NCBI RefSeq assembly: GCF_012275445.1
Contig: NZ_JAAZQK010000006.1
Location: forward strand, 386,825 to 450,824
DNA from: Rhizobacter sp. SG703
Lineage (GTDB): Bacteria > Pseudomonadota > Gammaproteobacteria > Burkholderiales > Burkholderiaceae_C
Direction: 5' to 3'
DNA: 64,000 nt
Made by a program: the position numbers and the translations under genes. The notes beneath the pieces were generated by a model. That model made no database searches, was not told where the DNA came from, and saw nothing but the letters and a program-made list of their open reading frames with translations. The first letter of the stretch is position 1. Each line of letters starts with the position of its first letter. This document shows, one piece after another, positions 1-64,000 of the stretch.

Positions 1-472
1 GCTCGCCGTGCCGGCTCATCCAGCCGGCCTGGCGGGCCGGCACGCCGACCATCAGCGCGAAATCCGGCACGTCGCGGTGGACCACCGCGCCGGCGCCGAT
101 GAAGGCGTAGCGGCCCACCGTGTGCCCGCAGACGATGGTGCAGTTGGCGCCCAGTGTCGCGCCCCGGCGCACCAGCGTGCGGCGGTATTCGTTCTTGCGC
201 GTGACCGCCGAGCGCGGGTTGTAGACGTTGGTGAAGACCATGCTCGGGCCGCAGAACACGTCGTCTTCGAGCGTCACCGCGTCGTAGACCGACACGTTGT
301 TCTGGATCTTCACGTTGTGGCCGATGCGCACGTCGTTGCCGACGTAGACGCCCTGGCCCAGCGAGCAGCCGTCGCCGATGCGGGCGCCGGCGCAGACATG
401 GGCGAAGTGCCAGACGCGGGTGCCGGCGCCGAGCTGCGCGCCGTCGTCGACGATGGCGGACGGATGGATCAT
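1..472 (-). CDS. wlbB: UDP-2-acetamido-3-amino-glucuronate N-acetyltransferase-like protein, partial (3' end cut)
   Basis: Left-handed beta-helix acetyltransferase; 157 codons are visible, starting [18 protein letters not shown], and the C-terminus runs off the left edge. The hexapeptide rhythm ([62 protein letters not shown]) is clear, with the catalytic-type His in FAHV. WlbB/WbpD proteins acetylate the 3-amino group of UDP-GlcNAc(3NH2)A during synthesis of diacetamido-uronic acid sugars for O-antigen or capsule. The start overlaps the stop of the upstream dehydrogenase (TGATG, one shared base), so the two are translationally coupled. The exact substrate is inferred from the pairing; other sugar N-acetyltransferases of this fold are possible. 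Confidence 0.8.
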
Positions 473-1530
473 CAAAACACCAGCGGCAGGCCGACCCGCA
501 CACCGTCGCGCGCCGAGCGGTAGCCGGCGATCAGCACCTCGAGCGAGCGCAGCCCCTCGTAGCCGTCGACCTCGGCATGCGCCTCGCCGCGCAGCGTGTT
601 GATCACGTTGTCGTAGTACAGCGGGTGGCCGGGGCCGTAGACCGACGTGACGCCATAGCTGGCGTCGGCCACCTTCGCGTCGTCGTCGTGCGGCGTGTCG
701 AACTCCCAGTGCTCGATCTTGTTGACGGCCACGCCGCCGATCCGCACCGTGCCGCGCTCGCCGAGCAGCGTGATGCTGCCTTCGAAGTTCTTGTTGTGCG
801 TCAGCATCGTCACGTTGATCGAGGCCAGCGCGCCGCTGCGCAGCCGCAGGCTCATCACGCCGGTGTCTTCGGCCTCGATGTTGCGCGACAGCGTCGCGGT
901 GTAGGCATGCACGTTGTCGACCGGGCCGACCAGCCAGTCGACCATGTCGACGTAGTGGCTCGCCTGGTTCATGAAGGCGCCGCCGTCCATGTCCCAGCGG
1001 CCGCGCCACGGCGCCGCGTCGTAATACGCCTGCGGACGGGTCCAGAACACGTTGACCGTCACCATCGCGAGCTTGCCGAAGCGACCCTGGTCCACCGCGC
1101 GCTTGACCAGCTGCAGCGTCGCGTTGAGCCGGTTCTGCTTGACGACGAACAGCTTGACGCCGGCATCGCGGCAGGCGCGCACCATCGCGACGCCCTCGTC
1201 CCACTTGGTCGCCATCGGCTTTTCGCTGAGCACGTGGCGGCCGGCCTGCGCGACCTTGATCGCCTGGCGCGGGTGCAGCCCGCTCGGCGTGGCCAGCACC
1301 ACCAGGTCGGCATCGCTCGCTGCCAGCAGCGCGTCGAGCGACGAGAAGCCCTGCGCACCGGTCAGCGCAACCGCCTTGGCCAGCAGCTCGGGCTGGTTGT
1401 CGCAGACCGCCACCCATTCGGCGCGGTCGGCATGCTGCTTCAGCGCGGCGATGTGGTTCTGCGCGATGCGCCCGCAGCCCACCAGCGCCAGGCGCAGCTT
1501 GCGGTCACGGATGATGGAGGGTGTCGGCAT
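472..1530 (-). CDS. wlbA: Gfo/Idh/MocA oxidoreductase, probable UDP-N-acetylglucosaminuronate 3-dehydrogenase
   Basis: 352 residues. Rossmann fold near the N-terminus with GCGRIAQNH (about residues 18-26), the family EKPMA motif near residue 102 (catalytic Lys), and a C-terminal GFO_IDH_MocA_C domain containing [17 protein letters not shown]. WlbA/WbpB oxidises the 3-OH of UDP-GlcNAcA using NAD, first step toward the 3-amino sugar; the adjacent acetyltransferase performs a later step. First gene of the visible pair; the aminotransferase (WlbC/WbpE) expected in this pathway would lie beyond the left edge. Family assignment is secure; substrate is inferred from context. Confidence 0.82.
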
Positions 1531-1618
1531 GGGTCTCGAAGGCAGGGGCCCCGCGGGGCAAACGGGCGATTTTATTCGGCCGGGCGCGCCCCGGCCGGGG
1601 AATCCCGGGCCGTCCGCC

Positions 1619-1624
1619 TAAAAT
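1619..1624 (+). promoter_or_regulatory. possible -10 box of lysS
   Basis: TAAAAT (5/6 match to TATAAT) lies 24 bases before the lysS start codon; no convincing -35 box is seen at 16-18 bases upstream. The same string precedes ychF in this window, which mildly supports it. Confidence 0.3.
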
Positions 1625-1648
1625 TGCGGCGCATTTCCAGAGCCCTTC

Positions 1649-3154
1649 ATGACCCAGACCACCCCTCCCCAGCCGCCCGAAGACGAAAACAAGCTGATCG
1701 CCGAACGCCGCGAGAAGCTGTCCGCGATCCGCCAGCAGGGCGTCGCGTTCCCGAACGACTTCAAGCCGAAGCACCATGCGCTCGACCTGATCCGCAAGTA
1801 CGGCGAGATCCCGAACGAAGAACTGGAACCGCAGGGCATCGTCGTCAGCCTGGGCGGGCGGATGATGCTGAAGCGGATGATGGGCAAGGCCAGCTTCGCG
1901 ACGCTGCAGGACTCGACCGGCCGCCTGCAGCTGTTCGTCACCAAGGACGCGCTGGGCGACGAGGTCTATGCCGCGTTCAAGCACTGGGACCTGGGCGACA
2001 TCCTCGGTGCCGAAGGCACGTTGTTCCGCACCAAGACCGGCGAGCTGTCGGTGCGCGTGACCACGCTGCGCCTGCTGACCAAGAGCCTGCGGCCGCTGCC
2101 GGACAAGTTCCACGGCATGGCCGACCAGGAGCAGAAGTACCGCCAGCGGTACGTCGACCTGATCACCGACGAAGAGGCGCGCAAGCGCTTCGTCGCGCGC
2201 AGCAAGGCGCTCGGCTCGATCCGCCACTTCATGCTCGAGCACGGCTTCATGGAGGTCGAGACGCCGATGCTGCACCCGATCCCCGGCGGCGCGAATGCCA
2301 AGCCCTTCGTCACCCACCACAACGCGCTCGACCAGGAGATGTTCCTGCGCATCGCGCCCGAGCTGTACCTGAAGCGGCTGGTGGTCGGCGGTTTCGAGCG
2401 GGTGTTCGAGGTGAACCGCAACTTCCGCAACGAAGGCATCTCGGTGCGCCACAACCCCGAGTTCACGATGATGGAGTTCTATGCGGCCTGGTGGAACCAC
2501 CATGACGTGATGGACTTCACCGAGCAGGTGCTGCGCCATGCCGCGCGCCAGGCGACCGGCTCGGCCAGCCTCAGCTACGCCGGCAAGCCGGTCGACCTCG
2601 ACAAGCCGTTCACGCGGCTGACGGTGCGCGATTCGCTGGTGGTGCACGCCGGCCTGAGCGAAGCCGAAGCCGGCGATGCGCAGGTGCTGCGCGCGACGCT
2701 GAAGTCGCTGGGCGAGGAAGCGCCGGCGCACTGGAACCTGCCCGAGCTGCAGTTCGGGCTGTTCGAGGCCGCGGTCGAAGAGAAGCTCTGGCACCCGACC
2801 TTCATCATCGACTACCCGGTCGAGGTGTCGCCGCTGGCCCGCGCATCCGACGCCAACCCCGGCATCGCCGAGCGCTTCGAGCTCTTCATGACCGGCCGCG
2901 AGTACGCGAACGGCTTCTCGGAGCTGAACGACGCCGAGGACCAGGCGGCCCGCTTCCACGCGCAGGCGGCCAACAAGGAGGCCGGCGACGAAGAGGCGAT
3001 GTTCTACGACGCCGACTTCATCCGCGCGCTCGAATACGGCATGCCGCCGACCGGCGGTTGCGGCATCGGCATCGACCGGCTGATGATGCTGATCACCGAC
3101 AGCCCGAGCATCCGCGACGTGATCCTGTTCCCGTCGCTGCGCAAGGAAAGCTGA
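1649..3154 (+). CDS. lysS: lysyl-tRNA synthetase, class II
   Basis: 501 residues, the usual LysRS-II length. N-terminal OB-fold anticodon-binding domain (roughly residues 60-150), then the class II catalytic core: motif 2 region with [22 protein letters not shown], with the catalytic Arg and Glu, and motif 3 [12 protein letters not shown] near the C-terminus. Charges tRNA-Lys with lysine in the cytosol. A 6-bp dyad (CGGCTC/GAGCCG, 3161-3185) follows the stop but has no T run. Stands as the first gene of a short plus-strand pair with the methyltransferase 63 bases downstream. Confidence 0.98.
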
Positions 3155-3217
3155 GATCGACGGCTCCCGGCCTCGCCGAGAGCCGCGCTCGACGCCGCCG
3201 GGCGCCTACACTGCCGG

Positions 3218-3919
3218 ATGCCTGGATACCTGATCAAGCACGAGGACATCGCCGTCGACGGCGTGCCCGACCTGCACATTCGCTCGCTGCTGGACCGCCA
3301 GCAGTTCTCCGACCCGCAGGGCCTGGCGCTCAGCCAGGGCATCTCGTCGGCCGCGTGGCCGCTGTTCGGGCTGCTGTGGCCGTCCGGCCTGCAACTGGCC
3401 GGGCGCATGGCGGCGCGGACGATGGTGGCGGGCGAGCGCATCCTCGAGATCGGCTGCGGCCTCGCGCTCGCGAGCCTGGTGAGCCACCGCCGCGGTGCCG
3501 ACGTGACGGCCAGCGACTGCCATCCGCTGGCGGCCGAGTTCCTGGCCGAGAACCTGCGCCTGAACCAGCTGCCGCCGATGGCCTACCGGCATGGCCAGTG
3601 GTCCGAATCGGCGACCGACCTGCTGCCGCCGGTGCCGCAGGACCAGCAGACCCTCAGCGGCCGCTTCGAGCTGGTGATCGGCAGCGACATCCTCTACGAG
3701 CGCGATGACGGCGGGCTGCTCGCCGGCTTCATCGGCCGCCACGTCGCGCAGCGCGCCGAGGTCTGGATCGTCGACCCGAACCGCGGCAACCGCGCCAAGT
3801 TCAGCAAGCAGATGGCGGCGATGGGCTTCTCGCTGCAGGAAGAACCGCTGCAGCAGGCGGCCGATGCGACGCACGCAGCGTACAAGGGGCGGCTGCTGGT
3901 GTACCGCAACGCCGACTGA
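3218..3919 (+). CDS. class I SAM-dependent methyltransferase (lysine methyltransferase / nicotinamide N-methyltransferase-like)
   Basis: 233 residues. SAM-binding motif I is ILEIGCGLALASLVSHRRG followed by the motif II acidic residue in VTASDCHPLA, and a motif IV-like FELVIGSDILYERD. This arrangement is typical of the METTL21/NNMT-like small methyltransferases that modify protein lysines or small amines. Substrate cannot be read from the sequence. Ends 12 bases before the convergent crotonase stop; probably co-transcribed with lysS. Confidence 0.8.
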   Translation: MPGYLIKHEDIAVDGVPDLHIRSLLDRQQFSDPQGLALSQGISSAAWPLFGLLWPSGLQLAGRMAARTMVAGERILEIGCGLALASLVSHRRGADVTASDCHPLAAEFLAENLRLNQLPPMAYRHGQWSESATDLLPPVPQDQQTLSGRFELVIGSDILYERDDGGLLAGFIGRHVAQRAEVWIVDPNRGNRAKFSKQMAAMGFSLQEEPLQQAADATHAAYKGRLLVYRNAD

Positions 3920-3930
3920 GCCTTCGGGGC

Positions 3931-4719
3931 TCAGCGGTGCTTGAAGGCCGGCTTGCGCTTGTTGACGAAGGCGTCCATGCCTTCCTTCTGGTCCTCGGTC
4001 GCGAACAGCGCGTGGAACATCCGGCGCTCGAACTGGATGCCCTCCGACAACGGGCCCTCGTAGGCGCGGTTCACCGCCTCCTTGGCCATCATCACGCTCG
4101 GCCCGCCGAATTCGCAGATCGCCTGCGCGGCCGCCAGCGTCACGCTCAGCAGCTCGGCCGCCGGCACCACGCGCGACACCAGCCCGGCGCGCTCGGCCTC
4201 GGCGGCGTCCATCATGCGGCCGGTCAGCACCATGTCCATCGCCTTGGCCTTGCCGATCGCGCGCGGCAGCCGCTGCGTGCCGCCGGCGCCGGGGATGATG
4301 CCGAGCTTGATCTCCGGCTGGCCGAACTTCGCGCTGTCGGCCGCGATGATGAAGTCGCACATCATCGCGAGCTCGCAGCCGCCGCCCAACGCGAAGCCGC
4401 TCACCGCGGCGATCACCGGCTTGCGCACGCTGCGGATGGTCTCCCAGTTGCGCGTGATGTAGTCGCTCTTGTAGACGTCCATGAAGTTCCAGCCCGCCAT
4501 CGCACCGATGTCGGCCCCCGCCGCGAAGGCCTTCTCGCTGCCGGTGACCACCATGCAGCCGATGGTCTCGTCGGCATCGAAGGCCTTCAGCGCCGCGCCG
4601 AGCTCGTTCATCAGCGTGTCGTTCAGCGCGTTCAGCTGCTTCGGCCGGCTCAGCGTGACGACGCCGATGCGCAGCGGACCGCTGCCCTGGACGTCGGTGA
4701 CGATGCATTCGTAGCTCAT
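3931..4719 (-). CDS. enoyl-CoA hydratase (crotonase family)
   Basis: 262 residues from MSYECIV; this start is chosen because AAGGAGAC sits five bases upstream, whereas the upstream in-frame ATG at 4749 has no ribosome site. Oxyanion-hole and active-site segments are intact: [22 protein letters not shown] (first catalytic Glu) and [17 protein letters not shown] (second Glu). Hydrates trans-2-enoyl-CoA to 3-hydroxyacyl-CoA in beta-oxidation or aromatic/amino-acid degradation. No other beta-oxidation gene is adjacent, so the physiological pathway is unknown. Confidence 0.93.
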
Positions 4720-4768
4720 CGGAGTCTCCTTCGGTGGATGTTCTGGCAACAGTGTAGGCAGGTCACGC

Positions 4769-5902
4769 TCACGACGCCGCGAGTTCGGGCTTGCGCTTGA
4801 TCATCAGGTCGACCCAGGTGTCGGCGTCCTGGTGGATGCGGATGCGCAGCGGCAGGTAGCGCATGCTCGGCGCGATCCACATCTCGGGGATCAGGTCGCC
4901 GCCGCGCGGTTGCCGGCGCGGCTTCACGCGGAAGGCCGGCACCTCGCCGAAGTCGGTGTACAGCGTCTCCTCCTCGAGCACGTCGTAGGTCCACGGCTCG
5001 ACGCGGAACGGCAGCGCCAGCGGGATCTCGACGCTCTCGCCGGTGCGCAGCTTCTGCGGCTGCGTCGTGAACAGCCAGGTCAGCTGCACGAACTGGCTCG
5101 CGGTGTCCTGCACGCCCGGCCAGCGGATGCGGCGCTGCCCGTTGGCCAGCACCACCGCATCGGGCAGCAGCTGCATCGACACGCGCTGGTCGTCGCGCAG
5201 CATCACGTGGGTCAGCTGGTCGTAGCGGGTCGGGTACAGGCCATCGGCGGTCAGCTGGCCTTCGCTCGTCAGCCGGCGCGATGCCGTGGGCGCGAACGAC
5301 AGCCCGATGACCACGTCGACGTTCACCTGGTAGCGGTTGCCGTCGCGGATCCATTCGACCTGCGCCTCGCCGTCGACGTGTCCGCGGAAATTGCCGGTCA
5401 GCACGTAGCTGAGGCGGGTCGAGCCGGGCCATTCGAACGCGGCCGGCGCGGAGGCCGCGCCGTCGACGGCGACCGGCGACGGCTCGGGCAGCGGTGCCGA
5501 GGCGGCCGCGGCAGGCGCCGAGGCGACGGGTTCGGGTTCGGCCGCGGCGACGACCTCGGGGACGGGCTCGCGGACGGGCTCGGGTACCGGCTCGACCGGT
5601 ACGGCCGACGCGGCGGGTTCGACCGGCGACGGCAGCGCCGGCGCAGCGGCAGCCGCGCGTGCCACCCGCTTCGGCGGCGGCTTCGGCGCCGGCACGACAG
5701 CGACCGGCACCGTCGGCTGCAGCTCGCGCACGTAGGCCACCTGCAGCCGCTGCGGCATCGGCGCCACCGAGAACGCGCCCATCCGGTCGGCGAGCTGGCG
5801 CGTCACGCAGCCGTGCACCGCCAGCACGCCCAGCACCAGCGTCAGCAACGCCGCGCGGCGCCGGGGCGTCGCGCGCAAGCGTCCGGTCAGCCGCGCATCC
5901 AT
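4769..5902 (-). CDS. DUF3108 domain protein, membrane-anchored or periplasmic
   Basis: 377 residues from [13 protein letters not shown]. An N-terminal hydrophobic anchor (about residues 17-32, [13 protein letters not shown]) is followed by a long Ala/Pro/Val/Glu-rich linker (residues ~60-130) reminiscent of TonB-like spacers, then a DUF3108 beta-sandwich domain beginning at [17 protein letters not shown]. Such proteins are exported and of unknown function. Its start overlaps the 3' end of the M61 peptidase gene by 16 bases, so it is probably translated from the same message. Confidence 0.82.
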
Positions 5903-7662
5903 GCCTGCCGCAGGGACTGCGCGGCGGCGGCGGAAGGCGTGTCGGACACGGGTGCGGGCGACAGCGCGACCGCACCGCTGTCCGGCGCCGCGGCGGCCGC
6001 CAGCGGCAGGTGCAGCAGGCGCTGGTCGCGCGACACCAGCAGCGTCGCCGTGCCGTCGTCCGGCAGCAGCCGCAGCAGGTCGTCGAGCCGGCGCAGCCGC
6101 CAGTCGTCGACGCCGAGCAGTTCGTCGCCGGCCGCGAGCCCGGCCGCTTCGGCCGCACCGCCGCGCAGCACATGGCTCACCTTGATGCCGGTCAGCGCGC
6201 TCTCGGAGACCCGCAGGCCGAGCCGCTGCGCGAGCGTCGGCGCCTGCTGCGTCCAGCGGACGCCGACGCGCTGCAGCAGCTCCTTCAGCGGCAGGTCGCC
6301 GGTGCCGTGCACCCAGGCCTGCAGCTCCTTCGCCATCGATCGGCCGCCCACCTCGTGCAGCACCGCCGCGATGTCGTCCTGCGAGATCGGCCCGCCGTCG
6401 CTGCGCGCCCACAGCCCGCGCATCACGTCGTCCAGCGAACCCTGGCCGCGCGTGCGCAGCGTCAGGTCGAGCGCCAGCGCGACCAGCGAGCCCTTCGTGT
6501 AGTAGCTGATCGTCGCGTTCGGCGTGTTCTCGTCGCCGCGGTAGTACTTGACCCAGGCATCGAAGCTCGCCTGCGCGACGCTCTGCACCTGGCGGCCCGG
6601 CGCGGCCAGCACGCCGGTCACCGTCTTGGCCAGCAGCTTCAGGTAGCGCGCCTCGTCGATCAGGCCGGCGCGCAACAGCAGCAGGTCGTCGTAGTACGAG
6701 GTGAAGCCCTCGAAGAACCACAGCAGCTCGGTGTAGTTCTCCTGCGTGTAGTCGTAGCGGGCGAACTCGGCCGGGCGCAGGCGCTTGACGTTCCAGGTGT
6801 GGAAGTATTCATGGCTGATCAGCCCGAGCAGCGTCACGTAGCCGTCGCCCGGCTCGCCCGCGGCCTTCGGATCGGCATCGGCCCGCGCGCGCTGCGGCAG
6901 GTCGCGCCGCGCGGCGATCAGCGCGGTGCTGGCCCGGTGCTCCAGCCCGCCGTAGCCGTCGTCCACCGCGTTCAGCATGAACACGTAGCGCTTGAAATGC
7001 GGCTTCCTGCGGCCATGCCAGAACGCGATCTCGGCCTCGCAGATGCGGCGTGCATCGGCCAGCAGGCGTTCGCCGTCGAAGTCGGGCAGTGCGCCGGCCA
7101 CGATGAACTCGTGCGGCACGCCGGCCGCCTTGAACTCGCCGCGCCAGAAGTCGCCCAGCTCCACCGGGTGGTCGACCAGCTCGTCGTAGTCGCCCGCCTG
7201 GTACAGGCCCTGGCCGCGCGCATCGGTCTTGACGGCCGGCAGCGCGGTGCCCACGCGCCAGCCCTTCGGCAACCCGCGCATCTCGACGGCATGCGCCTCG
7301 GCCTCGCGCCCTTCGACCCGCAGGAAGGTGCTGGTGCCGTTGAAGAAGCCGCGCCGCGCATCGAGGAAGGCGGTGCGCACCGAGGTGTCGAACGCATAGA
7401 CCAGGTAGCTGACGGTCAGCGCGCCGCGGCCGTCGCAGGGCGCCAGCCAGGTGGCCTTGTCGAGCTGCTGCAGCGCGAGCTCGCGCGAGCCCTGGCGCGC
7501 CTGCAACTGCGACAGATGGCGCGCGAACTCGCGCACCAGGTAGCTGCCGGGGATCCAGGCCGGCAGGCTCAGGCGCTGTTGCGCCGCCGGCTGCGGCACG
7601 GTGAGCGTGACGCGAAACTGGTGCGCGTGCACATCGGCGATCTCGATGCGGTAGGAAATCAT
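5887..7662 (-). CDS. M61 family metallopeptidase with PDZ domain (glycyl aminopeptidase-like)
   Basis: 591 residues. The zinc site HEYFH lies at residues 284-288 (HExxH), followed by NVKRLRP and the downstream FEGFTSYYDD segment that supplies the third zinc ligand (Glu). N-terminal peptidase_M61_N beta domain, catalytic domain to about residue 450, then a PDZ domain near residues 490-570. Related enzymes release N-terminal glycine and probably work on secreted or periplasmic peptides. No obvious signal peptide, so location is uncertain. Followed by the DUF3108 gene with a 16-base overlap. Confidence 0.92.
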   Translation of the reverse strand: MISYRIEIADVHAHQFRVTLTVPQPAAQQRLSLPAWIPGSYLVREFARHLSQLQARQGSRELALQQLDKATWLAPCDGRGALTVSYLVYAFDTSVRTAFLDARRGFFNGTSTFLRVEGREAEAHAVEMRGLPKGWRVGTALPAVKTDARGQGLYQAGDYDELVDHPVELGDFWRGEFKAAGVPHEFIVAGALPDFDGERLLADARRICEAEIAFWHGRRKPHFKRYVFMLNAVDDGYGGLEHRASTALIAARRDLPQRARADADPKAAGEPGDGYVTLLGLISHEYFHTWNVKRLRPAEFARYDYTQENYTELLWFFEGFTSYYDDLLLLRAGLIDEARYLKLLAKTVTGVLAAPGRQVQSVAQASFDAWVKYYRGDENTPNATISYYTKGSLVALALDLTLRTRGQGSLDDVMRGLWARSDGGPISQDDIAAVLHEVGGRSMAKELQAWVHGTGDLPLKELLQRVGVRWTQQAPTLAQRLGLRVSESALTGIKVSHVLRGGAAEAAGLAAGDELLGVDDWRLRRLDDLLRLLPDDGTATLLVSRDQRLLHLPLAAAAAPDSGAVALSPAPVSDTPSAAAAQSLRQAWMRG

Positions 7663-7672
7663 GGGATCAGGT

Positions 7673-7690
7673 CGCGAGCAGGCGCTCGCG
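7673..7690 (-). promoter_or_regulatory. small hairpin in the leader of the M61 peptidase gene
   Basis: CGCGAGC and GCTCGCG form a perfect 7-bp stem with a 4-base loop, ending 10 bases before the M61 start codon. There is no T run, so it is not a classic terminator; it may be chance in GC-rich DNA or affect translation initiation. Confidence 0.25.
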
Positions 7691-7744
7691 CAGCGGTTTC
7701 TGCGGGCGCCATTGTCACCGCAGGGGCCGCCCTGCGCAGTGGAA

Positions 7745-8464
7745 CTACTTGCTGCTGGCGACCAGCTGCTTCTCGATCTGGTCGAGCGGCATCGCGCCGG
7801 GGAAGCGCGTGCCGTCGGCGAACACCAGCGCCGGCGTGCCGTTGATGCGGTATTTCTTGCCCATCGCGAGGTTGCGCTCGAACGGCGTCTCGCAGTTGCC
7901 CATCGACCGCGGCGGCTGCTCGCTGCGCAGCATCCAGCCGAGCCATGCCTTGCTCGGTTCCTTCGAGCACCAGATGTCGCGCGACTTCTGCGGCGAATCG
8001 CCGCCGAGGATCGGGTACAGGAAGGTGTAGACGGTGACGTCCTTGATCTTCTGCAGGTCGGCCTCGAAGCGGCGGCAGTAGCCGCAGTTCGGGTCGGCGA
8101 AGACGGCGATGCGGCGCGCGCCGGTGCCGTTCTTCCAGACCATCGCGTCCTTCAGCGGCAAGCTCGCGAAGTCGATCGCGGTCAGCTTGTTGATGCGCGC
8201 CTCGGTCAGGTTGGTGCGCGCCTTCGTGTCGATCAGCGAGCCCTCGATCAGGTAGTTGCCCTGCTCGTCGGTGTAGAGGATCTCGGTGCCCATGCGCACT
8301 TCGTAGAGGCCGGGGATCGGCGTCTTGCCGACCTCGTCGATCTTCGGCAGGTTGGTCAGGCGCTCGGCGAGGTTCTTGCGGATCTGCGCCTCGTCGGCGT
8401 GGGCCAGCGGGGCCAGCGCCAACGCGGCGGCGAGGAAGGATCGGGTCAGCGGTGTGCGCAGCAT
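7745..8464 (-). CDS. dsbC: thiol:disulfide interchange protein DsbC
   Basis: 239 residues with a Sec signal peptide ([23 protein letters not shown]). N-terminal DsbC dimerisation domain (about residues 24-85), then a thioredoxin fold with the active site CGYC at residues 127-130 and an additional cysteine pair (IWCSK, NCETP) as in Escherichia coli DsbC. Isomerises wrong disulfides in periplasmic proteins and is kept reduced by DsbD. Followed on the same strand by the M61 peptidase after 82 bases; 14 bases downstream of the UbiH-type gene. Confidence 0.96.
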   Translation of the reverse strand: MLRTPLTRSFLAAALALAPLAHADEAQIRKNLAERLTNLPKIDEVGKTPIPGLYEVRMGTEILYTDEQGNYLIEGSLIDTKARTNLTEARINKLTAIDFASLPLKDAMVWKNGTGARRIAVFADPNCGYCRRFEADLQKIKDVTVYTFLYPILGGDSPQKSRDIWCSKEPSKAWLGWMLRSEQPPRSMGNCETPFERNLAMGKKYRINGTPALVFADGTRFPGAMPLDQIEKQLVASSK

Positions 8465-8478
8465 GGCAAGGCCTTCAA

Positions 8479-9591
8479 TCAGGTGTCGAGCGCCCGGGCG
8501 GTCAGCCAGCGCTTCAGCGGGGACAGGTGGTTGACCAGAGTCATGCCGCGGTTGCGAAGTTCCCGCACCGCGGCCTGGTCCGTCGAAAACAACCGCCACA
8601 GACCGCCGGTCAATTCTCCCATCGCCCGGGTCGGGGCCAGGCGTGAGCGTTCGTAACGGCGCAGCAGCTTGGCGTCGGACAGCTCGCGCCACGGTTCGCG
8701 CGCCGCCAGCACCGCCGACAGCGACGCCACGTCGGCCAGCCCGAGGTTCAGGCCCTGCCCGGCCAGCGGGTGCACCACATGCGCCGCATCGCCCAGCAGC
8801 ACCCAGCCGGGGCCGCACCAGGCGCTGGCGCTCGCCTGCACCAGCGGCCAGCCGGCGCGCGCCGAGGCCAGCGCCAGCCGGCCGCAGGCGCCGCCGGTGG
8901 CATCGTTCAATTCCTGCTCGAACGCCGCAGCGTCGAGCGCCAGCAGCGCCTGCGCCCGGGCCTGCGGCAGCGACCAGACCAGCGCATGCGAACAACCCGG
9001 CTGCGGCAAATCGAACGGCAGCAACGCGAGGATGTCGGGAGCACGGAACCACTGCCGCGCGGTGTGGCGGTGCGGCTGGTCGGCCACCAGGCGCGCCGCG
9101 ATCGCGACCTGCCCGTAGTCGTGGCGCTCGAAGCGCACGCCCAGCGCGGCCCGCGAGGCCGACGCCTTGCCTTCGCACAAGGCGGTCAGCGGCGCCTGCA
9201 CGTCGGCGTCGGGCGCCAGCAGCTCGACATGCGGCGAGTAGCGCACCGCGGTGGCGAGCGCCTGTTCCAGCGCGGCCACGTCGGTGATGAAGGCCAGCTC
9301 GGCCACGTGCTGCTGCCAGGCCGAGAATTCGAGCGCGGCGCCGGCCGCATCGCCTTCGACGCGCATCTCGTGCACTGCGGTCGCCGCGCCGGGCGGCAAC
9401 GCCTCCCAGACCTTCAGCGCGCCCAGCAGCGCGACCGACGCGCGGTTCAGCGCATAGGCCCGCACGTCCTCGCCGGCATGGGCGACGGCATCGGGCACCA
9501 GCGCGACGCGCAGGCCCTGGCGGGCCAGCGACAAGGCGAGCGCCTGGCCGACGATGCCGGCCCCTCGGACACACAGATCGAAGCGTTTCAT
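8479..9591 (-). CDS. FAD-dependent UbiH/UbiF-family hydroxylase
   Basis: 370 residues. N-terminal FAD dinucleotide-binding motif GAGIVGQALALSLARQG and the C-terminal family signature GDAAHVVHPLAGQGLNLGLADV, which binds the flavin ribityl chain. The family hydroxylates the ubiquinone ring (UbiH, UbiF, UbiI, UbiM). Which ring position this one modifies cannot be decided without a tree; its low similarity to textbook UbiH in the substrate domain leaves that open. Fourteen bases separate it from dsbC. Confidence 0.88.
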   Translation of the reverse strand: MKRFDLCVRGAGIVGQALALSLARQGLRVALVPDAVAHAGEDVRAYALNRASVALLGALKVWEALPPGAATAVHEMRVEGDAAGAALEFSAWQQHVAELAFITDVAALEQALATAVRYSPHVELLAPDADVQAPLTALCEGKASASRAALGVRFERHDYGQVAIAARLVADQPHRHTARQWFRAPDILALLPFDLPQPGCSHALVWSLPQARAQALLALDAAAFEQELNDATGGACGRLALASARAGWPLVQASASAWCGPGWVLLGDAAHVVHPLAGQGLNLGLADVASLSAVLAAREPWRELSDAKLLRRYERSRLAPTRAMGELTGGLWRLFSTDQAAVRELRNRGMTLVNHLSPLKRWLTARALDT

Positions 9592-9680
9592 GAGGTTTCA
9601 TTGTAGGGATCGGCACCACCCTGGCGCCCTTGAGGGCAGAATCGGTGCCCCCACGCTGCACCCCTGCGGTCGACCGACTG

Positions 9681-12146
9681 ATGAAACCCTGGATCCGCAA
9701 ACTCCTGCTGGCACTGGCGGTGCTGGTGCTGCTGCTCGGTGCCGTGCTCGCCTGGCTGGTCTCGACCTTCGACCCGAACGCCTACAAGGGCCTCGCGATC
9801 GACTGGATGAAAACCCACCGCGCCCGCACGCTGGCGATCGACGGGCCGATCAAGCTGTCGGTGTTCCCGCGCCTCGCGGTGCAGCTGTCGGCCGTCAAGC
9901 TGAGCGAAAAAGGCCGCGCCGACGAATTCGCCGCGCTCGACGAGGCCTCGCTGTCGGTCGCGGTGCTGCCGCTGCTGCGCCAGCAGCTGGTGGTCGACCA
10001 CGTCAGCGCCCGCGGGCTGCGGCTGGTGTACCGCCGCGATGCACAGGGCAAGACCAACATCGACGACCTGATTGCCGGCGACACGCCGCCCGGCGCCCCG
10101 GCGTCAACGGCCAGCCAGCCGGCCGGTTCGAGCGCCCCGCTGCGCTTCGACGTCAGCAGCGTGCAGCTCGACGACCTGCGCCTGAGCCTGCGCGACGAGC
10201 GCGACCAGCTGTCCGGCGAGGTCACGCTGAATTCGCTGCACACCGGCCGGCTCGCCGACCAGGTGGAATCGCCGGTCAAGCTGCAGGCCGAGTTCGCGAT
10301 GAAGGCGCCGGCCGTCAAGGGCAAGCTGAGCGGCGAGACCAAGCTGACGCTGCTGCTTGCGCAGCAGGGCGTGAAGCTGCGCGACATGCAGCTCGGCTGG
10401 CAGGGCGACGCGTTCGGCGTGCAGGCGATGGACGTCAAGATCCAGGGCGCGCTGGGCTACGACGGGCAGCGCGGCACGCTCGACGCGCAGGACCTCGACC
10501 TCGGGCTCGGCGCCACGCTCGGCTCGCTGAAGCTGGCCGGCAGCCGGGTGCAGATCAAGCACTTCGCGTTCGACCCGGCGGCGCGCAACCTGGCGCTGAA
10601 CGCGCTGCAGGTCAAGCTGGCCGGCACGCAGGGCGGCCAGCCGCTGTCGGCCACGCTCGACTGGCCGGAGCTGAACGTCAAGGGCGAGGCGCTGACCGGC
10701 AGCGCGCTCAGCGGCAAGCTGTCGCTCGAAGGGCCGACTGCGGTCGACGCCAGCTTCAAGTCGGCCGCGCCGGGCGGCAGCTTCGACATGGTCAAGGTGC
10801 CCGGCTTCGAGGCGACCTTCAAGGGCAGCATGAAGGGCACCGGCGCGGGCAACGCCGGCCAGCGCGAGCTGGCGGGCACGGTGCGCGCCGACCTGCAGCT
10901 GCAGCCGGCGAAGAGCGCGTTCGCGCTCGACGCGCTGGCGGCCCAGCTGAAGATCCAGGAGCCGTCGCTGCAGCCGCTGGTGCTGGACATGCGCGGCAAG
11001 GCCGATGCGTCGGCGCAGGCGGCGCACTGGTCGCTGGCCGGGCAGATCAATGCCAACCCGTTCCGCAGCGACGGCAACGTCACGCTGGCCGGCACGCCGA
11101 TCACCGTGAAGGCCTCGGCCAACTTCGAGGCGCTCGACCTGAACCGGCTGCTGCCGCCGTCTTCGACCGCCGCGGCCACGCCGGCTCCCGCCGCCGGCGA
11201 CAAGCCCGCCGCCGACACCCCGGTCGACCTGTCGCCGCTGCGCGCGCTGCAGGGCGAGTTCAGCCTGCACATCGGCAGCTTCGCGTACCAGACCTACCGC
11301 GTCAGCGATGCCGCGCTCGAAGCGTCGCTGCAGGGCGGCATGCTGCGCGTCAGCAAGCTGTACGGCAAGACCTGGGGCGGCGTGCTCGACGCGACCGCGT
11401 TCGCCGATGCGCGCGCGAGCCGCATCGCGGTGAAGGCGACCGCCAACGGCGTCAACGTCAACACGCTGCTGAAGGACGTCGCGAAGAAGGACATCCTCGA
11501 AGGCACCGGCCGCGTCGTCGCCGACGTCGAGACCGCCGGCCGCAGCGTCAACGAGATGAAGGCGCGGCTGAAGGGCACCGCCGCGCTGCAGCTGCGCGAC
11601 GGGGCGATCAAGGGCGTGAACCTCGCGAAGAGCCTGCGCCAGGCCAAGGCGGCGTTGTCGATGAAGCAGGACAGCTCGCAGAAGGCCACGCAGACCGAGA
11701 AGACCGATTTCTCCGAGCTGACGGCCAGCTTCGTGATCACCGACGGCATCGCGCGCAACGCCGACCTCGATGCGAAGAGCCCGTTCCTGCGGCTCAACGG
11801 CTCGGGCGCGCTCGACGTCGGCCGCGGCCGCATCGACTACACCGCGCGCGCGACGGTCGCCAACACCACGAAGGGCCAGGACGGCGCCGACCTCGCGGCG
11901 CTGAAGGGCGTCACGGTGCCGGTGCTGCTGACCGGGCCGTTCGATGCGATCGACTGGCGGATCCAGTGGTCGCAGATCGCGGCCCAGGTGATCAAGAGCG
12001 AGGTGGCCGGCAAGGCCGAGGAGAAGCTGAAGGAGAGCCTGCGCGGCAAGCTCGGCCTGCCGGCGCCGGCGAGCGGTGCGGCCTCGGGCCCGCAGCCGTC
12101 GACCAAGGACCAGTTGAAAGACAAGCTGAAGGGGTTGTTCAAGTGA
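9681..12146 (+). CDS. AsmA family protein
   Basis: 821 residues from MKPWIRKLLLALAVLVLLLG, a start that places a single N-terminal membrane anchor (residues ~7-30) at the front. The AsmA N-terminal segment is followed by a long repetitive beta-strand region and the C-terminal AsmA_2 block with VVADVETAGRSVNEMKARLKG and LQLRDGAIKGVNLA. AsmA-type proteins are inner-membrane-anchored, bridge-like proteins implicated in phospholipid transport to the outer membrane. Divergent from the UbiH-type gene (90 bases between starts); the stop overlaps the GTG start of the MOSC gene. Confidence 0.9.
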   Translation: MKPWIRKLLLALAVLVLLLGAVLAWLVSTFDPNAYKGLAIDWMKTHRARTLAIDGPIKLSVFPRLAVQLSAVKLSEKGRADEFAALDEASLSVAVLPLLRQQLVVDHVSARGLRLVYRRDAQGKTNIDDLIAGDTPPGAPASTASQPAGSSAPLRFDVSSVQLDDLRLSLRDERDQLSGEVTLNSLHTGRLADQVESPVKLQAEFAMKAPAVKGKLSGETKLTLLLAQQGVKLRDMQLGWQGDAFGVQAMDVKIQGALGYDGQRGTLDAQDLDLGLGATLGSLKLAGSRVQIKHFAFDPAARNLALNALQVKLAGTQGGQPLSATLDWPELNVKGEALTGSALSGKLSLEGPTAVDASFKSAAPGGSFDMVKVPGFEATFKGSMKGTGAGNAGQRELAGTVRADLQLQPAKSAFALDALAAQLKIQEPSLQPLVLDMRGKADASAQAAHWSLAGQINANPFRSDGNVTLAGTPITVKASANFEALDLNRLLPPSSTAAATPAPAAGDKPAADTPVDLSPLRALQGEFSLHIGSFAYQTYRVSDAALEASLQGGMLRVSKLYGKTWGGVLDATAFADARASRIAVKATANGVNVNTLLKDVAKKDILEGTGRVVADVETAGRSVNEMKARLKGTAALQLRDGAIKGVNLAKSLRQAKAALSMKQDSSQKATQTEKTDFSELTASFVITDGIARNADLDAKSPFLRLNGSGALDVGRGRIDYTARATVANTTKGQDGADLAALKGVTVPVLLTGPFDAIDWRIQWSQIAAQVIKSEVAGKAEEKLKESLRGKLGLPAPASGAASGPQPSTKDQLKDKLKGLFK

Positions 12147-13039
12147 GCGAGTTGTCGGAGGGAGATGTCGCCGTCACGTTGCGCAGCGTGCACGTCTACC
12201 CGGTGAAGAGCTGTGCCGGCGTCGCGCTCGACGAATCGCTGCTGATCGAGACCGGGCTCGAGTTCGACCGCGCGTGGATGGCGGTCGACGCGGCCGGCCG
12301 TTTCGTCAGCCAGCGCGAGCTGCCGCGCATGGCGCTGGTCCGCACGACGCTGAAGCACACCGAACTCGTGCTGCGCGCGCCCGGCATGCTGGCGCTGCAC
12401 CTGGCGCTCGATGCGGTCGAGGCGCCGAACCGCGTCACCGTGTGGAACGACACCGTCGCGGCCTACGACATGGGCGACCTGGCGGCGCAGTGGTTCAGCG
12501 ATTTCCTTGCGCCCCCCTCCAATGACGCCGGTGACGTGAAGTTCCCGCTGCGCCTGGCGCGCTTCGACCCGGAGCAGAAGCGGCTGTCGAGCAAGCAATG
12601 GACCGGCGAGATCGACGCCGAGAACGCGTTCGGCGACGGCTTCCCGCTGCTGGTGGTGTCGCAGGCCTCGCTCGACGAACTGAACGAACGGCTCGCGCGC
12701 AAGGGCGTCGCGGCGATGACGATGGCGCGCTTCCGGCCGAACCTGGTGCTCGACGGGCTCGAGTCGCATGGCGAGGATTTCCTCGACGAGATCCGCTTCG
12801 ACACGCCCGAGGGGCCGGTGCGGCTGCGGCTGGTCAAGCCCTGCCCGCGCTGCCCGATCCCGAACGTCGACCCCGAGACCGGCGAGCCGGGACACGAACC
12901 GGGCGACACGCTGTCGACCTACCGCGCCGACGAGCGCCTCGACGGCAAGATCACCTTCGGCATGAACGCGGTGATCGTCGAGGGCATCGAATGCGGGTTG
13001 CGTGCCGGCATGGTCGGCAGCGCCAGCATTCGATTCTGA
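12143..13039 (+). CDS. MOSC domain protein (YcbX/mARC-like molybdenum cofactor sulfurase domain)
   Basis: 298 residues from GTG at 12143, which overlaps the AsmA stop (GTGA) and has AAGGGG nine bases upstream. N-terminal MOSC beta-barrel domain (SVHVYPVKSCAGVALDES) and C-terminal MOSC domain with the PCPRCPIPNVDPETGE cysteine segment that ligates the molybdenum cofactor in relatives. E. coli YcbX, of this architecture, reduces N-hydroxylated base analogues. Translational coupling to asmA is likely. Confidence 0.88.
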   Translation: MSELSEGDVAVTLRSVHVYPVKSCAGVALDESLLIETGLEFDRAWMAVDAAGRFVSQRELPRMALVRTTLKHTELVLRAPGMLALHLALDAVEAPNRVTVWNDTVAAYDMGDLAAQWFSDFLAPPSNDAGDVKFPLRLARFDPEQKRLSSKQWTGEIDAENAFGDGFPLLVVSQASLDELNERLARKGVAAMTMARFRPNLVLDGLESHGEDFLDEIRFDTPEGPVRLRLVKPCPRCPIPNVDPETGEPGHEPGDTLSTYRADERLDGKITFGMNAVIVEGIECGLRAGMVGSASIRF

Positions 13040-13053
13040 GGTCGGCACCGGAC

Positions 13054-13998
13054 GTGACGCGCCTGCGCAACTGGCAGCTGTTCGCCATCTGCGTGCTGAC
13101 CTGGGGCACGACCTGGCATGCCATCACGTGGCAGGTCGGCGTCACGACGCCGGAGTTCGGCGTCGCGCTGCGCTTCGCGCTGGCCGGCGCGGTGATCCTG
13201 GCGTTCGCCGCGGCGCGCGGCGTGTCGTTGCGCTTCGCGCCGCGCCAGCACGCCTGGTTCGCGCTGCAGGGCGTGTTCCTGTACGGCGTGTCGTACCTGT
13301 GCGTGTACCACGCCGAGCGGCTGCTGCCGTCGGGGCTGGTCGCGGTCGGCTATTCGGCGTCGCCGCTGATCGCCGGGCTCGGCGCCAGGGGGCTGTTCGG
13401 CGTCGCGATCACGCCGCGTTTCATCGCCGGCGGCCTGCTGGGGCTGGCCGGCGTCGCGCTGGTGTTCTGGCCGGAATTCGGCCACGCCCGCGATGCGTCG
13501 GGCACGGCGCTCGGCGCGCTGTTCACGGTCGGCGCGGTGCTGTTGTCGGGGGTCGGCAGCCTCGCGGCGAGCCGCAATGGCGCGCGCGGCCTGCCGTTCT
13601 GGCCGGCGCTCGGCTTTGGCATGCTGTATGGCGCGCTGTGCTGCTTCATCGCGGCGCTGGCCGGCGGGCAGCCGATGGCGCTGCCGGCGATCGCGTCCTG
13701 GTGGATCGCGCTGCTGTACCTCGCACTGGCCGGATCGGTGCTGACCTTCGCCTGCTTCCTGACGCTGATGCAGCGCCTCGGACCCGGTCCGGCCGGCAGC
13801 ATCGGCGTGATGACGCCGCTGCTGGCGCTGGTCGTCTCGACGGCCTTCGAGCACTACCGGCCGGATGCGCTGACCGGCATCGGCGCGGCGCTGGCGGTGC
13901 TGGGCAACGTGCTGATGCTGCGCCGCGGTGCGCCGGCCGCCGCCTCATCGGCGCCCACCCGCGCCGACCTCAGGGCCGGCGCTCCGGCAGCGGAATGA
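13054..13998 (+). CDS. EamA/DMT superfamily transporter
   Basis: 314 residues from GTG at 13054 (no earlier in-frame start fits after the MOSC stop at 13039). About ten hydrophobic segments in two EamA repeats; the first repeat contains the family's CVLTWGTTW opening and the second ends in GIGAALAVLGNVLMLRR. Probably exports or imports a small metabolite; substrate unknown. The 3' end overlaps the convergent pirin gene by 29 bases. Confidence 0.88.
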   Translation: MTRLRNWQLFAICVLTWGTTWHAITWQVGVTTPEFGVALRFALAGAVILAFAAARGVSLRFAPRQHAWFALQGVFLYGVSYLCVYHAERLLPSGLVAVGYSASPLIAGLGARGLFGVAITPRFIAGGLLGLAGVALVFWPEFGHARDASGTALGALFTVGAVLLSGVGSLAASRNGARGLPFWPALGFGMLYGALCCFIAALAGGQPMALPAIASWWIALLYLALAGSVLTFACFLTLMQRLGPGPAGSIGVMTPLLALVVSTAFEHYRPDALTGIGAALAVLGNVLMLRRGAPAAASSAPTRADLRAGAPAAE

Positions 13999-14842
13999 AC
14001 TCGGTCTCGCCGGGCACGCCGGCAAAGCGCTGGGCCGCCCAATCGTCGGCGGCTTCGGCGATGCGGTCCTTGCGGCTGGACACGAAGTTCCACCACATGA
14101 AGCGGTGGCCGAGCGGCTCGCCGCCGATCAGCATCACGCGCGCGCCCTGCGGCGCCTCGAGCAGCGGCTGGGCGCCGCCGGGCAGCACGACCATCTCGCC
14201 CGCCGGGACGGCCTGGCCGTCGAGCGTGAAGCCGTGGTCGACGCCGTACAGCGCGCGCTGCGGTGCCGCCGCGGGCACCTGCAGGCGGCCGCCGGGCGGC
14301 AGTGCCAGGTCGGCATAGAGCGTCGGCGACAGCGTGGGCGTCGGCGAGGCCGCGCCGAACGCGCTGCCGATCAGCACCCGCACCGTGGTGTCGCCGACCA
14401 CCACCGACGGGATCGTCGCGGCCGCGGTGTGCGAGAAGCCCGGCGCGTCTTCCTCGTGCTCGGCCGGCAGCGCGGCCCACAGCTGCAGCCCGTGGCTGCG
14501 CCGCGCCACGTGGCGCAGGTCGTCGGGGGCGCGTTCGGAGTGGGCGATGCCGCGGCCGGCGGTCATCCAGTTGATCGCGCCGGGCTCGATGCGCTGCACG
14601 ATGCCGGTGCTGTCGCGGTGCAGCATCGCGCCTTCGAACAGGTAGGTGACGGTGGCCAGCCCGATGTGCGGGTGCGGGCGCACGTCGTGGTTGTCGCTCG
14701 GCTGGGCGGTGATGGGCCCGAAGTGGTCGAAGAACAGGAAGGGGCCGACCGACTGCTGCTGCGCCGCGGGCAGCAGCCGGCGCACGGTGAAGCCGCCGCC
14801 GAGGTCCTTGGAGTGCGGATTCAGGCGCAGGAGTTCGAGCAT
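13970..14842 (-). CDS. pirin family protein
   Basis: 290 residues; bicupin. The N-terminal cupin carries the metal-binding pattern ([27 protein letters not shown]) and GINW-like [15 protein letters not shown]; the C-terminal pirin_C domain ends near FVSSRKDRI. Pirins are iron-binding, some with quercetinase activity, others regulatory. Role here unknown. Overlaps the tail of the DMT gene on the other strand. Confidence 0.93.
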
Positions 14843-14900
14843 CGGAAGGTCCTCGAAGGGATTGGCGGGACAGGAAAACGGGCAGTGTAGAGGGACGGAC

Positions 14901-14906
14901 TAAAAT
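14901..14906 (+). promoter_or_regulatory. possible -10 box of ychF
   Basis: TAAAAT lies 37 bases before the ychF start codon, in the divergent gap with the pirin gene. No strong -35 box is visible. Confidence 0.3.
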
Positions 14907-14943
14907 TCGCCCCTCTCTCTCTCGACCAGCGAAAGCCCCCTCC

Positions 14944-16038
14944 ATGAGCCTCAAATGCGGCATCGTGGGCCTGCCCAACGTCGGCAAGTCCACCCTTTTC
15001 AACGCGCTGACGAAAGCCGGCATCGCGGCCGAGAACTACCCGTTCTGCACCATCGAGCCGAACGTCGGCATCGTCGAGTTGCCCGACCCGCGGCTGCAGG
15101 CGCTGTCGGCGATCGTGAAGCCCGAGCGCATCGTGCCGGCGATCGTCGAGTTCGTCGACATCGCCGGGCTGGTGGCCGGTGCCTCGAAGGGCGAAGGCCT
15201 GGGCAACCAGTTCCTGGCCCACATCCGCGAGACGGATGCGATCGTCAACGTGGTGCGCTGCTTCGACGACGAGAACGTGATCCACGTCGCCGGCCGCGTC
15301 GACCCGATCTCCGACATCGAGGTGATCCAGACCGAGCTGTGCCTGGCCGACCTGGCCACGGTGGAGAAGACGCTGCAGCGCTCGATCAAGGCGGCGAAGT
15401 CGGGCAACGACAAGGAAGCGGCCAAGCTGGTCGACGTGCTGCAGAAGTGCCAGGCCGCGCTGAACGAAGCGAAGCCGGTGCGCGGCATCAGCTTCAGCAA
15501 GGAAGAACTGGTGATCCTGAAGCCGCTGTGCCTGATCACCGCGAAGCCGGCGATGTTCGTCGGCAACGTCGACGAAGGCGGCTTCGAGAACAACCCGTAC
15601 CTCGACAAGCTGCGCGCGTATGCCGAGGGCCAGAAGGCGCCGGTGGTGGCGATCTGCGCGAAGACCGAGGCCGAGCTGGCCGACATGCCGGACGAGGACC
15701 GGCTGATGTTCCTGCAGGAGATGGGGCAGAGCGAGCCGGGCCTGAACCGCCTGATCCGCGCCGCCTTCAGCCTGCTCGGGCTGCAGACCTACTTCACCGC
15801 CGGGGTGAAGGAAGTGCGCGCCTGGACCATCCACATCGGCGACACCGCGCCGCAGGCGGCCGGCGTGATCCACACCGACTTCGAGCGCGGCTTCATCCGC
15901 GCGCAGACCATCGGCTTCGACGACTTCATCGCGTTCAAGGGCGAACAGGGCGCGAAGGACGCCGGCAAGATGCGCGCCGAAGGCAAGGAGTACGTGGTGA
16001 AGGACGGGGACGTGATGAACTTCCTGTTCAACGTCTAG
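14944..16038 (+). CDS. ychF: redox-regulated ATPase YchF (Obg-like)
   Basis: 364 residues, family length. P-loop [15 protein letters not shown] near residues 8-22, switch region [15 protein letters not shown]3-type [20 protein letters not shown], helical coiled-coil insert (residues ~140-200) and a C-terminal TGS domain ending in [12 protein letters not shown]. YchF binds ATP in preference to GTP, associates with ribosomes and modulates catalase and stress responses. Single gene with its own promoter, convergent with the GGDEF protein gene. Confidence 0.97.
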
Positions 16039-16052
16039 GTCCCGCGGCTCAG

Positions 16053-17810
16053 CTACTCCGCCCCCGCCTCCCACGGCCGCGTCTTCAGCCACCGCCGCCA
16101 CCAGCGCGGCCGCTGGCGCTGCGGCGCGATCGTCGTCAGCTGGCGCAGCCGCGCGCCGCTGCCCGGGCGCATGCGGCCGAGGTGCGACACCAGCGCGTCG
16201 ACCAGCGCCTGCGGCGTGTCGCGCCGGTCTTCCGGCAGGTGCGCCACCACCGCGTGCATCTGCAGCGTCTCGGCACCCGGCAGTTCGCCGGTGTAGTGCT
16301 GGGCCTGGTGGATGATGCGGTGCACGATCATCAGGACCTCGCCCGGATTGGCCACCCCGTCCAGCAGCGCCACCACGCGCTGCTCGTTGAAGCGCACCAC
16401 CACGTCCGACGCGCGCATGCCCTGCTGCACCTGCCGGCCGGCCATCAGCAGCGCCTGCTCGGCGATCGACGCGCCCTGGCGCAGCCGGATGTCGCGCAGG
16501 TTCACCACCTCGAACATCACGACCGCGCTGCGGATGCCGTGCCGCTGGCTGCGGAACTTCATCTGCGCCAGCCGCGGCAGCAAGTCCTTCGGGCGCAGCA
16601 GGCCGGTCAGCGGGTCGTACTGCGCGGCCTCGCGCAGGCGCGCCGACACCACGTCGTGGTCGCGCCGCAGCAGCGACATCGCATACAGCAGCAGCGGCAG
16701 GTCGATCGCGCTCGCGAACAGCAGCCCGTATTGCGAGAACAGGCCGCTCGGCACGAAGCCGAAGCCCTTCAGCAACGGCAGTGCCGCCCCGGCGCCGAGC
16801 ACGATCTGGCCGGCCGCCAGCCAGCGCACGTGCGGCAGCTGCCAGCGCAGCGAGCGCACCAGCAGCCCGCCGCCCACCAGCATCGACAGCGCGCCGAACG
16901 AGCGCGTCAGGAACCAGCGCTCGGCCAGGTCGAGCAACGGGTAGGCCAGCGTCAGCACCGCCGCCAGCACGACGCACAGCCACACGAGCGCGCGCTCGAG
17001 CGGACCGATCACCGCCTGCGGCACCGCCGAGCGCAGGAAGCCCAGCCCGACCGCGCCGAGCAGCACCGGGCTCAGCATCAGCAGCAGGATGCTCAGCGCC
17101 GGCTCCTCGCCGACCAGCGTCTGGTGCACCTGGCCGCTCAGGCAGGCGAGCGTCAGGATCATCGCGACCAGGTAGGCGCTGCACCAGCCGAGCGTGCCGT
17201 CGCGGTGCGCCACCGCCTGCACCGCGACGTACAGCAGCGCCAGCAGCGCAAGGCCGAAGTACGCGCCGATGAACAGCTGGGCCATGCCCTGGCTTTCGAG
17301 CAGGTCGCGCGGGCTGCGGATCAGCGGCGCGCCGCCGAGCGTGGCGGGGTGCTCCAGCCGCAGCAGGTAGGTGGTCGCCCGCTGCGCATCGGCATGCAGC
17401 TGGAACACCGGCAGCGACGCGCGCACCGGCCACTGCGAGATCGGCGTCAGCACGCCGCTCGCCTGCGGCGTGCCGAGGCGCGACTCGGGGCCGACGCGGT
17501 AGACCTCGGCGCGCATCAGCGTCGCATGCGGCAACTCGAGGAACCAGTCGGCCTCGCTGCCGGCGCCCACCTGCACGCTGAAACGCACCCAGGTCACGGC
17601 CGGCCAGCGCGCACCGAACAGTTCGTCGTCGGGCAGGCGCTGCCAGCCCTCGGTTTCGGCCAGCACCGCCTGCGGCGATTGCTGCCCGGTGGCGTCGACG
17701 CGGAACTCCGCCCCTTCGGCCAGGCTGCGCGCCGGCCCCTGCACCGTCAGCTGCAGCGTGGCCGCGGCGCACCACGCCGGCAGCGCCGTCACCAGCACGG
17801 CCATCAGCAT
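16053..17810 (-). CDS. 7TM sensory protein with degenerate GGDEF domain
   Basis: 585 residues from the ATG preceding MAVLVTALPAWCAAA (signal peptide); an in-frame TTG about 60 bases further upstream would give an Arg-rich n-region and cannot be excluded. Order: periplasmic 7TMR-DISM ligand domain (to about residue 170), seven hydrophobic helices (about 175-380), then a GGDEF-like domain opening with QYDPLTGLL. The signature is destroyed: where active cyclases have R-Y-G-G-D-E-F-A-V-L-L this protein reads RFNEQRVVALL (residues 473-483). It therefore should not make c-di-GMP and may act as a sensor or protein partner. Convergent with ychF. Confidence 0.85.
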   Translation of the reverse strand: MLMAVLVTALPAWCAAATLQLTVQGPARSLAEGAEFRVDATGQQSPQAVLAETEGWQRLPDDELFGARWPAVTWVRFSVQVGAGSEADWFLELPHATLMRAEVYRVGPESRLGTPQASGVLTPISQWPVRASLPVFQLHADAQRATTYLLRLEHPATLGGAPLIRSPRDLLESQGMAQLFIGAYFGLALLALLYVAVQAVAHRDGTLGWCSAYLVAMILTLACLSGQVHQTLVGEEPALSILLLMLSPVLLGAVGLGFLRSAVPQAVIGPLERALVWLCVVLAAVLTLAYPLLDLAERWFLTRSFGALSMLVGGGLLVRSLRWQLPHVRWLAAGQIVLGAGAALPLLKGFGFVPSGLFSQYGLLFASAIDLPLLLYAMSLLRRDHDVVSARLREAAQYDPLTGLLRPKDLLPRLAQMKFRSQRHGIRSAVVMFEVVNLRDIRLRQGASIAEQALLMAGRQVQQGMRASDVVVRFNEQRVVALLDGVANPGEVLMIVHRIIHQAQHYTGELPGAETLQMHAVVAHLPEDRRDTPQALVDALVSHLGRMRPGSGARLRQLTTIAPQRQRPRWWRRWLKTRPWEAGAE

Positions 17811-18048
17811 GGCGCGCAGCGACGGCCGCGGCAGGCGGGGGAATCGGAGGCAGCGGAAAAGCAAGGGATGGATCCGTGGAGTCGGGACAGGGCGGCGCGC
17901 ATTCTGGCGTCGATATCGTCGGGATTCGCCCCAGGCAATGCAAGCGAAACGGACTGTTACCCTCTGACTTTCCCCGGCGCGCGGGCGCACACTGCTGACC
18001 CGCGCCCATGTGCCACTCACCCTCCACCGCCGACAGCCTGAAGCCATC

Positions 18049-18939
18049 ATGAGCCCCGTCAACGCCCCCAACCTCGCCCTTTCCCCGATCGTCGCCGGTG
18101 CCTGGCGCATGGCCGACTGGGGCTGGGACGCCGAACAGCGCGTGCGCTGGATCGAGCAGTGCATGGAACTCGGCGTGACGAGCTTCGACCATGCCGACAT
18201 CTACGGCGGCTACCGGGTCGAGGCGCTGTTCGGCGAGGCGCTCGCGCTGAAGCCGATGCTGCGCCAGCACATGCAGCTGGTCGGCAAGTGCGGCATCAAG
18301 CTGGTCGGCGAGGCGCGGCCGGAGCACCGGGTGAAGCACTACGACACCTCGCCGGCGCACATCACCCGCAGCGTCGAGAACTCGCTGCGCGCGCTGCAGA
18401 CCGACCACCTCGACCTGCTGCTGATCCACCGTCCGGATCCGCTGATGGAGGCCGACGACGTGGCCGAGGCCTTCACCGCGCTGCGCCAGGCCGGCAAGGT
18501 GCGGGCCTTCGGGGTGTCCAACTTCACGCCGGCGCAGTTCGAGCTGCTGAACAGCCGCATCGCGCTGGCCACCAACCAGATCGAACTGCACCCGCTGCAC
18601 CTGTCGCCGCTGCACGACGGCACGCTCGACCAATGCCAGCGGCTGCGCCTGCGTCCGATGATCTGGTCGCCGCTGGCCGGCGGCAAGCTGCTGACCGGCA
18701 GCGACGAACGCTCGCGCCGCGTGCAGGCCGCGCTGCAGGCGGTCGGCCAGCGCCACGGCGTCAGCGCAGCGACGGTCGCCTACGCCTGGCTGCTGCGCCA
18801 CCCGACCCGCCCGCACCCGCTGACCGGCTCGCAGCGGCTGGAGGCGATCCGCGAGGCGCTGGCCGCGTTGCAGCTGAAGCTCGACGCCGAATCGTGGACC
18901 GAGATCTGGCAGGCCGGCAGCGGACACGAAGTCGCCTGA
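18049..18939 (+). CDS. aldo/keto reductase (YdhF-like)
   Basis: 296 residues from MSPVNAPNLALSP; a GTG at 18010 is an alternative. TIM-barrel AKR with catalytic Asp/Tyr in SFDHADIYGGYRVE, catalytic Lys in QLVGKCGIKLV and the His of LLLIHRPDPLM; C-terminal NADP-binding TGSQRLEAIREAL. The layout matches E. coli YdhF oxidoreductase. Reduces small carbonyls with NADPH; physiological substrate unknown. Divergent from the degenerate GGDEF gene. Confidence 0.93.
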   Translation: MSPVNAPNLALSPIVAGAWRMADWGWDAEQRVRWIEQCMELGVTSFDHADIYGGYRVEALFGEALALKPMLRQHMQLVGKCGIKLVGEARPEHRVKHYDTSPAHITRSVENSLRALQTDHLDLLLIHRPDPLMEADDVAEAFTALRQAGKVRAFGVSNFTPAQFELLNSRIALATNQIELHPLHLSPLHDGTLDQCQRLRLRPMIWSPLAGGKLLTGSDERSRRVQAALQAVGQRHGVSAATVAYAWLLRHPTRPHPLTGSQRLEAIREALAALQLKLDAESWTEIWQAGSGHEVA

Positions 18940-19025
18940 CGATGCGCGCCACGTCGTTTGGCACCGACTGAGGACCGCACCGAGGTGATAGGCTCCCCTC
19001 GCCCCCACCTCGCCCCATCGATTCG

Positions 19026-22000
19026 ATGACGCCAGCGACGCCCCGCCCCACCACGAACTGGCCGGACTGGCCGTTCGCGCTCGCGGGCACCGCCGTCGCC
19101 TATGCGGTGGTCGGCTGGGCCGCATTGGCGTTGGCGATTCCGCCCAGCCTCGCGTCGCCGCTGTACCCGTCCGCCGGCATCGCGCTGGCCTGCCTGCTGG
19201 TCTACGGATGGCGGATGCTGCCAGGCGTGCTGGTCGGCGCCTTCCTGGTCAACGCCGGCATCGCGATCGACCAGGGCGGGTGGACCCTCGCAGGCCTCGC
19301 GGTGCCGGCCGCCATCGCCGTCGGCGCCACGCTGCAGGCGGCGCTGGCCAGCGTGCTGGTGCAGCGCTTCCTGCCGCAGCCGGTCACGCTGAACGAACCG
19401 CGCGACATCGCGGTCTTCTTCGGGCTCGGCGCGATCGCCGCGAGCCTCGTCAGCTGCAGCGTCGCGACGCTTGCGCTGTGGCTGGCCGGCCGCCAGCCGC
19501 TCGACGAACTGGTCTTCAGCTGGTGGACCTGGTGGGCCGGCGATGCGCTCGGCGTGCTGATCGGCACGCCGGTCGCGCTGACGCTGATCGGCCGGCCGCG
19601 CGACGAATGGGCCGCGCGCCGCCGCACCGTCGGGCTGACGCTCGGCATCGCGACGCTGCTGATGGCGCTCGGCGTGCGCCAGGTCGCGCAATGGGAAGAC
19701 GCCCGCGTGCAGGCTGCCTTCGATCGCGATGCGATCCATGCGTCGTCCAACCTCGCCGCGCAGCTGCAGTACCCGCTGCACGCGCTCGAAGCGCTGCGCG
19801 GCGTGATGATCTCGTCCGACGACGTGACGCGCGAGGAAATGCACCGCGCCGCGGCCGCCTGGCTCGAGGTCGGCGGCCACCTGCAGGCGCTCGGCTGGAC
19901 CGAGCTGATGCCGCGCTCGCAGGTGCCGGCCTTCGAGGCCCGGGTACGCGCGACCGGCCTGCCCGGCTACCGCGTGTTCGACCGCTTCGACTCCGGCTTC
20001 AAGCCGGCGCCCGACGACACCGTCGCGGCGATCCGCTACATCGAGCCGCAGCAGGCGAACGCCGCGGCGCTGGGCGTCAACACCCGGTCGATCGCCGCCG
20101 CGCGCATGGCGATCGATTCGGCGGTGCGCACCGACCGGCCGGCCGCCAGCGCCGGCTTCCTGCTGACGCAGGACGGCGCCGGCACGCAGACCGGCGTCGT
20201 GATCTACCAGGCCGTCTACGCCGGCATGCCGACCACCGTCAGCGACCGGGTCGCGGCGGCGCGCGGCGTGGTGTTCGTGACGCTGCGCATGGACGACGCG
20301 CTGCAGGCGTTCAAGGGCACGCTGCCGCACTACCTCGACGTCTGCATCGTCGACACCGACCCGATCGCCGAACGGCGGCGCCTGGCCGGCACCATCGGCT
20401 GCGAGACGCAGTCGGCCGACCTGTCCCACGTGCGCTCGTTCGCGTTTGCCGGGCGGCAGTGGGACATCCGCGTCACTTCGTCGCGCTCCGCGGTGCCGCA
20501 CGTGCGCGAGCGCAACGCGCTGCTGTTCTCGCTGGTCGGGCTGCTCGCCACCTCGATGCTGGGCGCGCTGATGCTGACCGTCACCGGCCGCACCCGCCGC
20601 ATCGAAGTCGCGGTCAACGACCGCACCGCCGCGCTGCAGCGCGAGATCGCCGAGCGCCAGCGCACCGAGGCCGACCTGCGCGAGAGCGAGCAGCGCTTCC
20701 GCAACATCCTGAACCACGTGCCGATCGGCGTCGTCTACACCGACCTGCACGGCAACGTGAAGCAGGTGAACCCGCAGTACTGCGCGCTGACCGGCTACAG
20801 CGCCGAGGCGCTGGTCGACATGAACGTCGCCGCGCTGACGCACCCCGACGACCGCTCGCAGGACCTCGAGATGACGAGCCAGCTGCTGCGCGGCGAGATC
20901 CCGATGTACCGACGCCAGGGCCGCTACGTGACGCGCGACGGGCGCCAGGTGTGGGTGCAGACCATCGTCACGCTGCTGCGCGACCTGCAGGGCCAGCCGC
21001 GGCGCATCGTCGGCGTGGTCGAGGACATCACCGAGCACCTGCGGCTGGCCGAGGCCGAGCGAGCGCGCGAGCTGGCCGAGGCGGCGAACCGCGCGAAGAG
21101 CGATTTCCTGTCGCGCATGAGCCACGAGCTGCGCACGCCGCTGAACGCGATGCTCGGCTTCGCGCAGCTGCTCGAGCTGGACCAGAACCACCCGCTACCG
21201 ATCGCACAGCGCCCGTGGGTCACGCAGATCCAGAGCGCCGGCTGGCACCTGCTCGACATGATCAACGACGTGCTCGACCTGTCGCGCATCGAATCCGGCA
21301 CGCTGAACCTGCAGGCCGACGCGATCGACCTGCACGAGGCGGTCGCCGCGGCGCTGTCGCTCGTCGAGCAGGACGCTCGGCGCCGCGGCATCACGATCAC
21401 GCAGGAGCTGGCCGACAACGCCGAGCGCGTCACCGGCGACGCCACCCGCGTGAAGCAGATCCTGATCAACCTGCTGAGCAATGCGGTGAAGTACAACACC
21501 GAGGGCGGCCGCATCCACGTGGCGTCACGGCGCAGCACGGCGGGCGGGCAGCGCGACAGCGTCGAGATCACGATCACCGACACCGGGCTGGGCATGACGC
21601 CGCAGCAGCTGTCGCAGCTGTTCCAGCCGTTCAACCGGCTCGGGCGCGAGCGCTCGTCGCTCGAAGGCACCGGCATCGGGCTGGTGATCAGCCAGCGGCT
21701 GGCCGAGTTGATGGGCGGCGCGGTGCGTGCGCGCAGCACCGCCGGCGAAGGCTCGTCGTTCATCCTGACGCTGCCGCGGGCCAACCCCGCCGACAGCGCG
21801 CCGGCCGGGCTGGACGAGATCGCCCCGGCCACCGGCAGCTACCACCAGCGCATCGTCCACTACGTCGAGGACAACGAAACCAACGTCGAGGTGATGCGCG
21901 GCATCCTGGCGCGCCGGCCGCAGGTGCAGTTCGACGTGTCGGTGACCGGGCTGGACGGGCTGGCGGCGATACGCGCGCGCCGGCCCGACCTGATCCTGCT

Positions 22001-22232
22001 CGACATGCACCTGCCCGACATCGACGGCATGGAGTTGCTGCGCCACCTGAAGGCCGACCCCGGCACCGCGAGCATCCCGGTGGTGGTGGTGTCGGCCGAC
22101 GCACTGGCCAGCCAGATCGAGACCGCGATGGCGGCCGGCGCCCGGCAGTACCTGACCAAGCCGGTCAGCGTGAGCCAGCTGCTCGGCGTCGTCGATGCGG
22201 TGCTCGACGACGTCGAAACACGCTTCGGCTAG
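19026..22232 (+). CDS. hybrid sensor histidine kinase/response regulator (MASE1-CHASE-PAS-HisKA-HATPase-REC)
   Basis: 1068 residues. Order: MASE1-type multi-span membrane domain (residues ~15-215), periplasmic CHASE domain (~225-480, with SAGFLLTQDG), transmembrane return (~500-520), coiled linker, PAS/PAC (~555-675), HisKA with phospho-acceptor His700 in SRMSHELRTPLN, HATPase (NLLSNAVKYN, DTGLGM, GTGIGLVISQRL), and a C-terminal receiver with phospho-acceptor Asp993 in DLILLDMHLPDIDG. CHASE domains sense small extracellular ligands. No response regulator or Hpt gene is adjacent, so the output is encoded elsewhere. Confidence 0.95.
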   Translation: MTPATPRPTTNWPDWPFALAGTAVAYAVVGWAALALAIPPSLASPLYPSAGIALACLLVYGWRMLPGVLVGAFLVNAGIAIDQGGWTLAGLAVPAAIAVGATLQAALASVLVQRFLPQPVTLNEPRDIAVFFGLGAIAASLVSCSVATLALWLAGRQPLDELVFSWWTWWAGDALGVLIGTPVALTLIGRPRDEWAARRRTVGLTLGIATLLMALGVRQVAQWEDARVQAAFDRDAIHASSNLAAQLQYPLHALEALRGVMISSDDVTREEMHRAAAAWLEVGGHLQALGWTELMPRSQVPAFEARVRATGLPGYRVFDRFDSGFKPAPDDTVAAIRYIEPQQANAAALGVNTRSIAAARMAIDSAVRTDRPAASAGFLLTQDGAGTQTGVVIYQAVYAGMPTTVSDRVAAARGVVFVTLRMDDALQAFKGTLPHYLDVCIVDTDPIAERRRLAGTIGCETQSADLSHVRSFAFAGRQWDIRVTSSRSAVPHVRERNALLFSLVGLLATSMLGALMLTVTGRTRRIEVAVNDRTAALQREIAERQRTEADLRESEQRFRNILNHVPIGVVYTDLHGNVKQVNPQYCALTGYSAEALVDMNVAALTHPDDRSQDLEMTSQLLRGEIPMYRRQGRYVTRDGRQVWVQTIVTLLRDLQGQPRRIVGVVEDITEHLRLAEAERARELAEAANRAKSDFLSRMSHELRTPLNAMLGFAQLLELDQNHPLPIAQRPWVTQIQSAGWHLLDMINDVLDLSRIESGTLNLQADAIDLHEAVAAALSLVEQDARRRGITITQELADNAERVTGDATRVKQILINLLSNAVKYNTEGGRIHVASRRSTAGGQRDSVEITITDTGLGMTPQQLSQLFQPFNRLGRERSSLEGTGIGLVISQRLAELMGGAVRARSTAGEGSSFILTLPRANPADSAPAGLDEIAPATGSYHQRIVHYVEDNETNVEVMRGILARRPQVQFDVSVTGLDGLAAIRARRPDLILLDMHLPDIDGMELLRHLKADPGTASIPVVVVSADALASQIETAMAAGARQYLTKPVSVSQLLGVVDAVLDDVETRFG

Positions 22233-22233
22233 A

Positions 22234-22386
22234 GGATGACAGCCCCTCGGTCGGTGGGTACACCGACCGATCCCCCCGCGGCGATCCGGGCCGGCTTGGG
22301 GCGGCCCGGCGCTCGGCCCGGCCAGGGATGACAGCCCTGCGGTCGGTGGGTACACCGACCGATCCCCCGCGAGGATCCGGCCGGCT
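22234..22386 (+). repeat. two direct copies of a ~62-base hairpin repeat between convergent genes
   Basis: Copy 1 is 22234-22296 and copy 2 is 22326-22386; each reads GGATGACAGCCC, then a palindrome, then GATCCCCC...GATCCGG.CCGGCT. The palindromes are TCGGTCGGTG/CACCGACCGA with loop GGTA (22247-22270) and CGGTCGGTG/CACCGACCG (22340-22361), both perfect. The second copy runs into the last codons and stop of the gamma-glutamyltransferase gene. Position between two convergent stop codons suggests a bidirectional transcription barrier or a REP-like dispersed element; no T runs follow the stems. Confidence 0.8.
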
Positions 22387-24109
22387 AGAAGCCCGCGGCG
22401 AGGCCCGTGTTGCGGCGCGGGTCGTTCGCGCCATAGAACCGGTTCTTGCCGACCGACTTGCCGCCGAGCGACGGCGCGCCGACCAGGATCGCCGCGACAT
22501 GGTTGGCCGGCTGCGGAGCGCCCAGCTTGTGGCCCATGTCGGTCAGGATCTTGCGGGTGTCGGGGCTCAGCGCATTGACCTCGACGTTGGTCGTCTCCGG
22601 CAGCCACTGCTGGTGGAAGCGCGGCGCATCGACCGCCTCCTGCACGTTCATCCCGTAGTCGACGACGTTCAGGATCGTGTGCACCACCACCGTGATGATG
22701 CGGCTGCCGCCCGGCGTGCCGGTGACCATCACCGGCTTGCCGTCGCGCGACATGATCGTCGGGCTCATCGAACTCAGCGGGCGCTTGCCCGGGGCGATGG
22801 CGTTCGCTTCGCCCTGCACCAGGCCGTACATGTTCGGCACGCCGATCTTCGCGGTGAAGTCGTCCATCTCGTCGTTCAGCACCACGCCGGTCTTCGCCGC
22901 GGTGACCTTGGCGCCGAACCAGTCGTTCAGCGTGTAGGTCACGGCGACCGCGTTGCCGTCCTTGTCGACGATGGAATAGTGCGTGGTGTTGCTGCCTTCG
23001 TGCGGTTCGACGCCGGGCTTGATGTCCTTCGACACGCCGGCCTTGGCCGGATCGATCGCGCCGCGGATCTTCTCGGCATAGCCCTTGTCGAGCAGCCGGT
23101 CGAGCGGGTTCTTGACGAAATCGGGGTCGCCCAGGTAGCTGTTGCGGTCGACGTAGGCATGCCGCATCGCCTCGATCTGGTAGTGCACCGATTGCGCCGA
23201 GCGGAAGCCGAGGTCCTTCAGCGGATAGCCCTCGAGCACGTTCAGGATCTCGCAGATCACGACGCCGCCCGAGCTCGGCGGCGGTGCCGAGACGATGCGG
23301 TAGCCGCGGTAGTCGCACTCGACCGGCGGCAGTTCGCGGGTCTTGTACTGGTCGAGGTCGGCCTGCGTCAGGATGCCCTTGCCGGCCTGGCTGGACGCGA
23401 CGATGGCCGCGCCGACCGTGCCCTTGTAGAAGCCGTCTTCGCCCTTCTGCGAGATCAGCCGCAGCGTCTTCGCCAGGTCCTTCTGCACGAGGCGCTGGCC
23501 GGGCTCGAACGGCTGGCCCTTGTTCAGGAAGATCGACGCCGACGCCGGGTCCTTGCGGAAATCCTCGGTGGCGGTCAGCAGCATGTCGACATCGCCCTGC
23601 TGCAACACGAAGCCCTTGTCGGCGAAGGTGATGGCAGGAGCGATCAGCTGCGACCGCTTCATCGTGCCGTACTTCGCCCGCGCCATCTCCAAGCCCGACA
23701 CCGTGCCGGGCACGCCGACCGCGAGGTGGCCGGTGGTGCTCAGGCCCTTGACGACGTTGCCGCTCGCATCGAGGTACATGTTCGGCGTCGCGGCCAGCGG
23801 CGCCTTCTCGCGGAAGTCGAGGAAGGTCTTGCGGCCGTCGGCCAGCTGGATCGTCATGAAACCGCCACCGCCCAGGTTGCCCGCCGCCGGGTAGACCACC
23901 GCCAGCGCGTAACCCACGGCCACCGCGGCATCGACCGCGTTGCCGCCCTTCTTCAGCACGTCGACGCCGACCTGCGTCGCGTAATGCTGCGCGGTGACCA
24001 CCATGCCGTTCTGGGCCGCGGCCGGCGCGATCGACGCGGCATGTACCGTCCAGCAACACACTGTTGCGGCAGATACCACGAAACTCTTCAGCAAACGGCA
24101 GGTCTTCAT
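22385..24109 (-). CDS. ggt: gamma-glutamyltransferase
   Basis: 574 residues from MKTCRLLKSF; GAGGAG precedes this ATG, so the longer frame to 24172 is not used. Sec signal peptide (to about residue 25). The autoprocessing nucleophile Thr lies in NTTHYSIVD, the start of the small subunit; other hallmarks are GNLGGGGFMTI, REKAPLAAT, PPPSSGGVVICEIL and SSMSPTIM. Periplasmic enzyme that cleaves glutathione and transfers gamma-glutamyl groups. Ends inside the second hairpin repeat, convergent with the hybrid kinase. Confidence 0.96.
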   Translation of the reverse strand: MKTCRLLKSFVVSAATVCCWTVHAASIAPAAAQNGMVVTAQHYATQVGVDVLKKGGNAVDAAVAVGYALAVVYPAAGNLGGGGFMTIQLADGRKTFLDFREKAPLAATPNMYLDASGNVVKGLSTTGHLAVGVPGTVSGLEMARAKYGTMKRSQLIAPAITFADKGFVLQQGDVDMLLTATEDFRKDPASASIFLNKGQPFEPGQRLVQKDLAKTLRLISQKGEDGFYKGTVGAAIVASSQAGKGILTQADLDQYKTRELPPVECDYRGYRIVSAPPPSSGGVVICEILNVLEGYPLKDLGFRSAQSVHYQIEAMRHAYVDRNSYLGDPDFVKNPLDRLLDKGYAEKIRGAIDPAKAGVSKDIKPGVEPHEGSNTTHYSIVDKDGNAVAVTYTLNDWFGAKVTAAKTGVVLNDEMDDFTAKIGVPNMYGLVQGEANAIAPGKRPLSSMSPTIMSRDGKPVMVTGTPGGSRIITVVVHTILNVVDYGMNVQEAVDAPRFHQQWLPETTNVEVNALSPDTRKILTDMGHKLGAPQPANHVAAILVGAPSLGGKSVGKNRFYGANDPRRNTGLAAGF

Positions 24110-24270
24110 CGTGATGTTCTCCTCGAAGGCACCGGACGGCACCGTGGTTGGAATCCACCAGAATAATCGCAAAGCCTTGCACCCAGTGGGGTCAGGAACA
24201 AGATTTGCCGCCGTTTTGTTGCAAGTATTCGCTCACACTGACCCTCTGACGGATGGACGCCCCGGCGTCG

Positions 24271-24297
24271 TCAGCACTCTCGGAAGTCGAGTGCTAA
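24271..24297 (+). promoter_or_regulatory. CIRCE element (HrcA operator) upstream of rpoH
   Basis: TCAGCACTC - nine bases - GAGTGCTAA. The right arm matches the CIRCE consensus 9/9 and the left arm 8/9 (C for T at position 2), with the canonical 9-base spacer. It ends 27 bases before the rpoH start codon, overlapping a TAATAT that may be the -10 box. Known CIRCE sites bind the HrcA repressor; control of rpoH by HrcA is therefore inferred. Confidence 0.88.
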
Positions 24298-24324
24298 TAT
24301 CAAGGGAACGAAAGGAAATTCAGC

Positions 24325-25278
24325 ATGTCTGATGCTTCCATGACCCTCACGAACACCCTGTCCCCCGAAAACGCCCTGACCCTGCGCGACCCGTTCGCGA
24401 TGGTGCCCTCGCTGGGCAACCTCGACGCGTACATGTCCGCGGTCAACCGGATCCCGCTGCTGACACACGAGGAAGAAGTGTCCTACGCACGCCGGCTGCG
24501 CGAGAACGGCGATGTCGAAGCCGCCGGAAAGCTGGTGCTGTCGCACTTGCGCCTGGTGGTGTCGATCTCGCGCCAGTACCTCGGCTACGGCCTGCCGCAC
24601 GGCGACCTGATCCAGGAAGGCAACGTCGGGCTGATGAAGGCCGTCAAGCGCTTCGACCCCGATCAGGGCGTGCGCCTTGTCAGCTACGCGATGCACTGGA
24701 TCAAGGCCGAGATCCACGAGTACATCCTGAAGAACTGGCGCATGGTCAAGGTCGCGACGACCAAGGCCCAGCGCAAGCTGTTCTTCAACCTGCGCTCGAT
24801 GAAGCAGAGCATGAAGGAAGACGCCGTCGACGGCTCGACCCACCGGGCGACGCTGACGCAGACCGAGATCGACCGCGTCGCGCAGCAGCTGAACGTCAAG
24901 CGCGAGGAAGTGCTCGAGATGGAAACCCGCCTGTCCGGCGGCGACATCGCGCTCGAACCGCAGGGCGACGACGGCGAGGAGAGCTACGCGCCGATCGCCT
25001 ACCTGGCGGACGACAGCAGCGAGCCGACCCGCGTGATCGAAGCGCAACGCCGCGACTGGCTGGCCGGCGACGGCATCGCCCAGGCGCTCGACGCGCTCGA
25101 CGCCCGCAGCCGCCGCATCGTCGAGGAGCGCTGGCTGAAGGTGAACGACGACAGCTCGGGCGGCATGACGCTGCACGACCTGGCCGGCGAGTACGGCGTC
25201 AGCGCCGAGCGCATCCGCCAGATCGAAGTCGCCGCGATGAAGAAGATGCGCAAGGCGTTGACCGAAGCCGCCGCCTGA
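24325..25278 (+). CDS. rpoH: RNA polymerase heat-shock sigma factor (sigma-32)
   Basis: 317 residues; AAAGGA ribosome site seven bases upstream of the ATG. Region 1.2 (NLDAYMSAVNRIPLLTHEEE), region 2 (HLRLVVSISRQYLGYGLPHGDLIQEGNVGLMKAVKRFDPDQG) and region 4 helix-turn-helix (LHDLAGEYGVSAERIRQIE) are complete, and the RpoH box QRKLFFNLR is present. Directs transcription of chaperone and protease genes on heat shock. A CIRCE operator sits in its promoter region and a strong terminator follows. Confidence 0.98.
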   Translation: MSDASMTLTNTLSPENALTLRDPFAMVPSLGNLDAYMSAVNRIPLLTHEEEVSYARRLRENGDVEAAGKLVLSHLRLVVSISRQYLGYGLPHGDLIQEGNVGLMKAVKRFDPDQGVRLVSYAMHWIKAEIHEYILKNWRMVKVATTKAQRKLFFNLRSMKQSMKEDAVDGSTHRATLTQTEIDRVAQQLNVKREEVLEMETRLSGGDIALEPQGDDGEESYAPIAYLADDSSEPTRVIEAQRRDWLAGDGIAQALDALDARSRRIVEERWLKVNDDSSGGMTLHDLAGEYGVSAERIRQIEVAAMKKMRKALTEAAA

Positions 25279-25300
25279 CACGGCGGCTGGCGGTCAGCAG

Positions 25301-25329
25301 AAAGGGCCCCGCAGGGCCCTTTTCTTTTT
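25301..25329 (+). terminator. Rho-independent terminator of rpoH
   Basis: AAAGGGCCC/GGGCCCTTT perfect 9-bp stem with loop CGCA, followed by TCTTTTT. Starts 22 bases after the rpoH stop. The A-rich left side could also serve the convergent sco gene. Confidence 0.93.
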
Positions 25330-25342
25330 CAGGCCGGCGTTT

Positions 25343-25963
25343 TCACGCGCTGCCGAGCAAGGCCTTCAAGTCCGATTGCAGCGCCTCGCTGCCACTGCCA
25401 TAGCGCGTGAACAAGCGCAGCTTGCCGGTCGTGTCGAACACGTACGAGCCGGCGGTGTGGTCCATCGTGTAGCTGCCTTCGGTCTTGCCGGGCACCTTGG
25501 CGTAGAACACCTTGAACGACTTGGCCACCGCGGCGGTCTGCTCGGGCGTTCCGCGCAGCGCGACGAAGCTCGGATCGAAACTGCCCATGTAGGCCTTCAG
25601 GATTTCCGGCGTGTCGCGCTCCGGGTCGATCGTGATGAAGATGCCCTGCACCTTGTCGCCGTCAGCACCGAGCGCCTTCTTGACCTGCGCCAGCTCGGCC
25701 ATCGTGGTCGGGCAGACGTCGGGGCATTGCGTGTAGCCGAAGAACACCACCGCCAGCTTGCCCTTGAAGTCGGCCAGCGTGCGGGTCTTGCCGTTCTGGT
25801 CGGGCAGCGACAGCCCGCTGCCGTAGTCGGCACCGGTGATGTCGACCGCCTTGAAGGCCGGCGTCGACGATGCCGACGGCGGCAGCTTGTCGCAGGCGGC
25901 CAGCAGGCCAGCCCCTGTGACGACCAGGGGCGCGAGCACGAACAGTCGGCGTTGAATCATCAT
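25343..25963 (-). CDS. SCO1/SenC family copper chaperone
   Basis: 206 residues beginning [10 protein letters not shown]; lipoprotein-type signal with LLAAC (Cys24). Thioredoxin-like domain with copper ligands Cys80 and Cys84 in the CPDVC motif and the conserved His in TMDHTAGSY. Delivers copper to, or reduces, the CuA site of cytochrome c oxidase subunit II in the periplasm. Start overlaps the ctaB stop by one base (TGATG), so it is last in the ctaA-ctaB-sco message. Confidence 0.95.
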   Translation of the reverse strand: MMIQRRLFVLAPLVVTGAGLLAACDKLPPSASSTPAFKAVDITGADYGSGLSLPDQNGKTRTLADFKGKLAVVFFGYTQCPDVCPTTMAELAQVKKALGADGDKVQGIFITIDPERDTPEILKAYMGSFDPSFVALRGTPEQTAAVAKSFKVFYAKVPGKTEGSYTMDHTAGSYVFDTTGKLRLFTRYGSGSEALQSDLKALLGSA

Positions 25964-26883
25964 CACAGCAGGGGGCTCAGGTAGTGGTCCACCAGCAGCG
26001 CGGTGAACAACAGCGACAGGTGGTAGATCGAGAACAGGAAGGTGCGGCGCGCGAGCGCATCGGAGTACTCGCGCCACAGCTTCCAGGCGTAGCCGGTGAA
26101 CATCGCGCCCAGCACGACGGCCGCGGCCAGGTAGATCCAGCCGCTCATGCCGAACACGAAGGGCAGCAGCGTGGCCGCGAACAGCACGAAGGTGTACAGC
26201 AGCACCTGCAGCCGGGTGAACTCGTTGCCGTGCGTGACCGGCAGCATCGGCAGGCCAGCCTTGCGGTAGTCCTCGACACGGTACAGCGCCAGCGCCCAGA
26301 AATGCGGTGGCGTCCACAGGAAGATGATCAGGCACAGCATCAGCGCCTCGGGGCCGACGTCGCCGCGCATCGCGGCCCAGCCAAGCACCGGCGGCATCGC
26401 GCCCGACGCGCCGCCGATCACGATGTTCTGCGGCGTCAGCGGCTTCAGCACCACGGTGTAGATCACCGCATAGCCGACGAAGGTGGCGAAGGTCAGCCAC
26501 ATCGTCAGCGGGTTCACGAGCAGGTAGAGGATCGCGCTGCCGACGGCACACAGCGCGCCGGAGAACAGCAGCGTCTGCGTGTTGGTCAGTTCGCCCTTGG
26601 CGGTGGGCCGCCACGCGGTGCGCGCCATCCTGGCGTCGATGTGCTGCTCGACCAGGCAGTTGAAGGCTGCCGCGGCTGCGGCGACCAGCCAGATGCCGGC
26701 GGTGCCCGCCAACGCGAGGCGCCAGTCCGGCAGCCCCGGCACCGCCAGCAGCATGCCGATGACGGCGCAGAACACGATCAGCTGCACCACGCGCGGCTTG
26801 GTCAGCGCGTAGAACTGCCGCCAGCGCGACGGGCGCGCGACGGGAGTGGTCGTGGCAGCAGGGGGAGTCAAGGTGTTGGACAT
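25963..26883 (-). CDS. ctaB: protoheme IX farnesyltransferase (haem O synthase)
   Basis: 306 residues with about nine hydrophobic segments. UbiA-family prenyl-binding motif [19 protein letters not shown], containing the Asp-rich site, and the second conserved region [23 protein letters not shown]. Adds a farnesyl group to haem B giving haem O, the precursor of haem A. Between ctaA upstream and sco downstream; inner membrane. Confidence 0.97.
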
Positions 26884-26901
26884 GGGAACGAACCGCCGAT
26901 T

Positions 26902-28056
26902 TTACGAGGCGTGCCTCCAGGCAGGCGTGGCAGCGGAACGCCGCCCGACGGACAAAACGTCCACATGCGCCCGCGCGAGCAGGGCCGCGAGCAGTGTCAG
27001 CAGCGCCGCGGCGCCGCCGGTGTGGGCCAGCGCCGCCACCAGCGGCCAGCCCAGCACCACGTTGCCGAGCCCGCTGGCGAGTTGCCATGCCGCGATCGCC
27101 GCGCAGCGCAGCGCCCAGCGGCGCAGTGCCGGATCACCGCTCGCGTGCAGCCGCCAGGCCAGCAGCAGCAGCGCCGACAGCGTGACGACCGCGCCGAGGC
27201 GGTGCACCACGTGGATCGCGGTCAGCGCGGCGAACGGCAGGTAGCCGCCGTCCTTGCCGGCGCCCAGTTCGCGCCAGACCGCGAAGCCGTGGCCGAAGTC
27301 CATCGCCGGCCACCACGCGCCCTGGCAGGTCGGGAAATCGGTGCACGCGAGCACCGCGTAGTTCGTGCTGACCCAGCCGCCCAACACCACCTGCGCGAGG
27401 CCGATCGCGAGCACCGCCCACACCGCGCGGCGCAGCGAGGCCGGCACCGCCAGCGGCGGGCGGTCGTCGGCCTGCGCCTGCACCGCCAGCAGCATCAGCA
27501 GCCCGAGCCCGCCGAGCAGGTGCAGCGTGACGATGGCGGGGAACAGTTTCATCGTGACGGTCAACGCGCCGAACGCGCCCTGCACGCAGACCCAGGCCAG
27601 CGTCGCGGTCGCCCACCAGGGCGACAGCGCACGGGCATCGCGCCGCCGCTGCCGCCAGGCGGCGATCGTGATCGCGATGATCAGCACGCCGACCGCGCTC
27701 GCGAGGTAGCGGTGCACCATCTCGACCCAGGCCTTGCCGTGCGTGACCGGACCGCTCGGCATCGCGGCCTGCGCCGCCTCGATGGGGCCTTGCGCGCCCA
27801 GCGGGCTGGCGTGGCCGTAGCAGCCGGGCCAGTCGGGGCAGCCGAGGCCCGAATCGCTGAGCCGCGTGTAGGCGCCGAACAGCACCAGGTCGAAGGTCAG
27901 GAACAGCGTCATCACCGTCAGCGCGCGCAGCCGTGTGGCCGGGTGCGCGCGCCGGTGCCGCAGCGCGATCCACACCAGCGGGCCGGTCGCCAGCAACAGC
28001 GCCACCAGCGCCATCACCGCCAGCGGGCTCAGGTCGTAAGACGCCACTGCGCCCAT
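26902..28056 (-). CDS. ctaA: haem A synthase (COX15/CtaA family)
   Basis: 384 residues, eight predicted membrane spans in two four-helix halves. The conserved TRLSDSGLGCPDWPGCYG segment and helix His residues (EMVHRYLASAVG, HLLGGLGLL, HVVHRLGAVV) are present. Oxidises the C8 methyl of haem O to haem A. Starts one base after the stop of the small SCO-like gene, implying coupling. Confidence 0.95.
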   Translation of the reverse strand: MGAVASYDLSPLAVMALVALLLATGPLVWIALRHRRAHPATRLRALTVMTLFLTFDLVLFGAYTRLSDSGLGCPDWPGCYGHASPLGAQGPIEAAQAAMPSGPVTHGKAWVEMVHRYLASAVGVLIIAITIAAWRQRRRDARALSPWWATATLAWVCVQGAFGALTVTMKLFPAIVTLHLLGGLGLLMLLAVQAQADDRPPLAVPASLRRAVWAVLAIGLAQVVLGGWVSTNYAVLACTDFPTCQGAWWPAMDFGHGFAVWRELGAGKDGGYLPFAALTAIHVVHRLGAVVTLSALLLLAWRLHASGDPALRRWALRCAAIAAWQLASGLGNVVLGWPLVAALAHTGGAAALLTLLAALLARAHVDVLSVGRRSAATPAWRHAS

Positions 28057-28057
28057 C

Positions 28058-28774
28058 TCACCGCGCCGGTCGGCCGGGCTGGTCCCACGACGCGGATGCG
28101 CGCAGCAGCTTCTCGATGTCGCGCTTCAACCGCGCGGCATCGGGGTTCGGCGGCACCCGCATCATCCACTGCCCCATCGGGTCGACGAGGTAGATGTGCT
28201 GCGCGAGTGCCTGCCCGTCGGCCGGTGCGAGCCAGGCCGCCAGCCGCTCGTGCGGGACGCGCAGCACCGCGGCCGGCGTGCCGACCGAGATCGCCTGCAT
28301 CACCTCCGGCCGCGGCGTGCGCGCGTCGGTGACCAGCCAGAGCTTGTCGACGCGCTCCTTCTCGCGGCCGAGCGCCTCGCGGATCTGCCGTTGCAGGTAG
28401 AGGTATTTCTCGCAGGTCGCGTCGCAGGCCGCATCGCCGACGACGACGATCAGCCACTGGCCGCGCAGCGCCTCGGCCGCGACCGGCTCGCCGCCCAGCG
28501 TGCGCAGCCCGAGGTCGGCCGGCATCGGCCGCGACGGCGTGATCAGCTCGCTGTAGTTGGTGCGCCCCTCGGGCCGGATCACGAAGTAGGTGAAGTAGGA
28601 CGCGATCACCGGCGCGGCACACACCGCGAGCACCAGCAGCATGCGCAGCCGGCCGGCCGCGGTGCGGCGCTGCGCGTCGACGAGCGCCGGCGACGGCAGC
28701 GAATGCACGCTGAAGTTCAGCGGCGAATCAGGCGCGGCGCCGGAGCCGGGGGCGGACGAGTTGGAACCAGACAT
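28058..28774 (-). CDS. cytochrome oxidase cluster membrane protein, thioredoxin-like
   Basis: 238 residues. One N-terminal membrane span (about residues 44-64, MLLVLAVCAAPVIASYFTYF) followed by a soluble domain that looks SCO-like: WLIVVVGDAACDATCEKYLYLQRQIREALG holds a CxxxC pair (Cys-Asp-Ala-Thr-Cys) and the C-terminus has IYLVDPMGQWMMRVP. Found in this position in Burkholderiales oxidase clusters; probably helps metallate or assemble the oxidase. Start lies 47 bases inside the end of the SURF1 gene. Function inferred from fold and neighbours. Confidence 0.82.
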   Translation of the reverse strand: MSGSNSSAPGSGAAPDSPLNFSVHSLPSPALVDAQRRTAAGRLRMLLVLAVCAAPVIASYFTYFVIRPEGRTNYSELITPSRPMPADLGLRTLGGEPVAAEALRGQWLIVVVGDAACDATCEKYLYLQRQIREALGREKERVDKLWLVTDARTPRPEVMQAISVGTPAAVLRVPHERLAAWLAPADGQALAQHIYLVDPMGQWMMRVPPNPDAARLKRDIEKLLRASASWDQPGRPAR

Positions 28775-29468
28775 ACAGACCTGCCATCAGTGCGCACATC
28801 GCGAACCACTGGAACGCGTAACCGTAGTGCTTGTGGATGTCGACCGCGGGGGCCGGCCAGCGGCGCGCCAGGCCGTCGCCGGCCGCGCCCGGGGTGTCCT
28901 GCTGCTGCACCGACAGCGGCCGCAGCCGGACACCGATCTCCTGCGAAAACGCCGCGGGTTCGAGATTCTGCCGGATGGCAGCGGCCACGCCGCCGGCAAA
29001 GTCGAACAGCCGGGCGGGCGGCGGGGCGATCAGGCCGAGCAGCTCGACCTCGCCGGGCGGCGTCGGCACCACCGGCACGCGGGTGCGGTCGGCCATGTCG
29101 CGCGGTGCCCAGCCGCGCTGCACCAGCACCGCGTCGCCGCCCGGCAGCAGCAGCGGCGTGACGACGAAGAAGCCCGGGCGGCCGTCCATCTGCCGGTTGT
29201 CGAGGTAGACGGTGTTCTGCGCGCGCCAGGTGCCGCGCAGGCGCACCGGGCGGTAGTGCTGCAGCTCCGCCTGCGCCGCGGTGCTGGCGAGCGATGCGTC
29301 GTCGAGCGGCGGCAGGTGGCCGCGTTCGTCGAGCGCCGACTGCAGTGCGCGCTTCTCGGCGGCGCGGCTCAACTGCCACACGCCGAGCCGTGCGGTGATG
29401 GCCATGCCGACGAGCGTCGCGAGCAGCACGATCGCAGCGCGCCGGCGGGCGCTGCTCATGCGCGGCAT
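28728..29468 (-). CDS. SURF1 family oxidase assembly protein
   Basis: 246 residues from MPRMSSARRRAAI; AGGGG six bases before this ATG supports it over the in-frame ATG nine bases later. Two membrane spans, at the N-terminus (~10-28) and the C-terminus (YAFQWFAMCALMAGLYVWF), enclosing the SURF1 domain with VYLDNRQMDGRPGFFVVTPL and VLVQRGWAPRD. Binds haem A and helps insert it into oxidase subunit I. First gene of the SURF1-(thioredoxin-like)-ctaA-ctaB-sco run. Confidence 0.93.
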   Translation of the reverse strand: MPRMSSARRRAAIVLLATLVGMAITARLGVWQLSRAAEKRALQSALDERGHLPPLDDASLASTAAQAELQHYRPVRLRGTWRAQNTVYLDNRQMDGRPGFFVVTPLLLPGGDAVLVQRGWAPRDMADRTRVPVVPTPPGEVELLGLIAPPPARLFDFAGGVAAAIRQNLEPAAFSQEIGVRLRPLSVQQQDTPGAAGDGLARRWPAPAVDIHKHYGYAFQWFAMCALMAGLYVWFQLVRPRLRRRA

Positions 29469-29519
29469 GCCTTGCCCCTGCCTGGGATGCAACGGTGCAC
29501 GGTGGAATAATCGTTGCCC

Positions 29520-29738
29520 ATGAAATACCTGATCGGCGTCGCGTTCGTCTTCATCATCGGCGCGCTCGCGTTCGCCGGGGTCTTCATGATGCGCGACGGC
29601 CGGGACGGCAAGCCGAAGAGCGGCAACATGATGCGCGCGCTCGCGGTGCGCGTCGGGCTGTCGGTGCTGCTGTTCGCGATCATCCTGTTCAGCTACTGGA
29701 TGGGCTGGATCCAACCCACCGGCATCCGCACGAACTGA
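29520..29738 (+). CDS. twin transmembrane protein (DUF2909)
   Basis: 72 residues, MKYLIGVAFVFIIGALAFAG followed by a short basic/Gly loop (RDGRDGKPKSGN) and a second span ending in WMGWIQPTG. A small two-helix membrane protein commonly found between the SURF1 and coxC genes in Burkholderiales. It is the only plus-strand gene in the oxidase cluster and starts divergently from the SURF1 gene. Function unknown. Confidence 0.85.
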   Translation: MKYLIGVAFVFIIGALAFAGVFMMRDGRDGKPKSGNMMRALAVRVGLSVLLFAIILFSYWMGWIQPTGIRTN

Positions 29739-29745
29739 TCACGGC

Positions 29746-29776
29746 AGGCAAAAAAAGAGCGCCGCAGGGCGCTCTT
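29746..29776 (-). terminator. Rho-independent terminator after coxC
   Basis: AAGAGCGCC/GGCGCTCTT perfect 9-bp stem, loop GCAG; on the minus strand it is followed by a run of T (seven A on the plus strand, 29750-29756). Placed 84 bases past the coxC stop, so it ends the coxB-coxC transcript; it also lies just beyond the plus-strand DUF2909 stop. Confidence 0.88.
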
Positions 29777-29786
29777 CCATCAAGCC

Positions 29787-29855
29787 ACTCCCCAGGATCC
29801 GGCTCCGCCGGGCCAAGGGAGGCGCCCCTCGGGGGCCGAGCCCGGACTGGGGGGT
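29787..29855 (-). repeat. REP-like branched hairpin element downstream of coxC
   Basis: Outer arms CCCCAG (29790-29795) and CTGGGG (29847-29852) enclose two hairpins: CCGGC/GCCGG (29799-29811) and GCCCC/GGGGC (29824-29836). The cloverleaf-like arrangement in a GC-rich spacer resembles repetitive extragenic palindromes. No second copy was recognised in this window. Confidence 0.45.
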
Positions 29856-29859
29856 CTAT

Positions 29860-30744
29860 TCAGAGCCAATACACGACGATGTACAGGCCGAGCCACACGA
29901 CGTCGACGAAGTGCCAGTACCACGCGGCGCCCTCGAAGCCGAAATGGCGCTGCGGCGTGAAGTGCCCGCGCTGCAGCCGCAGCGTGATGAACAGCAGCAT
30001 CAGCATGCCGACGAACACGTGGAAGCCGTGGAAGCCGGTCAGCATGAAGAAGGTCGAGCCGTAGACGCCCGACGACAGCTTAAGGTTCAGCTCGGTGTAG
30101 GCGTGGTGGTATTCGTAGCCCTGCAGCGTCAGGAACAGGATGCCCAGCAGCACCGTGACCCACATGAAGCCGATGGTCTTCGCGCGGTGGCCGGCGATCA
30201 GCGCATGGTGCGCGATCGTCAGCGTGACGCCCGAGCTCAGCAGCAGCGCGGTGTTGATGGTCGGGATCGGCCACGGGCCCATCGTGCGGAACGGCTCGAC
30301 GGTGCCGGCCGGCGCCGCGGTCATGCCGACGCCCGAGCTCGGCCAGATCGCCTTGAAGTCGGGCCACAGGATCGCGTTGTCGAAGCTGCCGAGGTTGGGC
30401 ACCGCATGCAGCCGCGCCCAGAACAACGCGCCGAAGAACGCGCCGAAGAACATCACCTCGGAGAAGATGAACCAGCTCATGCTCCAGCGGTACGAGACGT
30501 CGATGCGGTCGCTGTACAGCCCGCCCTCGCTCTCGCCGATCGCATCGCCGAACCACTGCTTCAGCACGAAGGCCCACCACAGCAGCCCGAACAGCACCAG
30601 GTACGCCGCCCAGCCGTGGCCGTTGACCCACTGGCCGCCGCCGAAGATCACCATCAGCAGGCCGAAGGCGGCCATGACCGGATGCCGCGAAGGCGCCGGA
30701 ACGAAGTAGTGGGGCGCCTGGCCCGAATGCGTCGCTGACGACAT
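29860..30744 (-). CDS. coxC: cytochrome c oxidase subunit III
   Basis: 294 residues, seven membrane helices of the COX3 family. Recognisable segments: RYRWSMSWFIFSEVMFFGAF-like region (SWFIFSEVMFFGAFFGALFWARLH), GYEYHHAYTELNLKLSSGVYGSTFF and the C-terminal GFHGFHVFVGM and GAAWYWHFVDVVWLGLYIVVYWL. Part of the proton-pumping aa3-type oxidase; last gene of the coxB-coxA-ctaG-coxC set, followed by a terminator. Confidence 0.97.
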   Translation of the reverse strand: MSSATHSGQAPHYFVPAPSRHPVMAAFGLLMVIFGGGQWVNGHGWAAYLVLFGLLWWAFVLKQWFGDAIGESEGGLYSDRIDVSYRWSMSWFIFSEVMFFGAFFGALFWARLHAVPNLGSFDNAILWPDFKAIWPSSGVGMTAAPAGTVEPFRTMGPWPIPTINTALLLSSGVTLTIAHHALIAGHRAKTIGFMWVTVLLGILFLTLQGYEYHHAYTELNLKLSSGVYGSTFFMLTGFHGFHVFVGMLMLLFITLRLQRGHFTPQRHFGFEGAAWYWHFVDVVWLGLYIVVYWL

Positions 30745-30783
30745 GTTTTCTCCTGCTAGTCCGATCTGTTTCTCTTCAACTCT

Positions 30784-31020
30784 TCAGCCCGCGGTGGCGA
30801 CACCGCTGGACAACACCCACTGCACCAGAAGCACCAGCACGATCACGAACAGCGCGGCGCCGAGCACGCCCGCGATGACCAGGTGCACCGGATTCAGCTG
30901 CTCCACATCCTTCTCGTAGTCGCCCGACTTGCGCACCCCGAAGAACGACCAGGCGACCGCCTTCATCGTCGCAAGGAACGAGCCGCGGCGCTTCACCGCA
31001 TCCTTCAATCCGTCGCTCAT
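30784..31020 (-). CDS. DUF2970 family small membrane protein
   Basis: 78 residues, MSDGLKDAVKRRGSFLATMK..., with a soluble basic N-terminus and one C-terminal membrane span (LVIAGVLGAALFVIVLVLLVQWVL). Typical DUF2970 protein of the oxidase cluster. Its ATG overlaps the ctaG stop (ATGA), so the two are translationally coupled. A role in oxidase assembly is inferred from position. Confidence 0.88.
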   Translation of the reverse strand: MSDGLKDAVKRRGSFLATMKAVAWSFFGVRKSGDYEKDVEQLNPVHLVIAGVLGAALFVIVLVLLVQWVLSSGVATAG

Positions 31021-31616
31021 GAGCCGCCCTTCACCGCCGACGGCTCGTTCGGCGCGGCGGCCACCTTGCCGCCCGCCACTTCGAAGAAGGTGTACGACAA
31101 GGTGATCGTCTTGACGTCCTTCGGCAGCTTCGGGTCGATCACGAACACCACCGGCCACTGCTTCGATTCGCCCGGCTGCAGCGTGTGCTCGCTGAAGCAG
31201 AAGCACTCGAGCTTGTTGAAGTGCGGCGAGGCCTGCTTCGGCGCATAGCTCGGGATCGCCTGCGCGGTCATCGTGCGGTTCTGCACGTTGCGGAACTCGT
31301 ACATCACCGTCGCGAGCTCGCCCGGGTGCACGTCGATCGAGCGCTGCATCGACTTGAACTCCCACGGCCCGTGCGCGTTCGCATCGAACTCGACCGTGAT
31401 GGTGCGACTCGCATCGACCTGCGTGTTCTTGTGCGTCGCGTCCGAATTGCCCGGCACCGCGCGTTCCGACAGCGACAGCACGTTGACGCCGAGCGCTTCG
31501 CAGATCGAGCGGTACATCGGCACCATCGCCAGGCCGAAGCCGGCCATCGCGACCGCCACGACGACCAGCTTGCCGGCCATGCGGAGGTTGTCGGTCTTGA
31601 GGCCTTGGTCGCTCAT
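31017..31616 (-). CDS. ctaG: cytochrome c oxidase assembly protein CtaG (Cox11)
   Basis: 199 residues. One N-terminal membrane anchor (about 12-33) then an immunoglobulin-like periplasmic domain with the copper-binding CFCF motif in NKLECFCFSEHTLQPGE and the IDPKLPKDVKTITLSYTFF strand. Inserts CuB into subunit I. Sits between the 36-residue peptide gene and the DUF2970 gene. Confidence 0.96.
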   Translation of the reverse strand: MSDQGLKTDNLRMAGKLVVVAVAMAGFGLAMVPMYRSICEALGVNVLSLSERAVPGNSDATHKNTQVDASRTITVEFDANAHGPWEFKSMQRSIDVHPGELATVMYEFRNVQNRTMTAQAIPSYAPKQASPHFNKLECFCFSEHTLQPGESKQWPVVFVIDPKLPKDVKTITLSYTFFEVAGGKVAAAPNEPSAVKGGS

Positions 31617-31632
31617 GACGTCGAGATCCGGA

Positions 31633-31743
31633 TCAAAGCCCGAAAAGAGCGGCCTTGGCCATGAAACCGATGAAGAAGACCACCGCGACCGACGCCAGGA
31701 TCCAGCCCAGCCGGCGGTTGTTCTTCTTCTGCTCCGGCGTCAT
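31633..31743 (-). CDS. 36-residue single-span protein of the oxidase operon
   Basis: [19 protein letters not shown] plus a hydrophobic tail ending KAALFGL: a short basic head and one membrane helix. The ATG shares its A with the coxA stop (TGATG), and it ends 17 bases before the ctaG start. Similar tiny proteins are annotated in Burkholderiales as small oxidase assembly proteins; evidence here is length, topology and coupling. Confidence 0.75.
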   Translation of the reverse strand: MTPEQKKNNRRLGWILASVAVVFFIGFMAKAALFGL

Positions 31744-33380
31744 CAGCCGATCACCTTGGTGGCCGCAGCGTTCAACTTGGGCGGCGTCTCGAAGGTGTGG
31801 AACGGCGCCGGCGACGGCACTTCCCATTCCAGGCCTTCGGCAGCTTCCCACGGCTTCTGCGGCGCCTTCTCGCCCTTGCCGCGCATGCACGGCAGCACGA
31901 TGAAGAGGAAGAAGTAGACCTGCATCAGCCCGAACCAGAACGCGCCGATCGACGCGATCATGTTGAAGTCGGCGAACTGCATCGGGTAGTCGGCGTAGCG
32001 GCGCGGCATGCCGGCGAGACCCAGGAAGTGCATCGGGAAGAACGTGACGTTGAAGGCGATCAGCGAGCCCCAGAAGTGGATCTTGCCGCGCGTCTCGTTG
32101 TACATCACGCCGGTCCACTTCGGCGCCCAGTAGTAGAAGCCGGCGAACATCGCGTACAGCGAGCCAGCCACCAGCACGTAGTGGAAGTGCGCCACCACGT
32201 AGTAGGTGTCCTGCAGCTGGATGTCGACCGGCGCCATCGACAGGATCAGGCCGGTGAAGCCGCCCATCGTGAACACGAAGATGAAGCCGACCGCGAACAG
32301 CATCGGCGTCTCGAAGGTCATCGAGCCGCGCCACATCGTCGCGATCCAGTTGAAGATCTTCACGCCGGTGGGCACCGCGATCAGCATCGTCGCGTACATG
32401 AAGAACAGCTGGCCGGTGACCGGCATGCCGGTCGTGAACATGTGGTGGGCCCACACGATGAACGACAGGATCGCGATCGACGCGGTGGCGTACACCATCG
32501 AGGTGTAGCCGAACAGGCGCTTGCGGGCGAAGGCCGGCACGATGTGGCTCACGATGCCGAAGGCCGGCAGGATCATGATGTACACCTCGGGGTGGCCGAA
32601 GAACCAGAAGATGTGCTGGTACATCACCGGGTCGCCGCCGCCGGCGGGGTTGAAGAAGCTGGTGCCGAAGTGGCGGTCGGTCAGCGTCATCGTGATGGCG
32701 CCGGCCAGCACCGGCATCACCGCGATCAGCAGGTAGGCGGTGATCAGCCAGGTCCAGCAGAACATCGGCATCTTCATCAGCGTCATGCCGGGCGCGCGCA
32801 TGTTGAGGATGGTCACGATGATGTTGATCGAGCCCATGATGGAGCTCGCGCCCATGATGTGCATCGCGAAGATGCCGGCGTCCATCGACGGGCCCATCTG
32901 CAGCGTCAGCGGCGCATAGAGCGTCCAGCCGGCGGCCGGCGCACCGCCGGGCATGAAGAACGAACCCACCAGCATCAACGCGGCCGGGATCAGCAGCCAG
33001 AAGCTCAGGTTGTTCATGCGCGCGAAGGCCATGTCGGCCGCGCCGATCTGCAGCGGCACCATCCAGTTCGCGAACCCGACGAAGGCCGGCATGATCGCGC
33101 CGAACACCATGATCAGCCCGTGCATCGTCGTCAGCTGGTTGAACAGCTGCGGGTTGACGATCTGCAGGCCCGGCTGGAACAGCTCGGCGCGGATCAGCAG
33201 CGCAAGGATGCCGCCGACCATCAGCATCGTGAACGAGAACAGCAGGTACAGCGTGCCGATGTCCTTGTGGTTGGTCGCGTAGACCCAGCGGCGCCAGCCG
33301 TGCGGGTGGTGGTGCGCCTCGTCGCCGTGCGCGTCGTGCGCATCATGCGAGTGGCCGTGGGGATCGAGAACTGCGCTCAT
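31743..33380 (-). CDS. coxA: cytochrome c oxidase subunit I
   Basis: 545 residues from [16 protein letters not shown], with AAAGGA upstream. His-rich N-terminal tail (nine His in the first ~26 residues) before [14 protein letters not shown]. Twelve helices; [20 protein letters not shown] carries the CuB His and the cross-linked Tyr, and [15 protein letters not shown] carries haem ligands. Catalytic subunit of the aa3-type terminal oxidase. Confidence 0.98.
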
Positions 33381-33430
33381 GGGTAGGTTCCTTTGGGCGA
33401 CGCTGGCTGTTGCTTGCGCTGTTGCGTACG

Positions 33431-34609
33431 TTATTGCTTGCGCTCGGCGAGCACTTCCGACGGCTGCACGGTCTGGCCGGTCTTGTTCGACCAGTTGTTC
33501 TTCGTGTAGGTGACGACCGCGGCGATGTCGGTGTCGGACAGCTGCTTCCACGATGGCATCGCGCCGTTGTTCTGGCCGTTCAGCACCACGTGGATCTGCT
33601 TGGTCTTGTCGGTGTCCTGCACGACCGGCGAACCGTCGAGCGGCTTGATCGGACCGCCGCCCTTGCCGTTCGGCTGGTGACAGGCGGCGCAGTTGGCGGC
33701 GTACACCTTCTCGCCGCGCGCGAGCAGCGCGGGCTGCTCCCAGACCTTGGCCGGATCGTCGGCCGCGGCGGCCATTTCCTTCTTCTTCCCGTCGACCCAC
33801 TTGGTGTAGTCCTCGGCGGACACCACCTTCACGTGGATCGGCATGTAGGCGTGCTCCTTGCCGCACAGCTCGGCGCACTGCCCGTAGTAGTCGCCGATCT
33901 TCTCGGCGCGGAACCAGGTGTCGCGCACGAAGCCGGGGATCGCGTCCTGCTTGATGCCGAACGACGGCACCATGAAGGCATGGATCACGTCGGTGGCTGT
34001 GGTGATCACGCGCACCTTCTTGTCGACCGGCACGACCAGCGGGTTGTCCACCTTCAGCAGGTAGTCGTCGCCCGACGGCTTGCCGGAGTCGGACATCTCG
34101 CGCTGCGTCACGTCGAGCGTCGAGACGAAGCCGATGCCCTCGCCTTCGCCCTTCAGGTAGTCGTAGCCCCACTTCCACTGGATGCCGGTGGCCTTGACGG
34201 TCAGGTCGGCTGCGCTGGTGTCCTTCATCGCGACCACCACCTTGGTGGCGGGCAACGCCATCAGGATCACGATCACGAACGGCACGATGGTCCAGATGAT
34301 CTCGACCGTCGTGCTCTCGTGGAAGTTGGCCGGCTTCGCGCCCTTGCTCTTGCGGTGCTTGATGATCGAATAGAACATCACGCCGAACACGCCGAGGAAG
34401 ATCACGACGCAGATGATCATCACGAAGTAGTGCAGCCAGCGCTGCTCGGCGGCGATCGCGGTGACCGGCGGGTGCAGGTCGAGCTGGTTGACGGCCGGCC
34501 CTCCCGGCAGGCTGTTGACGGCCATGGCAGCCGATGTGGCCAACGCGGCGCCCAGGCCGAGGCTGAGTTCTCCCGCCCGCTGCCAAAGTGTTTTCGTCTG
34601 CTTCATCAT
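33431..34609 (-). CDS. coxB: cytochrome c oxidase subunit II with C-terminal cytochrome c domain
   Basis: 392 residues from [14 protein letters not shown]. Signal/anchor region, two membrane helices (about 65-90 and 105-130), CuA cupredoxin domain with [13 protein letters not shown] (two Cys, His, Met ligands), then a fused c-type haem domain with CAACH in [13 protein letters not shown]. That fusion makes this a caa3-like subunit II that can carry its own electron donor. First gene of the oxidase operon, 22 bases after the DUF2244 gene stop. Confidence 0.97.
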
Positions 34610-34631
34610 GGTCGTTTCAGTTTTCCCAAAA

Positions 34632-35195
34632 TCACACCGGAGACGGCCGCGCCGCCCCTTGTTGCCAGCGCCGCAGCGCATGGCGCAACTCTTGCGCCAG
34701 CTGGCTGCGCAACTCGGGCCGCACGAAGCGCCCCACCGCAATCCGACGCCCCTGGCCCGACAGCTCGATCAGCGACTGGTCGCCATGGGCGGGTTCCACC
34801 CGCACCCAGGCGGGCTGGAACTCCACCCGCTCGACCTGCTGCCCGTTCGCGACTTCCACCGTCAGCCGGTCGTTGCGCAGCACGATGCTCTCGCTGTCGG
34901 TCGCGTGGCGCGCGACCACCCACAGCGCGAGCCCGACGGCGAACAACTCGATCCAGGCGAAGGTCATGATCATTCGTGCGCCCTGGAACCAGAACATCGT
35001 GGCAATGCCCAACGACAGGATGCACAACGACAGGTAGAACGCGAGCAGCTGCCTGGGCGCCATCGAGCAGTTGCGCTTGAGCCGCCAGTCGATCGACCAG
35101 CCTGCCGGGCCACCCTCCCCGCGGGATTCGTGACCGAAGCGAAACTCTGCCCGGGGTGCCGAGGGCTGCCACGCCGCCGACGAGCTTGTGGACAT
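34632..35195 (-). CDS. DUF2244 membrane protein
   Basis: 187 residues from [21 protein letters not shown] lies upstream of this ATG, so the longer frame to 35261 is not used. Two adjacent membrane spans (about residues 48-90, containing LLAFYLSLCILSLGIATMFW and WIELFAVGLALWVVARH) followed by a soluble DUF2244 domain with WVRVEP and GRFVRPE. Usual neighbour of coxB in this group; function unknown. Confidence 0.85.
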   Translation of the reverse strand: MSTSSSAAWQPSAPRAEFRFGHESRGEGGPAGWSIDWRLKRNCSMAPRQLLAFYLSLCILSLGIATMFWFQGARMIMTFAWIELFAVGLALWVVARHATDSESIVLRNDRLTVEVANGQQVERVEFQPAWVRVEPAHGDQSLIELSGQGRRIAVGRFVRPELRSQLAQELRHALRRWQQGAARPSPV

Positions 35196-35336
35196 ACTGC
35201 GCCTTCTCCAGTTGCCTCCAGAGATCTGTTCTTCGACGGTTCCCCCGACCCGCTGCCGCACCCCTGGCCGCGCACCCCGGACGAAACCGCATTTTTCAAG
35301 CCCGCGAGTTTAGCGCAGGCGGCCATCCCGAGGCCC

Positions 35337-36251
35337 TCAGCTTGAACCCTGGCGCGCGCGCACCAGCGCACGCATGTCGTCCAGCGACACCGTCGTCTCG
35401 GCCGCCATCGGCACCCGTGGCGGCGCCTTGAACGCATGGCCGTACGCCACTTCGAAGCTCATCGAGATGCGGCCGTCCGGCCCGGCCAAGGCCTGCAGCG
35501 CGGCCAGCAGGCGCGCGCGCCAGCGCGGCGTGCGCAGCCCGGCGAAGCGCTCCGGCGCCGCGTTGCCGCCCAGCCCGCGCAGCTCGGCCAGCAGCGCCTG
35601 CGGGTCGGCCCAGGTCAGCGTGATCAGCTCCTGATCCATCACCGGATCGGCGAAACCGGCCCGCACCAGCATGTCGCCCAGGTCGTGCATGTCGACGAAA
35701 TCGGCGGCCGGCACCGGCCAGTCGAGGCGGCGGTACAACGCGCGCAGCTCTTTCAGCGTGTCCGGGCCGAAGCACGAGAACATCGCGAAGCCGTCGACCG
35801 CCAGCGCGCGCTGCCACTGGCCGAGCACCACCGGCGGGTCGAACACCGCCTGCAGCATCATGTTGGCCCACACCAGCTGCACGCTGCCGGGCTCGACCTG
35901 GTCGGCAGCGACGACCGTCACCGGCGCGCCGCTCCAGCGCTTCGGCGACCACCAGGGCGACTTCGCGAGCGCCGCGCTGCGCTCGCGCAGCGCTGCAGTC
36001 GGCTCGACCAAGAGGCGCCGCGCCTGCGGGTAGGCGCGCGCCAGGTGCTCGGCGCCGGCGCCGCCGAAGCTCCACCAGTCGGCGATCGCATCCGGCTGCT
36101 TGCGCACGATGGCCAGGCGCTCGGCCATGCGCCGCGCGATCTCGCCGTGCAGCCACGGCGCCTGCGGCGCGCCGGCCAGCCGGCGCAACGCCCGCACGAC
36201 GACCGCGCGATCGAAGCGTCGCGAGGTATCGGCCGAAGGGGAATCGCTCAT
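35337..36251 (-). CDS. BioC-like SAM-dependent methyltransferase
   Basis: 304 residues from MSDSPSADTSRRFDRAVVV. The fold order is methyltransferase-like (VQLVWANMMLQAVFDPPVVLGQW resembles BioC motif IV; GFAMFSCFGPDTLKELR is the characteristic FSTFGP-type BioC segment), consistent with malonyl-ACP O-methyltransferase in biotin synthesis. The glycine-rich SAM motif I is unusual, WWSFGGAGAEHLAR rather than a D-x-G-x-G-x-G form. Divergent from comF with only 22 bases between the starts. Confidence 0.8.
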   Translation of the reverse strand: MSDSPSADTSRRFDRAVVVRALRRLAGAPQAPWLHGEIARRMAERLAIVRKQPDAIADWWSFGGAGAEHLARAYPQARRLLVEPTAALRERSAALAKSPWWSPKRWSGAPVTVVAADQVEPGSVQLVWANMMLQAVFDPPVVLGQWQRALAVDGFAMFSCFGPDTLKELRALYRRLDWPVPAADFVDMHDLGDMLVRAGFADPVMDQELITLTWADPQALLAELRGLGGNAAPERFAGLRTPRWRARLLAALQALAGPDGRISMSFEVAYGHAFKAPPRVPMAAETTVSLDDMRALVRARQGSS

Positions 36252-36273
36252 CGGCGGGCAGTATATTGAGCCG

Positions 36274-36993
36274 GTGATCTTCTCGCGCCTGCTCCGCCAC
36301 ATGCCCTCGCTGTGCGCGGTGTGCCAAGGCTGGGAGACCGGTGCCGCTGCCCGCGTGTGCCGGGGTTGCGTGCAGCGCTTCGCCGTCCCCGTACCACGCT
36401 GCCACCGTTGCGCGCTGGAGGTGCCGGCAGGCGTCGCGACCTGCGGCGCCTGCGTGCTGGCACCGCCGCCGTTCGATGCCGCCTTTGCCGGCGCCGGCTA
36501 TGCGCACCCCTGGTCCGGGCTGATCACCCGCTTCAAGTTCAACGGCGCGCTCGACCTGGCCGATGCGCTGGCGGCGCGCCTGCATGCGGCACGGCAGCGC
36601 GATGCCTCACCCTGGCCGCAGCTGCTGCTGCCGGCGCCGCTGGCCGTCGAACGCCTGCGCGAGCGCGGCTTCAACCAGGCCTGGGAACTGGCTCGGCGGC
36701 TCGCCGCCGGCGGCCCGGCGCGCGCCGATGCCGGCCTGCTGCTGCGGCTGCGCGCCACCGCGCACCAGCTCGACCTGCCGCCCGAGCGGCGCGCGGCCAA
36801 TGTGCGCGGTGCGTTCGCGGTCGAGCCGCTGCGGCGCGGCGAGCTGGCCGGCCGGCACGTCGCGCTGGTCGACGACGTGATGACCAGCGGCGCGACGCTG
36901 GCCGAGCTGGCGCGGGTGCTGAAGCAGGCCGGCGTCGCGCGCGTCGAAGCCTGGGTCGTCGCGCGCACGCCGCGCCCGTCGGCCGCCGACTGA
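36274..36993 (+). CDS. comF: ComF family phosphoribosyltransferase-like protein
   Basis: 239 residues from GTG at 36274 (N-terminus VIFSRLLRHMPSLCAVC); ATG at 36301 is the alternative. N-terminal zinc-finger cysteines (CAVC, CRGC, CHRC, CGAC), then a PRTase domain with RGFNQAWELAR and the PRPP loop HVALVDDVMTSGATLAEL. ComF acts in DNA uptake or transformation in other bacteria. Its upstream gap carries TATATT (36262-36267), a possible -10 box. Confidence 0.92.
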   Translation: MIFSRLLRHMPSLCAVCQGWETGAAARVCRGCVQRFAVPVPRCHRCALEVPAGVATCGACVLAPPPFDAAFAGAGYAHPWSGLITRFKFNGALDLADALAARLHAARQRDASPWPQLLLPAPLAVERLRERGFNQAWELARRLAAGGPARADAGLLLRLRATAHQLDLPPERRAANVRGAFAVEPLRRGELAGRHVALVDDVMTSGATLAELARVLKQAGVARVEAWVVARTPRPSAAD

Positions 36994-37004
36994 CAATCGC
37001 GGCC

Positions 37005-37475
37005 ATGTTCAACATCGTCCTCGTCCACCCGGAGATCCCGCCGAACACCGGCAACGTGATCCGGCTCGCGGCCAACACCGGCTGTGCCCTGCACCTGGTC
37101 GAGCCGCTCGGCTTCTCGATGGAAGACCGGCTGCTGCGGCGCGCCGGGCTCGACTACCACGAGTTCGCGCCGGTGCGGCGGCATGCCTCCTGGTCGGCGT
37201 TCGTCGAGGCCGCGACGCCCGATCCGACGCGAATGTTCGCGTTCACGACGCGCGGCAGCCGGCCATTCGCCGAGGTCGAATGGCAGGCCGGCGACTGGCT
37301 GGTGTTCGGATCGGAGACGGCCGGGCTGCCGGCCGACCTGCGCGAGACGTTTCCCGGGCATCAGCGCGTGCGCCTGCCGCTGCGCGCCGGGCAGCGCAGC
37401 CTGAACCTCAGCAATGCGGTCGCGGTCGCGGTGTTCGAGGCGTGGCGCCAGAACGGCTACGCCGGCGGCGCGTAG
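37005..37475 (+). CDS. trmL: tRNA (cytidine(34)-2'-O)-methyltransferase
   Basis: 156 residues, SPOUT fold of minimal TrmL length. Knot motifs: PEIPPNTGNVIRLAANTG at the N-terminus, FGSETAGLPADL and RSLNLSNAVAVAVFEAW at the C-terminus. Methylates the wobble ribose of tRNA-Leu. Eleven bases after comF, likely one transcript. Confidence 0.95.
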   Translation: MFNIVLVHPEIPPNTGNVIRLAANTGCALHLVEPLGFSMEDRLLRRAGLDYHEFAPVRRHASWSAFVEAATPDPTRMFAFTTRGSRPFAEVEWQAGDWLVFGSETAGLPADLRETFPGHQRVRLPLRAGQRSLNLSNAVAVAVFEAWRQNGYAGGA

Positions 37476-37487
37476 AGCGCCCTATTC

Positions 37488-38468
37488 CTATTCCGGCTGC
37501 ACGCCGGCGGCCTTGATGACCTTGCCCCAGCGTTCGCGTTCGGTCTTCATCAGGCCCGCCAGAGCCTCGGGCGCCGTGCCCGCCGCGCTGAAGTACTGGC
37601 CGAGGATCTTGCCGCGCACCTCGTCGGTCTTGATGATGCGCACCAGCTCGGCCGACACCCGGTCGACCACGGCCTGCGGCGTGCGGGCTGGCGCGAGCAC
37701 CGCCTGCCACGAGATCGCCTCGAAGCCGGCGTAGCCTTGCTCGACCAGCGTCGGCAAGTCGGGCAGCGCGCCGAAGCGGCCGAGCGTCGTGACGCCCAGT
37801 GCCTTCAGCTTGCCGGCCTTCACCTGCCCGATCGCGATGCCGGGCACCATGAACCCGGCCTGCACCTGGCCGGCCAGGATCGCGTTGACCACCTGCGGAA
37901 AGCCTTGATACGGCACGTGCACGATGTCGAGGCCGGCGCGCGCCTTGAACGACTCCATCGCCAGGTGCGCCGCGCTGCCGTTGCCGACGCTGCCGTAGTT
38001 CAGCTGGCCCTTCTTCTGCTTCGCGACGCGCACGAAGTCGGCCAGCGTGTCGACGCCGAGCTTCGGGTCGACCACCAGCACGTTCGGCGAGGTCGCGACC
38101 AGCGTCACCGGCACCAGGTCTTTCAGCGGGTCGTAGCCGAGCGATTTCGACAGCAGCGGCGCGGTCACCAGCGGCCCCTGGATCGTGAACAGGAAGGTGT
38201 AGCCGTCGGGCTCCGCCTTCGCGACCAGGCCGGTGCCGAGGTTGCCGCCGGCGCCGGGCTTGTTGTCGACGACGATCGGCTGGCCGAGCGCCTGCGCGAG
38301 CGGCTCGGCGATCAGCCGCGCGATGATGTCCGGCGAGCTGCCGGGCGGGAACGGCACGACCAGGCGGATCGGGCGGGCCGGCCAGGCCTGCGCACGGGCG
38401 GGCAGCGCGCCCGACAGGGCGGCGGCCATGCCGGCCACCAGGACATCACGACGTTTCGGCAGGCTCAT
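37488..38468 (-). CDS. Bug-family (TctC-like) periplasmic binding protein
   Basis: 326 residues with a twin-Arg-free Sec signal (MSLPKRRDVLVAGMAAALSGALPARAQA). Family landmarks IRLVVPFPPGSSPDIIAR, VVDNKPGAGGNLGT and YGSVGNGSAAHLAMESF. Binds small carboxylates for tripartite tricarboxylate transport, but no TctA/TctB genes adjoin. Begins four bases after the gpsA stop, so transcribed with it; ligand unknown. Confidence 0.92.
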   Translation of the reverse strand: MSLPKRRDVLVAGMAAALSGALPARAQAWPARPIRLVVPFPPGSSPDIIARLIAEPLAQALGQPIVVDNKPGAGGNLGTGLVAKAEPDGYTFLFTIQGPLVTAPLLSKSLGYDPLKDLVPVTLVATSPNVLVVDPKLGVDTLADFVRVAKQKKGQLNYGSVGNGSAAHLAMESFKARAGLDIVHVPYQGFPQVVNAILAGQVQAGFMVPGIAIGQVKAGKLKALGVTTLGRFGALPDLPTLVEQGYAGFEAISWQAVLAPARTPQAVVDRVSAELVRIIKTDEVRGKILGQYFSAAGTAPEALAGLMKTERERWGKVIKAAGVQPE

Positions 38469-38472
38469 CAGG

Positions 38473-39459
38473 TCAGCTTTCGGGACGCGCGTCGCGCATC
38501 ATCAGGAGGCGCATCGATTGTTCGGGCGTGCCGCGGCCCTCGAGCACGTTGACCACCGCTTCGGTGATCGGCATGTCGACCGAGCGTGCCCGCGCGCGGC
38601 GCAGCACGGTCGCGGCGCAGGCCACCCCTTCGGCCACGTGGCCGAGCTCGACGAGGATCTTCGGCAGCGGCAGGCCTTCGGCCAACAGCAGGCCGACCTT
38701 GCGGTTGCGCGACAGGTCGCCGGTGGCCGTGAGCACCAGGTCGCCGAGGCCGGACAGGCCCATGAAGGTGTCGGGCCGCGCACCGAGCGCGACGCCCAGC
38801 CGCGTGATCTCGGCCAGCCCGCGCGTGATCAGCGCGGCCCGCGCATTGAGGCCGAGCTCCATGCCGTCGGCGATGCCGGTGGCGATCGCCATCACGTTCT
38901 TCACCGCGCCGCCCACTTCGACGCCGACCACGTCGCTCGAGGTGTAGATGCGCAGGCTCTCGCCGTGCAGCGCGGCGACGGCCTGCTCGCAGAGCTCGGC
39001 ATCGGTGCTCGCGGCGACCAGCGCAGTCGGCCGGCCGAGCGCGGCCTCCAGCGCGAAGCTCGGGCCCGACAGCACGCCGACGCGGCGGTCGTTCGGGCGT
39101 ACCGCGCGCGCGACCTCGTGGCCGAGCCAGCCGGTGCCGTCCTGGAAGCCCTTGCACAGCCACAGCACGCCGCTCGCGTCGGCCGGCAGGCGGCGCAACA
39201 TCTCGGCCAGCCCGGCCATCGGCGTCGCGATGATGATCAGCCCGCCGCGCGCATGCTCGACGCAGCTGTCGAAATCGGACGACACCACCAGCGATGGCGG
39301 CAGCGCGATGCCCGGCAGGTAGCGCAGGTTCTCGCCGCGCGTCTGCAGGCGCTCGCACTGCTGCGGATCGCGCACCCACAGGCGGGTGTCATGGCGTGCC
39401 GAGGTGCTCACGGCAACCGCCGTGCCCCATGCGCCGGCTCCAAGAACGGTGAGCTTCAC
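38473..39459 (-). CDS. gpsA: NAD(P)H-dependent glycerol-3-phosphate dehydrogenase
   Basis: 328 residues. N-terminal [10 protein letters not shown] dinucleotide motif, [10 protein letters not shown] containing the catalytic Lys, SGPSFALE, and [23 protein letters not shown]. Makes sn-glycerol-3-phosphate for phospholipid synthesis. Lies downstream of secB with 31 bases between; secB-gpsA is a common proteobacterial pairing. Confidence 0.97.
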
Positions 39460-39490
39460 CGCGGCCCCTGCGTCGGTCGGGTCGGACGAA

Positions 39491-39955
39491 TCAGTTGATC
39501 GACGGCGTCGCAGCGCCGTTCGCGGCCTGCTGCTGTTGCTGTGCCTCGAACATCGCCTGGAAGTTGACCTCGGCCAGCAGCACCGGCGGGAAGCCGGCGC
39601 GCGTGCAGATGTCGGAGATGACGGCGCGCAGGTACGGGTAGATGATCTGCGGGCAGGCGATGCCGATGATCGGCTGCAGCTGGTCTTCCGGGATGTTGCG
39701 GATCTCGAAGATGCCGGCCTGCTTGGCCTCGACCAGGAACAGCGTCTTGTCGGCGACCTTGGTCGTCACGGTGGCGGTGACGCTCACTTCGTAGACGCCG
39801 TCGGCGACCGGCTCGGCGGCCAGGCCGAGGTTGATGTCGACCTGGGGCTGCGTCTGCTCCAGCAGGATCTGCGGCGAGTTCGGCTGCTCGAGCGACATGT
39901 CCTTCAGGTACAGGCGCTGGATCTGGAACACGGGGGTTTGGGTGTCGTCGGACAT
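39491..39955 (-). CDS. secB: protein-export chaperone SecB
   Basis: 154 residues. Typical SecB core: [68 protein letters not shown]. Tetrameric cytosolic chaperone that hands precursors to SecA. A terminator of the upstream grxC gene lies just before its start, so it probably has its own promoter. Confidence 0.98.
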
Positions 39956-39983
39956 GGTGCTCTCGCGATTGACGAAGACGAGT

Positions 39984-40014
39984 GAAAAAAGCCCGCGAGC
40001 GGGATGTGCGGGCT
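39984..40014 (-). terminator. Rho-independent terminator after grxC
   Basis: On the minus strand AGCCCGC ... GCGGGCT (7-bp stem, 11-base loop) is followed by six T (39985-39990 read as A on plus). It lies 82 bases beyond the grxC stop and 29 bases before secB. Confidence 0.8.
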
Positions 40015-40095
40015 GCGGCGCGGATTATGTCCGAGGCGCCGGGGGCGAATTGAAACGCCTGGTGTGGACGGTCGCGCGAGAGGCCGTGGGGCGCG

Positions 40096-40362
40096 TCAGG
40101 CGGCGGCCGCCGACAGCAGTGGTGTCAGCCCGCCGCGCTGGTCGAGCGCGATCAGGTCGTCGCAGCCGCCGACATGCGTGTCGCCGATGAAGATCTGCGG
40201 CACGGTGCGGCGCCCGGTGCGCTCGATCATCTCGTCGCGCAAGCCCGGCTGCAGGTCGACGCGCACTTCGTCGATCTGGTCGACGCCGCGCGACTTCAAC
40301 AGCTGCTTCGCGCGGTGGCAGTAGGGGCACACCATCGAGGTGTACATCTTCACGGCTTGCAT
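40096..40362 (-). CDS. grxC: glutaredoxin 3
   Basis: 88 residues. Dithiol site CPYCHRAKQLL at residues ~12-22, cis-Pro motif TVPQIFIGDTHVGGCDDL. Reduces disulfides with glutathione. 44 bases after the rhodanese gene; followed by a terminator. Confidence 0.95.
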   Translation of the reverse strand: MQAVKMYTSMVCPYCHRAKQLLKSRGVDQIDEVRVDLQPGLRDEMIERTGRRTVPQIFIGDTHVGGCDDLIALDQRGGLTPLLSAAAA

Positions 40363-40405
40363 CGCTTCGCTCCAACGACGGGCCTGGACGACGGCCCTGG
40401 AAACC

Positions 40406-40816
40406 TCAGGCCGATTTCTCGACCGGCAGGTTCGCTTCGCGCCACGCCTTCAGGCCACCGGCCAGTGCGCGAGCGTTCTCGTAGCCTGCCTTGCGAAGGA
40501 TACCGATCGCGCGGGTGGCGCGTGCGCCGCTCGCGCACACCACCACCAGAGGCAAGGCCTTGTTCTTGGGCAGCGCGTTCGAGGTCTCGATCTGTGCCAG
40601 AGGCACGTTCTTCGCGCCGGCGGGGTGGCCGGCGGCGAACTCGGCCGGCTCGCTGACGTCGATCAGCACGCCCTTCTCGCGGTTGATCACGTGCACCGCA
40701 TCGGCGGTGGACAGCGCCCCGCCCTGCGCGCCGCGGCGCAGCGTGGGCCACAGCAGCAGACCGCCGGACACCAGGGCCACCGCGAACAGATACCAGTTGT
40801 CGAGAAGGAATTTCAC
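40406..40816 (-). CDS. membrane-anchored rhodanese-like protein
   Basis: 136 residues. One N-terminal membrane span ([20 protein letters not shown]) then a rhodanese domain with [18 protein letters not shown] and the active-site loop [14 protein letters not shown] (Cys nucleophile). Possibly a sulfur carrier or thiosulfate sulfurtransferase. First gene of the rhodanese-grxC pair, divergent from gpmA with 98 bases between. Confidence 0.9.
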
Positions 40817-40850
40817 AGGCGAGGCCCAAGGGTTGGAAGCAAACGCGAAT

Positions 40851-40858
40851 TATAGAAT
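40851..40858 (+). promoter_or_regulatory. possible -10 region of gpmA
   Basis: TATAGAAT in the divergent gap, 57 bases before the gpmA ATG; TTGGAA at 40833-40838 could be a weak -35 but the spacing is short. Confidence 0.3.
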
Positions 40859-40914
40859 TCGGCGGTCTGCCTCCCCGGGGCCGCGCCCCGCCTGCCCCAC
40901 AACCACTGCCTGCC

Positions 40915-41661
40915 ATGTACAAACTCGTGCTGATCCGCCACGGCGAATCGACCTGGAACCTGGAAAACCGCTTCACCGGCTGGACCGACGTCGACCTGAC
41001 GCCGACCGGCGTCGAGCAGGCCAAGCAGGCCGGCCGGTTGCTGAAGGCCGAAGGCTACGACTTCGACATCGCCTACACCTCGGTGCTGAAGCGCGCGGTC
41101 TGGACGCTGTGGCACGCGCTCGACCAGATGGACCGCACCTGGCTGCCGGTGGTGCACAGCTGGCGCCTGAACGAACGCCACTACGGCTCGCTGCAGGGGC
41201 TCAACAAGGCCGACATGGCCAGGCAGTACGGCGACGAGCAGGTGCTGGTCTGGCGCCGCAGCTACGACACGCCACCGCCGGCGCTCGACGCCGCCGACCC
41301 GCGCGGCCAGCGCCAGGACATCCGCTACGCGAAGCTGCGGCCCGAAGACGTCCCGCTGACCGAATGCCTGAAGGACACCGTCGCGCGCGTGCTGCCGTTC
41401 TGGAACGACAGCGTCGCGCCGGCCATCAAGGCGGGCAAGCGCATCGTGATCGCCGCGCACGGCAACAGCATCCGCGCGCTGGTGAAGTACCTCGACGAGA
41501 TCGCCGATGCCGACATCGTCGGCGTCAACATCCCGAACGGTATCCCGCTCGTCTACGAACTCGACGAGAACCTGAAGCCGATCAGGCACTACTACCTGGG
41601 CGATGCCGAGGCCGCAGCGGCCGCCGCCGCGGCCGTCGCGAACCAGGGCAAGAAGGCTTAG
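40915..41661 (+). CDS. gpmA: 2,3-bisphosphoglycerate-dependent phosphoglycerate mutase
   Basis: 248 residues. Phospho-His motif [18 protein letters not shown] at the N-terminus, [17 protein letters not shown], and second His in [15 protein letters not shown]. Interconverts 3- and 2-phosphoglycerate in glycolysis. An Ala-rich tail ([17 protein letters not shown]) follows the core. Its TAG overlaps the TAA of the convergent HD-GYP-like gene. Confidence 0.97.
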
Positions 41662-42776
41662 GCCGGCAGCCCGTACAGCCGCTCCGGCAGCAGCCGCGCC
41701 GCGAGCGACTTGTCGGGCAGCGCCGCGACGATCGCGAACTCCTGGCACGCCGTGTCGCGCCGCGTCGTGTGCACCACCGGCATGCCGCTGCGGTCGGTGA
41801 TGCTGGCGGCGATCGGCGTGCTGGCGCTGTCGCCGCGCCGCACCACCACCGCGCGCTCGCCGCTCTTCAGCTGCACGAAGTCGCCCGGCGGGTAGATGCC
41901 CAGCTCCTTCACGATCGCCATCGACAACGGCCCGCCGGCGTCGTCCTGGAACAGCTGGCGTGCCGCGTCCTGCGTGCTGATCGCCGGCCGGCTGCTGCGC
42001 GGCGTGATGCGCGCCATGAAGACATCGGCCAGCCGCAGCGCCCGCGCCGCCTCGCAGGGGTTCTTGCACCCGCTCGGGTAGCCGCCGCCGCCCGGGCGCT
42101 CGTGGTGTTCGGCGACCGCCTGCAGCCATTCGGCGTCGTCGATGCCGGCCGCCTGCAGCAACTCGACGGCCTGCTGCGGATGCAGCGCCACCTTGCCCAG
42201 CTGCGGCGGCATCGCCGGCACGCCTTGCGCGGCCAGCCGGCCCTGCAGTTCCAGCATCGCGATGTTCATCGTCAGCGCCGCCTTCACGAGGCTCTGCGTG
42301 CGCGCGGGGGTCCAGCCGAGGCGCCGTGCCATCAGGCAGCACAGCATCGCGGTGTGCAGCGAATGCGTCAGCCCGTACAGCAGCATGCGCGGCCGGTCCT
42401 TGCGCACCGACAGGAAGATGCCGATGTCGGGATCGCGCTCGATCAACGCGACCAAGCTGGCGGCGAACTCGTCGGTGCGCGCCGGGAAGCCGGGCTCGGC
42501 CAGGCTCTTCAGCAGCCGGTCGAGCCGCCACAGCATCTTTTCCCACAGGTCGAACAGGTTGGCCGGGCGCGCGGGCGGCGACTGCGCCGCCCGCGCCGCG
42601 GCCTTGACCTCCTCGAGGTCGACGAAGGCGCCGCGCCGCAGCAGCGCCTGCATCTGGCCGTCGTCGACGAACACATGGCCTTTGGCCAGCAGCAGCACGC
42701 CAGCCTCGTCACGCACGCCCCACGGCAGCGGCGCCCCCAGGCGAACCTGCGATTGAACCAGTCTGAGCAACTCCAT
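41658..42776 (-). CDS. HD-GYP-like protein with missing HD metal-site residues
   Basis: 372 residues. N-terminal PilZ-unlike DUF3391-type region, then an HD-GYP fold: [44 protein letters not shown] (residues 223-236, the GYP signature intact) and [12 protein letters not shown]. The diagnostic His-Asp pair of the LLHDIGK motif is replaced by Met170-Asn171 in ALTMNIAML, and the following Lys is also absent. Hydrolysis of c-di-GMP is therefore doubtful; a binding or regulatory role is plausible. Confidence 0.85.
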
Positions 42777-42893
42777 CGCAACCTCCACGCAGCCCTCGCG
42801 GTGCGGTGGCACCGGGGCATGCGTGGATGTCGGCGGCGCGCGCGACGCCCACCAGAGGACATGCGTCACCTCCCGGTGCGCTGGCCCCCGCCG

Positions 42894-42929
42894 GATCAGG
42901 CCCCGGTTCAGACCCCGATTCAGACCCCG
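42894..42929. repeat. three tandem 12-base units at the end of the aldehyde dehydrogenase gene
   Basis: Units GATCAGGCCCCG, GTTCAGACCCCG, ATTCAGACCCCG. The first unit met in the gene's direction contains its stop codon; because the period is a multiple of three, the following units repeat that in-frame TGA. Confidence 0.7.
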
Positions 42930-44356
42930 GTGTAGGCCGTCTTCACGACGGTGTAGAACTCGCGGGCGTAGCTGCCCTGCTCGCGTGGGCCGTAGCTCGA
43001 CCCCTTGCGGCCGCCGAACGGCACGTGGTAGTCGACGCCGGCGGTGGGCAGGTTGACCATCACCATGCCGACCTGCGCGTGGCGCTTGAAGTGCGTCGCG
43101 TACTTCAGCGAGCTGGTCGCGATGCCGGCCGACAGGCCGAACGGCGTGTCGTTGCAGACCGCGAGCGCCTCGTCGTAGTCCTTCACGCGGATCACCGAGG
43201 CCACCGGGCCGAAGATCTCCTCGCGGTTGATCGTCATGCGCGGCGTCGATTCGACGAACAGAGCCGGCGACAGGAAGAAGCCGTCGGTCTCGGCCTTCAC
43301 GCGCTGGCCGCCCGCCAGCAGGCGCGCGCCTTCGGCCTGGCCGAGCTCGATGTAGCGCTCGTCCTGCTCCAGCTGCGCCTTCGAGACCACCGGGCCGATG
43401 TCGATGCCGGCGCCCAGCGCATGGCCGACCTTCAGGCCGCGCATGCGCTCGGCCAGCGCATCGACGAAACGGTCGTGGATGCCGGCGGTGACGATCAGGC
43501 GGCTCGATGCGGTGCAGCGCTGGCCGGTCGAGAAGAACGCGCTCTGCGCGCACAGCTCCACCGCCTGCTTCAGGTCGGCATCGTCGAGCACCAGCTGCGG
43601 GTTCTTGCCGCCCATCTCCAGCTGCACCTTCGCGCCGCGCGCGACCGCGGCCTGCGCGACCTGCTTGCCCACGCCCTGCGACCCGGTGAAGCTGATCGCA
43701 TCGATGCCGGGATGGTCGACGATGGCCTGCCCGACCTCGCGGCCCGCGCCCATCACCAGGTTGAACACGCCGGCCGGCAGGCCGGCGCGCGAGATGATCT
43801 CGGCCAGCGCCCAGGCCGAGCCCGGCACCAGGTCGGCCGGCTTGAACACCACGCAGTTGCCGTAGGCGAGGGCCGGCGCGATCTTCCAGGCGGGGATCGC
43901 GATCGGGAAGTTCCACGGGCTGATGATGCCGACCACGCCGACCGGCTCGCGCGTGATCTCGACGCCGATGTTCGGCCGCACCGACGGCAGCAGCTCGCCC
44001 GGCGTGCGCAGGCATTCGCCGGCGAAGAACTTGAAGATGTTGCCGGCGCGCATGACTTCGCCGATGCCTTCGGGCTTGGTCTTGCCTTCCTCGCGGGCGA
44101 GCAGCATGCCGAGCTCTTCGCGGCGCGCGAGGATCTCGCTGCCGATGCGGTCGAGCGCATCGGCCCGGGCCTGCACGCTGAAGACGCCCCAGGCCGGCGC
44201 CGCGGCGCGGGCGGCCTGCACGGCCTCGTCGACCTGCGCGGCGGTGGCGCTGGCGAACTGGCCGACGGTGTCGGCGAGGTCTGACGGGTTGATGTTCGGC
44301 ACGAAGCGCGAACCGGCGACCCACGCGCCGTTGATGTAGTTCAGGTGTTCAGACAT
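42920..44356 (-). CDS. aldehyde dehydrogenase, probable alpha-ketoglutarate semialdehyde dehydrogenase
   Basis: 478 residues, ALDH superfamily. VVGIISPWNFPIAIPAWKIAPAL, FTGSQGVGK (NAD loop), EMGGKNPQLVL (general base Glu), STGQRCTASSRL (catalytic Cys) and EEIFGPVASV are intact. Placed 9 bases after kdgD, whose product is alpha-ketoglutarate semialdehyde, so oxidation to alpha-ketoglutarate is the likely reaction. Second gene of the regulated kdgD operon. Confidence 0.92.
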   Translation of the reverse strand: MSEHLNYINGAWVAGSRFVPNINPSDLADTVGQFASATAAQVDEAVQAARAAAPAWGVFSVQARADALDRIGSEILARREELGMLLAREEGKTKPEGIGEVMRAGNIFKFFAGECLRTPGELLPSVRPNIGVEITREPVGVVGIISPWNFPIAIPAWKIAPALAYGNCVVFKPADLVPGSAWALAEIISRAGLPAGVFNLVMGAGREVGQAIVDHPGIDAISFTGSQGVGKQVAQAAVARGAKVQLEMGGKNPQLVLDDADLKQAVELCAQSAFFSTGQRCTASSRLIVTAGIHDRFVDALAERMRGLKVGHALGAGIDIGPVVSKAQLEQDERYIELGQAEGARLLAGGQRVKAETDGFFLSPALFVESTPRMTINREEIFGPVASVIRVKDYDEALAVCNDTPFGLSAGIATSSLKYATHFKRHAQVGMVMVNLPTAGVDYHVPFGGRKGSSYGPREQGSYAREFYTVVKTAYTGV

Positions 44357-44365
44357 GTCAGCCCC

Positions 44366-45277
44366 TTATTGCGGGCCGAGGCGCTTGATCAGCGCGGCCA
44401 GCATCTCGACTTCTTCACCCGTCAGGTCCGTCAGCGGCGGGCGCACCGGGCCGGCCGGGTGGCCGACCAGCGTCGCGCCGGCCTTGATGATGCTGACCGC
44501 GTAGCCCGCCTGGCGGTTGCGGATGTCGAGGTACGGCAGGAAGAAGTCGTCGATCAGGCGGCTCTGCGTCGCCCGGTCGTCGGCCGCGACGGCACGGTAG
44601 AAATCCATCGCGGTCTTCGGCACGAAATTGAACACCGCCGACGAGTACACCGGCACGCCCAGCGCCTTGTAGGCCGCGGCATAGACCTCCGCGGTCGGCA
44701 GGCCGCCGAGGTACGCGAAGCGGTCGCCCAGCTTCTGGCGCACCGTCACCATCGCCTCGATCTCGCCGACGCCGTCCTTGAAGCCGACCAGGTTCGGGCA
44801 TCGGTCGGCCAGCTGCTGCAGGCTGGCCGCGCTGAGCTTGCAGACCGCGCGGTTGTAGACGATCACGCCGATCTTCACCGACTTGCACACCGCCTCGACG
44901 TGCGCCACCAGCCCCTGCTGGCCGGCTTCAGTCAGGTAGTGCGGCAGCAGCAGCAGGCCCTTGGCGCCCAGGCGCTCGGCCTCTTTCGCCATCGCGATCG
45001 CCTGGCGGGTCGGGCCGCCGACACCGGCAATGATCGGCACGCTGTGCTTGCAGGTGTCGACCGCCACCTTGATGACCTGGCCGTATTCCTCGCTGACCAG
45101 CGAGAAGAACTCGCCGGTGCCGCCGGCCGCGAACAGCGCGGTCGCGCCATACGGCGCCAGCCATTCGAGCCGCTTCGCATAGGTCGACGGCTGGAAGTTG
45201 CCCTGCGCATCGAAGTCCGTCACCGGGAAGGACAGCAGGCCGGACGAGATGGTGGTTTTGAGTTCCTGGGGTGACAT
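44366..45277 (-). CDS. kdgD: 5-dehydro-4-deoxyglucarate dehydratase
   Basis: 303 residues from [18 protein letters not shown] upstream favours this ATG over the one twelve bases earlier. DHDPS/NAL TIM barrel with [20 protein letters not shown] and Schiff-base Lys in [13 protein letters not shown]. Decarboxylates and dehydrates 5-keto-4-deoxyglucarate to alpha-ketoglutarate semialdehyde. A regulator operator candidate lies 42 bases upstream. Confidence 0.95.
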
Positions 45278-45318
45278 GCGCGTCTCCAAATGAGTGCAGA
45301 CTATCGGATCAGTTGTCA

Positions 45319-45331
45319 GTCATCGTACAAC
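45319..45331 (-). promoter_or_regulatory. candidate GntR-regulator operator at kdgD
   Basis: GTCATCGTACAAC, 11/13 identical to the best copy of the palindrome GTTGTCGTACAAC, with wider identity to site 3 of the locus (15 of 17 over 45317-45333). Lies 42 bases upstream of the kdgD start in a position suited to repression. Confidence 0.6.
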
Positions 45332-45371
45332 ATGGCCTGCGCAGATTCAAGAGGGCACGCCCCCGATGCGT

Positions 45372-46133
45372 TCAGGGCGCTGCGTTGCCGTCGGCGCGGC
45401 GCAGGCGTTCGCGGCTGTTGGCCAAATGGGTGCGCATCGCGGCGCGGGCCGCCTCCGGGTCGCGCCCGGCGATCGCGTTGACGATGCTCTCGTGCTCGAC
45501 GTTCACCCGGTGCAGGTATTCGCGCCGGCCCTCGCCGGCCACCTTTGCGGTGTTGAGCCGGGCGCGCGGAATGATCATCGTGCCCAGGTAGGTCATCAGC
45601 TCGACGAAGTGCACGTTCTGCGTGGCCCGGGCGATCTCCATGTGGAGCTGGAAGTCGGGCGCGATCGCGTCGCCGTCGTGCTCGATGGCCGACGAGAACG
45701 CGGCCAGCGCGCCGCGCATCACCTCGATGTTGGCATCGGTGCGGCGCACCGCCGCAAGCCCGGCCGCCTCGGCCTCGAGCCCGATGCGCAGGTCGAGCAC
45801 CGCGATCACCTCGCGGGCGGTGGCGATCTGCTCCGGATCGATGCGGAAGTTCTGCGTGCCGCCGCTGCCGACGACGAAGGTGCCCACGCCATGCCGCGTC
45901 TCGACCAGCCCGCCGGCCTGCAGCTTCGACAGCGCCTCGCGCACCACGGTCCGGCTGACGCCGAACTCGTCCATGATCGCGGCCTCGGTCGGCAGCTTGT
46001 CGCCCGAGCGCATCACGTTGTCGCGGATGCGCGCGCTCAGCGTCTCGACCAGGCCGATGGCCAGGCTGCGCGGCCGGCGGCGCGGCAGGTCGGTCGCAGC
46101 AGGGGATGGCGGGACGTGCATCGGGCGGCTCAT
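45372..46133 (-). CDS. FadR-subfamily GntR transcriptional regulator
   Basis: 253 residues from MSRPMHVPPSPAAT. Winged helix near residues 25-95 (LPTEAAIMDEFGVSRTVVREALSKLQAGGLVETRHGVGTFV) and a C-terminal FCD effector domain with metal-type His/Asp residues (DFQLHMEIARATQN). FadR-type regulators respond to sugar acids and similar carboxylates. Encoded between the two arms of the uronate locus and flanked by three matching palindromes, so it very likely controls both. Confidence 0.92.
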   Translation of the reverse strand: MSRPMHVPPSPAATDLPRRRPRSLAIGLVETLSARIRDNVMRSGDKLPTEAAIMDEFGVSRTVVREALSKLQAGGLVETRHGVGTFVVGSGGTQNFRIDPEQIATAREVIAVLDLRIGLEAEAAGLAAVRRTDANIEVMRGALAAFSSAIEHDGDAIAPDFQLHMEIARATQNVHFVELMTYLGTMIIPRARLNTAKVAGEGRREYLHRVNVEHESIVNAIAGRDPEAARAAMRTHLANSRERLRRADGNAAP

Positions 46134-46217
46134 GGCAAGGTCGTTGAAAGGGCTTTCGACTGTACGGCACGCGGCCGGCGCGGCAAGCGGGCTTCTGCGG
46201 GTCGACAACGACGGTTC

Positions 46218-46230
46218 GTCGTCGTACAAC
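46218..46230 (+). promoter_or_regulatory. candidate GntR-regulator operator, site 2
   Basis: GTCGTCGTACAAC, 12/13 match to GTTGTCGTACAAC, in the gap between the regulator and the uronate dehydrogenase gene, 85 bases upstream of the regulator start. Suggests autoregulation. Confidence 0.6.
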
Positions 46231-46342
46231 AATGTACGTGGTCGACGACACCGTTTGCCGGTGCGGACGGGCAGGCCGGCCCCGGGATTACCCTCATCCC
46301 GCTGGCTTGACAAGCCCCCTGTCGTCACGAATCATTCAGCAT

Positions 46343-46355
46343 GTTGTACGACAAC
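46343..46355 (+). promoter_or_regulatory. candidate GntR-regulator operator, site 3
   Basis: GTTGTACGACAAC: perfect 5-bp arms GTTGT/ACAAC with a 3-base centre, the best copy of the three. Lies 62 bases before the uronate dehydrogenase start. The 283-base gap otherwise holds no gene. Confidence 0.68.
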
Positions 46356-46416
46356 TGATGACGTACCTGTTGCCGACAGCGCGGATCCGCGGTCGGCCGT
46401 GAAAGAACCCTTGCCG

Positions 46417-47256
46417 ATGACGACCCCGCCGACCTCGACCCCGTCCTCCACGACGTCCCTGCGCTTCAAGCGCCTGCTGCTGACCGGCGCTGCCGGCGGC
46501 CTCGGCCGCGTGCTGCGGCCGCGCCTGAAGGCGTATTGCGACGTGCTGCGCCTGTCCGACCTCGCCGACCTCGGCACGGCCGCGGCCGGCGAGGAACTGA
46601 GCCAGGTCGCGCTGCAGGACGGCGCCGCGGTGCATGGGCTGCTGGAAGGCGTCGATGCCGTCGTGCACCTGGGCGGCGTGTCGGTCGAGGCGGCGTTCGA
46701 CCCGATCCTGCAGGCCAACATCGTCGGCACCTACAACCTGTACGAAGCGGCTCGCAAGCACGGCGTCAGGCGCGTGCTGTTCGCAAGCTCGAATCACGTG
46801 ACCGGCTTCTACCGGCAAGACGAGGTGCTCGGCACCGACGCCGCGCCGCGGCCCGACGGCCTGTACGGCGTCAGCAAGGCATTCGGCGAGAACCTCGCGC
46901 GCTTCTACTTCGACCGCTACGGCATCGAGACCGCCTGCCTGCGCATCGGCTCGTCGTTCGCCGAGCCGAAAGACCGCCGCATGCTGGCCACCTGGATGAG
47001 CTTCGACGACCTGGAGCGGCTGGTGGTGTCGTGCCTGACGGCGCCGCTGGTCGGCTACAGCGTGGTCTACGGCATGTCGAACAACCGCACGCAGTGGTGG
47101 GACAACACCAAGGCCAGGCACCTCGGCTACGTGCCCCAAGACAGTTCCGAGCCGTTCCGCGCCGCGGTCGAGGCGCGCCAGGCGCCGCTCGACTACAACG
47201 ACCCGGCCGTGCTGTACCAGGGCGGCGCCTTCGTGCGCACCGGCCCGTTCGAATGA
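46417..47256 (+). CDS. udh: uronate dehydrogenase (NAD-dependent SDR)
   Basis: 279 residues. Extended SDR with GAAGGLG near residues 24-30 and catalytic Tyr150-x3-Lys154 (YGVSK); LFASSNHVTGFY supplies the Ser. The segment SNNRTQWWDNTKARHLGY is typical of bacterial Udh enzymes that oxidise galacturonate/glucuronate C1 to the aldarolactone. The start ATG has only a weak ribosome site. First gene of the plus-strand arm; its stop overlaps the lactonase start. Confidence 0.9.
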   Translation: MTTPPTSTPSSTTSLRFKRLLLTGAAGGLGRVLRPRLKAYCDVLRLSDLADLGTAAAGEELSQVALQDGAAVHGLLEGVDAVVHLGGVSVEAAFDPILQANIVGTYNLYEAARKHGVRRVLFASSNHVTGFYRQDEVLGTDAAPRPDGLYGVSKAFGENLARFYFDRYGIETACLRIGSSFAEPKDRRMLATWMSFDDLERLVVSCLTAPLVGYSVVYGMSNNRTQWWDNTKARHLGYVPQDSSEPFRAAVEARQAPLDYNDPAVLYQGGAFVRTGPFE

Positions 47257-48149
47257 CCTCACCGATGAGCTCGACGCTGCGCATGGACAGGCTCGACGCG
47301 TCGCGCGACCAGGTCGGCGAAAGCCCGCTGTGGTCGGTGGCCGAGCAGGCGCTGTACTGGGTCGACATCGAAGGCCGCCAGGTGCGCCGCTTCGACTGGG
47401 CCACGCGCCGCGTCGAGAGCTGGGCCTGCGCCGAGCGCGTCGCCTGCCTCGCGCTGCATGCGCAGGGCGGGCTGGTGGCGGCGATGGAGAGCGGCGTGTT
47501 CCAGCTGCGGCTGTCGGCCTCCGGCCTGACCGCGACGCGCCTGTGCGGCATCGCGCACCCGCGCGACGGCATGCGCTTCAACGACGGCCGCTGCGACCGC
47601 CAGGGCCGCTTCTGGTCCAGCACGATGGTGCGCGACATGTCGCTCGCGTCGCCGTTCGGCGCGCTGTTCCGGCTCGACGGCCGCGGCCTGTCGGCGCCGC
47701 TGGTGTCCGGCCTGATCACCGGCAACGGCCTGGCGTTCAGCCCGCGCGGCGAGGTGATGTATTTGTCGGATTCGCACCCGAGCGTGCGCCGCATCTGGGC
47801 CTTCGACCTCGACGCCGACGGCACGCCGACGCAGCGCCGCGAATTCGTCGACATGAACCGCCACCCGGGCCGGCCCGACGGTGCCGCGGTCGATGCCGAC
47901 GGTGGCTACTGGATCTGCGCCAACGACGCCGGCCTGGTGCACCGCTTCACACCCGACGGCCGGCTCGACCGCTCGATCCCGGTGCCGGTGCCCAAGCCGT
48001 CGATGTGCGCGTTCGGCGGCCCGCAGCTGCGCCACCTGTTCATCACCTCGATCCGGCTGCCGAGCGCGGCCGACGACGCACCCGACGGCGCGGTGTTCGT
48101 CGCCGAACCCGGCGTGACCGGCCTGCCCGAAGCCGCCTTCGCTTTCTGA
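47253..48149 (+). CDS. SMP-30/gluconolactonase family lactonase
   Basis: 298 residues from ATG overlapping the udh stop (ATGA). Six-bladed propeller with the metal residues in [19 protein letters not shown] (Glu), [16 protein letters not shown] (Asn/Asp), TGNGLAFSP and [13 protein letters not shown]. Probably opens the galactaro- or glucaro-lactone made by Udh. Coupled to udh and followed by the TRAP genes. Confidence 0.9.
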
Positions 48150-48195
48150 CCTGCTTCCAGAAGACTCGTTAGCCCATCCACCCGGAGACAAGACC

Positions 48196-49164
48196 ATGAC
48201 CCACACGATCCGCACGCTGGCCGCCGCGCTGGCACTGGCCGCCCTCGGCACGGCGCACGCCACCGAGTTCCGCTCGACCGACATCCACCCCGACGACTAC
48301 CCGACCGTGCTGGCCGTCAAGCAGATGGGCCAGACGCTGTCGAAGCTGACCAACGGCAAGCACAGCATCAAGGTGTTCAACAACGGCGCGCTGGGTGCCG
48401 AGAAGGACACGATCGAGCAGACCAAGATCGGTGCGATCCCGATGACGCGCGTGAACATCGCGCCGATGAACAACATCTGCCCGGCCACCGTGGTGCCGAC
48501 CATGCCCTTCCTGTTCCGCTCGAAGGAACACATGCGCGCGGTGCTCGACGGCCCGATCGGCGAAGAGATCCTGAAGAGCTGCGAAGCGCAGGGCTTCATC
48601 GGCCTGGCCTACTACGACAGCGGCGCGCGCTCGATGTACACGGTGAAGAAGCCGATCAAGACGCTGGCCGATGCCAAGGGCCTGAAGGTGCGCGTGCAAC
48701 AGTCCGACCTGTGGGTCGCGCTGCTCGAGGCGATGGGCGCGAACGCCACGCCGATGCCCTTCGGCGAGGTCTACACCGCGCTGAAGACCGGCCTGGTCGA
48801 CGGCGCCGAGAACAACTACCCGTCGTACGAGAGCTCGCGCCACTTCGAAGTGGCCAAGTACTACTCGAAGACCGAGCACTCGATGGCGCCCGAGGTGCTG
48901 CTGTTCTCGAAGCGCGTGTTCGACACGCTGAGCCCGGACGACCAGAAGGCGATCCGCCAGGCCGCGAAGGAATCGGTGCCCTTCATGCGCAAGCTGTGGG
49001 ACGAGCGCGAAGAGAAGTCGCTGGCCACCGTGAAGGCCGCCGGCGCGCAGATCATCGAGGTCGACAAGGCCTCGTTCCAGGCCGCGATGAAGCCGGTGTA
49101 CGACAAGTTCCTGGCCGACCCGAAGCTGCGCGACCTGGTCAAGCGCATCCAGGACACGAAGTAA
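48196..49164 (+). CDS. TRAP transporter solute-binding protein (DctP)
   Basis: 322 residues, Sec signal [22 protein letters not shown]. DctP family: [70 protein letters not shown] with the conserved Arg that binds carboxylates, and [18 protein letters not shown]. Captures a sugar acid in the periplasm for the DctQM permease that follows. Confidence 0.96.
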
Positions 49165-49234
49165 TCGCTGCGCTCTGGCGTCTCCCTCTCTGATCCACCG
49201 CGGCGGCCCGTGCCGCCGCGGTGAAGGAATCCCG

Positions 49235-49723
49235 ATGTACACGAAATTCTGCGCAGCCGTCGCGAAGGCCTGCCTGCGGCTCGGCGTGGCCGGCCTGGTG
49301 CTGCTGCTCGCGGCCGTGCTCTACCAGGTGTTCGGCCGCTACGTGCTCAACAGCACGCCCACCTGGGCCGAAAGCCTGGCGCTGGTGCTGGTGCTCTACG
49401 TGACCATGCTCGGCTGCGCCGTCGGCGTGCGCGACGCCGGCCACATCGGCATGGAGCTGCTCGGCTTCCTGCTGCCCGAGAAGGCGAAACGGCCGACCGA
49501 GATCCTGATCCACCTGCTGACGATGCTGTTCGGCGCGCTGATGGCGTGGAACTGCGCGCTGATGTTCGACTCGGTGGGCGGCTACAAGATCCCGACGCTC
49601 GGCATCTCCGAGTCCTGGCGCTACGTGCCCTTCATCGCGGCCGGCGTGCTGATCATTCTTTTTTCCATCGAACACATCGTGGCCTTGCTGCGTGGCATTG
49701 AGGTTGAACCGGCATGGCACTGA
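49235..49723 (+). CDS. TRAP transporter small permease (DctQ)
   Basis: 162 residues, four membrane helices; starts at ATG 49235. GRYVLNSTPTWAESLALVL and GCAVGVRDAGHIGMELL are family features. Overlaps the large permease gene by ten bases. Confidence 0.94.
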   Translation: MYTKFCAAVAKACLRLGVAGLVLLLAAVLYQVFGRYVLNSTPTWAESLALVLVLYVTMLGCAVGVRDAGHIGMELLGFLLPEKAKRPTEILIHLLTMLFGALMAWNCALMFDSVGGYKIPTLGISESWRYVPFIAAGVLIILFSIEHIVALLRGIEVEPAWH

Positions 49724-50997
49724 CCATTCTCTGCATCACGTTCTTCGGGCTGCTGATCCTCGGCGTCCCGGTGGCGTTCTCGATCGGCCTGTCGGCGCTC
49801 GCGACCATCCTGTACGAAGGCCTGCCGATGGCGGTCATCTTCCAGCAGATGACCTCGGGCATGAACGTGTTCTCGTTCCTCGCGATCCCGTTCTTCATCT
49901 TCGCCGGCGAGCTGATGCTGTACGGCGGCATCGCCGACAAGATCGTCAACTTCGCGAACGCGGCGGTCGGCCACATCCGCGGCGGCCTGGGCATGTCGAA
50001 CGTGGTCGCCTGCACGCTGTTCGGCGGCGTCTCCGGCTCGCCGGTGGCCGACGTTTCGGCGATGGGCGCGGTGATGATCCCGATGATGAAGAAGCAGGGT
50101 TACCACGCCGACTACGCGGTCAACGTGACGACCCATGCGGCGCTGGTCGGCGCGCTGATGCCGACCAGCCACAACATGATCATCTACACGCTGGCCGCCG
50201 GCGGCAAGGTGTCGATCGCCAAGCTGATCCTCGCCGGCCTGATCCCGGCACTGGTGCTGACGCTGTGCAACCTGGCGGCGGCCTACCTGGTGGCAGTGAA
50301 GCGCGGCTACCCGGCCGGCACCTTCCCGGGCTGGAGCATCGTCGCGCGCACCTTCGCGGCGTCGCTGCCGGGGCTGTTCGTCGTCGTGCTGATCCTCGGC
50401 GGCATCCTGTCGGGCGTGTTCACCGCGACCGAATCGGCGGCGGTGGCGGTGCTGTACGCGCTGATCCTCAGCGTGGTGGTGTACCGCTCGCTGAAGTGGG
50501 AGCAGTTCCTGAAGGCGGCCGCGAAGGCGGTGAAGACCACCGGCGTCGTGCTGCTGCTGATCGGCATCTCGGCGGCCTTCGGCTACATCATCAGCCTGTA
50601 CGAGGTGCCCACGTTGACCGGCCAGGCGCTGTCGGCGGTGACGTCCAGCCCGTGGGTGATCTTCCTGCTGGTCAACATCATCCTGTTCCTGCTCGGCACC
50701 TTCCTCGACATGGCCGCCACCATCCTGGTGTGCACGCCGATCTTCCTGCCGATCTGCCAGCACTACGGCATGAGCGAGATCCAGTTCGGCATGGTGATGC
50801 TGATCAACTGCGCGCTCGGGCTGAACACGCCGCCGGTGGGCACGACGCAGTTCGTCGGCTGCGCGATCGGCGGCGTCTCGGTCGGCACCGTGATGAAGAC
50901 GATCTGGCCGTTCTACGGCGCGCTGATCGCCGCGTTGATGCTGGTCACCTACGTGCCGGCGTTCTCGCTGTGGCTGCCGGGCGTGGTGCTGCGCTGA
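49714..50997 (+). CDS. TRAP transporter large permease (DctM)
   Basis: 427 residues, about twelve membrane segments. Signature blocks SGSPVADVSAMGAVMIPMMKK, ALVGALMPTSHNMIIYTLAAGG, TATESAAVAVLYAL and GLNTPPVGTTQFVGCAIGG. Sodium-driven carrier for the ligand delivered by DctP. Overlaps dctQ by ten bases. Confidence 0.97.
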   Translation: MALTILCITFFGLLILGVPVAFSIGLSALATILYEGLPMAVIFQQMTSGMNVFSFLAIPFFIFAGELMLYGGIADKIVNFANAAVGHIRGGLGMSNVVACTLFGGVSGSPVADVSAMGAVMIPMMKKQGYHADYAVNVTTHAALVGALMPTSHNMIIYTLAAGGKVSIAKLILAGLIPALVLTLCNLAAAYLVAVKRGYPAGTFPGWSIVARTFAASLPGLFVVVLILGGILSGVFTATESAAVAVLYALILSVVVYRSLKWEQFLKAAAKAVKTTGVVLLLIGISAAFGYIISLYEVPTLTGQALSAVTSSPWVIFLLVNIILFLLGTFLDMAATILVCTPIFLPICQHYGMSEIQFGMVMLINCALGLNTPPVGTTQFVGCAIGGVSVGTVMKTIWPFYGALIAALMLVTYVPAFSLWLPGVVLR

Positions 50998-51037
50998 CCT
51001 CCGGCCCTCCGTCAAACCCCTTCGCAGGAGACATCCC

Positions 51038-52015
51038 ATGATCATTCGCCGAACCCTTCTCGCCCTGGCGGCCGCGGCCGCGGCAGGCACCAGCCTCGGC
51101 GTGCACGCCGCGCCGGCTTCCTGGCCCGACAAGCCGGTGCGCATCGTCGTGCCGTTCGCGGCCGGCGGCACCTCGGACATCCTCGCGCGCCTGCTGGCCG
51201 ACAAGCTGCAGGGTGCGCTGAAGCAGACCGTGCTGGTCGAGAACAAGGCCGGGGCCGGCGGCGTGATCGGCGCCGACTCGGTCGCCAAGTCGGCGCCCGA
51301 CGGCTACACCTTCCTGCTCGGCACCATCGCGAGCCACGCGATCAACCCGGTGCTGCAGCCGAAGATGCCGTACGACGCGGCCAAGGACTTCGCGCCGGTG
51401 ATCCTGCTGGGCAGCATCTCCAACGTGCTGCTGGTCGGCACCGAGCAGCCGTACAAGAGCGTCAAGGAACTGATCGCCGCGGCCAAGGCCAAGCCCGGCG
51501 ACATCGCCTTCGCATCGTCCGGCCAGGGCAGCTCGCAGCACATGTCGGGCGAGACCTTCAAGCTGCTGACCGGTGCCGAGCTGACGCACGTGCCGTACAA
51601 GGGCAGCGCGCCGGCCATCCAGGACGTGATCGGCAACCAGATCCCGATGAGCTTCGAGACGGTGACGGTGGCCCTGCCCTTCGTGCAGAGCGGCAAGGTG
51701 CGCGCACTGGCGGTGACCTCGGCCAAGCGCAGCATCGCGATGCCCGACGTGCCGACGTTGCAGGAAGCCGGCGTGGCGGGCTTCGACGTCGCCAGCTGGC
51801 AGGCCTTCTATGCGCCGGCCGGCACGCCGCCGGCGATCGTGAAGCGCCTGAACGCCGAGGTCGCAAAGATCATCGCGATGCCCGACGTGAAGGCGAAGAT
51901 GGAGACGCTGGGCCTGCAGTACACGCCGAACACGCCGGAGCAGTTTGCCGCGTTCGGCCGCGCCGAGCTGACCAAGTGGGCCAAGATCGTCAAGGACGGC
52001 AACGTCAAACCCTGA
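51038..52015 (+). CDS. Bug-family (TctC-like) periplasmic binding protein
   Basis: 325 residues with Sec signal ending [66 protein letters not shown]. Located inside the uronate operon directly before garD, although the operon already has a full TRAP system and no TctA/B. Ligand may be an aldarate or the protein may signal; both are inference. Confidence 0.92.
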
Positions 52016-52026
52016 AGGAGCCGGTG

Positions 52027-53598
52027 ATGGGCGAGCCCCGCAAAGCGTTGACGATCCGCATGCACGATCTCGACAACGTCGCGATCGTCGCCAACGACGG
52101 CGGGCTGCCCGCCGGCACCGTGCTGGACAGCGGGCTGGTGCTGCGCGATGCGGTGCCGCAGGGCCACAAGGTGGCGCTGGTCGACCTGCCGGCCGGCTCG
52201 CCGGTGCTGCGCTACCACGTGAGCATCGGGCTGGCCGCCAAAGACATCCCGGCCGGCAGCTGGGTGCACGAGCGGCTGCTGCAGATGCCCGAGGCGCGCG
52301 AACTCACCGGCCTGCCGATAGCCACGCGCGCCGCGCCGCCGATGCCGCCGCTCGACGGCTACACCTTCGAGGGCTACCGCAATGCCGACGGCTCGGTCGG
52401 CACGCGCAACATCCTCGCGATCACGACGACGGTGCAGTGCGTGGCCGGCGTCGTCGATTTCGCGGTGCAGCGCATCAAGGCCGAGCTGCTGCCGCGCTAC
52501 CCGAACGTCGACGACGTGGTGGGGCTGGAGCACACCTACGGCTGCGGCGTGGCGATCGACGCGCCCGACGCGATCATCCCGATCCGCACGCTGCGCAACA
52601 TCAGCCTGAACCCGAACTTCGGCGGCGAGGTGATGGTGGTCAGCCTGGGCTGCGAGAAGCTGCAGCCCGAGCGCCTGCTGCCACCCGGCACGATCTCGAT
52701 CCGCGACGAGCGCGGCACCCCCACGTCACCCGACGCGCTGGACGTGGTGTGCCTGCAGGCCGAGGCGCACGTCGGCTTCATGTCGATGATCGACTCGATC
52801 ATGACGACCGCGCGCACGCACCTGGAGCGGCTCGACCGGCGCCGTCGCGAGACCTGCCCGGCCAGCGACCTGGTGGTGGGCGTGCAGTGCGGCGGCAGCG
52901 ATGCGTTCAGCGGCGTCACCGCCAACCCGGCGGTGGGCTTTGCCACCGACCTGCTGGTGCGGGCCGGCGCCAGCGTGATGTTCTCGGAGACCACCGAGGT
53001 GCGCGACGGCATTGCGCAGCTCACCGCGCGGGCGGCAACGCCGGAGATCGCCGAGGCGATGGTGCGCGAGATGGCGTGGTATGACGCCTACCTGCAGAAG
53101 GGGCGCGTCGACCGCAGCGCGAACACCACGCCGGGCAACAAGAAGGGTGGGCTGTCGAACATCGTCGAGAAGGCGATGGGCTCGATCGTGAAAAGCGGCA
53201 GTGCGCCGATCACCGGCGTGCTGTCGCCTGGCGAGAAGCTGGCGACCAAGGGCCTGACCTACGCGGCCACGCCGGCCAGCGATTTCATCTGCGGCACGCT
53301 GCAACTGGCGGCCGGCATGAACCTGCACGTCTTCACCACCGGCCGCGGCACGCCGTATGGCCTGGCCGAATGCCCGGTGATCAAGGTGGCCACGCGCAGC
53401 GACCTGGCGCGGCGCTGGCACGACCTGATGGACGTCAACGCCGGCCGCATTGCCGATGGCGACGCGAGCATCGAAGACGTGGGCTGGGAGCTGTTCCGCC
53501 TGATGCTCGACGTGGCCAGCGGCCGCTCGAAGACCTGGGCCGAGCGCTGGAAGCTTCACAACGCGCTGGTGCTGTTCAACCCGGCGCCGGTGACCTGA
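52027..53598 (+). CDS. garD: galactarate dehydratase (UxaA/GarD family)
   Basis: 523 residues, the GarD length; AAGGAG precedes the ATG. SAF domain at the N-terminus (residues ~8-75), then the dehydratase core: [71 protein letters not shown] and [18 protein letters not shown]. Dehydrates galactarate to 5-keto-4-deoxyglucarate, the KdgD substrate. UxaA altronate dehydratase is the nearest alternative, but no uxaB/uxaC is present. Confidence 0.9.
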
Positions 53599-53960
53599 CC
53601 GGCGCGGCGGTTGCGCAGCAGCTGCCTGAACTTCGCCAGCAGGCCGGCGCTGGCCAGTGCGCAAAGCACCGCCGCGATCGCGAATGCGCCGACCGTGGTG
53701 GCGAGTTCCAGGCACTTGCCGTTCGTGACCGGTTCGTCCTCGCGCATCAGGAAGATGCCGACATGCATCACGGCGAGCGTGCCGAAGGCGATGCTGAACA
53801 CCAACCGCGGCAGCACGCTCCAGAACGTGTGCGACGGTTCGAATGCTGACAGCGGTGGAGGGGGAAGCGGCTCGAGCGGCGGAAGCAGTTCGGCCAGCTC
53901 CAGCGTTGTCAATCCGGAAGGACCGCGACGCTCTTCGTCGGGTGTTTCGTGCGATGACAT
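53556..53960 (-). CDS. hypothetical two-span membrane protein
   Basis: 134 residues. Pro/Leu-rich N-terminus ([19 protein letters not shown]), then two membrane segments ([19 protein letters not shown] and [19 protein letters not shown]) with a short loop. AGGGAGA precedes the ATG at a reasonable distance. The 3' end overlaps garD by 43 bases on the other strand. No family recognised. Confidence 0.6.
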
Positions 53961-54027
53961 CGATGTTCTCCCTGGTGGTTGTGGAGGGGGTCGAGTGTCC
54001 GGGCGGATGTTGCAGAAAGTGTGGAGG

Positions 54028-54046
54028 CGAGGACCTGCGGTCCTCG
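54028..54046. other. hairpin upstream of the Rhs gene
   Basis: CGAGGACC/GGTCCTCG perfect 8-bp stem with a 3-base loop in the 295-base gap between the two-span protein and the Rhs gene. No T run. May be a factor-dependent terminator or leader structure; the gap holds no other recognisable feature. Confidence 0.4.
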
Positions 54047-54255
54047 AAGAGTGCGGCTGCCGGTCCAGAACCAGATCCGCCGCCGATCGTCAACAACTGT
54101 CATCTGTTCACGACATCGATGCGATGACGTCCTGACCCGTCTTGTTGCCTTCACGGCTTTCCCGTCTAATCCGCCGGCTCGCGTTTCAGCAGTCTCCCGA
54201 AGAAGTACCTCGGGCGCGATGCACAAGTGCATTGAGGTCGCCGAGGAGTTCATTG

Positions 54256-57200
54256 ATGACGAAGCAAGCGGGCCTTCACCGCCTGGGTGGAGTGCTGTGC
54301 GTTGGGTGGCTGCGCGCGTGGTTGCGGCAACTGCGGAGCATGACCTGCATGGCGTTGTTGTGCCTGCTGCCCTGCATGGCCCAAGCCGAGGGGGAGGTCA
54401 ATGCGATCCCCGTGCCGGAGATGGTGGCGGTGGAGTTCGACGTCGCTCAGCTCTTCGGTGCAGCCACCATGGCCAACTGCGTCGAGTTCATGGTGACGTT
54501 CGGGCGCGGCTCGTCGTGCAAGGGCCTGCTGCGATATTTGCCGGCCGGCGTCGATGACGGGGCGTACATCGGCACCAATCACGGCAACGGCACCTACTAC
54601 ACCGTCCTTTGTGCGGACTGCAGGGACTACGTCTTCGGCTGGGGCACGACCGTCTGGTGGACGGGACGCTGGATCGACGCCCGGGCCTACAGCTGCCCGG
54701 CGAATGCCACCGGGGTGCCGACCTCGTCGACCTGCACCTGCAACGACGGCTATACGCCCGACAGCACCGCGACCCAGTGCGTGCCCGCAACCGATGTGCC
54801 GTACGCATCGGCCCCACCGCCGCCCGAGTGCGAGGTGTGCAAGGGAAACCCGATCTACCCGCTGCGCGGGGTCAAGCGCGAGGAGGTGGACACGGGTCTC
54901 GCGATTGGCAACACGACGCTGCGCTTCACCTACGACAACGCGAGCCGGATCCCGACCGCATCGGGGGCGCTGACCGACATCGGCGCGGTGGAGAACCGCG
55001 CCGGCGTGATGGGCAGCCTGCAGTGGGTCAGCAACTTGCACCGGCAGGTGACCCTGTTCACGATCGGCGCCGGTTCAACCCCCGGGCTGCCGGTGCCCAC
55101 CGTCTTCCCGCGCGGCAACGGCGTCGTCAAGACGATGACGAGCACCGACGGCGGCCCGCGGGTGGGGGAGCCGGGGAACAAGGACCGCTTCGTGCAGCTG
55201 CCCGGCGGGGAGTACGTGTACACCGACAGCGGCAGCAACGTGCAGGAGACGTACACCGCGTCCAGCGGCACGGGCGTGCTGACGACGATGGCCTGGGCCG
55301 ACGGCACGCGCATCGACTTCACGTACGGCAGCACCAGCGGCCTGCGCACGCTGAGCCAGGTGAGCGACAACCGGGGCCGCCGCCTGAGCTTCGGCTACAC
55401 GCTGTCGACCAGCGGCGTGCCGCGGGTGAGCAGCATCACCGATGCGACGGGCCAGGTCACGACGCTGAGCCACGACAGCCGCAACAACCTGGTGGGCATC
55501 ACCTGGGCGGATGGCAAGACCCAGGGCTTCGTGTACGAGAACACCGAGCTGCCGTGGGCGCTGACGGGCGTGGTCGACGAGCGCGGGCTGCGCTACTCGA
55601 CCTTCGGCTACGACGCCCAGGGCCGGGCGATCAGCACCGAGCATGCGGGCGGGGTGGACAAGTACACGGTGAGCTACACGACGCCGCCGAGCATCCAGGT
55701 GACGAAGCAGACGTTCGGCGACGCCGTGGCGCGCTTCCACACCTGGAACCTGCCGCAGGGCATGGTGATGACCGAGCCGAGCGGGCAGACGACGACGTGG
55801 AGCGCGATCAGCCTGAACGGCAAGAACTACTTCAGCGCGCAGGGGCAGCAGCCGGGGGCGGGCAGCCTGGCCAGCAGCCGAAGCCAGACCTACGACGCGA
55901 ACGGCAACATCGCGAGCCGGGACGACTTCAACGGCACGCGCCGCTGCGACCTGAACGACCTGACGCGCAACCTGCAGACGGTGAGCGTCGCCTCGCTGGG
56001 CACGAGCCAGGACTGCGCGGCGGTCACGGCCACCAACGCCACGCTGCCGGCCGGGGCGCTGAAGACCAGCACGCAGTGGCACCCGGACTGGAGCTTGCCG
56101 ACGAAGGTGGCAGCGCCTGGCCGGATGACGACCTACGTTTACCACGGCCAGCCCGATCCGTTCAATGCCAACGCCAACGCGGTCGCGAGCTGCGCACCGA
56201 CCGCGGCAACGCTGCTGGACGGCCAGCCGATCGCCGCGCTGTGCAAGCAGGTGACGCAGGCGACGACGGATGCCGACGGGCACCTCGGCTTCGCTGCCAC
56301 GCGGCAGGCCGGCACCACCGACACGGTGCAGACCTGGACGTACGACGTGGACGGTCGGGTGCTGACGGCCAGCACGGCGTCCGGCACCAGCGATTACCTG
56401 CGCGCAGCGCAGACCACGGCCGATCACACCCAGGGCGACCTGCTGAGCATCACGTCGCCGAGCGGCGAGGTGACGCGCTTCGACCGCCACGACAGGTACG
56501 GTCAGGTGCTGCAGAGCACCAGCCCGGACGGCACCGTCACGACTTACACCTACGACCTGCGCCAGCGCATGCTCAGCCGCACGGTGGGCGACAAGACCAC
56601 GGCATACGCGTATGACACGGCTGGCCTGCTGACGAAGGTGACGCTGCCCGACGGCAGCTGGATCGGCTACGAGTACGACGATGCCCACCGCGTGGTGGCG
56701 GTGACCGACAAGAAGGGCAACCGCATCGACTACGTGCTGGACAACGCCGGCAACCGCACCGACCAGCGGGTCAAGGACCCGGCGGGCGAGTTGACGCAGG
56801 TCCTGAACCGGCTGATGGACGCGCTCGGGCGTGAGCAGCAGGCGGGCGTGACCGATGCGGTGCCGGCCTCGCAGGTCGTCCCGTCGCTGCCCACGTCGCC
56901 GCTGCCGCTGGAGCGCTATGAGTACGACGCGCAGGGCAACCGCACGAAGATCACCCGCGGGGCGGGCACGCTGAACCTCGTCACGCGGCTGAGCTACGAC
57001 GCGCTGGAGCGCGTGAAGGACACGACCGACCCGAAGAACGGCACGACGCGCTTCGCGTACGACAGCGGCAGCCGCACGACGCAGGTCACCGACCCGAGGA
57101 ACCTCGCGACGCAGTACCCGCGCAACGGCTTCGGCGATGCGACGCAGGTGATCAGCCCGGACACCGGCACCGAGAACCTGACCTACGACGCCTCTCGCAA

Positions 57201-59115
57201 CCTGAAGACGCGCACCGACAGCCGCGGCGTGCTGACAACGTACGGCTACGACGCGAGCGACCGGCTGACCGGGGCGGTGGCGACGAAGAGCGGGCAGCCG
57301 AGCGAGACGGTGAGCCTGACCTACAGCCAGACCGGCGCGGGCTTCAGCCACGGCGTGGGGCGGCTGACGAGCAGCAGCTACCCGGGCGGCTCGGCGCAGT
57401 ACGCCTACGACGACCAGGGCGAGATCACGAGCGACCTGCAGCGCGTGGACGCGGTGGCCGGCGGCAATGCCACGCAACTCACGCAGACGGTGGGCTATAG
57501 CTACACGCTGGGCAACCTGACGGGGGTGAGCTACCCGTCAGGGCGGCAACTGGGGCTGAGCTGGGTCGATGGCGAAGTGACTGGGCTCACGCTGGGCGGC
57601 AACGCGCTCGTCACGCAGATCGAGTGGACGCCGTTCGCCGGCACCGTGAAACGCTGGCGGTGGGCGATGGCCGGTGGCGAGATCGCGAACGAGCGCTACT
57701 ACGACCTGGCGGGCCGCGCGGTGCGCTACCCGCTGGGCGAGCTGTTGCGCGATGTGCGCTACGACGAGGCGAGCCGCATCGTGAGCTTCACGCACCTGAG
57801 CGCGGACGGCACGGCGCAGCCCGCGCTGGACCAGGCCTTCGGCTACGACGAGAACAGCCGGTTGACCAGCATCACGACGCCCACGGCGAGCTGGGGCATC
57901 GGCTACGACGCCAACGGCAACCGCACGGGCATCAGCCTGAACGGCAGCCTGAGCGCCTACAGCGTGGAGGCGACGAGCAACCGGACCACGAGCATCACGA
58001 ACCCGGCAAGGAGCTTCGGCTACGACAGCGCGGGCAATACGACGACCGACAGCGAGGGCTACACCGCGACGTACAACCTGCGCGGGCAGCTCGCGACGCT
58101 GACGAAGGCCGGGGTGACGACGAGCTACACCTACAACGCGGCGGGGCAGCGGGTGCGCAAGGTGAGCAGCACCGGGGCGCAGAGCACGGTGGTCTTCGCA
58201 TACGACCAGGCCGGGCACGTGCTGGGCGAGTACGACCAGAACGGCGCGGCGCTGCGCGAATACGTGTGGCTGCGCGACACGCCGATGGCGATGTTCACGC
58301 CCGACCCGGCGAACCCCACGGGCGAGCCGCTGGTGTTCTACATCCACACCGACCACCTGAACACGCCGCGCGTGGTGGTGGATCGGCAGAACCGCGTGCG
58401 CTGGCGCTGGCTGGCCGAGCCCTTTGGCACGACCGCACCGGAGACCAACCCGAGCGGGCTGGGGGTCTTTACGCAGAACCTGCGGTTCCCGGGGCAGTAT
58501 GCGGATCAGGAGAGTGGGCTGTTCTACAACTGGAACCGCTACTACGACCAGAAGGGTGGGATTTACACGCAGAGTGATCCAATTGGGTTGACAAGTGGCA
58601 GCTTGTCGACGTACGCATATGTGGATGCAGATCCGCTGAGCTTCGTCGATCCCGGCGGATTGGCGAAGATAAAACTCGGCGGAGAGAACATCACGGTTCA
58701 CAAAAACGACGTTGATCCTTGGCCGAGCAGTCCGCATGGACACATCTATGACAAGAACCACGTTGTCGATGTTGAGGGGAACATTTTCAACAAGAACACA
58801 GGGCAAGTCGTCGGCAAGCTGTCGAAGAAGGAAACGCTTCTCTGGAAGAAGTTCTTGGAGAAGGCCGGGCATTCGGTGAAATGCTTTGCTCCCTTCATAT
58901 TGGTGTATGACGTAATCTCCAAGGGGCCGGGTGCTGCGATTAATGGGGCACTATGGCCTGTGTCTGAGTTGTGGAGTTGTGAAGAGTGCGAGAAGGCAAA
59001 TGCATCTTCAACACCGGCCAGCCAACCACCTATTGAATGGTCTAAAGGACCGAGTGGGCGAGGCACTACAACGCCACCTCCGAGCCTGTTGAAGAAGCAC
59101 TACGAGAATCCATAG
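54256..59115 (+). CDS. Rhs/YD-repeat protein with variable C-terminal toxin-like domain
   Basis: 1619 residues from the ATG with GAGGAG eight bases upstream. N-terminus MTKQAGLHRL... has a long n-region and hydrophobic stretch (SMTCMALLCLLPCMAQA), a Sec-type signal. A Cys-rich segment (residues ~105-200) precedes GNPIYPLRGVKREE. Then many YD repeats (YDANGNIASRD, YDASDRLTGA, YDSAGNTT) and the Rhs core (IHTDHLNTPRVVVDRQNRV, NLRFPGQYADQESGLFYNWN, DPIGL at 1441-1445, DPGGL at 1465-1469). The last ~150 residues are unrelated: PWPSSPHGHIYDKNHVVD, a Lys-rich KLSKKETLLWKKFLEKAG, one hydrophobic stretch and a Pro-rich tail. GC falls near the junction. No PAAR or VgrG domain. Confidence 0.93.
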   Translation: MTKQAGLHRLGGVLCVGWLRAWLRQLRSMTCMALLCLLPCMAQAEGEVNAIPVPEMVAVEFDVAQLFGAATMANCVEFMVTFGRGSSCKGLLRYLPAGVDDGAYIGTNHGNGTYYTVLCADCRDYVFGWGTTVWWTGRWIDARAYSCPANATGVPTSSTCTCNDGYTPDSTATQCVPATDVPYASAPPPPECEVCKGNPIYPLRGVKREEVDTGLAIGNTTLRFTYDNASRIPTASGALTDIGAVENRAGVMGSLQWVSNLHRQVTLFTIGAGSTPGLPVPTVFPRGNGVVKTMTSTDGGPRVGEPGNKDRFVQLPGGEYVYTDSGSNVQETYTASSGTGVLTTMAWADGTRIDFTYGSTSGLRTLSQVSDNRGRRLSFGYTLSTSGVPRVSSITDATGQVTTLSHDSRNNLVGITWADGKTQGFVYENTELPWALTGVVDERGLRYSTFGYDAQGRAISTEHAGGVDKYTVSYTTPPSIQVTKQTFGDAVARFHTWNLPQGMVMTEPSGQTTTWSAISLNGKNYFSAQGQQPGAGSLASSRSQTYDANGNIASRDDFNGTRRCDLNDLTRNLQTVSVASLGTSQDCAAVTATNATLPAGALKTSTQWHPDWSLPTKVAAPGRMTTYVYHGQPDPFNANANAVASCAPTAATLLDGQPIAALCKQVTQATTDADGHLGFAATRQAGTTDTVQTWTYDVDGRVLTASTASGTSDYLRAAQTTADHTQGDLLSITSPSGEVTRFDRHDRYGQVLQSTSPDGTVTTYTYDLRQRMLSRTVGDKTTAYAYDTAGLLTKVTLPDGSWIGYEYDDAHRVVAVTDKKGNRIDYVLDNAGNRTDQRVKDPAGELTQVLNRLMDALGREQQAGVTDAVPASQVVPSLPTSPLPLERYEYDAQGNRTKITRGAGTLNLVTRLSYDALERVKDTTDPKNGTTRFAYDSGSRTTQVTDPRNLATQYPRNGFGDATQVISPDTGTENLTYDASRNLKTRTDSRGVLTTYGYDASDRLTGAVATKSGQPSETVSLTYSQTGAGFSHGVGRLTSSSYPGGSAQYAYDDQGEITSDLQRVDAVAGGNATQLTQTVGYSYTLGNLTGVSYPSGRQLGLSWVDGEVTGLTLGGNALVTQIEWTPFAGTVKRWRWAMAGGEIANERYYDLAGRAVRYPLGELLRDVRYDEASRIVSFTHLSADGTAQPALDQAFGYDENSRLTSITTPTASWGIGYDANGNRTGISLNGSLSAYSVEATSNRTTSITNPARSFGYDSAGNTTTDSEGYTATYNLRGQLATLTKAGVTTSYTYNAAGQRVRKVSSTGAQSTVVFAYDQAGHVLGEYDQNGAALREYVWLRDTPMAMFTPDPANPTGEPLVFYIHTDHLNTPRVVVDRQNRVRWRWLAEPFGTTAPETNPSGLGVFTQNLRFPGQYADQESGLFYNWNRYYDQKGGIYTQSDPIGLTSGSLSTYAYVDADPLSFVDPGGLAKIKLGGENITVHKNDVDPWPSSPHGHIYDKNHVVDVEGNIFNKNTGQVVGKLSKKETLLWKKFLEKAGHSVKCFAPFILVYDVISKGPGAAINGALWPVSELWSCEECEKANASSTPASQPPIEWSKGPSGRGTTTPPPSLLKKHYENP

Positions 59116-59160
59116 CACGAGGGCGCTTCTCGTGATGCTGTTTCCAAGGAGGTAATTGGT

Positions 59161-59535
59161 ATGGTGACGATCCAAGTGCGGCCCGATTTGTCTCGGGTTC
59201 AATTTGAAGAGCTTGCTATGAAATGGGATGCAGCTAGAAACGCTGTGTTGGAGGTCGACTTCCCAGCAAGCGAGAACGATTTGCGCAAGTTCTCTAGTCT
59301 CTTGCTTGAGTTGGCGAATTTGGAGTTGGCGCGTTCAGCTCTGGCTGAGCTTTGCGAGCAACCGAAAGTGCCTCAAGACATCCTGGAAAGAGCGTTCCTG
59401 GAGGGTGGGACTGCATGTCGGGTAGCTATCTGCTTACGCGCGGATCTGTCCACGTCGCTCAAGAACATGTGCACGCACTGCGAAGAGGCGGTGGTGGTCG
59501 AGCACTTCAAGCAGAACCAACAGTCACCAATTTGA
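59161..59535 (+). CDS. hypothetical protein, candidate Rhs immunity protein
   Basis: 124 residues, starting MVTIQVRPDLSRVQFEELA, mostly alpha-helical by appearance, no signal peptide or membrane span, acidic overall in the first half; three Cys in the last third (CRVAICLRAD, MCTHCEE). Perfect AAGGAGG ribosome site at 59146-59152, eight bases before the ATG. Lies 45 bases after the Rhs stop, separated by a 6-bp hairpin (59116-59134). Its DNA is as AT-rich as the Rhs C-terminal region. No family recognised; immunity role is inferred from position, size and composition. Confidence 0.72.
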   Translation: MVTIQVRPDLSRVQFEELAMKWDAARNAVLEVDFPASENDLRKFSSLLLELANLELARSALAELCEQPKVPQDILERAFLEGGTACRVAICLRADLSTSLKNMCTHCEEAVVVEHFKQNQQSPI

Positions 59536-59733
59536 CGACGTAGACGTTGCCCACACTCATGAACGCTTGCTTCGATGGGAGTTTGGTCCGCAAGCAGGCT
59601 TTGCGGCCGCGTTGGCGGCGCAAGTTCGTTCACGCCACCGTCATGGTTTGCCGGTGAGCAGGCGATTGCTGAGCCCCGCATCCCGGCACGCCGTATGCAT
59701 GCCGGTGGGCATCGAACTGAGAGGCAAAGACCG
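59536..59733 (+). other. spacer between candidate immunity gene and IS remnant
   Basis: Contains a readable but startless stretch (frame of 59531) translating as FDDVDVAHTHERLLRWEFGPQAGFAAALAAQV, which looks coding-like and could be a remnant of another small downstream gene or the frameshifted tail of the previous one. Nothing else recognised. Confidence 0.35.
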
Positions 59734-60614
59734 ATGAGCCAACGCAGCTTTGCGAGCGCCGAGTACGCGATGAAGAAGAAGCAGACGAGGCGCGAGAAGT
59801 TTCTGGGCGAGATGGAGCGGATCGTGCCGTGGACGCTGATGGCGGTGATCGAGCCGCTGTACCCGACGAGTGGTCGGGTCGGACGGCAGTTGCCCACGAA
59901 GTCGCGCAATCGATCTGTCGCACGAGTCGGTGCCGGACGCGACGACGCTGCTGAAGTTCAGGCGGCTGCTCAACGACAACAACTGACGCGGGCGCTGTTC
60001 GACGAGATCAACGCGCACCTGGGCGAGAAGGGTCTGCTGATGCGTGCAGGCACCATCGTTGACCCGACCATCGTCGCCGCGCCCGGTTCGACGAAGAACG
60101 AGGACAAGGCAGAGACCCCGAGATGCACCAGGCGAAGAAGGGCAACCAGTGGCACTTCGGGATGAAGGCGCACATCGGGGTGGATGCCGAGTCGGGTCTG
60201 GTGCACTCGCTGGTGGGAACGGCAGCCAACGTCAACGACGTGACGCAGGCCGGAGCACTGCTGCATGGCAAGGAGGGCGTTGCGTTCGGCGATGCGGGCT
60301 ACCGCGGCGTGGGCAAGCGCGCCGAGGCGCAAGGGCCGCAGTGGCACGTGGCGATGCAACCGGGCAAGCGCCGCAAGCTGGACCTCACGCGCAAGTGGGC
60401 GCAGTTGCTGGACAAGGTCGAGCAGTTCAAGGCGAGCGTTCGTGCGAAGGTCGAGCATCCGTTCCACATGATCAAGAACCTGTTCCGCCAGCGGAAGGTT
60501 CGCTACAAGGGGCTGGCGAAGAACGAAGCGCAATTGTTCGCGCTGTTCGGGCTGGCCAACATCGTCATCGCCAAGAGGCGATTGATGGCCCTCCATGCCC
60601 GAGGTGCCTCTTGA
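59734..60614 (+). pseudogene. IS5-family transposase, disrupted
   Basis: Starts as an intact IS5 transposase (MSQRSFASAEYAMKKKQTRR, VPWTLMAVIEPLYP), loses about 45 codons after GRVGRQ, contains a 19-base micro-inversion (59891-59909), then resumes in another frame (DLSHESVPDATTLLKFRRLL), hits TGA at 59984-59986, returns to the first frame (LFDEINAHLGEKGLLMRAGTIVDPTIVAAPGSTKN) and shifts again before MHQAKKGNQWHFGMKAHIGVD. All three DDE segments survive (TIVDPTIV, FGDAGYRGV, VRAKVEHPF) but in different frames. The last part, from 60123, is one open frame. Terminal inverted repeats were not recognised. Confidence 0.9.
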
Positions 60615-60816
60615 TGACAGGCGACGGCCTCGCTGGAGGCCTCAAACGACCCTCGGCGCCGCTGCCAGTGGGCGGATGTGCATCGTGTCTGCAGTTCTGG
60701 TCGTCGCCACTCGCCGGCGTTGTTCGACAGAACCGTCATTGATCAGCGCATCCTTAGCGGCATCAACATGACCGTGTCGACTGGAACGCAACTGACACTA
60801 TTTGGAGGAGGCAAGT
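60615..60816 (+). other. gap after the transposase remnant
   Basis: No gene seen. TTGTTCGACAGAACC near 60720-60734 may be a decayed insertion-sequence end, but no partner was found upstream. The last bases hold GGAGGAGG, the ribosome site of the next gene. Confidence 0.3.
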
Positions 60817-61221
60817 GTGCGTGCAAAGCAAAGTAGCCGTTGGATAAAGATCGGAGCGCTTGTTGTCGTTGGATTTCTTGTATTTGGCGGGCTCGCATAT
60901 GCAACTGTCTTTGCGATGGTGGAATGCAGTAGCGCATACGAGTCGGCTGACCACTGGCTACGCCACTCACAAATCGCGCAGCGACGATTTGAAGTCATCG
61001 CGTCATCGCGCCTTTCTTGGACGAACGAAGCGCGTATCGAGGAAGTCGTAGGAGACAACGGCGCAAAGGGCGAAGCGCTTTTCACGATCGCTGCCACTTC
61101 GACTCATGCGTTGACACCTGCTCAGGTCGAACTTCGTCTTGTCAAATCGGGATCGCAGTGGACGGTGGCGCAGGCCAAGGTTGCGCCCCGCGAGTCGCTC
61201 TGCGACTCTGCATGTCAATAG
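60817..61221 (+). CDS. small single-span membrane protein, Coa1-like
   Basis: 134 residues from GTG, chosen because GGAGGAGG ends five bases upstream; a TTG at 60802 would place the Shine-Dalgarno inside the gene. Basic head (VRAKQSSRWIK), one membrane span (IGALVVVGFLVFGGLAYATVFAMV), then a soluble domain with SSAYESADHWLRHSQIAQRRF and QVELRLVKSGSQWTVAQAKV. The pattern resembles Coa1-family oxidase assembly factors, weakly. GC is lower than in the housekeeping genes, as in the Rhs C-terminal region. Could also be an accessory gene of the Rhs island. Confidence 0.65.
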   Translation: MRAKQSSRWIKIGALVVVGFLVFGGLAYATVFAMVECSSAYESADHWLRHSQIAQRRFEVIASSRLSWTNEARIEEVVGDNGAKGEALFTIAATSTHALTPAQVELRLVKSGSQWTVAQAKVAPRESLCDSACQ

Positions 61222-61263
61222 CGGGATAAAGCCGCCGTTCCAATAAATGGGCCCTGATCCCGC

Positions 61264-61998
61264 TCACCCGAGACGCAAACTCCCCACGATCCCCGCCCGC
61301 ACCGCCTCCGACAACTCCCGCCGCTGCGCATGCGCCGAGTAATGCGCCGGCAGCACCGTCACCTGCGCCGTCAGGCCCTCGGCCATCACCACCCACCACA
61401 GCGATTGCAGCAGGCTGGTGTCGCCGATGTAGGCCGCGGCCGGGCTCACCGCATGCGTCGCATCCGCATAGCGCAGCGCCACCGGCTGCACCGGCGTGCC
61501 GGTCGTGATCGCCGCCTGCAGCAGGTTCGCGTGGAACGGCAGCACGCCGTGCCCGTCGCTGGTCGTGCCTTCCGGAAACACCGCGATCACATCGCCGCCC
61601 TGCAGCGCTTCGGCCACCTGGTGCACCACGCGCATCGCGTCGCGCTTGCGCTCGCGCTCGATGAACAGCGTGCCGCCGCAGGCCGTCAGCCAGCCGATCA
61701 CCGGCCACTGGCGGATGTCGGCCTTCGAGACGAAGCGCGCGGTGCAGGCCGCGTTGATCGCGAGGATGTCGATCCACGACACATGGTTCGCGACGACCAT
61801 CACCGGCGCCGCATGCACCTCGCCGTGCACGACGACGCGGATGCCCAGCCGCCGCAGCATCGCCGCGCACCACGGCCCGACCCGCGCAACGCGCCGCGCC
61901 GGGCTCAGGAACGGAAAGATGAAGGCGCAGATCAGCACCCCTCGCAGCACGTGCGCCAGGCAGGCCACGATGCGCCAGGCGGCGCGCAGCGTCCGCAC
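61264..61998 (-). CDS. 1-acyl-sn-glycerol-3-phosphate acyltransferase (PlsC family)
   Basis: 244 residues from GTG at 61998; a TTG at 62007 overlapping the pyrC' stop (TTGA) is the alternative, and neither has a clear ribosome site. PlsC motifs: NHVSWIDILA (HX4D), FVSKADIRQWPVIGWL, GGTLFIERERKRD and FPEGTTSDGHGVLPF. One N-terminal membrane segment. Transfers the second acyl chain in phosphatidate synthesis. Follows the pyrimidine genes directly. Confidence 0.9.
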   Translation of the reverse strand: MRTLRAAWRIVACLAHVLRGVLICAFIFPFLSPARRVARVGPWCAAMLRRLGIRVVVHGEVHAAPVMVVANHVSWIDILAINAACTARFVSKADIRQWPVIGWLTACGGTLFIERERKRDAMRVVHQVAEALQGGDVIAVFPEGTTSDGHGVLPFHANLLQAAITTGTPVQPVALRYADATHAVSPAAAYIGDTSLLQSLWWVVMAEGLTAQVTVLPAHYSAHAQRRELSEAVRAGIVGSLRLG

Positions 61999-62003
61999 GG
62001 GGG

Positions 62004-63317
62004 TCAACGCGGCGAGCCGGGTGGTTCGGCTTCGAACGCCACCTGCCCGGCGACGATGGTCGTCGCCACGCGGCCCGGCAGCTCGTAGCCCGAGAACGGC
62101 GAATGCCGGCCTTGGCTGCGGAACTTCGCCGGCTCCACCGTCCAGCGCGCACTCGGGTCGAACAGGCACAGGTCGGCCATGCCGCCCTGCACCAGCCGCC
62201 CTGCGCTCGAGCCGAGCGAGCCCAGGCTCTCGCCGAGCACCCGCACCGGGTCGCAGGTCATGCGCGCCAGCGTCGTCGCGAGCGGCAGCCGCTGCTCGTC
62301 GCCCCACTTCAGCGCCAGGCTCAGCAGCAGCTCCAGCCCGGTCGAGCCCGGCTCGGCTTCGGCGAACGGCAGGTTCTTGTTGTCCTCGTCGACCGGCGTG
62401 TGGTCGCTGACCAGCGCATCGACCGTGCCGTCGGCCAGCCCGGCGCGGATCGCGTCGCGGTCGCGCTGCTGGCGCAGCGGCGGCGTCAGCCGCATCGCGG
62501 CATTGAAATAGCCGATGTCGACATCGGTCAGGTGCAGGTGGTTGACGCTGACATCGCAGGTGACCGGCAGGCCTTCGTCCTTGGCCTGCCGCACCAGCGC
62601 GATGCCGGCCGCGCTGCTCAGGCGACACAGGTGCACGCGCGCGCCGGTCACGCGCATCAGCTCGAAGATCACGTGCAGCGCGATCGTCTCGGCGATCACC
62701 GGCACGCCCGACAGGCCGAGCCGCGTCGCCAGCGCGCCGCTCGCGGCCACGCCCTTGCCCAGGTGCGCATCCTGCGGCCGCAGCCACACCGTGTAGCCAA
62801 AGGTGGCGGCGTACTGCATCGAGCGCTGCAGCACCAGCGTGTCGGTCAGCGGCGCGTCGGCCTGCGAGAAGCCGACGCAGCCGGCCTCCGTCAGCTCGGC
62901 CATCTCGGTGATGGCCTCGCCGGCCAACCCGCGCGTCAGCGCGCCCAGCGGGTACAGGTGCGCGTGGTTCAGGTTGCGCGCGCGGAACTTCAGCATCTCG
63001 ACCAGACCCGGCTCGTCGAGCGGCGGGTCGGTGTCGGGCGGGCACACCAGGCTGGTCACGCCGCCGGCCACCGCCGCGGCCATCTCCGACTCGAGCATGC
63101 CTTCGTGCTCGTGCCCCGGCTCGCGCAGCCGCGCGGCCAGGTCGACCAGCCCGGGCGCCACCACCAGGCCGGTGGCGTCGAGGGTGCGGCTGGCGTGGAA
63201 ATCGGCGCTGACGCCGCCCAGCGAGACGATGCGGCCGGCCGCGATCGCGATGTCGCCGGTCTGGTCCAGGCCCGACGCCGGGTCGATCAGCCGGCCGTTC
63301 TTGATCAGGAGTTTCAT
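62004..63317 (-). CDS. pyrC': dihydroorotase-like protein PyrC' (catalytically incomplete)
   Basis: 437 residues from the ATG that overlaps the pyrB stop (ATGA). Amidohydrolase fold, but the metal-binding HxH is replaced: [10 protein letters not shown] at residues 59-68 where active dihydroorotases have D-x-H-x-H-x-R. [12 protein letters not shown] remains. Such pseudo-dihydroorotases (PyrX/PyrC') pair with the long type of aspartate transcarbamoylase and are structural rather than catalytic; a true dihydroorotase should be elsewhere. Confidence 0.92.
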
Positions 63318-64000
63318 GCGTTGTTTCCGGCGATGGTGGACATCACGGCCATGCGCACCGCGATGCCGAAGGTGACCTGCGGCAGGATCACGCTCTGCTT
63401 GCCGTCGGCCACCGACGAATCGATCTCGACGCCGCGGTTGATCGGCCCCGGGTGCATCACGATCGCATCGGGCTTGGCCAGCGCGAGCTTCTCGTCGGTG
63501 AGCCCGTAGTTCTTGAAGAACTCGCCGGCGCTCGGCAGCATCGCGCCGCTCATGCGCTCGTTCTGCAGGCGCAGCATGATGATCACGTCGGCGCCGCGGA
63601 TGCCCTCGGCCATGTCGTGGCACACCCGCACGCCCATCTCCTTCAGGTCGGCCGGCACCAGCGTCTTCGGGCCGACCGCGCGGATCTCGGGCACGCCCAG
63701 CGTGGTCAGCGCATGGATGTCGGAGCGCGCGACCCGCGAATGCAGGATGTCGCCGACGATCGCGACCGTCAGGTTGCTGAAGTCCTTCTTGAAGTGCCGG
63801 ATCGTGTACATGTCCAGCAGCCCCTGCGTCGGGTGCGCATGGCGGCCGTCGCCGGCATTGACCACGTGCACGTGCGGCGCGCAGTGCTGCGCGATCAGGT
63901 AGGGCGCGCCGCTCTCGCCGTGCCGCACGACGAACATGTCGGCATGCATCGCCGACAGGTTGGCGATGGTGTCGAGCAGGCTCTCGCCCTTGGCCGCGCT
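63314..64000 (-). CDS. pyrB: aspartate carbamoyltransferase, partial (5' end cut)
   Basis: 229 C-terminal codons are visible. [61 protein letters not shown] and [19 protein letters not shown] are carbamoyl- and aspartate-binding regions of ATCase. Catalyses the first committed step of pyrimidine synthesis. The N-terminus and any upstream pyrR lie beyond the right edge. Coupled to pyrC' by a 4-base overlap. Confidence 0.97.

Follow-up and report, generated by a model that had tools for sequence, protein, structure and literature searches.

Rhs/YD-repeat proteins belong to the polymorphic toxins, which have a core that ends in DPxG, a C-terminal tail that is swapped and a small immunity gene next to it (Zhang et al. 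2012, PMC3482391; PMC8125069). The locus studied here shares all three features, the neighbour being a candidate immunity gene. Orphan cassettes in arrays, reported in these two sources, are also common to the family of our tail. Moreover, Imm-HEAT and other helical-repeat immunity proteins are listed in PMC3482391, and the small protein of our locus is modelled as a helical solenoid that follows a short beta-alpha-beta start. A further system for comparison is DUF4160 (PF13711), which shares with our domain its small size and a P-x-H-x-H turn. For Thermus, DUF4160 and DUF2442 have been put forward as toxin and antitoxin, on the ground that deletion of the second ORF by itself did not succeed (PMC12724237). 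In contrast, the profile comparison of DUF4160 with our domain is insignificant, and the partner in our locus is the modelled solenoid.

The locus lies in a stretch of 64,000 nucleotides from Rhizobacter sp. SG703, hereafter the window. Unlike the known Rhs polymorphic toxins, its tail and small protein have no fitting family in Pfam, NCBIfam, PADLOC or PHROGs, in line with an earlier sequence-only reading that could name no toxin class for the tail. The only row obtained for the two proteins was DUF6664 (E 0.23), whose 12.5 bits lie below the cut-off of 27. Among the relatives the rows were weak as well: P0005 gave FosG at E 0.12, where the cut-off is 240 bits, and P0007 gave two PHROGs at 0.21; PADLOC and PHROGs were left out for P0008, and all four libraries for the relative L079. 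Nothing convincing was found in Pfam for the relatives behind profiles A1 and A2, and nothing in NCBIfam for those tried. Short motif strings had no match in the literature searched, and similar motif notations led to one passage, on Tox-JAB, within the first 300,000 of the 357,715 characters of the 2012 survey (PMC3482391). A bee-gut survey lists 208 representative Rhs tails, 64 of them with known relatives (PMC8125069), so that its supplementary tables may already contain the Gilliamella tail described below, without a name. The Rhs toxin/immunity architecture is of a known kind, to which the two families found here, toxin and immunity, seem to add new members.

The Rhs gene and its exchanged tail

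The Rhs/YD-repeat protein gene is located at 54256..59115 on the forward strand and, as read from the ORF, encodes 1619 amino acids from ATG; an upstream TTG at 54142 is a possible alternative start. In Pfam, RHS_repeat (PF05593) was found in 12 stretches (1.9e-53), and the NCBIfam model Rhs_assc_core (TIGR03696) covers residues 1388-1469 (6.9e-20), ending with DPGGL. The protein therefore has both RHS/YD repeats and an Rhs-associated core that ends in DPxGx. The DPGGL motif itself (residues 1465-1469; 58648..58662, forward strand) is the point at which the matches of NF041261 and TIGR03696 stop, and it is followed in the same intact frame by a tail of 150 residues, just as the sequence-only reading had described it. 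By eye, the N-terminus of the Rhs protein looks like a Sec signal peptide. We infer that the protein carries the tail as cargo and that the Rhs shell would deliver the toxin.

The composition changes at the junction. The G+C content is 0.688 in the core, 0.515 in the tail and 0.535 in the small gene, with third-position values of 0.935, 0.599 and 0.629, respectively. The earlier reading had counted 40 of 60 bases as G+C in one core line and 25 of 60 in one tail line and had called the small gene as AT-rich as the tail; both hand counts are exact and the similarity holds.

Using the last 234 core residues of the window protein as query, we searched 11 genomes of the genus and obtained matches in seven. 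Nine places belonged to the genome of the window itself, and two of these are overlapping pieces of one. Over these residues, two copies from the same genome, L046 and L050, show 94% and 93% identity to the window, while their tails and next genes differ. Measured in 60-base bins, the DNA identity to both copies is 0.92-1.00 from 57700 to 58539 and 0.65-0.78 from 58540 to 58659, and then falls to 0.10-0.51, no more than the background expected when an alignment is forced. In a third copy, L056, the break likewise comes at 58660, with lower similarity upstream. Near-identical core ends with unrelated tails and different next genes indicate that the window tail is a swapped cassette, and the suggestion that it could be a conserved part of the whole Rhs family failed on these two copies.

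Several copies of the Rhs core with differing tails and next genes are present in this genome (L039, L046, L050, L056, L059, L062, L065 and L068), and they are candidates for further toxin/immunity pairs. Tails were compared for seven of these eight loci, whose junction was recognised by script; L065 is missing from the comparison. The gene after L046 appears ankyrin-like by eye, and the L050 tail contains a HEFRHL motif, which we take to be metallopeptidase-like. For L056, almost the same tail, followed by almost the same gene, was met again in a second genome of the genus (L051).

The tail and its small gene in distant bacteria

A scan of genome contigs gave 29 candidate stretches, three of which encode relatives of the tail: L001 in a Methylobacter MAG, L002 in a Rhodocyclales MAG and L003 in Gilliamella sp. 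Pra-s52. These tails are 49-56% identical where aligned, and each of the three genomes has a single tail match. Among 44 genomes of the family of the Gilliamella genome, two had a match, namely the L003 genome itself and G862, which carries L079. All four tails stand behind an Rhs core end or its remnant, and the junctions before them differ (DPDGL, read from DNA; DPEGL and DPFGL; DVFGL). Hence, the search for the window tail behind different Rhs cores, proposed together with the original reading, was successful. The window is the sole case on a complete Rhs gene: the L001 tail comes after the end of an Rhs gene with another tail, L002 lies at a contig end, and the L003 tail comes last in an array of three toxin tails, its core remnant being interrupted by stops. 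At this Gilliamella locus (L003:260-5738) the three successive tails are followed by genes on the other strand that look, by eye, like IS3-like transposases.

The tail family is sparsely distributed. Profile A1 matched 2 of 398 phylum genomes (the window's own and that of L007, which is not an Rhs locus) and, among 100 relatives, only the own genome. With profile A3, four of 369 class genomes were found (own, L014, L016 and the rejected L015), and with profile A4 four of 398 genomes (own, the L007 genome, and the rejected L071 and L072). The window tail had no match in plasmids, phages or viral contigs, and profile A1 none in viral contigs; for the L002 tail, the only place in plasmids was in Cupriavidus, at E 0.2.

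The small gene (59161..59535, forward strand) encodes 124 amino acids and is preceded by the Shine-Dalgarno sequence AAGGAGGT (59146..59153, forward strand), which is read 7 bases upstream of the ATG; both details agree with the earlier description. By eye its product has no signal or membrane segment, which fits the cytosolic appearance ascribed to it. The solenoid model has a mean pLDDT of 85.9, and many of the 50 listed matches among solved structures are HEAT/ARM-type by title.

A homologue of this gene follows the tail in all five Rhs-type loci found, so that tail homologues lacking such a neighbour, which would have spoken against a pair, did not turn up. The gap between the two genes is 45 bases in the window, 6 in L001, 51 in L002, 6 in L003 and 0 in L079. 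Since the small proteins of the relatives are only 14-24% identical to that of the window, four small proteins were subjected to a leave-one-out profile test. Scored with profiles of the other three, they reached 47.2, 77.9, 62.4 and 25.7 bits, against at most 12.1 in 2000 shuffles each, and the gene following the L079 tail reached 72.4 bits, against 12.3 for shuffles. Among 2488 background ORFs, the best 12 rows of each leave-one-out run contained only these loci and L038 (at most 18.4 bits). L038 was rejected as an immunity homologue; its 890-aa frame reads like a TPR protein. By BLAST, P0006 and P0008 are linked (1.8e-8) and P0002 and P0008 are not (E 0.28). Profile A2, built for the immunity protein, matched 2 of 340 class genomes, the own genome and that of L038.

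At all five loci the toxin and immunity genes share a reading frame (58657-59535 in the window), possibly by chance. Downstream of the immunity gene, a transposase remnant was found (DDE_Tnp_1, 7.1e-29; 60123-60614, forward strand; fragment 59575-60165); its N-terminal part is apparently in another frame, judged by eye, and the transposase therefore looks broken.

Taken with the tail swap, the recurrence of the small gene in five of five Rhs-type cases is the arrangement of a polymorphic toxin with its immunity gene, as had been supposed, and we regard it as very probable that the window tail and the small gene form such a pair, directed against rival bacteria. It is barely credible that the tail is a degenerate Rhs leftover beside an unrelated gene. 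The variable, low-confidence C-terminal half of the tail and the transposase remnant might be read in this way, but the pair is kept between distant bacteria and the window frame is intact.

The toxin domain and its possible activity

The part of the tail that is kept in L001, L002, L003 and L079 corresponds to residues 1-70 of P0001, in which residue 1 is the second G of DPGGL (58657..58866, forward strand). It is modelled confidently, with pLDDT block means of 79-94, as six strands and one helix. Its signature, H-x-NDVDPW-x-S-x-PHGHIYDK (residues 15-33; 58699..58755, forward strand), is formed by invariant or nearly invariant alignment columns, reads H..D.DPW.S.PHGHIYDK across the family and includes the PHGHIYD stretch pointed out from the sequence. 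D18, D20, S24, H27, H29 and L55 are invariant in ten A4 rows, among them the uncertain L010 and L016. To judge from these residues, the signature is a probable active or metal site.

The remainder of the tail (58885..59112, forward strand) is a variable C-terminal extension with a hydrophobic patch, a Cys pair and a Pro-rich end. The sequence-only reading had taken the patch and the Pro-rich end as characteristic. This did not hold: the extension is unconserved, absent from L003 and L079, and modelled with pLDDT below 50 at residues 76-131 and 144-151. Structure prediction of the tail alone, which had been recommended, gave a beta-rich model that is confident only over about 70 residues; no clear match was found for it among solved structures, known nuclease folds included.

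The hydrophobic stretch at residues ~75-100 could suggest a toxin that acts on membranes, by pore formation or depolarisation. However, L003 and L079 retain the immunity gene without the patch, and the hydrophobic part is modelled at a pLDDT of about 40. Membrane-acting toxins are usually paired with membrane immunity proteins, whereas no membrane helix was seen in the immunity protein of the window. We therefore consider a membrane-acting toxin highly improbable, and an action of the toxin domain in the cytosol is the probable one.

We read 58657-59535, with good confidence, as a polymorphic cassette in which a cytosol-acting toxin of about 70 residues, probably an enzyme, is blocked by a small helical-repeat protein. 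The active part would be the compact domain with its conserved His/Asp cluster, which would most likely work as a small enzyme in the cytosol of the target bacterium. A nuclease would be the likeliest kind; this assignment is tentative and has the His/Asp cluster as its sole basis. The cytosolic helical-repeat protein encoded by the next gene would bind the domain directly and so protect the producer.

A wider family outside Rhs loci

Related domains were also found in proteins that are not of the Rhs type. L007 and L014 carry the domain at the C-terminus of proteins of 456 and 177 aa, L011 and L012 are one 190-aa protein in two viral contigs, L009 is a 116-aa protein of a Cupriavidus taiwanensis plasmid (E 2e-8 from L014), and L073 is a 115-aa protein of a viral contig. 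When scored against a profile built from the five Rhs-type cores, L007 (represented by its C-terminal 83 residues) reached 59.7 bits, L011 41.8, L014 43.1, L009 27.5 and L073 28.2, against at most 11.8 in 1000 shuffles each. L010 and L016 scored 15.3 and 12.5 bits with this profile and 36.4 and 23.2 with an eight-member profile. The false positive L071 reached 8.8 bits with the five-core profile (best of 1000 shuffles 3.8) and 17.3 with the eight-member profile (3.9); since shuffles understate the noise in such cases, L010 and L016 are leads only. The L014 domain had no match in viral contigs and the L009 domain none in phages.

Further weak profile hits were rejected. L071 and L072 (profile A4, E 3.1e-5 and 4.6e-5) resemble dehydrogenase subunits with an HGHC stretch, L015 is a short frame with stops, and the match of H1, the one inspected among H1-H3, is, by eye, antisense to an oxidoreductase-like ORF. 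In the neighbourhood of the members, two tandem genes beside L007 (L007:39-1387) are presumably SOS-response abasic-site peptidase (SRAP)-like, and the small protein of L073 is encoded shortly upstream of an AAA-type ATPase gene (L073:2914-4745).

Using a five-member immunity profile, we found no immunity homologue near any of the eight non-Rhs loci (L007, L009, L010, L011, L012, L014, L016 and L073), with between about 0.9 and 4 kb of flanking DNA covered (best 6.9 bits); the profile's own members L001, L002, L003 and L079 score 131.9-159.1 bits. This result, together with the position of the domain at the end of longer proteins and its presence in small phage and plasmid proteins, would suit a non-catalytic binding module that was placed in Rhs tails and is toxic by sequestering its target. 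The invariant residues are mostly polar His, Asp and Ser in one loop, though, which resembles an active or metal site, and the binding module seems doubtful to us.

The domain is unlikely to be a remote member of DUF4160, which would supply the toxin in the proposed DUF4160/DUF2442 system. The PH-x-H parts are in register in hhalign; the family profile gave 8.8 bits for one DUF4160 row (E 6.8e-4 among 9), and the DUF4160 profile gave 6.3 bits for L003 (E 0.0063 among 10). Nevertheless, the hhalign probability is 0.5% (P 0.11), in a weak test whose alignment covers 9 of 20 fetched loci, and a Pfam scan that allowed E values up to 10, with the HMMER filters on, gave PF13711 for no A1 member.

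We favour a small cytosolic enzyme as toxin. Its ~70-residue His/Asp domain might represent an undescribed effector superfamily of phages, plasmids and chromosomes, with a small fold and a chemistry of its own; Rhs systems would have recruited one of its members as a toxin and given it a solenoid immunity protein specific to it. We hold this possible, though somewhat short of an even chance. Many activities that still await testing are to be expected among Rhs tails. Here, a toxin domain of about 70 residues comes with a sharp signature, a dedicated immunity family and kinship to equally unexplained phage and plasmid proteins. A function found for this tail could therefore extend to the whole undescribed domain.
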